A stretch of DNA of 23,039 nt. Origin: a virus. The position numbers and the translations under genes are program-made. Below the pieces are notes generated by a model. The model saw only the letters and a program-made list of their open reading frames with translations, was not told where the DNA came from and did no database searches. This document shows positions 1 through 23,039 of the stretch, piece after piece. The stretch's first letter is position 1; every line of letters starts with the position of its first letter. The stretch is from positions 1 through 23,039 of IMG/VR virus record IMGVR_UViG_3300036846_000511, one strand, 5' to 3'.

Positions 1-39
1 GTCAATTTCCCCCCCCTTCGCGTCTGACCTGGGCGGATC

Positions 40-345
40 GTGACTGATGCGAAACGATCGGCCCGGGAGCGCCGCCGCCGGGGCCGGAACGAGATCGCTT
101 TGGACCTGGACCTACGCCGCCATCCGGATCTGGCCCGGGCCCAGCGGTCCTCGTTGCGTAGCCTGGCCGCGCTGCTGGACCGGGCCGAACGTGACGGCGA
201 TCTAGAGGCCGGCCCTAGGATCGCCCATGAGTTCCACGGTCAGCTCGCCTCCGCCGGTATCGCTGTCGCCCCCATCGAACGGGTCGAAACGCTCGAAGAT
301 TTCCTGCGGGCCACCGCCGGCGCTCGCCACACCGAGGACCTCTAG
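40..345 (+). CDS. Putative terminase small subunit (TerS)
   Basis: A 101-residue basic protein starting at GTG 40. It has an Arg-rich N-terminus (residues 6-16) followed by a predicted helical stretch (about residues 30-72) rich in Leu, Arg and Ala. Small terminase subunits bind the packaging site and hand DNA to the large subunit. I assign the role mainly from position, directly upstream of the large terminase and next to an HNH gene at the other end of the window, plus size and helix content; no diagnostic motif is visible. Its last 119 nt overlap the start of the large subunit in another frame, which is unusually long. Only a weak purine-rich element precedes the start. Moderate confidence in TerS, good confidence that it is coding. 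Confidence 0.6.
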   Translation: MTDAKRSARERRRRGRNEIALDLDLRRHPDLARAQRSSLRSLAALLDRAERDGDLEAGPRIAHEFHGQLASAGIAVAPIERVETLEDFLRATAGARHTEDL

Positions 346-1717
346 CCGCCTGAGTGTCGGCCCGGCGGTGGCCGACTGGGCGGAACGGATGGGACGGCCG
401 CTCATGCCCTGGCAGCGCCAGGCGGCCGACGTGGGCCTCGAGGTTGACGATCAGGGCCGGTTCTGTTTCCAGCTGGTCGTGATAACCACTCCTCGCCAGT
501 CCGGCAAGACCACACTCGAAGGGGCGGTACTCGAGCAGCGGGGCGCTACCTTGCCGAGGGCCCGCTGCTGGTTCACGGCCCAGTCCGGCAAGGACGCCGT
601 TGACTGGTTCCTGAACGAGCACGAACCCCTGTTGGCGGCCGGTTTCCGGGGCGGTTACAAGCTGCGCCGGGCGCAGGGGTCCGAGTTCGTCCGCTGGCAT
701 CATTCGGGCGGCCTGGTCCGGCCATTCCCGCCGACACCGGACACCTTGCACGGCAAGACGGCCGATCTGGTGATCGTGGACGAGCCGTGGTCGTTCGACC
801 TGGTCCGGGGCACCCAGCTGGATCAGGCTTTGGTGCCGACGATGGCCACGAAACCGAACGCCCAGGTGTGGAAGTTCTCGACGGCCGGCGACGCCTCGAG
901 CACCTGGTGGCTGGGGACGGTGGAGGCCGGCCGGACCGCGGCCCGCGCCGGTCGTACCAGCGGAATCTGCTATTTCGAGTGGTCCTGCCCGGATGGTCTC
1001 GATCCTTGCGATCCGGTCTCATGGCCGTTGTACCATCCCGCCTACGGGCGGACTATCGGCCCGGAGGCCATGACCGCGGCACTGGACATGCTCGGCGTCG
1101 ACGGGTTCACCAGAGCCTACGGGAACCGCTGGGTATCGACGTTGGAGCGGGTGATCCCGTTGGGGGCGTGGCGGGCCGCCCGAGACGACGACCAGGCCCT
1201 GCCGGAGCGTGGGCGGGTGGCGCTCGGCTTCGATGTGGCCGTCGATAGGAGCGACGGGGCGATCGTGGCGGCGTGGCGGGACGAGGGCGGGGTGGCGCAT
1301 GTGGAGGTGGCGGATCAGCGGCCCGGGGTGGGTTGGCTGCCGGGTCGTCTCGGCGAGCTGGTGGAACGCTGGCAGCCGGTCGCGGTGGTCTATGACGCGG
1401 CGGGCCCGGCTCTGGATGTGGCCGACGCTGCCGGCCGGGCCGGCCTCGAGCTGGAGGGGTTGAAAGCCCGGGAGTATGCGGCGGCGTGTCTGGGCCTCCT
1501 GGAAGCCCTGATAGCCGACCCGCCCGGGTTGCGGTACCGGAACCATCCGGCCCTCGACAGCGCCGCTAACGATGCCACCAGGCGGGCGTTGGGGGACGCC
1601 TGGGCGTGGGGGAGAAGACAGTCGGCCGGGAGCCTGGCCGCCCTGACCGCGGCCACCGTGGCGGTGTGGGGTTGGGATCATGCTCCCGCCCAGCTGGGAG
1701 ATTTCCGCATCTACTGA
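227..1717 (+). CDS. Terminase large subunit (packaging ATPase/nuclease)
   Basis: The DNA-packaging motor: the ATPase powers translocation into the prohead and the C-terminal nuclease cuts the concatemer. Visible motifs are the adenine-binding-type PWQ (61-63), Walker A TTPRQSGKT (87-95), Walker B LVIVDE (181-186), a coupling motif FSTAGD (217-222) and nuclease-type acidic residues in GFDVAVDRSD (D336, D340). About 496 aa is usual for actinophage TerL. Start choice: ATG 227 has AGGA six bases upstream and is the only start that keeps the family-like TPRTSSRLSVGPAVADW segment. GTG 368 would avoid overlapping TerS but would remove it. Residues 1-35 are Ser/Pro-rich and look constrained by the TerS frame. 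Confidence 0.93.
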   Translation: MSSTVSSPPPVSLSPPSNGSKRSKISCGPPPALATPRTSSRLSVGPAVADWAERMGRPLMPWQRQAADVGLEVDDQGRFCFQLVVITTPRQSGKTTLEGAVLEQRGATLPRARCWFTAQSGKDAVDWFLNEHEPLLAAGFRGGYKLRRAQGSEFVRWHHSGGLVRPFPPTPDTLHGKTADLVIVDEPWSFDLVRGTQLDQALVPTMATKPNAQVWKFSTAGDASSTWWLGTVEAGRTAARAGRTSGICYFEWSCPDGLDPCDPVSWPLYHPAYGRTIGPEAMTAALDMLGVDGFTRAYGNRWVSTLERVIPLGAWRAARDDDQALPERGRVALGFDVAVDRSDGAIVAAWRDEGGVAHVEVADQRPGVGWLPGRLGELVERWQPVAVVYDAAGPALDVADAAGRAGLELEGLKAREYAAACLGLLEALIADPPGLRYRNHPALDSAANDATRRALGDAWAWGRRQSAGSLAALTAATVAVWGWDHAPAQLGDFRIY

Positions 1718-1749
1718 CCGCACCCTACTGGTGAGTAACCTGTGTTGGC

Positions 1750-2958
1750 GTGTCCATGGTGTGGTCCCGCAACCCGGGTCCGTGGACTGTCGGCCGCCCG
1801 TCGTCGGGGGCGCCGTCGCTCAGGTTTAATCCGCCGGACGGGACGAACGCCATGGTCGGCCCGTTCGTGTGGGACGCCACTTCGGCCCGGCAGATCCCGG
1901 CCGTAGCCCGCTGCCTGCAAATCTATTCCGGTTTGGTCCGCCAGATGCACATGGACGTCTACCGGGGCGACCAGAAGCTGCCCCGACCCCGCCTGCTGGA
2001 ACGCCCGGACCCTCTGAATGCGGGCTCCTGGTTCGTCGGCATTTCGGTCGAGGACTATCTGCTGTCCGGGAACGCCGTGGCGCTGATCACCTCGAGAGGT
2101 GTCGACGGCTGGCCGCTGACCGTCCAATACCTGCCCATCAACTACGTGTACATCGTCTGGATCCCCGGCCAGGCGTTACCGGATTATTACTTTTACGGCC
2201 AGCCTTTGCCGGTCGAGGACGTCGTCCACGTGAAACGGGGCGCCGACCGCTGGTTCGGCGCGGTGCGGGGGGTGGGGATCGTGGAGGAGGCTATGGGCAC
2301 CCTGGATCGGGTGGCCATGGAAGAGGTGTACGAGTCGGCCACCCTGGCCGGCGCCGCCGTACCGTCGGTGGCCATCGTCACCCCGCAGGCCACGCTGACG
2401 CAGGAGGTCGCCGACGAGGCGGCCGCCAACTGGGACATCAAATACGGGGGCCCGAACCGGCGGCCGGCCATCCTCCCCAACGGCACCCAGGTCATCCCCC
2501 TGGCCTGGTCGCCGAGTGACACGCAACTGATCGAAGCCCGCCACATGTCCTTGACGGACACTGCCAACCTGTTCAACCTGGACGGCTACTGGCTGGGCGC
2601 CCCGGTGGCGGGGATGACCTACCGGACCGCATCGCCCCAATATCAGCAGGTGTTGAGGACCAGCCTGGCGCCGGTGCTCGCCGATTTCGAGGACGTCTGG
2701 TCGTACAACTGGCTGCCAAGGGGTCAGAACATCCGGTTCGACCGGGCCCAGCTGCTGGCGGACGATCTGACCGTCACCTCGAACGCCGCGGTGGCCGTCT
2801 ACCAGGCTGCCATCTCCACATTGGACGAGGCCCGGGCGGCCGTGAACCTGCCACCCACCGACGAGCCCACCGGCCCGCCGGCCCCGCCGCCGCCGGCCGT
2901 CATTGCTGCCCCACCGGCGGCGGCGGACCAACCCATGCAGGAGGTGCCGGCCAAATGA
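1750..2958 (+). CDS. Portal protein (HK97/SPP1-type family)
   Basis: Dodecameric portal at the unique capsid vertex, through which DNA enters and exits and to which the terminase and connector dock. The 402-aa length is typical of the Phage_portal family. The protein has the expected order: N-terminal region with VARCLQIYSGLVRQM, then LLERPDPLNAGSWF and SVEDYLLSGNAV, a central DVVHVKR strand, and the crown/stem region with QYQQVLRTSLAPVLADFEDVW. The C-terminus (about 375-395) is a Pro/Ala-rich tail. Start GTG 1750 is used here; ATG 1756, two codons later, is equally possible. Its last four bases overlap the protease start (ATGA), indicating translational coupling in the head operon. Confidence 0.92.
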   Translation: MSMVWSRNPGPWTVGRPSSGAPSLRFNPPDGTNAMVGPFVWDATSARQIPAVARCLQIYSGLVRQMHMDVYRGDQKLPRPRLLERPDPLNAGSWFVGISVEDYLLSGNAVALITSRGVDGWPLTVQYLPINYVYIVWIPGQALPDYYFYGQPLPVEDVVHVKRGADRWFGAVRGVGIVEEAMGTLDRVAMEEVYESATLAGAAVPSVAIVTPQATLTQEVADEAAANWDIKYGGPNRRPAILPNGTQVIPLAWSPSDTQLIEARHMSLTDTANLFNLDGYWLGAPVAGMTYRTASPQYQQVLRTSLAPVLADFEDVWSYNWLPRGQNIRFDRAQLLADDLTVTSNAAVAVYQAAISTLDEARAAVNLPPTDEPTGPPAPPPPAVIAAPPAAADQPMQEVPAK

Positions 2959-3575
2959 CCGAACCCGAACTCCGCGATTTCACCACCGTTCTGCGGGAGA
3001 CCCAGGCGGTGGGCCGCCCGTACAAATATCTGGAGGGCCGGGCCGTCCCCTACGACGAGTGGACGATGGTGCGCACCGAGTTCGGGAAGTTCCTCGAGCA
3101 GCACCGTCACGGCAGTTTTAAGCGGTCCACGTCGCCGGCCCGCCCGGCCGGCCAGAAACTGCCCCTGCTGCTGTTCCACGACAACCGGTCGTTCCCGATC
3201 GGCCACGCCGAATCCTGGTCGCACCCGGCCGACGGCCTGCACGGCGTGTGGAAGTTGAACGACTCGCCGGAGGCGCAGCGGGCCGGGCGGGCCGCCGAAT
3301 CGGGGGATCTGGTCGGCCTGTCGATCGGGTTCAACGACGCCGGCAGCCCGGCCTGGGAGGACGGCGACCCGTTCTCGGACGATCCGGACGAGCTGCCCCG
3401 GGTCACCCGATTGGAGTCCCGCCTGATCGAGGTGTCGATGACGCCGACGCCGGCGTTCGAGACGGCCGGGATAACCATGGTCCGCACCGCCTGGCGGCCG
3501 CCGACCCCACCGCCGCCGGTACCCCGGGAGGTGGATCGCTGGCGGCGGATCGCCGACCAGCTACGATCCGGTTAG
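2955..3575 (+). CDS. Prohead protease, HK97 family (S78-like)
   Basis: Maturation protease that digests scaffold and trims capsid subunits during head assembly. A 206-aa protein with the family's catalytic signatures: His75 in LLLFHD, Ser123 in GLSIGF, and an acidic residue in LIEVSMTPTPAF (Glu159) as the likely third member. ATG 2955 overlaps the portal stop (ATGA). The gene lies immediately before the major capsid gene, the canonical position. The N-terminal 30 residues (up to KYLEGRAVPYDEW) begin the protease fold directly, so the enzyme appears not to be fused to a separate scaffold. The Arg-rich C-terminus lies past the fold and may be a self-processing tail. Confidence 0.92.
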   Translation: MTEPELRDFTTVLRETQAVGRPYKYLEGRAVPYDEWTMVRTEFGKFLEQHRHGSFKRSTSPARPAGQKLPLLLFHDNRSFPIGHAESWSHPADGLHGVWKLNDSPEAQRAGRAAESGDLVGLSIGFNDAGSPAWEDGDPFSDDPDELPRVTRLESRLIEVSMTPTPAFETAGITMVRTAWRPPTPPPPVPREVDRWRRIADQLRSG

Positions 3576-3702
3576 CGACGCACGCGGCCGACCCCGCCCG
3601 TCCCCCGACCACCGCCCGGGCTTTCGGGCTCCCCGGTGGCCCCGGACGGTGCCTGTCGGGCAGCCCCGCCAGCTGACCCCCGACAAGTGTGGAGGCTGAA
3701 AG
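3576..3702 (+). other. Structured leader before the capsid gene
   Basis: A 127-base non-coding gap in an otherwise packed operon. It holds two potential hairpins. The first has outer arms CCACCG (3609-3614) and CGGTGG (3634-3639) around a smaller CCCG/CGGG stem. The second has arms TGTCGGG (3654-3660) and CCCGACA (3679-3685). A strong GGAGG ribosome binding site follows, about six bases past the second hairpin and just before ATG 3703. There is no T-run after either stem. A role as an RNA-processing or stability element giving extra capsid mRNA is plausible but inferred. Confidence 0.4.
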
Positions 3703-5037
3703 ATGAATCCTGTACTGGACCGTTTGCGTACCCAGCGCGCCGAGCAGATGGCGGCCATGGACGCCGTGCTGTCCCAGGTGTCCGATGACCGGGACCTGGT
3801 CGACGCCGAAAAGTCGCTGTTGACGGCGACACAGCAGCGGCTGGGTGAGATCGACGCCCAGATCAAACCGCTCGCCGACTACGAGGAGATGCGGGCCGCC
3901 CACCAGGCCGCCGCCGCCGCCCTGCCCCAACCCCAGCCGGGCCGGTTGCCGGCCGTACCCCGACGGGCCGACGGCGGCGAACGCGACGTCCAGTACCGCA
4001 GCGCCGGCGAGTTCCTGGTCGACTATATCCGGTCGCGGGGTATCGCCGACCATCAGCCCGACCCGCAGGCCCAGGCCCGGGTGACGGCCGCCTACCAGGC
4101 GAGGGTCGTGGCCGACCAGAAAACCACGGATACTCCCGGCGTGCTGCCGACCCCGATCATCGGCCCAGTCGTCGATCTGATCGACGCCAACCGGCCGCTT
4201 ATTTCGAGTCTGGGCGGCGCCAAAGGGATGAGTTTCGCGGGGGCCAGTTTCTCCCGACCGAAGATCACCCAGCACACCACCGTCGGATTGCAGGCGGCCG
4301 GCGCCGGCGAGAAAACGCAGCTGTCCTCCCAGAAAATGACCATTAGCCCGGTCACATTCAACAAGGCCACCTACGGCGGGACGGTCGACATTTCGAGACA
4401 AAGCATCGACTGGACGTCACCTGGGGCCTGGGACATCCTAGTGCGAGATCTGGCCCAGGTGTATAGCGTGCAGACCGAGACGGCGGTAGCGGCCGCGTTC
4501 AAGGCGGCGTCGACGGCGACACCGGTGGTGGTGGCCACCAATGACCTGAAAGGCTGGACGCTGGCCCTCTATACCGCCGCCATGCATGCTTATCAGGCGT
4601 CGTTCATGATGCCGAACCGGATCTGGTGCAGCCTGGACGTGTGGGCCGCCCTCGGTTCGCTGGTCGACGTGGCCCGGGTGGCCATACCTCAGGACCGCAC
4701 TTCGGAGATGGGCGCGCCGGGCACTTCGACGCTGGCCTCGTTCAACGGTGACCTGCTGGGCTTGCCCCGTATCGTCGTCCCCACGTTTGTGGCCGGCACC
4801 TGTTTTGTCGGCAACTCCAGCCTTTATGAGGTGTACGAGGAGGTGATCGGACTGCTGTCGGTTATCGAACCGTCGATCCTGGGTGTGCAGGTCGCCTATG
4901 GCGGTTATGTGGCGTTCGGGACCCTGTCGGCGACCGGGATCGTCGGTCTGACGGCCCCGGCCGGTATGCCGACCATGGCCGAACTCGAAGGCGAACCCCA
5001 ACCCGAAGCCGAAGAGGCTCCGAAAGCCAAAAAGTAG
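3703..5037 (+). CDS. Major capsid protein, HK97 fold
   Basis: The icosahedral shell subunit. The 444-aa product begins with a helical, coiled-coil-like region (about 1-75; LRTQRAEQMAAMDAVL, LTATQQRLGEIDAQI) that resembles the scaffold-like delta domain of HK97-family capsids, expected to be removed by the adjacent protease. The linker is Ala/Pro-rich (about 72-90). The shell domain follows, with recognisable segments such as SRPKITQHTT, a region containing TYGGTVDISRQSIDW, and the late GGYVAFGTLSATGIVGL. The C-terminus (about 425-444) is a charged Glu/Lys/Pro tail. A strong GGAGG site upstream fits a highly expressed gene. Confidence 0.95.
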   Translation: MNPVLDRLRTQRAEQMAAMDAVLSQVSDDRDLVDAEKSLLTATQQRLGEIDAQIKPLADYEEMRAAHQAAAAALPQPQPGRLPAVPRRADGGERDVQYRSAGEFLVDYIRSRGIADHQPDPQAQARVTAAYQARVVADQKTTDTPGVLPTPIIGPVVDLIDANRPLISSLGGAKGMSFAGASFSRPKITQHTTVGLQAAGAGEKTQLSSQKMTISPVTFNKATYGGTVDISRQSIDWTSPGAWDILVRDLAQVYSVQTETAVAAAFKAASTATPVVVATNDLKGWTLALYTAAMHAYQASFMMPNRIWCSLDVWAALGSLVDVARVAIPQDRTSEMGAPGTSTLASFNGDLLGLPRIVVPTFVAGTCFVGNSSLYEVYEEVIGLLSVIEPSILGVQVAYGGYVAFGTLSATGIVGLTAPAGMPTMAELEGEPQPEAEEAPKAKK

Positions 5038-5043
5038 GCCCGG

Positions 5044-5874
5044 ATGGGCTGGGATCTCGACGAGTGCGGCAGCTGGGGTATCGCCTACTGCGACAACCCG
5101 GCCACCGAGATGGCCGCGGTCCTGGCGTTGCCAGGATCGTGGCCGATGGGCGCCCAGCCCTCCGCGTTCGTCCGCAACGACCAGTGGAAAAACATTCCCA
5201 CCGGGCCCACCATCCCGCCGGTCGCCGGTTATACGATCTGGTATGACGCCTCCCAGATGACCGGGCTGGCCGACGGCGCCAAGGTCGCCACCTGGGCGGA
5301 CGTGACCGGACCGAACACGCTCACCCAGGCCACCCCGGCCAATCAGCCCGCCTATTTCAAAACCACGGCCGCCAACTTGATCAACGGTCATCCGGCTGTC
5401 AAGTTCGACGGCACTACGTCGTTCATGGTCGGCCCGGCCAGCCAGCCCGTCGACCACCCTCAACCGGTCAGTTTCGTGTTCGTCTGCCAACCGGTGGCCG
5501 TGCCGTCCGGGAACGCTCCGCTGCTCGTCGACAACGCCTACACCGGCACCTACGCGGTTGCCGCCGTCTGGGGTCAGTATGCGGGCGCCAATGCCAGCAC
5601 CAGCCTGCCCGTAACAGCCGGCACTTCCTATTTTCTGGTATCCATTTTGAACGGTGCGACGTCGACGATGACCGCCAACGCCACCACCTCGGCGGCGATC
5701 AATCCAGGCACCCTCGGTTATGCAACTTCGTCGCAGTTCCAGGTCGCCAAAAGTCCATCCAATATCTATTTCTCGGTACTGATAGGCGAAATGCTGGCGT
5801 ACCCGTTCTTGCTCAGCCCGGCCCAGATCACCTCGCTACGCACGTACGCCCAGTCGAAATGGGGGACACCCTGA
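5044..5874 (+). CDS. LamG/ConA-like domain protein, candidate virion decoration protein
   Basis: A 276-aa protein with two parts. Residues 1-52 form a short module (GSWGIAYCDNPATEMAA, LALPGSW, VRNDQW) shared in diverged form with the next two genes. Residues about 62-276 resemble a LamG/concanavalin A-like jelly roll: WYDAS near its start, then DGAKVATWADVTG, AVKFDGTTSFM, and a late ILNGATSTMTANA segment ending in ITSLRTYAQSKWG. LamG domains commonly bind glycans. The gene starts six bases after the capsid stop, where head decoration proteins are often encoded. Decoration or host/mucus adhesion is therefore plausible but inferred. It has no signal peptide. The stop TGA overlaps the next ATG by one base. 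Confidence 0.72.
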   Translation: MGWDLDECGSWGIAYCDNPATEMAAVLALPGSWPMGAQPSAFVRNDQWKNIPTGPTIPPVAGYTIWYDASQMTGLADGAKVATWADVTGPNTLTQATPANQPAYFKTTAANLINGHPAVKFDGTTSFMVGPASQPVDHPQPVSFVFVCQPVAVPSGNAPLLVDNAYTGTYAVAAVWGQYAGANASTSLPVTAGTSYFLVSILNGATSTMTANATTSAAINPGTLGYATSSQFQVAKSPSNIYFSVLIGEMLAYPFLLSPAQITSLRTYAQSKWGTP

Positions 5875-6302
5875 TGGCCTGGACCACACTGATGACGGCC
5901 GGGTCGTGGGGGATCGCCACCACCACCGCCCCGGCCACCGACCTGGCCGCCGTGCTGGCCCTGCCCGGCTCCTGGTTGTATGACACCAACCCATCGGGCG
6001 GCAAACAGCGGGTCTATGTGCGCAAAGACCAGTGGGGCAGCCTGCTGGCCACCCCGAACGTGGATCTCATCAACCCCAACTATGGCACCTCTACCGGTGG
6101 TACGCCGGTGACGATCTCGGGTGAAGGGTTGACCGGGTCGACCGGCGTCACCTTCGGCGGTACCGGCGGTACCGCCTTTTCGGTCGCCTCCGACGCTTTG
6201 ATCCGAGTTACCACCCCGGCCCATGCCACCGGCACGGTAGCGGTCGTGGTGGCCAACCCGCGCGGCAATGTCACCATCTCCAACGGATACACCTACAGCT
6301 GA
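5874..6302 (+). CDS. IPT/TIG Ig-like domain protein sharing the capsid-adjacent N-terminal module
   Basis: A 142-aa protein starting at ATG 5874 (TGATG overlap with the previous stop), preceded by GGGGGA about seven bases upstream. ATG 5859 is in frame, but it lies inside the previous gene and has no comparable site. Residues 1-55 (AGSWGIATTTAPATDLAAVLALPGSW, VRKDQW) repeat the N-terminal module of the preceding protein. Residues about 60-142 look like an IPT/TIG immunoglobulin-like domain: INPNYGTSTGGTPVTISGEG, a central TGVTFGG, then VRVTTPA-like and VVVANPRGNVTISNGYTYS ending. Such Ig-like domains are frequent on phage capsid and tail surfaces. Likely a surface-exposed virion accessory protein; the attachment point (capsid versus tail) is not shown by sequence. 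Confidence 0.75.
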   Translation: MAWTTLMTAGSWGIATTTAPATDLAAVLALPGSWLYDTNPSGGKQRVYVRKDQWGSLLATPNVDLINPNYGTSTGGTPVTISGEGLTGSTGVTFGGTGGTAFSVASDALIRVTTPAHATGTVAVVVANPRGNVTISNGYTYS

Positions 6303-6721
6303 TGTCGGACTGGCAACTCATGGCCCACGAGATCCAGCTGCCCGTCCAGGCCGAGCAGGCCATAGCTGTGCCGGCCGGCTGGGAGCCGATCAGCACCCTG
6401 TCCCGCCAAGGGAACAAAGCGGTTGTCCTGTTACGCCGCCAAGCCCAGTACACGCCGCCATCGACGGCGCCGGTGTTGACGTCGCTGACCCCGAACACTC
6501 TCGCCTCCGGCGGGGTGCCGGCCACCATCGACGTGATCGGGACCGGGTTCGACGCCTCGACCACTATCGACGCCGACGGCCAGCCCAGGGCCACCTTCTA
6601 TCTTGACGCCACCCATCTGGAGTACACGGCCCGCCCCGACCTGACCGGCCCGTCCACCGTCCAGATCACCGTCGTGAACTCGAACGGCACCTCCAACCCG
6701 CTGCCGTTCACGTACACCTGA
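6302..6721 (+). CDS. Second IPT/TIG Ig-like domain protein of the same modular family
   Basis: A 139-aa protein coupled to the previous gene by TGATG. Residues about 1-50 are a more diverged copy of the shared module: IAVPAGW matches LALPGSW, and VVLLRRQAQY corresponds to VYVRKDQW. The linker TPPSTAPV leads into an IPT/TIG domain (about 60-139): LTSLTPNTLASGGVPATIDVIG, a FDASTTIDADG segment, YTARPDLTGPSTVQITVVN, and a closing NPLPFTYT strand. Likely another surface accessory protein. Three consecutive genes with the same anchor and variable displayed domains suggest duplication followed by domain exchange. Function is inferred from position and fold only. Confidence 0.72.
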   Translation: MSDWQLMAHEIQLPVQAEQAIAVPAGWEPISTLSRQGNKAVVLLRRQAQYTPPSTAPVLTSLTPNTLASGGVPATIDVIGTGFDASTTIDADGQPRATFYLDATHLEYTARPDLTGPSTVQITVVNSNGTSNPLPFTYT

Positions 6722-7056
6722 TGGCGTACTGGCCGAAACTCCCCGAAGTCAGATCGTTGCTCCGGTTGCAGCCGGACGCGGTCGAGGACGGCATTATCAC
6801 CACCGCCCTGGCCGCCGCTATCGACTACGGCAACCGCCGCCTCAACTACAAATATCCGATCCCACCATCAGATAACGGCACCCTCCCCGACGTCGCCCAC
6901 GAAGCCTGCCTGTTCCATGCCGCCCGCCTCTACCGCCGCCGCGACAGCATCGACGGGACACTCGGTTTCGGCGATCTCGGCGTCGTCCGGGTGGGCCGGG
7001 TGGACGCCGACATCGAAGCCCTCTATTCGTCGGTCGGACCTTTGGTGTTCGGATGA
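6721..7056 (+). CDS. Head-tail connector/adaptor protein (gp6-like)
   Basis: A 111-aa, mostly helical protein whose size, composition and place after the capsid block fit the ring adaptor that binds the portal (HK97 gp6/SPP1 gp15-like). Visible features are PEVRSLLRLQPDAVEDGIITTALAAA, with a DYGNRRLNYKY segment, then HEACLFHAARLYRRRDSIDGTLG and a C-terminal DADIEALYSSVGP. The helix with LYRRRxSIDG and the following G-F-G-D-L-G loop are typical of these connectors. Start ATG 6721 overlaps the upstream stop (TGATG), and the stop overlaps the next ATG (ATGA). The specific family is a recollection from pattern, not a search. Confidence 0.75.
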   Translation: MAYWPKLPEVRSLLRLQPDAVEDGIITTALAAAIDYGNRRLNYKYPIPPSDNGTLPDVAHEACLFHAARLYRRRDSIDGTLGFGDLGVVRVGRVDADIEALYSSVGPLVFG

Positions 7057-7436
7057 CCTGGAACCGCCAGACTGCGGCCGCCGCCATCACCAGCGCCCTG
7101 CAGGTGACGTTGGGGGAGACGGTGTGGGTCTACTCGAAGCCGCCGGGCACGGTGAACCCGCCGGCGGTGATCGTGGGCCGCCCCACCGAGGTCCGTTACA
7201 GCATCCCGGCGTTCTCGATCGACGAAGCAACCTTGCCGGTCACCTGTGTGGGCCCGGTAGACGGTGACGATGTGGTCGACCAGCTCGCCGCCCAGGTCCG
7301 CGCCAGCTTTCCGGATCCGACCCTCGGGGGTGTGGTGCAAGCCTGCTGGCCTACCGATGAGCGGGCCTGGCGGCAAGCCTCGATCGCCGGCGTCGACGTC
7401 CTTTTGGCCGACGTGAACCTGACCATCCAAATGTAA
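7053..7436 (+). CDS. Tail terminator / tail completion protein candidate
   Basis: A 127-aa protein between the connector and the major tail protein, coupled to the connector by ATGA. The alternating hydrophobic pattern (PPAVIVGRPTEVRY, VDVLLADVNLTIQM) with a central helix (DDVVDQLAAQVRASF) fits the alpha/beta fold of tail terminator proteins, which cap the tail tube and form the interface to the head. Position and size support this. A head-closure role is the main alternative, because the HK97-gp10-like gene is displaced to after the major tail gene. The next gene's ribosome binding site lies just after its stop. Confidence 0.6.
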   Translation: MTWNRQTAAAAITSALQVTLGETVWVYSKPPGTVNPPAVIVGRPTEVRYSIPAFSIDEATLPVTCVGPVDGDDVVDQLAAQVRASFPDPTLGGVVQACWPTDERAWRQASIAGVDVLLADVNLTIQM

Positions 7437-7450
7437 AGAAAGGTTGCCCT

Positions 7451-8149
7451 ATGTCGGTTATCGAAGACGAAGCGAACGGCCCGCCCGAAGTCTCTCTTAC
7501 TGCGGCAGGGGATCCGACCCCGCCGGTAGCCACCCCGCTGATATTGAACGACGCTTACTTCGAGATTGGTGGCGTAAATCTGCGCTGTCTGGTGCAACAT
7601 CTCGAGGTGTCGCCGGAGGTGAAACTGGTGACGGTCACCTCGTTTTGTGCGGAGACCGATTATCCGGGCGTAGTGAAGTGGCATTTGCGGGTGACGTTTT
7701 TCCAGAGCTTCGATGTGGGGGCCACGTTCGCCACTTTGAACACTGCGCTGGCTGCCTATACGGCGTCGGGGACGCCGGTCAACTTCAAGGCCCGCCCCTA
7801 CTCCTCGAGGGTGGCCGCCACCAATAATCCGATCATCTCCGGGCTGGCCATACCGCAACCGTTCGAGCTGATCGGCGGCGACGCCGGCACCGCCTCCCAG
7901 GTCCAGATCGACTGGAACCTGACCGCACCCCCCACCATCGACACCGGTGCGGTCACCGCCACCGGGGCTACCGCCGGCCAGCCCGGCTTTTATACGCCCT
8001 CCGGTGCGACCGTACCGGCCAACCTGGCCGCCCTCACCGGTATTACGGCCACACCGGCCACGGCGTGGACGGTCGGCCAGTACTGCATAACGGCCGATTT
8101 ACTGGCGGCTCACTGGAGTGGCAGCGCCTGGGTTGCAGGCAAAGCCTGA
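7451..8149 (+). CDS. Major tail protein (tail tube)
   Basis: A 232-aa protein that would polymerise into the tail tube. The core (about 30-165) carries typical tube features: an N-terminal strand/loop with LNDAYFEIGGVNLRCLVQHLEV, then LVTVTSFCAETDYPGVVKWHLRVTFFQSF, and a later QVQIDWNL strand. Residues about 168-232 form a Thr/Ala/Gly-rich extension that includes TPSGATVPANLAALTGITATPATAW and ends ITADLLAAHWSGSAWVAGKA. This may be a decoration lobe on the tube surface. AAAGG precedes ATG 7451 at good spacing. The last 40 bases overlap the 3' end of an HNH gene on the other strand. Confidence 0.85.
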   Translation: MSVIEDEANGPPEVSLTAAGDPTPPVATPLILNDAYFEIGGVNLRCLVQHLEVSPEVKLVTVTSFCAETDYPGVVKWHLRVTFFQSFDVGATFATLNTALAAYTASGTPVNFKARPYSSRVAATNNPIISGLAIPQPFELIGGDAGTASQVQIDWNLTAPPTIDTGAVTATGATAGQPGFYTPSGATVPANLAALTGITATPATAWTVGQYCITADLLAAHWSGSAWVAGKA

Positions 8150-8586
8150 TGTTTCTGCCACCAGGCCCGACCACGGTTGGCGGTGTCGTGGTTATTGTCC
8201 GCCCGGCTGCCCGACAAGAGGTGCTCGAGACGTACGCAACACGGCCGGTCGCAGGTGTGGCGGACGATGATGCCAGACGGGATCGACCCGTGCTCATGCT
8301 GATAGATCCACCGGTGGGCCAGCCAGTTCCGGCCATCGGTCGTTTTGAACCGCCCATAGCCTGGCCATGGTGCACGGGGAGCACGAACAAAAGGACCTGT
8401 CCAGTCCAGGCAGTCGCCGTTCGGTCTGATGTGCGAAGCGAAGCGAAGCGCTTCGTCGATCATGCGCGGAGGGCCGCCTCCCATCGGGTCGCCGTGTCGG
8501 CGCCAGCGCCGATAGTGCTTATCGCACAACTGCCAACCCACGACCCGACCGCTGCAACCATCGATCCGGCACATCAACTGCACCAT
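8110..8586 (-). CDS. HNH endonuclease (HNH_3 type) on the opposite strand, likely free-standing homing endonuclease
   Basis: A 158-aa protein encoded against the tail operon. The N-terminus has a zinc-binding-like set (C6, C11, C21, H24) followed by YRRWRRHGDP. The catalytic HNH region contains AHRWIYQHEHG (90-100), VRHTCDRPCCV (108-118) and EHLLSGSRADNNHD (121-134), the order expected of HNH_3 nucleases. The start is ATG at 8586-8584, because upstream codons in this frame lie within the gp10-like gene and look non-coding. It fills the gap between the tail tube and gp10-like genes, overlaps the tail tube gene's 3' end, and faces opposite to every neighbour. Together these point to insertion of a mobile endonuclease gene. 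Confidence 0.85.
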   Translation of the reverse strand: MVQLMCRIDGCSGRVVGWQLCDKHYRRWRRHGDPMGGGPPRMIDEALRFASHIRPNGDCLDWTGPFVRAPRAPWPGYGRFKTTDGRNWLAHRWIYQHEHGSIPSGIIVRHTCDRPCCVRLEHLLSGSRADNNHDTANRGRAWWQKHQALPATQALPLQ

Positions 8587-8609
8587 AGTCCATGTGAGGA
8601 GGCGGCCTG

Positions 8610-9050
8610 ATGGCGCAGGCGCCGTTAGCCCAGATCGTCGGTTTGAAAGCGTTGCAACGAGACTTACGGAAAATGTCGGATCCGGCCGCCGGGGTGCTGG
8701 CCAAAGCATTGGCGCAGGCCGGCAAGGACGCCCTGGGCCCGGTCGCCGACGCCGTCCGCAACGCCTACCCGTCCCGAACGGGTGCGCTGCGGGGCACGGT
8801 CCGGGTGACCGGATCCCGGACCGGGGCGGCCGTCCGGGTGGGTTCCAAGAAGTTGCCGTACGCCGGGCCGGTCGATTTCGGCGGCTACCCCGAAGGCCGC
8901 CCATACGTGAAGGACGGCCGCTACCTGTATCCGACCGCCCAGGCTCACACCGGTGCGGCGGTCCGCCGTTACGAGCAGGCCGTCACGCAGGTGTGCGAAC
9001 GGTTTCCGTGGACGAACACCGCTACGAACCCGGGGGGCGTCCATGATTAA
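8610..9050 (+). CDS. HK97 gp10-like head-tail/tail completion protein
   Basis: A 146-aa protein with the pattern of the HK97-gp10 family: an N-terminal GLKALQRDLRKM helix, a long helix ending DAVRNAYPSRTGALRGTV, then strands VRVTGSRTGAAVRVGS and a PYAGPVDFGGYPEGRPYV loop (in this family usually YA...hefG), with a C-terminal helix RRYEQAVTQV. Members act at the head-tail joint. A strong AGGAGG site lies upstream of ATG 8610. In most related genomes this gene precedes the tail terminator and tube genes; here it follows the tube gene and is flanked on both sides by HNH-type genes. Its 3' end overlaps the following gene by 8 bases. Confidence 0.8.
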   Translation: MAQAPLAQIVGLKALQRDLRKMSDPAAGVLAKALAQAGKDALGPVADAVRNAYPSRTGALRGTVRVTGSRTGAAVRVGSKKLPYAGPVDFGGYPEGRPYVKDGRYLYPTAQAHTGAAVRRYEQAVTQVCERFPWTNTATNPGGVHD

Positions 9051-9354
9051 GGACAAGGAGGCGCAGCGCCGATATAAGCGCGAATACATGCGGATCTGGT
9101 CTAAGACAGACCGTGGCAAAGAGGCCCACCGAAAGACTCAGCGTCGGTACGAGCGCAAGAATCTTGATATCTCGGCCGCGCATACGGCCGTAAGTCGAGC
9201 CATTGCCAGAGGTAGGCTGGTCAGGCCCGGGGTCTGTCCTGAGTGCGCACAGCCCGGGTCCGTCCAAGCCCATCACTACCTGGGATACGCCAAGGAACAC
9301 CAGCTCGACGTGGTCTGGCTGTGTGGTCCCTGTCATATGAAGGTTCACTTATGA
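9043..9354 (+). CDS. Small HNH-like / zinc-binding endonuclease
   Basis: A 103-aa basic protein. Residues 1-45 are very rich in Lys, Arg and Tyr (DKEAQRRYKREYM, HRKTQRRYERKN), a likely DNA-binding helix. The C-terminal half has CPEC (65-68), then QAHHYLGYAKEHQLDVVWLC with CGPCHMKVH (94-102). This matches the small phage HNH-like nuclease pattern, with His77/His78 as candidate catalytic residues. ATG 9043 overlaps the gp10-like gene's end by 8 bases. The stop overlaps the tail chaperone start (ATGA), so the gene is fully embedded in the operon. Its codons include more A/T-ending ones than neighbouring genes, consistent with later acquisition. Confidence 0.75.
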   Translation: MIKDKEAQRRYKREYMRIWSKTDRGKEAHRKTQRRYERKNLDISAAHTAVSRAIARGRLVRPGVCPECAQPGSVQAHHYLGYAKEHQLDVVWLCGPCHMKVHL

Positions 9355-9665
9355 CTAGCGACGACCCGGACCGGCCGCTACCGGATCTGATCCAGGCTTC
9401 ACAGGCGTTTGTCGCCCGCCTGCCGTCGCAACGGGTGATCGACTTGTTGGCCCGCCTCGAGCCCGGGGTGAAGTTCGGGGAGCTGATCGAGGCCCAGCCG
9501 CCCCGCATGATCGCCTTCCGGGCCCTCCTCCGGGATTACCCGACCCGGGATCCGGCTTCCTTGTGGCTCCACGCCTATGACGTGGAGGTGGCGTTGGTCG
9601 AGGTCGATCCTTTTTTAGACAATGGGCAGAAGCCGTGGCAGTCTTCTGCAAGTACTACCAGCTGA
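9351..9665 (+). CDS. Tail assembly chaperone, unshifted product (G-like)
   Basis: A 104-aa protein from ATG 9351 (ATGA overlap with the gene before). The role is to bind the tape measure protein and recruit tail tube subunits. The fold is suggested by DLIQASQAFVARL, VIDLLARLEPGVKFGELIEA and RALLRDYPTRDPASLWLH. Zero-frame translation runs past the slippery site for another 16 residues (DNGQKPWQSSASTTS) before TGA. That short tail looks non-conserved, as usual for the unshifted chaperone. Position directly before the tape measure gene and the frameshift signal make the assignment strong despite low motif content. Confidence 0.82.
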   Translation: MTSDDPDRPLPDLIQASQAFVARLPSQRVIDLLARLEPGVKFGELIEAQPPRMIAFRALLRDYPTRDPASLWLHAYDVEVALVEVDPFLDNGQKPWQSSASTTS

Positions 9666-9775
9666 GCCCGGCCGAAGTGGAAAAGATCCCCGACGAACTG
9701 TGGGATGCAATGGTGCGCCTCATGCAACGTGAGGCGGACCAGATCCGGGCCGCTAACACGAAACTGCCAAGGTAG
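9351..9775 (+). CDS. Tail assembly chaperone, -1 frameshift fusion (GT-like)
   Basis: This product reads 9351-9617 in frame 0, slips back one base at TTTTTTA (9611-9617), and continues 9617-9775 in the -1 frame for 52 more residues, giving about 141 aa. The added segment reads QWAEAVAVFCKYYQL, then SPAEVEKIPDELWDAMVRLM and QREADQIRAANTKLPR, a convincing helical chaperone T-domain with coding-like composition and no start codon of its own at a suitable place. In lambda-like tails the shifted form binds both the tape measure and the tube protein. The stop lies six bases before the tape measure GTG. Confidence 0.85.
9611..9649 (+). promoter_or_regulatory. Programmed -1 ribosomal frameshift signal
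   Basis: Slippery heptamer T TTT TTA at 9611-9617 in the correct zero-frame phase, followed after an 8-base spacer by a perfect 7-bp stem GCAGAAG (9626-9632) and CTTCTGC (9643-9649) with a 10-base loop. All three canonical parts of a -1 frameshift element are present. The -1 frame opens into a long conserved-looking extension. Very likely functional. Confidence 0.88.
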
Positions 9776-9781
9776 CGTCCG

Positions 9782-11461
9782 GTGGCTAACAGCCCGTCGA
9801 TCATGGTCCGGGTCCTTGGCGACCTGTCCGGGCTCAACAAATCGTTCACGGACGCCTCGTCCAGAGGTCAGAAGGCGGCCGAAGCGATACACAAAGGGTT
9901 CGCCGGGACGCTAACCGCTCTGAACAAAACCGGGGTGTTGGGTCCGTTCGCCGAAGCGTTGGACGGGGTCGATCAGGCCATCGAGACGATCGGCACGCAC
10001 GCTAAACAGATCGGGCCGGCCATGATCGGGGTGGGTGGCGCCCTGGCCGGGATCGGTGTCGGGCTGGCGGCGTTGGGGTCGAAAGATCAGGCCGCCCATC
10101 AGCAGCTGCAGGCGTCGGTGGAAGCTACCGGCAAAAGTTACGAGGACTACTCGGCCCAGGTCGAGGAGGCCATAAAACATCAGGAACGGTTCGGGACCAC
10201 CGCTAACGAAACCCAGGATGCTTTACGGGTTCTAACCCAGGCGACCGGCGACCCGACCAAAGCGTTAAACCTGTTGAACACGGCTTCCGATCTGGCGGCC
10301 GCCAAACACGAAAGTCTGGCCACCGCGGCCGGCCAGCTCGGCAAAGCGTACAACGGGTCGGGCCGGATTTTGAAAGAGTTCGGGATCACCGGCGTCAAAG
10401 GCGCCGCGGCCATGACCGAACTGTCGACGAAACTGTCCGGCCAGGCGGCCGCCTCGGCCGACACGTTCGGCGGGCACATCAATGCGATCAAAGCCCATCT
10501 CGATGATGTGGTCGCCGTGTTCGGCCAAAAATATGGGCCGGCCATCACCGGCGCCGGGTCGGCTTTGGCCGGTCTGGGCGGGGCGGTCACCGTCGCCAAC
10601 GGGTTCATGCAAGTGTTCAAAAAAACTCAGCAGGAAACCGCCGCCGCCACCGAAGCTTTGACGGCGGCCACCGAAGCGCAGACGGCGGCCACCGAAGGAT
10701 TAGCGGTCGCGGAAGAAACCGCCGACGCCGCCGCCCTGCCCCTGTTGGCCACCATCGGTCTGGTCGTTCTGGCCATCGCCGCGCTGGGTGTGGCGGCCTA
10801 TGTGATCTACCGTAACTGGGACACCATCTGGAAGGCCATGAAACTAGCGGTCGAGGTGGTGTGGCGGTGGATCAAGTCGAACTGGCCGTATTTGACGGCC
10901 ATCCTGCTCGGCCCGATAGCTTTGGCGGCGGCGGCCATCTACAAACATTGGCAATCGATTCTGGGCGGCCTGCAAGCGGTGTGGCGGTGGATCCGTTCGA
11001 CGTGGTCGACCGTTTATAACGACATTGTCGCCCCCATCGGCCGGGCCATCGGTGCAATCGTCGGCTGGTTCACCGGGCTGCCCGGCCGGATCGCCGGCCT
11101 GACCGTCCACATGTTCGACGGGATCGCCAACGCCTTCGTGGATGCCATCAATTTTATTATCGGCGTCTGGAACGGCTTACAGTTCAAGGTTCCGGGCGTG
11201 TCGGTGTTCGGTCACCATTTCGGCGGGTTCACGCTCGGCCTGCCCGATATCCCCAAGGTCCCCCATTTGGACCAGGGTGGCCTGATCACCTCCACCGGGC
11301 TCGTACTAGCTCATGCTGGCGAGGTCATAACACCGGCCCCGGCCGCGTCGAGGACGGGGCCGGCGATCGTGTTCAACGGCGACAACCATTTTTCGTCTGA
11401 TGTGGATATCGAGCTGTTCATGCGCCGGGCGGCCTGGCAGATCCAAACCCAAAAACTGTGA
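9782..11461 (+). CDS. Tape measure protein
   Basis: A 559-aa protein that sets tail length and is ejected with DNA. The N-terminus has VRVLGDLSGLNKSFTDASSRG (typical of actinophage tape measures), then Gly/Ala-rich helices (GPAMIGVGGALAGIGVGLAALG), long coiled-coil-like regions, and TAATEA repeats near 285-305. A hydrophobic segment (about 320-345: ATIGLVVLAIAALGVAAYVIY) and paired VVWRWIKSNW/AVWRWIRSTW motifs follow. It is short for the family, so a tail of well under 100 nm is expected. Start GTG 9782 has AAGG nine bases upstream. At DNA level a 21-bp near-tandem repeat (10646-10697) encodes the TAATEA units. Confidence 0.9.
   Translation: MANSPSIMVRVLGDLSGLNKSFTDASSRGQKAAEAIHKGFAGTLTALNKTGVLGPFAEALDGVDQAIETIGTHAKQIGPAMIGVGGALAGIGVGLAALGSKDQAAHQQLQASVEATGKSYEDYSAQVEEAIKHQERFGTTANETQDALRVLTQATGDPTKALNLLNTASDLAAAKHESLATAAGQLGKAYNGSGRILKEFGITGVKGAAAMTELSTKLSGQAAASADTFGGHINAIKAHLDDVVAVFGQKYGPAITGAGSALAGLGGAVTVANGFMQVFKKTQQETAAATEALTAATEAQTAATEGLAVAEETADAAALPLLATIGLVVLAIAALGVAAYVIYRNWDTIWKAMKLAVEVVWRWIKSNWPYLTAILLGPIALAAAAIYKHWQSILGGLQAVWRWIRSTWSTVYNDIVAPIGRAIGAIVGWFTGLPGRIAGLTVHMFDGIANAFVDAINFIIGVWNGLQFKVPGVSVFGHHFGGFTLGLPDIPKVPHLDQGGLITSTGLVLAHAGEVITPAPAASRTGPAIVFNGDNHFSSDVDIELFMRRAAWQIQTQKL
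10646..10697 (+). repeat. 21-bp tandem repeat inside the tape measure gene
   Basis: Two 21-base units (10646-10666, 10667-10687) and a partial third (10688-10697), all beginning GCCACCGAAG. They keep the reading frame and encode seven-residue TAATEA-type units, consistent with helical or coiled-coil periodicity and with length change by slippage. Confidence 0.7.
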
Positions 11462-11467
11462 GGAACT

Positions 11468-11857
11468 ATGGCTGACAACATTTCGACCGGGGTCGCCAAC
11501 TCGGTCCTCGGCCTGCTGTTGAACGGCACCGGGTTCGCCGGGTTCTCGGCCACCTACGTCAAACTGCATGTCGGCGCGCCCGGCGCGGCCGGGACCAGTA
11601 ATCCGGCCGGTAACACCACCCGCCAGGCCGCCGGCGCCTTCGCCACCCCGGCCGGCGGGTCGACGACCAATTCGGCGGCCATCAACTGGACGTCGGTCAG
11701 CACCAGCGAAACGTATTCGCACGTGTCGCTATGGGATGCGGCCACGTCGGGGACGTTCATCGCCTCCGGGTCGATCGCCGCCAGTGCGATCCTGGCCGGC
11801 CAGAACTTTCAGATCCCCGCCGGCGGCATGACCGTCTCGCTGCCCGTCGCATCCTAA
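11468..11857 (+). CDS. Small tail-fibre-like protein
   Basis: A 129-aa Ser/Thr/Gly/Ala-rich beta protein: MADNISTGVANSVLGLLLNGT, a central YVKLHVGAPGAAGTSNPA, then NTTRQAAGAF and a YSHVSLWDAATSGTFIASGSI stretch. This resembles a small family seen beside tape measure and minor tail genes in actinophages, annotated as tail fibre or minor tail protein. GAGGAAC precedes ATG 11468 and the gene starts six bases after the tape measure stop. No transmembrane segment or catalytic motif is visible. It probably sits at the tail tip or tail side; the exact role is not shown by sequence. Confidence 0.6.
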   Translation: MADNISTGVANSVLGLLLNGTGFAGFSATYVKLHVGAPGAAGTSNPAGNTTRQAAGAFATPAGGSTTNSAAINWTSVSTSETYSHVSLWDAATSGTFIASGSIAASAILAGQNFQIPAGGMTVSLPVAS

Positions 11858-11866
11858 GCAGCTCTT

Positions 11867-13333
11867 GTGGCCGCCGCGTTCGTCAACAGCACTACCGGCT
11901 CGGCCGCCGGGGTCACTTCGATCACGATCAACGCCCCCGCCTCCATAGTCTCCGGGAACCTGCTGATCTGCCACGTCCTGTCAGCCGGCCAGAACGGCAC
12001 CTTCTCTTCTACCGGCTGGACGGCGGTGCAACCCGGCACGCGTACCGCCGTCCTGTGGAAGACGGCCGGCGGCTCCGAACCCGGCTCGTACACGTTCACC
12101 TATACCGGGCCGTCTACCACCATGACCGGCTATATCGCCCAATATTCGGGTGTTACGACACCCGAGATCGTCAACGTCGACGCCGGTGTATCCGCGACCA
12201 GTTCCACGTTCTCGTCGATCTCGCCTACCGGTTCGAACGACCAGCTGCTGTTGTCGGCGCTCATCCAGTCCCATACGACCGTCTCGACACCCCCCACCGG
12301 TGTCGTGTCCCGGGTGTCCAATGCGGGTGTCGGCGCCTACCTGTGGGACAAGACCCTTTCGGCGGCGGGGGCGACCGGCACGAACACGATCGCCTTGTCG
12401 GCCTCCGATCTGATCTGGACGGCCGAGCTGGCCGTGACACCGTCGGCGATCACCACGGTCACCGGTACCGCCACGGTCACGGTCGGCCCGTTGGCGGTCG
12501 CCACCGGCCCCGGTGTTCTGGACGCCTGTCTGCGCAAAGCGTGGCTCACCCTCGGCGATCTCGACGTGTCGCTCGAGGACCCCGGCCAGGGCTATTTCTG
12601 CACCCAGCTGGATCTGGGTTTCCCGACACCACGTGATGTCATGTCCAGTAATCCGGACCGGGACGGCCAAACCGACCGCACCCAGTACCTCTCTTCGAGG
12701 GTGGTGACGGCGAATATCACCACCCTGGCCGGTGCGGGCGGCCGTATCGACCAGGTGGCGGCCCAGTTCGCGCCGTTCATGCTTCCCTCCAACCGGGCCG
12801 TCCTCCACTATGTGCTGGACCGGCCCGGCCTCCCGGAGCGGACGTTGACGGTCCGGGGCTCCGGCTATTCGTGGCCGATCTCCGGCCCCGCCCAACGGGA
12901 CATCCAACTCCAATGGGTCGCCGCCGACCCCGTCGCCCGCGACCCGACCCCGAAAACGGCGACCGCCTTCGCCGTCACCCCGGCCACGCTGACCCCGGCC
13001 GGCGACATCCCGGTCCGACCCCGGTTCCGGATCAGCGGGCCTACCACCGGCCCGGCCGTCATCCTCACCCCGGCCGGCGGCCTGTCCTGGTATCTGGCCT
13101 TCCAGGCCGGTTTCACCATCGCCCTCGGCCATTACGTCGACATCGACACCGACGCCCGCACCGTCCTGGCCGACGGCGACCCGGCCCAACCCCGCCTGAG
13201 CTCGATGGACTGGACGGTGTCGTCGTGGCAGTGGCTGCCGGCCGGGGTGGCCACCCACATGGTGTTGACCGGTTCGGCCACCACCGGGCTGACCCAGGTC
13301 CAGGCGTTCTGGAACGACGGCTACCTGACGTGA
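11867..13333 (+). CDS. Distal tail protein (Dit-like) with an N-terminal beta-sandwich domain
   Basis: A 488-aa fusion. Residues 1-197 form a Ser/Thr-rich beta domain (FVNSTTGSAAGVTSITINAPA, GTFSSTGWTAV, YTFTYTGPSTTMTGYIAQYSGV) like adhesive or carbohydrate-binding modules. Residues 199-213 are the linker GTATVTVGPLAVAT. Residues 216-488 are the Dit-like tail core (LRKAWLTLGDLDVSLEDP, TQYLSSRVVTANITTLAG, LTVRGSGYSWPISGPAQRDIQLQWVAADPVARD). Dit forms the hub ring at the tail end. Dit proteins carrying carbohydrate-binding insertions are known from other phages. Start GTG 11867 has only weak ribosome binding potential. The linker is repeated in the next protein. Confidence 0.78.
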   Translation: MAAAFVNSTTGSAAGVTSITINAPASIVSGNLLICHVLSAGQNGTFSSTGWTAVQPGTRTAVLWKTAGGSEPGSYTFTYTGPSTTMTGYIAQYSGVTTPEIVNVDAGVSATSSTFSSISPTGSNDQLLLSALIQSHTTVSTPPTGVVSRVSNAGVGAYLWDKTLSAAGATGTNTIALSASDLIWTAELAVTPSAITTVTGTATVTVGPLAVATGPGVLDACLRKAWLTLGDLDVSLEDPGQGYFCTQLDLGFPTPRDVMSSNPDRDGQTDRTQYLSSRVVTANITTLAGAGGRIDQVAAQFAPFMLPSNRAVLHYVLDRPGLPERTLTVRGSGYSWPISGPAQRDIQLQWVAADPVARDPTPKTATAFAVTPATLTPAGDIPVRPRFRISGPTTGPAVILTPAGGLSWYLAFQAGFTIALGHYVDIDTDARTVLADGDPAQPRLSSMDWTVSSWQWLPAGVATHMVLTGSATTGLTQVQAFWNDGYLT

Positions 13334-13342
13334 TCTAGGGCT

Positions 13343-15664
13343 ATGGCCACGATTTACGCCAGCATCTCCGGGTCGCCCACCCTCGAGGTCATCGACAGCA
13401 CCACCGCCACCGTCGTGGCCACCCTGACCCCGGCGTTTTCGGCCCCGTCGATCGCTGTGTCACCCGACGGCCAGTGGCTGGCTTTGGCCTCCAACACCCC
13501 CCAAATCCAGTTCATGAACACGGCCACCCGGACGTTCGGGTCGGTTATCACCACCGGTCTGACCTCGGTGATGGCCCTGGTGTGGGCGCATGACAGTTCC
13601 GTCGTCTACTGCTCGGGCCCGTACGGTGTGCAAACCTGCACACCGACCGGGACGTTGGGCGGGGTGGGCGTGGTCTCCGATGCCAGCACCGCGGCCTTCC
13701 AGGCGGCCCTGTCGCCGGACGGTTCGCACATCTATGTGTCCGCCGGCGCCAACGTGTACGAGCTGACCACCAGCCTGTACGCGTTCACCAAAACGTATAC
13801 CGGGCTGTCCCGGGCGGTCGGCCTGTGCGTGTCCGCCGACGGGCACACCCTTTATGTCGCCGACTATTTGACGCCCGGCACCCTCTATTCGATCAACATT
13901 GCTACCGGCACCGCTATAACCGAGGGCGCCAACAACCAGCCCGGCTGGCTGCTGCTCTCACCGGACGGCACCAAACTGTGGTGCGCCGAGCACGCCTCCG
14001 GCCTGGTCCAGGTCTTCGACGCCGCCAGCGGCGCCGTCCTGCAGTCGATCAGCGCCGACCAGGCGTACAAGATGACGTTCACGCCGGCCGGTACCGAGGT
14101 GTGGGTCGGGACGTTGGGCGGCGACGTGTTCCCCATCGATACCACCACCTACACGGCCGGTGTCGGGGTGACCGGTCTCGGCGGCGTCCTGTCCGTGGCG
14201 GCCACCCCGCCCACCCCGGGCGGCCCGCCCGCTGTCGCCGCGGTCACGGTCGGCCCGCTCACCATCACCGCCGCCTCGACGATCACCTCTACCGGTATCA
14301 GCGGCACCGCCACCCTCAACCTGGGGCCGCTGGTGGTGCGGGCGTCGGACACGCTCGACACCCGGCTCGGTACCGCCACCCTGGTGATCGGCCCGTTACG
14401 GGTCGCCGCGGTGACCGCCATTCCCGGCCCGGGCGGTTTCCCCATCCCCGGCTACCGGGGCCGCTGGCGGCTCACCCTGCACAACCGGACGTTTACGCCG
14501 GCCACGCTCGCCTCGACGATGATCGCCGAGCTGGCCGACGCCCGCGGCCGCCAACTGGTCCAGGCGTGGGGGACGCCGGCCATGCTCACCTTCAGCATGG
14601 ACGGCCACTCCCAGGCCGCCGCCCTCATCGCCGAGCTCGAGCAGGACGTGGTGGCCTGGCGGTACGACGACCAGACCGGTATCGAAATGGCCGTGTTCCG
14701 GGGGCCGATCACCACCAGCGAGGATCAGATCACCACCGAATCCCACACCGTCACCTACACCGCCCATGATTATGCCGCCGTCCTGACCCGCCGCCTGCTG
14801 ACCGGCACCGGCCCCTACAGCGTGACCGGCCGCGACCAGGATTTGATCGCCTCCGACCTTCTCTCGGCCGCCTCCACCGCCCAATCGAGCTCGGGGGTGT
14901 CGTTCAGCCCGGCGTCGTATATTCCGGTCACGTTGGCCACCGTCAACCCCGACGGCACCACCCGGGGCCTGTCCACCCGCCTCCGCGACCGCACCTATTA
15001 CGCCTCCCAAAACGTCTTTGACGCCCTCGACGCCCTCTCGAAGGTCAGCCACGGGTTCGACTGGGACGTCCAACCCTCGGCGGTGAACACCACCGACAGC
15101 CTCCGCCTCTTCTACCCGGCCCAAGGCGTCACCCGCACCGACGGCATCGCCCTGCAGTACGGATCGACCGTGGCTTCGGTGACCAGGAGCGTGTCGTCCG
15201 CCGACTACTCGAACTATGTCCGCGTCCTCGGTAACAACTCGAGTTCGACGCCGACCCCCCAAAAGTACAGCGAGGACTGGGGGCCGACCGCCCTGGCCAC
15301 CACCACCCCGGTCGGCCTGTGGATGACCGGCAACGACGCCGCCGACGTCACCGTCCAATCCACCCTCGACGACAAAGCCGCCGGCGACCTGGCCCTGGAC
15401 GCCATCCTGGTCCCCCACTACACCCTCGGATTGACACCCGGCGCCTACCGGTGGGGCAGCCCGAACATGGGCGACACCGTCCCCCTCATCGTCAACAGCG
15501 GCCGCCTCGACGTCAACACTTCGGTCCGGGTATTGGGGATCACCTGGGATATCGGCGACGACGGCCAGGAAGACGTGTCTCTGGTCGTATCCCGACCCCC
15601 CAAAACCCTCAGAGAGCTGTTCTCCAGCGCCGACCGCGACATCAAAAGCTTGGCCCGCAGATAG
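13343..15664 (+). CDS. Baseplate hub / tail-associated protein with an N-terminal beta-propeller
   Basis: A 773-aa fusion. Residues about 1-290 form a YVTN/WD40-like beta-propeller: blade motifs recur about every 42 residues (SPDGQWLALAS at 40, AHDSSVVYCS at 82, SPDGSHIYVS at 124, SADGHTLYVAD at 164, SPDGTKLWCAE at 206, TPAGTEVWVGT at 248), implying six or seven blades. Residues about 298-358 contain three linker strands of the type GTATLNLGPLVV. From about 370 the protein resembles the ReqiPepy6 gp37/gp27-type hub (FTPATLASTMIAELADARG, VFRGPITTSEDQITTESHTVTYTAHDYAAVL, MGDTVPLIVNSG, VRVLGITWDIGDDGQEDVSLVVSRP). Likely a hub that carries its own receptor-binding head. Confidence 0.8.
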   Translation: MATIYASISGSPTLEVIDSTTATVVATLTPAFSAPSIAVSPDGQWLALASNTPQIQFMNTATRTFGSVITTGLTSVMALVWAHDSSVVYCSGPYGVQTCTPTGTLGGVGVVSDASTAAFQAALSPDGSHIYVSAGANVYELTTSLYAFTKTYTGLSRAVGLCVSADGHTLYVADYLTPGTLYSINIATGTAITEGANNQPGWLLLSPDGTKLWCAEHASGLVQVFDAASGAVLQSISADQAYKMTFTPAGTEVWVGTLGGDVFPIDTTTYTAGVGVTGLGGVLSVAATPPTPGGPPAVAAVTVGPLTITAASTITSTGISGTATLNLGPLVVRASDTLDTRLGTATLVIGPLRVAAVTAIPGPGGFPIPGYRGRWRLTLHNRTFTPATLASTMIAELADARGRQLVQAWGTPAMLTFSMDGHSQAAALIAELEQDVVAWRYDDQTGIEMAVFRGPITTSEDQITTESHTVTYTAHDYAAVLTRRLLTGTGPYSVTGRDQDLIASDLLSAASTAQSSSGVSFSPASYIPVTLATVNPDGTTRGLSTRLRDRTYYASQNVFDALDALSKVSHGFDWDVQPSAVNTTDSLRLFYPAQGVTRTDGIALQYGSTVASVTRSVSSADYSNYVRVLGNNSSSTPTPQKYSEDWGPTALATTTPVGLWMTGNDAADVTVQSTLDDKAAGDLALDAILVPHYTLGLTPGAYRWGSPNMGDTVPLIVNSGRLDVNTSVRVLGITWDIGDDGQEDVSLVVSRPPKTLRELFSSADRDIKSLARR

Positions 15665-15673
15665 GAGCAAACC

Positions 15674-15790
15674 ATGTCCGATCTACCCCCCGACCCTGAC
15701 GACGACGACGACAGCACCGACTGGCCCGACCCGGCCGACGACCCTGCGGTGGAGCCGTCCCACAACCCCGACGAGGCCGATGCCTCTTAA
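15674..15790 (+). CDS. Small acidic protein, 38 aa
   Basis: A short gene with a strong site (AGGAG ten bases before ATG 15674), starting nine bases after the hub gene stop. The product is strongly acidic, with a PDPDDDDDSTDWPDPADDP stretch, disordered by composition. It overlaps the endolysin start by 11 bases, so it could couple translation of the lysis gene to the tail operon. No family recognised. The good ribosome binding site and codon usage like the neighbours support real coding. Confidence 0.6.
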   Translation: MSDLPPDPDDDDDSTDWPDPADDPAVEPSHNPDEADAS

Positions 15791-16451
15791 CCGGGTGCCC
15801 ATCCCGTCACCCAACTACAGCTCGAGGGGCGGGGCCACGGTGACCACCATCGTGCTGCACACCGCCGAAGGCGCCACCACCTATCAGAGTCTGGGTTCCT
15901 ATTTCCAGAACCCCGCCAGCGGCGTGTCCTCGCATGTCGGCATCGACGACACCCCGAACACGGTCGGCGAATACGTCCGCCGGGACGGCAAAGCCTGGAC
16001 GGCCGGGAACGCCAACCCCTGGAGCATCCAGGCCGAGCTGTGCGCCTTCGCAGCCTGGACGCCAGCCGAATGGGCCATCCATCCCCAGCTTTTGGCTAAC
16101 TGCGCGGCCTGGATCGCCGAAGAAGCCCAGGTGTTCGGGATCCCGATCCGCCAGCTCACCCCTGCCGAAGCCCAGGCCGGTGTCCCCGGCGTCTGTCAAC
16201 ATGTCGACCTGGGCTCCATGGGCGGCGGACACTGGGACTGCGGGCCCGGCTTCCCGTACATCCAGGTCCTGGCCATGGCCGGCGGCGGACCGCCTGTCAA
16301 CCTCGAGGAGGATCTTGTGACCAGCTATTTCGCCAACAACACCCACCACGTCTACGCCCAGCAAGACGACGGCACCGTCGTCCACTGGTGGCTCGACCTC
16401 GGCACCCGGCCACCCGTCTGGAACGTCGAAACACTCCCCGCCGCCGCCTGA
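15780..16451 (+). CDS. Endolysin, N-acetylmuramoyl-L-alanine amidase (Amidase_2/PGRP type)
   Basis: Zinc amidase that cuts the bond between N-acetylmuramic acid and L-alanine of peptidoglycan to release progeny. A 223-aa protein with zinc ligands expected at His27 (IVLHTAEG), His141 (CQHVDLG) and Cys154 (HWDCGPGFP). The catalytic domain spans about 10-168. After a GGGPPVNLEED linker, residues 178-223 (SYFANNTHHVYAQQDDGTVVHWWLDLG) look like a short, single cell-wall-binding repeat; it is small for such modules. No signal peptide, so it needs a holin. ATG 15780 lies inside the preceding short gene with an 11-base overlap. Confidence 0.92.
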   Translation: MPLNRVPIPSPNYSSRGGATVTTIVLHTAEGATTYQSLGSYFQNPASGVSSHVGIDDTPNTVGEYVRRDGKAWTAGNANPWSIQAELCAFAAWTPAEWAIHPQLLANCAAWIAEEAQVFGIPIRQLTPAEAQAGVPGVCQHVDLGSMGGGHWDCGPGFPYIQVLAMAGGGPPVNLEEDLVTSYFANNTHHVYAQQDDGTVVHWWLDLGTRPPVWNVETLPAAA

Positions 16452-16458
16452 CCATCTC

Positions 16459-16641
16459 ATGCCGTGGCGGGTCAAACGTTTGTTCTACCTGATGGCCCTC
16501 GGGTTCGGCGTCCTCGCCCTGGCTGTCGTCGTCCTGGCCAGAGACCACCACACCGACATTCGACTCCTGGCCATCATCGCCATCCTGGGCGGTATCGCCA
16601 TCCTCCTCACCAACCTCCCCGTCAACGGGAAAGACGACTGA
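16459..16641 (+). CDS. Two-transmembrane holin candidate
   Basis: A 60-aa membrane protein directly after the endolysin. There are two hydrophobic segments (about 9-27, FYLMALGFGVLALAVVVLA, and 35-53, IRLLAIIAILGGIAILLTN) joined by a charged RDHHTD turn, with a basic N-terminus (PWRVKR) and a charged C-terminus (NGKDD). This is the pattern of class II holins with N-in, C-in topology. There is no clear ribosome binding site, so it may be coupled to the endolysin seven bases upstream. Assignment rests on size, topology and position. The stop overlaps the next start (TGATG). Confidence 0.68.
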   Translation: MPWRVKRLFYLMALGFGVLALAVVVLARDHHTDIRLLAIIAILGGIAILLTNLPVNGKDD

Positions 16642-16829
16642 TGGGCCGCCTGTGGCTGATCACCTGCGACCGGTGCGGTGTCGAGTCCGAACCGCACCGC
16701 CACAAGCTCGAAGTGTTGACCCGGGCCCGGGCCGCCGGCTGGCATCTCAAATCCCACGTCCGCGGCGACGACTTCTGCCCCGACTGCTACGCCGCCGGGC
16801 CCGGCCGGGTAGAACCCGACCATGGATGA
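16641..16829 (+). CDS. Small zinc-ribbon protein
   Basis: A 62-aa protein starting in the TGATG overlap with the holin candidate. It carries two Cys pairs, CDRCG near residues 9-13 and CPDC near 46-49, separated by a basic helix with a LTRARAAGWHLKSH segment and RGDDF just before the second pair. This arrangement (CxxC, then GWxx, then DFCPxC) is common in small actinophage and actinobacterial zinc-ribbon proteins of unknown function. It may bind nucleic acid or protein. It sits in the lysis region, but nothing indicates a lysis role. Confidence 0.65.
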   Translation: MGRLWLITCDRCGVESEPHRHKLEVLTRARAAGWHLKSHVRGDDFCPDCYAAGPGRVEPDHG

Positions 16830-16911
16830 CACCCAGACCGTGGTCCTGCTGATCGAGGTGGGGGTGATCGCCCTGGCCGCCCTGCTCAGGATCCTCGGCC
16901 AGCGCGGCTGA
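16822..16911 (+). CDS. Very small membrane protein, 29 aa
   Basis: ATG 16822 overlaps the zinc-ribbon gene by 8 bases. The product is MDDTQTVVLLIEVGVI followed by ALAALLRILGQRG: an acidic N-terminus, one hydrophobic segment, and a basic C-terminus. It could be an accessory lysis peptide such as an antiholin or pinholin-like partner of the two-TM protein, but this is a guess from topology and position. The last gene of the rightward late operon with a recognisable start. Confidence 0.45.
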   Translation: MDDTQTVVLLIEVGVIALAALLRILGQRG

Positions 16912-16962
16912 GCGGCGGCCATGACCGCACCACGGTCCTGCTGGCCTGGCTGCTGATCGCTA

Positions 16963-17166
16963 CTACGGTCCTGTTGTTAGTGGAACTGGTGTACCTGGCC
17001 GTACGCCTCTTCGGATAGCCCGGCCGGCGGCTTTCTTCTCCAGATAGGTCCAGCGGACGATCCGTCCGACCATCCACCAGAACCAGCACCAGGCCGCCGT
17101 CCAGGCCAGCCCTACGAACACGGCCACGTACAACCAGACCGTCTGGGTGTGTGTCAGATGATGCAT
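16963..17166 (-). CDS. Small membrane protein, leftward cassette
   Basis: A 67-aa protein on the minus strand. AAGGGG lies six bases before its ATG (17166-17164), a strong site that supports the start. Residues about 9-34 (VWLYVAVFVGLAWTAAWCWFWW) form one Trp-rich transmembrane segment followed by a basic tail with RIVRWTYLEKKAAGR. It is the last gene of the leftward cassette and converges with the late operon. Superinfection exclusion and lysogenic-conversion proteins are often small membrane proteins encoded beside repressors, so that role is possible but unproven. No family recognised. Confidence 0.6.
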   Translation of the reverse strand: MHHLTHTQTVWLYVAVFVGLAWTAAWCWFWWMVGRIVRWTYLEKKAAGRAIRRGVRPGTPVPLTTGP

Positions 17167-17307
17167 TTCTGCCCCTTCATGTGTTGCGGATAATTCCTAC
17201 TATCGGCATTTCAGCCGGTCCGGTTGAGCCCGGCCCGGATAATCCGGTCATCCCCTGACCGCAAATACTCCGTGTGCGTGTCTCCACCCGGATGCCGGAC
17301 TTTGGTC
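17167..17307. other. Non-coding gap in the leftward cassette with short palindromes
   Basis: 141 bases between two minus-strand genes. Contents: CGGATAAT twice (17187-17194 and 17236-17243); a palindrome CCGGAT-A-ATCCGG (17235-17247); a small inverted repeat CGGTCA/TGACCG (17245-17250, 17256-17261). No convincing promoter is seen. The repeats could be regulator sites or chance. Confidence 0.3.
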
Positions 17308-17814
17308 TCAACGTGGGATTGATGCCAAATCCCCTGTACGGTCATCGGAGGTCGCATCACTGTCGTTAGAGGACGTTTCATATTTCGCCAGCAGTCGCTT
17401 CCCGGCTGCGCTCCATCCGACGTGATGCCAGCCAGCCATGAGATAGCAGTAACCGGGATTGCTGCTCCGCACCTTGGCCGGGTCGACATAGGTGTACATT
17501 CGGTTCGGTCCCCAGTAGTCGATGGCGAAACGCTCGGCTTCGAGGATCAGATCACTCGACCGCCGCTCTGATTCGTTGCGGAATATGGCGCAGTTGTAGC
17601 CTTCTTGGCCGTCCATACGCATCGCTGGGTCGGGCCACATCCAGACCCAGAGCACGGTCCCGGCCGGGTCGCGGAGCACAAGTTTCCGACCGCTGTAGGC
17701 GAACTGGCGAGCTCCGACCGTGCGCCGCGAGTAGTGCCGGTCAGCGAGTTGACGGCACTCGTCGTCGTAGTGGGAGGTTTTTTCGAGGACGTCGCCGAAC
17801 AGTTCCAGCCTCAC
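17308..17814 (-). CDS. GNAT-like protein resembling Mom-type DNA modification enzymes
   Basis: A 168-aa protein. Start GTG at 17814 is chosen because GGGGGA lies eight bases upstream and earlier starts would run into the repressor gene. Features: ADRHYSRRT (25-32), GRKLVLRDPAGTVLWVWMW (42-60), DGQEGYNCAIFRNES (69-82), SSDLILEAERFA (87-98), YTYVDPAKVRSSNPGYCYLMAGW (107-129) and SAAGKRLLAKYE. The closing N-x-GYxxxxxGW followed by GxS-x-x-GK-x-L resembles GNAT acyltransferases. The HYSRR...FRNE...NPGYC pattern recalls a phage family compared with Mu Mom, which carbamoylmethylates adenine. Mom-type function is a hypothesis. It sits 31 bases after the repressor. Confidence 0.5.
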   Translation of the reverse strand: MRLELFGDVLEKTSHYDDECRQLADRHYSRRTVGARQFAYSGRKLVLRDPAGTVLWVWMWPDPAMRMDGQEGYNCAIFRNESERRSSDLILEAERFAIDYWGPNRMYTYVDPAKVRSSNPGYCYLMAGWHHVGWSAAGKRLLAKYETSSNDSDATSDDRTGDLASIPR

Positions 17815-17845
17815 CGCGAGTGTCCCCCAGAGTCGGCGTTCGGGG

Positions 17846-18118
17846 TCATGCCGCCACCCTGGGATACCATTTGGTAGACGCGGGCACCAGCGGACCGCCC
17901 CACAACAACCACTCCCGGTCCACATTGGTGGCTTCGACGATCCGGCCGATCACCCGGGGCAAACCCCGCGGCTCGGACTCGCCCCGCTCCCACTTCCCCC
18001 ACGTCGCCGGCCGGATCCCGGTCTGCTCACAAATGTCGTCGACCGATACGTCCAGCTCGAAGCGCAAGATCCGCAGTCTCATCCCGAACGTGTCCTCCGG
18101 CACCCAGGGATCCGTCAT
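17846..18118 (-). CDS. XRE/Cro-C1-type HTH transcriptional repressor
   Basis: A 90-aa protein starting at ATG 18118, which overlaps the stop of the upstream gene (ATGA). The HTH lies at about residues 10-65: FGMRLRILRFELDVSVDDICEQTG, then IRPATWGKWERGESEPRG as the recognition helix region, and VIGRIVEATNVDREWLLWGG. WGKWERGESEP is characteristic of XRE domains. There is no dimerisation or protease-like C-terminal domain, so the repressor is minimal. It is a good candidate for binding the nested dyads at 18396-18448, 280 bases upstream. Upstream ATG 18133 is possible but would overlap the preceding gene by 19 bases. Confidence 0.85.
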   Translation of the reverse strand: MTDPWVPEDTFGMRLRILRFELDVSVDDICEQTGIRPATWGKWERGESEPRGLPRVIGRIVEATNVDREWLLWGGPLVPASTKWYPRVAA

Positions 18119-18342
18119 GCCGGGCCGATCCACACCGCTCGGGCCGCACAGCGGCAGCCCAACCCGCAGTCGGCCGCGTAGAGCTTGAAGCGCTCACCCA
18201 GCCGGACGTCGGTGACGACTATCCCACGGAGGTACGGCGGGTCAGTCTCGAGCTCGAGCTGGATCCGCCCGAAGGGTGGACCGCTGTCGCACAGGGTGAT
18301 GCCCTCGGGCATCGGGCCGTCAGGGAAGGGAGTGAACAGCAC
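18115..18342 (-). CDS. Leaderless 75-aa protein of unknown function
   Basis: The first gene of the leftward cassette. GTG at 18342 is chosen because a good promoter (-35 TTGCGA, 17-base spacer, -10 TACTAT) ends seven bases before it, implying a leaderless transcript. A TTG further upstream (18378) would place the promoter inside the gene. The product begins VLFTPFPDGPMPEGITLCDSG and contains GRIQLELETDPPYLRGIVVTD, then a Cys cluster (DCGLGCRC) near the C-terminus that could bind metal. No family recognised. Its stop overlaps the repressor start, so both are co-translated; it may be a co-regulator or an accessory protein. Confidence 0.6.
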   Translation of the reverse strand: MLFTPFPDGPMPEGITLCDSGPPFGRIQLELETDPPYLRGIVVTDVRLGERFKLYAADCGLGCRCAARAVWIGPA

Positions 18343-18349
18343 GGTTGCG

Positions 18350-18378
18350 ATAGTAATAGGTTTCCACAGGTTTCGCAA
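18350..18378 (-). promoter_or_regulatory. Leftward leaderless promoter
   Basis: On the minus strand: -35 TTGCGA (plus-strand 18373-18378), 17-base spacer, -10 TACTAT (18350-18355), then seven bases to GTG at 18342. The -10 fits TANNNT and the spacing puts the transcription start at or next to the start codon. Inferred from spacing and consensus only. Confidence 0.6.
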
Positions 18379-18395
18379 GTCGCCTCAAAAACCGT

Positions 18396-18448
18396 GGTAA
18401 GTATTGCAAACAAAGTAGCGAACCGCTACTTTAAGCGGAATGCTTACC
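18396..18448. promoter_or_regulatory. Nested dyad operator between divergent operons
   Basis: Two inverted repeats share one centre at 18422. The inner arms are perfect 9-mers: AAAGTAGCG (18412-18420) and CGCTACTTT (18424-18432) around AAC. The outer arms are 10-mers with one mismatch: GGTAAGTATT (18396-18405) and AATGCTTACC (18439-18448). The inner dyad covers the rightward -10; the outer right arm covers the ATG at 18440. A likely operator for the XRE repressor and/or the HTH protein encoded at 18440. Confidence 0.75.
18404..18432 (+). promoter_or_regulatory. Rightward leaderless early promoter
   Basis: -35 TTGCAA (18404-18409), 17-base spacer, -10 TACTTT (18427-18432; fits TANNNT). The ATG at 18440 is seven bases past the -10 and has no clear Shine-Dalgarno, so translation is probably leaderless. 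The -10 lies within the perfect inverted repeat, so a bound regulator would block polymerase. Confidence 0.6.
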
Positions 18449-18640
18449 GAACAGAGTGACCGACGGGTTTTACGCCCCGCCAGTGTCGCCCGACGCTTCC
18501 AGGTTTCTGTGGTCACCGTCGGCAAATGGGCCGACGAAGGCTTGATCCCCAGCTTCCGCACTCCCGGCGGTCAACGCCGCTTCTATGAGGACGAGATCGA
18601 CGACTACATCGAAACCCAGCCGTCCCGGGCCGCCTCATGA
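18440..18640 (+). CDS. BldC/MerR-like winged HTH protein (Xis/Cro-like position)
   Basis: A 66-aa DNA-binding protein: LRPASVARRFQVSVVTVGKWADEGLIPSFRTPGGQRRFYEDEIDDYIE is the classic BldC/MerR/excisionase helix-turn-helix with its wing (RTPGGxRR). It is the first gene of the rightward early operon, probably translated from a leaderless mRNA, and is divergent from the repressor cassette. It may act as the Cro-like or activator arm of the switch. Excisionase is less likely because no integrase is visible. ATGA overlap links it to the RecT-like gene. Confidence 0.85.
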   Translation: MLTEQSDRRVLRPASVARRFQVSVVTVGKWADEGLIPSFRTPGGQRRFYEDEIDDYIETQPSRAAS

Positions 18641-19545
18641 CCGTCACCCCGGACCTGGTCCGGCCCGGTCCGATGTCGGAACAGTGGCGGACCCTGGCCG
18701 AACAGCTCGCCCCGGACGCCACCCGTTTCGAGCTCGACTATTTCCGCCAGGTGGCCGTCACCCTGGACCTGTCCCCGTTCACCAACCCGGCCGAACTGGT
18801 CCTCATCGGCCGGTATGACAGCCGGGTCGGCCGTATCGTCCACCGCCCCCAGATCACCGTCGACGGCCGTCTGGCCCTGGCCGTCCGTAGCGGCCGGGTC
18901 GTCGGCCTCGAGGGTCCCCACTTCACCGGACCCCGCGACCAGTGGACCCACAACGGCGAACGCCTGTGGATCGACGTCTGGGACTGCAAAGACGAAGGCG
19001 CCTACCCGCGGGCCGCCCGCTACCTCATCCACATCGCTGGCTACACGTTCCCGGTCAACGGCACCGCACCCTGGCTCGAATTCTGCCAACGGGACAGCAA
19101 AGGCAAACTCGCCCCGCTGTGGGCCCGCATGCCGACCACCATGCTCGCCAAAACCGCCCTCAGCCTCGGCCTCAGACGGTCCGGGATCGAAAAACTCCCC
19201 GCTGATATCCCCGTCGACTACGAAGGCGACGGTCCCGCTCTCACCGCTACCGCTGTCGGTGAGACCCCCGACCCGGTCGCCGGAGAAACCCGCCCCGTTC
19301 CTCCCGGCCGGGGCGGGCCCAACGTCACACACGCCATGGCCGACGCCACCCGCGCCCAGGACCCATACAGGTGTCTCTGCGGCGAGGTGTTCCAGACCAT
19401 CGCCGCCTTCCACCGTCACGCCACCCTCGACCTGCCGCCAGAACAGGTGTATGACGACAGCCCCGAATCCCGCGGCTACGACGACGACGTCCAGCCCGCC
19501 TCCTATGAGGATCCGGGCCGCCCGTTCGACGAGACCGACGAATGA
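18637..19545 (+). CDS. RecT/Bet-like single-strand annealing protein with C-terminal Cys/His motif
   Basis: A 302-aa recombination protein. The core (about 33-190) matches the RecT/Redbeta pattern: YFRQVAVTLDLSPFTNPAE, then PQITVDGRLALAVRSGRVVGLEGPHFTG, a VWDCKDEGAYPRAARYLIHIAGY strand pair, PLWARMPTTMLAKTALSLGLRRSG and a short AD-I-PVDYEG end. These proteins anneal single strands during phage recombination and replication. Residues 200-240 are a flexible Pro/Gly linker. Residues 244-262 contain YRCLCGEVF and AFHRHA, a compact Cys/His motif (C246, C248, H259, H261). The C-terminus is acidic, as in many ssDNA-binding partners. The exonuclease partner may be the PD-(D/E)XK protein at 21620. Confidence 0.83.
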   Translation: MTVTPDLVRPGPMSEQWRTLAEQLAPDATRFELDYFRQVAVTLDLSPFTNPAELVLIGRYDSRVGRIVHRPQITVDGRLALAVRSGRVVGLEGPHFTGPRDQWTHNGERLWIDVWDCKDEGAYPRAARYLIHIAGYTFPVNGTAPWLEFCQRDSKGKLAPLWARMPTTMLAKTALSLGLRRSGIEKLPADIPVDYEGDGPALTATAVGETPDPVAGETRPVPPGRGGPNVTHAMADATRAQDPYRCLCGEVFQTIAAFHRHATLDLPPEQVYDDSPESRGYDDDVQPASYEDPGRPFDETDE

Positions 19546-19730
19546 CCCGCCGGCGCCCAGCTCCGATGACCCCGCCCGAACGCCTGGCGGCGCTCCGTCT
19601 GGCCCTCGAGGACGCCCGCCATCACGCCGTCATGGTCACCTGGGCCCAACCGGTCGCCATCGCCATCCGCGAACTCATCCAGGATGTGATCTTCCTGGAA
19701 GCCTTGATCGCGGCCGAGCCCCCGGCATGA
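19542..19730 (+). CDS. Small hypothetical helical protein, 62 aa
   Basis: ATGA overlap with the RecT-like gene upstream and with the next gene downstream. The product is helical, with a TPPERLAALRLALEDARHH stretch followed by PVAIAIRELIQDVIFLEALIAAEP. No family recognised. Tight coupling on both sides and a codon usage like its neighbours support real coding. It could be a small partner of the recombination protein, but nothing in the sequence says so. Confidence 0.55.
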   Translation: MTRRRPAPMTPPERLAALRLALEDARHHAVMVTWAQPVAIAIRELIQDVIFLEALIAAEPPA

Positions 19731-19891
19731 CCCGCCACCATCTTCTGTGGCGGTGGCGGCGATGGCGGGCCGCCCACTACGAATGGGCCGCCTGGGTCAA
19801 CTACCGCCGCCAGCCGACCGCCCGCAACGAACGCGCCCTCGAGCTCGCCGAAAACTATTTGCGCCGCGTCACCCTCGACCGGCCGTGGTAA
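19727..19891 (+). CDS. Small Trp/Arg-rich protein, 54 aa
   Basis: Starts at ATG 19727 (ATGA overlap). The product begins MTRHHLLWRWRRWRAAHYEW and continues AAWVNYRRQPTARNERALEL, AENYLRRVTLDRPW. It is strongly basic and rich in aromatic residues, suggesting nucleic-acid binding or membrane surface contact. No family recognised. The final A of its TAA stop is the first base of a 12-bp inverted repeat. Confidence 0.5.
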   Translation: MTRHHLLWRWRRWRAAHYEWAAWVNYRRQPTARNERALELAENYLRRVTLDRPW

Positions 19892-19922
19892 CCGGGCCCT
19901 GGTACCTAAGCCAGGGCCCGGT
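19891..19922 (+). terminator. Perfect 12-bp GC-rich hairpin (terminator or attenuator)
   Basis: Arms ACCGGGCCCTGG (19891-19902) and CCAGGGCCCGGT (19911-19922), loop TACCTAAG. It begins on the stop codon of the gene before. No T-run follows, as in many actinobacterial terminators. Because genes continue in the same direction, it may attenuate or stabilise rather than fully stop transcription. Confidence 0.65.
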
Positions 19923-20000
19923 CAGCCAGGAGGTGTGGCAAGCATCCCGGTCGAGGCAGGAACCTACCAAAACCGACACTATCTACCAGAGGGGTGTGAC

Positions 20001-20207
20001 ATGGCGGACCAACGCCAACGCTGGCGGCCTACCAAACTCGCCGAACAGGCCGCCTGGCACCGCCAGGGCGGCCGCCTCGACATCGCCGAAAAGTTCGAAA
20101 CCCAGCTCGTCCGGGAAGGCCGCTGCAAACTGTGCGGCCGCCCACTGTCCGACCCCGACAGCCTGGAACGGGGTGTCGGCCCGGACTGCTGGGCTGCCCG
20201 GCAGTGA
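20001..20207 (+). CDS. DUF6011-like small zinc-binding protein
   Basis: A 68-aa protein. Start ATG 20001 is preceded by AGAGGGG at seven bases. GTG 19935 in frame is one base from AGGAGG, too close. An N-terminal basic/helical region (RQRWRPTKLAEQAAWHRQGG) precedes the motif CKLCGRPLSDPDSLERGVGPDCW (about 43-65): CxxC, Gly-Pro-x-Cys, matching the small domain I know as DUF6011, common in actinophages. Likely binds zinc and nucleic acid or protein; its function is unknown. The GTGA overlap couples the next gene. Confidence 0.72.
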   Translation: MADQRQRWRPTKLAEQAAWHRQGGRLDIAEKFETQLVREGRCKLCGRPLSDPDSLERGVGPDCWAARQ

Positions 20208-20416
20208 CCGCACCCGGCGAAAAAGTCGCCCAACGCCACCACGACCGGATGCTCAAAGAACTCGCCGCCATCAACAAAAACCTGGCCAAACACGGTGTCG
20301 AACCGCTCATCAGCCTGGACGCCGCCGCAGCCTTGATGAACGACAACCTGCGCAAAGCCGTGCGCGCCAGCGGCGACTATCTGATCGACGTCGCCCACAA
20401 ACTGGCGGGCTACTGA
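20204..20416 (+). CDS. Small helical protein, 70 aa
   Basis: Start GTG 20204 overlaps the preceding stop (GTGA). The product has a basic helix (RHHDRMLKELAAINKNLAKHG), then PLISLDAAAALMNDNLRKAV and a final ASGDYLIDVAHKLAGY helix. No family recognised. Possibly a small regulator or replication accessory; no motif supports a specific role. Confidence 0.55.
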   Translation: MTAPGEKVAQRHHDRMLKELAAINKNLAKHGVEPLISLDAAAALMNDNLRKAVRASGDYLIDVAHKLAGY

Positions 20417-20429
20417 TGTGGATAACGCC

Positions 20430-20490
20430 CTCAGGGGGAGACCGTCGCCCGCCGACCTGTGTACCCCGGCGGCGGAGACGGTCCCCTGAG
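20430..20490 (+). terminator. Large bulged hairpin (terminator or structured leader)
   Basis: Outer stem CTCAGGGG (20430-20437) with CCCCTGAG (20483-20490), a GAG bulge, ACCGTC with GACGGT, a small internal loop, then CCGCCG with CGGCGG closing on a 12-base loop. It fills most of the 111-base gap before the next gene. No T-run follows. A strong RNA structure; terminator or mRNA control element. Confidence 0.6.
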
Positions 20491-20527
20491 TCTAGTAACC
20501 CCTGTCAAGCACTCAAGAGGACGAACT

Positions 20528-20680
20528 GTGGAAAGTGTTGTGGAAATTCCGCACCCGAAAGACTGCCAGTGTCACGGCACCGGCTGGATCGAAATACCCG
20601 ATGCGACCGTCGGCGCCTACATGGTCGCCCGTTGCCCCGGCCCGCAACTGACCTTATGGGACGCCGATGACTACCAATAG
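20528..20680 (+). CDS. Small CxCxGTGW protein, 50 aa
   Basis: GTG 20528 is preceded by AGAGGA at seven bases. In-frame ATG 20459 would start inside the hairpin. The product reads VESVVEIPHPKDCQCHGTGWIEI and later ARCPGP. CxCxGTGW resembles half of a DnaJ-type zinc knuckle, seen in short phage proteins. Overlaps the methyltransferase start by 14 bases. Function unknown. Confidence 0.55.
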   Translation: MESVVEIPHPKDCQCHGTGWIEIPDATVGAYMVARCPGPQLTLWDADDYQ

Positions 20681-21626
20681 TCCTGCCTATCAGCAACTAG
20701 CGATCCCGCTCGAGGCCACGACGACCGCGCTCCTGATCCCTGAGGGCCTGGCATTTGAAGAATGGGTCCGCCTCGGTCACCAGCTCCGTCGCGCGGTCGA
20801 AGGCGCCATGTGGTGGCTCGGCGACTGGTGGGTTTACGGCGAACACCACTACGGCGACCGAGCCCGAGCCGTCGCCGAAGGCGAGATCGGCTTTAGCTTC
20901 GATACCTGCCGACAAGCCGGCCGAGTGGCTCGAGCATTCCCCGCAACGTGTCGCCGGCTACACGTTTCATGGTCGCACCACCAAGAAGTGGCCGGGCGAG
21001 ACGACGCCGACGAATTGCTCGACCTGGCCGAGGCCGAGGGTTGGTCCCGCGACAACTTGCGCGCCGTGGTACGTCGGCGGGCCACCGCTAAACGGCTCGG
21101 TATCGCCGCCCGCCAAGCGCCAGAGCTGGCTGCGCTAGGAAAGTTCCAGATCGTATACGCCGACCCGCCCTGGCAATACGAGGACGCCGAACCGTCGCGG
21201 GCCATCGAGAACAACTACCTGCCGTTGAGTCTCGGTGATATCGCCGACCTCGAGGTACCTGCGGCCGACGACGCCGTCTTGTTCCTGTGGGCGCCGTCTC
21301 CGAAACTGGCTGAGGCGGCCTGGGTCGTCGACTGCTGGGGTTTCGAGTACCGCACCTCCATGGTGTGGGTCAAAGACCAGATCGGCATGGGCTATTACGC
21401 CCGGCAACAACACGAGCATCTGCTGATCGCCAAATGCGGCGAGCTCCCGGTCCCCGAACCGCAGAACCGCCCGGAGTCCGTCGTTTACGCACCTCGCGGC
21501 GAGCACTCGGCCAAACCGGCCCAGTTCTACGACCTGATCGAACGCATGTACCCGGGCCTGTCATATGTGGAGCTGTTTGCCCGCTCCGCTCGGCCCGGCT
21601 GGACCGCTTGGGGGAACCAATGCTGA
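20667..21626 (+). CDS. MT-A70-family adenine-N6 DNA methyltransferase with ParB-like N-terminal region
   Basis: A 319-aa protein. The C-terminal half is MT-A70: FQIVYADPPWQY with catalytic DPPW at 166-169, then LPLSLGDIADLEVPAADDAVLFLWAP, MVWVKDQIGMGYYARQQHEHLLIA, and a terminal ELFARSARPGWTAWGNQ. It would transfer methyl from S-adenosylmethionine to adenine N6 in DNA, protecting the phage or marking it. The N-terminal half (about 28-140: WWLGDWWVYGEHHYG, CRRLHVSWSHHQEVAG, GWSRDNLRAVVRRR) resembles a ParB/Spo0J-like DNA-binding segment. No cognate restriction enzyme is evident, so it is probably an orphan methyltransferase. Confidence 0.9.
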   Translation: MTTNSPAYQQLAIPLEATTTALLIPEGLAFEEWVRLGHQLRRAVEGAMWWLGDWWVYGEHHYGDRARAVAEGEIGFSFDTCRQAGRVARAFPATCRRLHVSWSHHQEVAGRDDADELLDLAEAEGWSRDNLRAVVRRRATAKRLGIAARQAPELAALGKFQIVYADPPWQYEDAEPSRAIENNYLPLSLGDIADLEVPAADDAVLFLWAPSPKLAEAAWVVDCWGFEYRTSMVWVKDQIGMGYYARQQHEHLLIAKCGELPVPEPQNRPESVVYAPRGEHSAKPAQFYDLIERMYPGLSYVELFARSARPGWTAWGNQC

Positions 21627-22024
21627 GTGATGGCCGCCAACCCGGATTCGACCACGACTACCAGTTCGGCGCACAAGGCCAACTTCTCATCGACGGCCTC
21701 ATGGAAGGAATCCGCAACGGCTCAGTCCGGGTCGAGACGAAACGCAAGTCGATCCCCGATCTGCTGCTCTTCGTCGAAACCAGCCACGACCCCGGCCGTA
21801 CTGGCACCTACATCCCGTCAGGTCTGTCCGTGTCGACGGCCGATTACTGGGCGTTTGTCATTGCCGCCACCGGCATGGTGGTGTGGATCCCGTCCGCCCG
21901 GCTCCGCCGCGCTGTAGAACTGAAATATGGCACCTACAAGGATGCCGGCCAGAACGGGTCCTGTCCGACCCGCGGTTGGGTGATCCACCTCGCCGCCGTC
22001 ATGTCCGCCCGGTGCAACCCATGA
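21620..22024 (+). CDS. PD-(D/E)XK-like nuclease
   Basis: A 134-aa protein from ATG 21620, preceded by GGGGGA at four bases and overlapping the methyltransferase stop by 7 bases. Features: FDHDYQFGAQGQLLIDGLMEG, then VRVETKRKSIPDLLLFVETS with the VETK (E-x-K) catalytic-type core, and PSGLSVSTADYWAFVIAATGMVVWIPSARLRRAV. The pattern GAQGQ, E-x-K, SGxxxSxADYW and WIPxxxLR matches small phage nucleases of the PD-(D/E)XK superfamily. Possibly a resolvase or a recombination nuclease working with the RecT-like protein. Family inference from motif pattern only. Confidence 0.68.
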   Translation: MLSDGRQPGFDHDYQFGAQGQLLIDGLMEGIRNGSVRVETKRKSIPDLLLFVETSHDPGRTGTYIPSGLSVSTADYWAFVIAATGMVVWIPSARLRRAVELKYGTYKDAGQNGSCPTRGWVIHLAAVMSARCNP

Positions 22025-22167
22025 TCGCCGTGATAGCGGTGACCGCGGTCGGTCTGGTCGCCGTGGCCGTGATCGTCTGGGTGGAGTTCAAGGCCATCGA
22101 ACACCGGCTCAAAGTCCTCGAGGAGAAACCTCGTCGTACCGGACCTCCGATCTTCCCGCCCAGATGA
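22021..22167 (+). CDS. Small single-pass membrane protein, 48 aa
   Basis: ATGA overlap with the nuclease gene. The product MIAVIAVTAVGLVAVAVIVWVEF is one transmembrane segment at the extreme N-terminus, followed by a charged helix KAIEHRLKVLEEKPRR and a PPIFPPR tail. No family recognised. It may be a membrane anchor or an inhibitor of a host envelope process. ATGA also links it to the next gene. Confidence 0.55.
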   Translation: MIAVIAVTAVGLVAVAVIVWVEFKAIEHRLKVLEEKPRRTGPPIFPPR

Positions 22168-22430
22168 CCTCTGACCTGCCTGTTCCGGATAATCGGGCTT
22201 ATCAGCAGTGGACCCAGGAGCTGGTCGAGGAGTTCGTCGAGTACCTGTTTCATCGGCTCGGGCGGGGGGATCAGCTCGCTTTCGACGCCGAGAAACGGGA
22301 GATCGTTCACAAGCTGAACGACGACATGACGACGGTGAACGGCATCCGGGTATCGTCGATCTCCGTCAGGTTTGCCATAGCACCGTTGGTCACCATCACC
22401 TGGCCCTGGCCCGAACAGTCTGATGGCTAG
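22164..22430 (+). CDS. Hypothetical protein, 88 aa
   Basis: Starts at ATG 22164 in an ATGA overlap. The helical N-terminus (RAYQQWTQELVEEFVEYLFHRL) is followed by strands (REIVHKLNDDMTTVNGIRVSS, ISVRFAIAPLVTITWPW). A small alpha/beta protein with no recognised family. It overlaps the following gene by 8 bases, so it is embedded in the early operon. Confidence 0.55.
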   Translation: MTSDLPVPDNRAYQQWTQELVEEFVEYLFHRLGRGDQLAFDAEKREIVHKLNDDMTTVNGIRVSSISVRFAIAPLVTITWPWPEQSDG

Positions 22431-22626
22431 TCCCGATAACCCCGGATATCGGGAACGGGTGGGACGGTGGCTCAGCCGCCTGTACCGGCGTGGCTACTAC
22501 GACGGTGCCGACCCGCTCGGCTGCCGGAACATTGAGGACGAGGAGATCGTCGAGCTGCCCGACCGGATCACCACGTCGGCGCCGTTCACCGTCTGGCTGG
22601 ACGAGCATGATCCTGACGGCCGGTAA
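22423..22626 (+). CDS. Hypothetical protein, 67 aa
   Basis: ATG 22423 overlaps the preceding gene by 8 bases. The product begins MASPDNPGYRERVGRWLSRLYRR and continues GYYDGADPLGCRNIEDEEIVEL, PDRITTSAPFTVWLDEHDPDGR: a basic helix followed by an acidic beta-rich half. No family recognised. The last gene of the early operon before the HNH gene. Confidence 0.5.
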   Translation: MASPDNPGYRERVGRWLSRLYRRGYYDGADPLGCRNIEDEEIVELPDRITTSAPFTVWLDEHDPDGR

Positions 22627-22633
22627 CCGGTCC

Positions 22634-22645
22634 TACCCTTGTGCT
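22634..22645 (+). promoter_or_regulatory. Possible leaderless promoter -10 for the HNH gene
   Basis: TACCCT (22634-22639; TANNNT) is followed by six bases and then ATG 22646, which has no Shine-Dalgarno. No good -35 is visible. Suggests leaderless expression that would also drive the terminase genes if the ends are joined. Confidence 0.35.
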
Positions 22646-22936
22646 ATGCCTGCCGCTGACCCCCGCCTGACCACGGTGGCGTGGCGTCGTCTCAGGTTGC
22701 TGGTGCTGGACCGTGACCACCATGTGTGCCAGGTGCGTGGGCCCATGTGTACCAGGGTGGCTACCTGTGTGGATCACATCGTGGCTCGAATAGACGGGGG
22801 TGACATGTGGCAGCCGGTCAACCTGCGGGCCGCCTGCCAGGCGTGCAACAGTCGGGGTGGTGCCGACCGGACGAACGCTCGCCGGCGGGGGTTCGTGTAC
22901 CGGGTGGGGGTGGCCGACTACGAGTCTCGCTTCTGA
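22646..22936 (+). CDS. HNH endonuclease, packaging-associated type
   Basis: A 96-aa protein with VLDRDHHVC at 20-28 and the HNH core CVDHIVARIDGGDMWQPVNL (D43, H44, N59), then CQACN (64-68). In many cos phages a small HNH protein encoded next to the terminase works with it in cleaving cos. Here it is the last gene at the right end, and the terminase genes are the first at the left end, which fits that arrangement if the ends join. ATG 22646 has no ribosome binding site and may be leaderless. Confidence 0.88.
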   Translation: MPAADPRLTTVAWRRLRLLVLDRDHHVCQVRGPMCTRVATCVDHIVARIDGGDMWQPVNLRAACQACNSRGGADRTNARRRGFVYRVGVADYESRF

Positions 22937-22979
22937 TGACCCGGGGGGGTGGCGATGCTGGCTGGTAGAGCAGTTCTCC

Positions 22980-23017
22980 AAATTTCCCAAAATTCTAAAA
23001 AAAAATTGCGATTTTTT
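22980..23017. repeat. AT-rich segment with A-tract/T-tract inverted repeat
   Basis: The most AT-rich stretch of the window: AAATTTCCCAAAATTCT then a run of nine A (22997-23005). An inverted repeat AAAAAAT (23000-23006) and ATTTTTT (23011-23017) surrounds TGCG. Directly follows the HNH gene and precedes the terminase if ends are joined. Candidate cos/terminase-binding site, bent DNA, or terminator with T-run. Confidence 0.45.
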
Positions 23018-23039
23018 GGTGGGCTGGAGGTCGGAGCAC

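Follow-up and report, generated by a model that had tools for sequence, protein, structure and literature searches.

A shuffled gene cassette beside a phage major capsid gene encodes candidate head-decoration proteins with two unrelated N-terminal modules

What is the role of three small genes lodged between the genes for the major capsid protein (MCP) and the head-tail connector of a tailed phage, and on which part of the particle might their products act? The question is raised by a single virus contig of 23,039 bases (IMGVR_UViG_3300036846_000511, not necessarily a complete genome), analysed over its whole length and called the window here, in which the structural genes follow the standard order for a tailed phage and three intact genes, p1, p2 and p3, lie in order between those two genes, directly 3' of the MCP gene (Table 1). 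We propose, with a probability of roughly 0.7, that they constitute a variable, shuffled capsid-decoration cassette built on two unrelated anchors, with the MCP, a member of an HK97-type family, as the presumed docking partner.

The cultured relatives of the MCP come from mycobacteriophages (about 35-42% identity) and one bacterial genome, that of Phytomonospora endophytica, has an MCP relative (48% identity); hence, the host is likely to be an actinobacterium. Several other genes of the window were noted alongside. HNH-type endonuclease genes on both strands break into the head-tail and tail cluster (8110-8904, minus strand; 8953-9354, plus strand; matches to HNH_3, E=1.3e-11, and to the endonuclease family phrog_2340, E=6.3e-22), and a gene located after that for the tape measure and before the Dit-like one (11468-11857, plus strand) matches PF23140 Gp80 'fiber I' and phrog_240 'head protein' with E about 1e-20. 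A 773-aa tail protein (13343-15664, plus strand) resembles a beta-propeller at its N-terminus (Pfam E=8.7e-10, under the family cut-off) and continues into a weak Prophage_tail match. On the minus strand, the product of 17308-17925 matches the unnamed family phrog_24928 (E=2.6e-32) and no Pfam family, and contains an 'NPGYCYLMAGW' stretch that we take to recall Mom-type DNA modification proteins.

Table 1. Positions of the genes, modules and domains discussed (window coordinates unless a contig is named)
Feature	Positions	Strand	Remarks
Terminase	227-1717		
Portal	1750-2958		
Protease	2955-3575		
MCP	3703-5037	+	phrog_2263 E=1.8e-46; Phage_capsid_4 E=2.8e-9
MCP residues 277-287 (VATNDLKGWTL)	4531-4563	+	best separator of MCPs with and without cassette; column comparison
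p1	5044-5874	+	276 aa; module A + LamG/ConA-like
p1 residues 1-56, module A	5044-5211	+	proposed anchor; homologous to p2 N-terminus; 33-member profile
p1 residues 57-276, LamG/concanavalin A-like	5212-5871	+	proposed display domain; phrog_11772 E=3.3e-5; L018 homolog
p2	5874-6302	+	142 aa; module A + IPT/TIG; longer ORF starts at 5859
p2 residues 1-59, module A	5874-6050	+	full-protein AlphaFold2 model, pLDDT 87
p2 IPT/TIG domain	6054-6296	+	Pfam TIG E=7.8e-12; Foldseek matches among solved IPT/TIG structures (best E=3e-6)
p3	6302-6721	+	139 aa; module B + IPT/TIG
p3 residues 1-53, module B	6302-6460	+	unrelated to module A; AlphaFold2 pLDDT 91
p3 IPT/TIG domain	6470-6715	+	Pfam TIG E=2.6e-9; Foldseek to solved IPT/TIG domains
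Head-tail connector (Ad1-like)	6721-7056	+	3' border of variable slot; phrog_5938 E=5.5e-8
Tail terminator	7053-7436		
Major tail protein	7451-8149		
Upstream-site genes	L045:1174-1587; L046:3687-4100; L048 ORF 900-2153, last ~135 aa; L021:3065-3907		

Three adjacent genes and their two-part products

A one-base overlap of stop and start codons (TGATG) occurs at the p1/p2, p2/p3 and p3/connector (6721) junctions, so that the set looks translationally coupled, as a prior reading made from the sequence alone (the sequence-only reading) had proposed for three genes directly after the capsid gene. A fusion of MCP and p1 by readthrough or frameshifting was also considered, p1 lying in the MCP frame behind a TAG stop and six bases, but the frame offset varies among relatives and the idea was rejected. 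Comparison with the related contig L002 finds p2 and p3 under purifying selection (dN/dS about 0.1); protein identity is 91-96% for p2, p3 and the connector and 50% for p1, whose N-terminal module (61%) is better conserved than its LamG part (47%).

The same reading had aligned the N-termini of all three proteins. This stands for p1 and p2, whose alignment score of 136 compares with 24.7 +/- 4.9 for shuffled sequences (z=22.7; reached by 0 of 2000 shuffles), and at the level of sequence the two share a module, here module A, beyond doubt. It fails for p3: the p2-p3 score was reached by 175 and the p1-p3 score by 566 of 2000 shuffles (z=0.5-1.5), which is chance level, as is the resemblance once seen in the p3 motifs IAVPAGW and LRRQAQY. 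Profile alignment and structure prediction, the checks suggested at the outset, divide the proteins in the same way. The profiles of module A and of the p3 N-terminus, module B (33 and 13 sequences), match with an hhalign probability of 2.3%, and AlphaFold2 predicts a strand-strand-helix-strand-helix arrangement for module A (p2 residues 3-57) and a three-stranded sheet without a helix for module B (p3 residues 4-47). Shuffles, profiles and predicted fold thus rule out a common module that would include p3.

Neither module leads back to a described family. Module A matches no known Pfam, PHROG or PDB family, its one match, to DUF7586, falling below the cut-off (E=0.0035, residues 24-55) and offering a lead at most, and nothing of note was found for module B among the same collections. 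When module A and the p3 profile were compared with the sequences in the PDB, no capsid anchor was matched. Further, the 50,697 cultured phage records surveyed contain no relatives of p2 or p3, and the 84,980 bacterial and archaeal genomes contain no module A.

The C-terminal parts agree with what had been read from the sequence, a LamG-like domain being supported in p1 and IPT/TIG confirmed in p2 and p3. The latter two exceed the Pfam gathering cut-off for IPT/TIG (PF01833; 45.5 bits for p2 and 37.4 bits for p3, against 20.9), and their AlphaFold2 models, together with the Pfam and Foldseek matches to TIG, present a two-part architecture of a small putative anchor followed by an Ig-like beta-sandwich domain. 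PDB structure searches, one per full-length model and dominated by the TIG domain, gave among the matches listed only IPT/TIG-like or other Ig-like domains. p1 itself matches no Pfam family, LamG/ConA-like (PF13385) included, and its assignment comes from phrog_11772 and from its homolog in L018, which matches Laminin_G_3 (E=9.6e-7; 29.5 bits against a cut-off of 27.6).

The slot between the capsid and connector genes in related phages

We examined the MCP-connector slot in 77 contigs in which both flanking genes could be located, obtained from IMG/VR by three protein and two module searches. In this sample, which is limited by having been gathered by MCP similarity, which contains a few near-duplicates and to which the window and L001, a copy of it, contribute at most one entry each by locus name, 35 contigs have an empty slot, 23 a single gene, 13 two genes and six three. 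The cassette is accessory, given the 35 empty slots, and a set of such proteins, earlier taken to be unusual, is less so than supposed, for two or three genes occupy 19 of the 77 slots and two Hoc-type proteins occur in T4-like phages (PMC10385173).

Among the slot genes, module A is joined to TIG in 38, to a LamG domain in six and to a CBM_4_9-like domain in two (L102, Pfam E=4e-6, above the cut-off; L004, E=0.043), and module B is joined to TIG in 13 and stands alone once (L069, 63 aa). The order varies as well: the set starts with the LamG gene in L002, L003 and the window, and ends with it in L018, L029 and L035. Other occupants include a collagen-like protein and an LtfC-like one in L022, further genes of unassigned type, and a protein of L015 with a weak match to 'Hoc-like head decoration' (E=7.9e-4). 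The search for the module in other phages with other C-terminal domains was thus answered, module A being found with TIG, LamG, a CBM_4_9-like domain or nothing. The idea of a single virion-binding module with interchangeable domains survives in its second half, the slot contents being evidently shuffled, and gives way in its first, with p3 carrying module B; the pattern of anchor plus interchangeable domain is supported, but with two putative anchors.

The same modules and domains recur at other places in these genomes. A second insertion site, about 2 kb upstream of the MCP gene and, to judge from the distance, probably separating the terminase and portal genes, accommodates module-A-like + TIG proteins (in L045, L046 and L048) or a LamG protein (Table 1). 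In L113, whose capsid slot is empty, a lone module A of 54 aa (6001-6165) overlaps the stop codon of a gene for an amidase endolysin, and two small hydrophobic ORFs come next; this arrangement is an exception that weighs against the proposal. Two proteins of ~110 aa look similar by eye, one encoded in the MCP-connector slot in L015 (6231-6551) and the other just upstream of the endolysin gene of L113 (4681-5052), a hint that genes move between the two sites. In L054 (2076-2705) and L055 (3982-4593) the head-tail connector has a TIG-like domain as an N-terminal fusion, and Dit-like proteins carry N-terminal LamG (L045:8559-10691) or TIG domains (L023:9944-11104; L081:8994-10952), with a different beta-rich N-terminal domain in the Dit-like protein of the window (11867-13333). 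Since the Dit-like proteins thus differ in their N-terminal domains, the tail tip shows the same kind of domain exchange, and since TIG and LamG are also fused to Dit-like and connector proteins, the display domains are not specific to the head.

Co-inheritance with the capsid gene and the probable place on the particle

In genomes as mosaic as these, the part of the particle to which the cassette belongs can be approached through the neighbouring gene with which it is inherited. We mapped the presence or absence of the module-bearing cassette onto trees of 59 contigs, and the number of occupancy changes is two on the MCP tree, 10 on the connector tree and 13 on each of the protease and major tail protein trees (FastTree: 2, 9, 13 and 15, respectively), with at least 14 changes on the MCP tree when the labels are shuffled. 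The difference is not due to alignment length, because random MCP subsets of 111 columns, the length of the connector, give 2-4 changes; the C-terminal half of the MCP gives two changes against eight for the N-terminal half. Pairwise comparison agrees: within the closest 5% of pairs, occupancy is concordant in 99% for the MCP, 67% for the protease, 62% for the connector and 59% for the major tail protein, where 49% is expected. One comparison illustrates the point best, L023 and L026 being 98% identical to L034 in the connector and 95-96% in the tail protein but 70% in the MCP, with the cassette present in the former two and absent from the latter, the capsid gene and cassette having been exchanged as a pair.

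The association of MCP and cassette falls mostly in one clade, as the two changes imply, and linkage from adjacency contributes to it. However, the connector gene abuts the cassette as closely as the MCP gene does, yet does not track it, so that distance alone fails to explain the asymmetry; a functional fit between cassette and shell might do so. The co-inheritance with the capsid gene therefore favours an anchor on the capsid over one on the tail. Comparison of 27 cassette-positive with 32 cassette-negative MCPs picks out residues 277-287 as the segment that best separates them, a clade-level correlation that reflects mostly one clade and has exceptions in L059 (cassette-type loop, empty slot) and L069 (loop of the other type, module B present), and we regard this segment as a lead only; sequence searches found no PDB relative of the MCP on which to place it in a solved capsid.

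The same data bear on an alternative that we consider unlikely, namely that p1-p3 decorate the tail tube or neck and that their genes are merely located in the head cluster. Domains of the same kind are indeed fused to the Dit-like proteins of L045, L023 and L081 and to the connectors of L054 and L055, and Ig-like domains are common on tail tubes (PMC13033339). Against this, the type of major tail protein has almost no bearing on whether the cassette is present (13-15 changes; 59-61% concordance), and the connector tracks the cassette only among the nearest pairs of all (85% concordance within the top 2%, falling to 62% within the top 5%), where the MCP stays at 99-100%. Slightly less probable still is a role as capsid assembly or stabilisation (cement) factors, with the TIG and LamG domains binding other capsid subunits in place of outside ligands: the co-inheritance with the MCP would fit this equally well and decoration proteins often act as cement (PMC7602432), but the proteins are absent altogether from 35 of the 77 contigs, and the free exchange of LamG, TIG and CBM-like C-terminal types, along with the faster divergence of the p1 C-terminal domain relative to its module, suits outward ligand binding better. 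That p1-p3 are non-virion, moron-like accessory genes that chance to occupy this junction is improbable, for although the slot also accepts collagen-like, LtfC-like and unassigned genes and a lone module A lies beside the endolysin gene of L113, the one-base overlaps with the structural operon on the same strand, the purifying selection, the association with MCP type and the detection of the Corndog slot protein in virions (PMC4351075) all speak against it.

Under the decoration reading, the three proteins would be made by coupled translation right after the MCP and would then bind the assembled or expanded head, their N-terminal modules (A in p1 and p2, B in p3) docking on the outer face of the shell and their C-terminal beta-sandwiches (LamG-like in p1, IPT/TIG in p2 and p3) pointing to the medium. 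On the virion, the displayed domains may make low-affinity contacts with host cell-wall glycans or other polysaccharides and so keep the particle near its host, while recombination would swap the displayed domain, add or remove whole genes, and carry the cassette along with whichever capsid gene it fits. A more far-reaching form of the proposal is one that we hold only tentatively, at a little under even odds: modules A and B would be two unrelated and previously undescribed capsid-anchor folds that form a display system of up to three proteins at distinct shell sites, on which TIG, LamG-like and CBM-like domains are exchanged like cartridges, each anchor suiting its own capsid lineage, so that capsid and cassette would be passed on as one while the rest of the genome is reshuffled.

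If this is true, these phages possess a natural set of small anchors repeatedly joined to different binding domains, head-surface variation extends to phages outside the T4 and T5 groups, and the modules, of about 55 residues, become candidate anchors for protein display on phage heads. More generally, asking with which neighbour an accessory cassette is co-inherited in mosaic genomes offers a means of predicting its location on the particle.

Comparison with known decoration systems

Among the closest parallels is pb10 of phage T5, a decoration protein whose N-terminal domain binds the capsid and whose C-terminal domain is Ig-like (PMC5292684). The window proteins resemble it in the small N-terminal putative anchor with one Ig-like domain that would be exposed, in size (164 aa for pb10), in being accessory, and in having an anchor more conserved than a mobile display domain. 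They differ in that the pb10 anchor is all-alpha with five helices, whereas module A is predicted to be beta-beta-alpha-beta-alpha and module B to consist of three strands, and in that the window group has up to three proteins and several types of display domain. Membership of the pb10 family by descent was rejected, the predicted mixed alpha/beta fold of A and all-beta fold of B being at odds with its all-helical capsid-binding domain; the PDB sequence searches showed no homology to pb10 either.

In T4 Hoc, too, the capsid-binding domain is kept and the Ig-like domains vary, and Muldoon and PG7 have two Hoc-type proteins (PMC10385173), just as Sf14 has two decoration proteins, including gp20 (PMC11821841); a conserved capsid-binding domain with variable Ig-like domains is the feature that Hoc and gp20 have in common with the present set. 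Exchange of the displayed domain has a precedent in PG7, where a GDSL lipase sits on the Hoc-type anchor (PMC10385173). The Hoc anchor, however, is usually C-terminal and preceded by strings of Ig domains, whereas p1-p3 carry single domains, are putatively anchored at the N-terminus and use two unrelated modules. Descent from the Hoc family was likewise rejected, as neither module A nor the p3 profile matched it among PDB sequences and the listed Foldseek matches were IPT/TIG or other Ig-like domains.

Among phages of actinobacteria, the mycobacteriophage Douge bears Ig-like domains on its capsid and tail tube, and their labelling of the host surface has been demonstrated (PMC13033339). The likeness lies in the many beta-sandwich domains on the surface of an actinobacteriophage, binding to host surface glycans being a property of those of Douge; the difference is that these domains are built into the MCP and tail-tube proteins and do not form separate decoration proteins. 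Cultured relatives of the MCP offer a counterpart by position, the genes for Corndog gp42, Firecracker gp40 and MooMoo gp6 lying directly after the MCP gene and before the connector gene and encoding proteins of 47-82 aa. Mass spectrometry of purified virions detected Corndog gp42, which is encoded directly after the capsid protein gp41 (PMC4351075); it is equivalent to p1-p3 in position but not homologous. The slot proteins of Firecracker, MooMoo and prophiGD91-2 are low-complexity and charged, with no similarity to TIG, LamG or modules A and B.

By analogy, then, the window proteins may work as pb10 and Hoc do, on unrelated anchors. The kind of system is already known, and what appears to be new is the anchors, how many proteins there are and how varied their displayed domains, and the inheritance of the cassette together with the shell protein.
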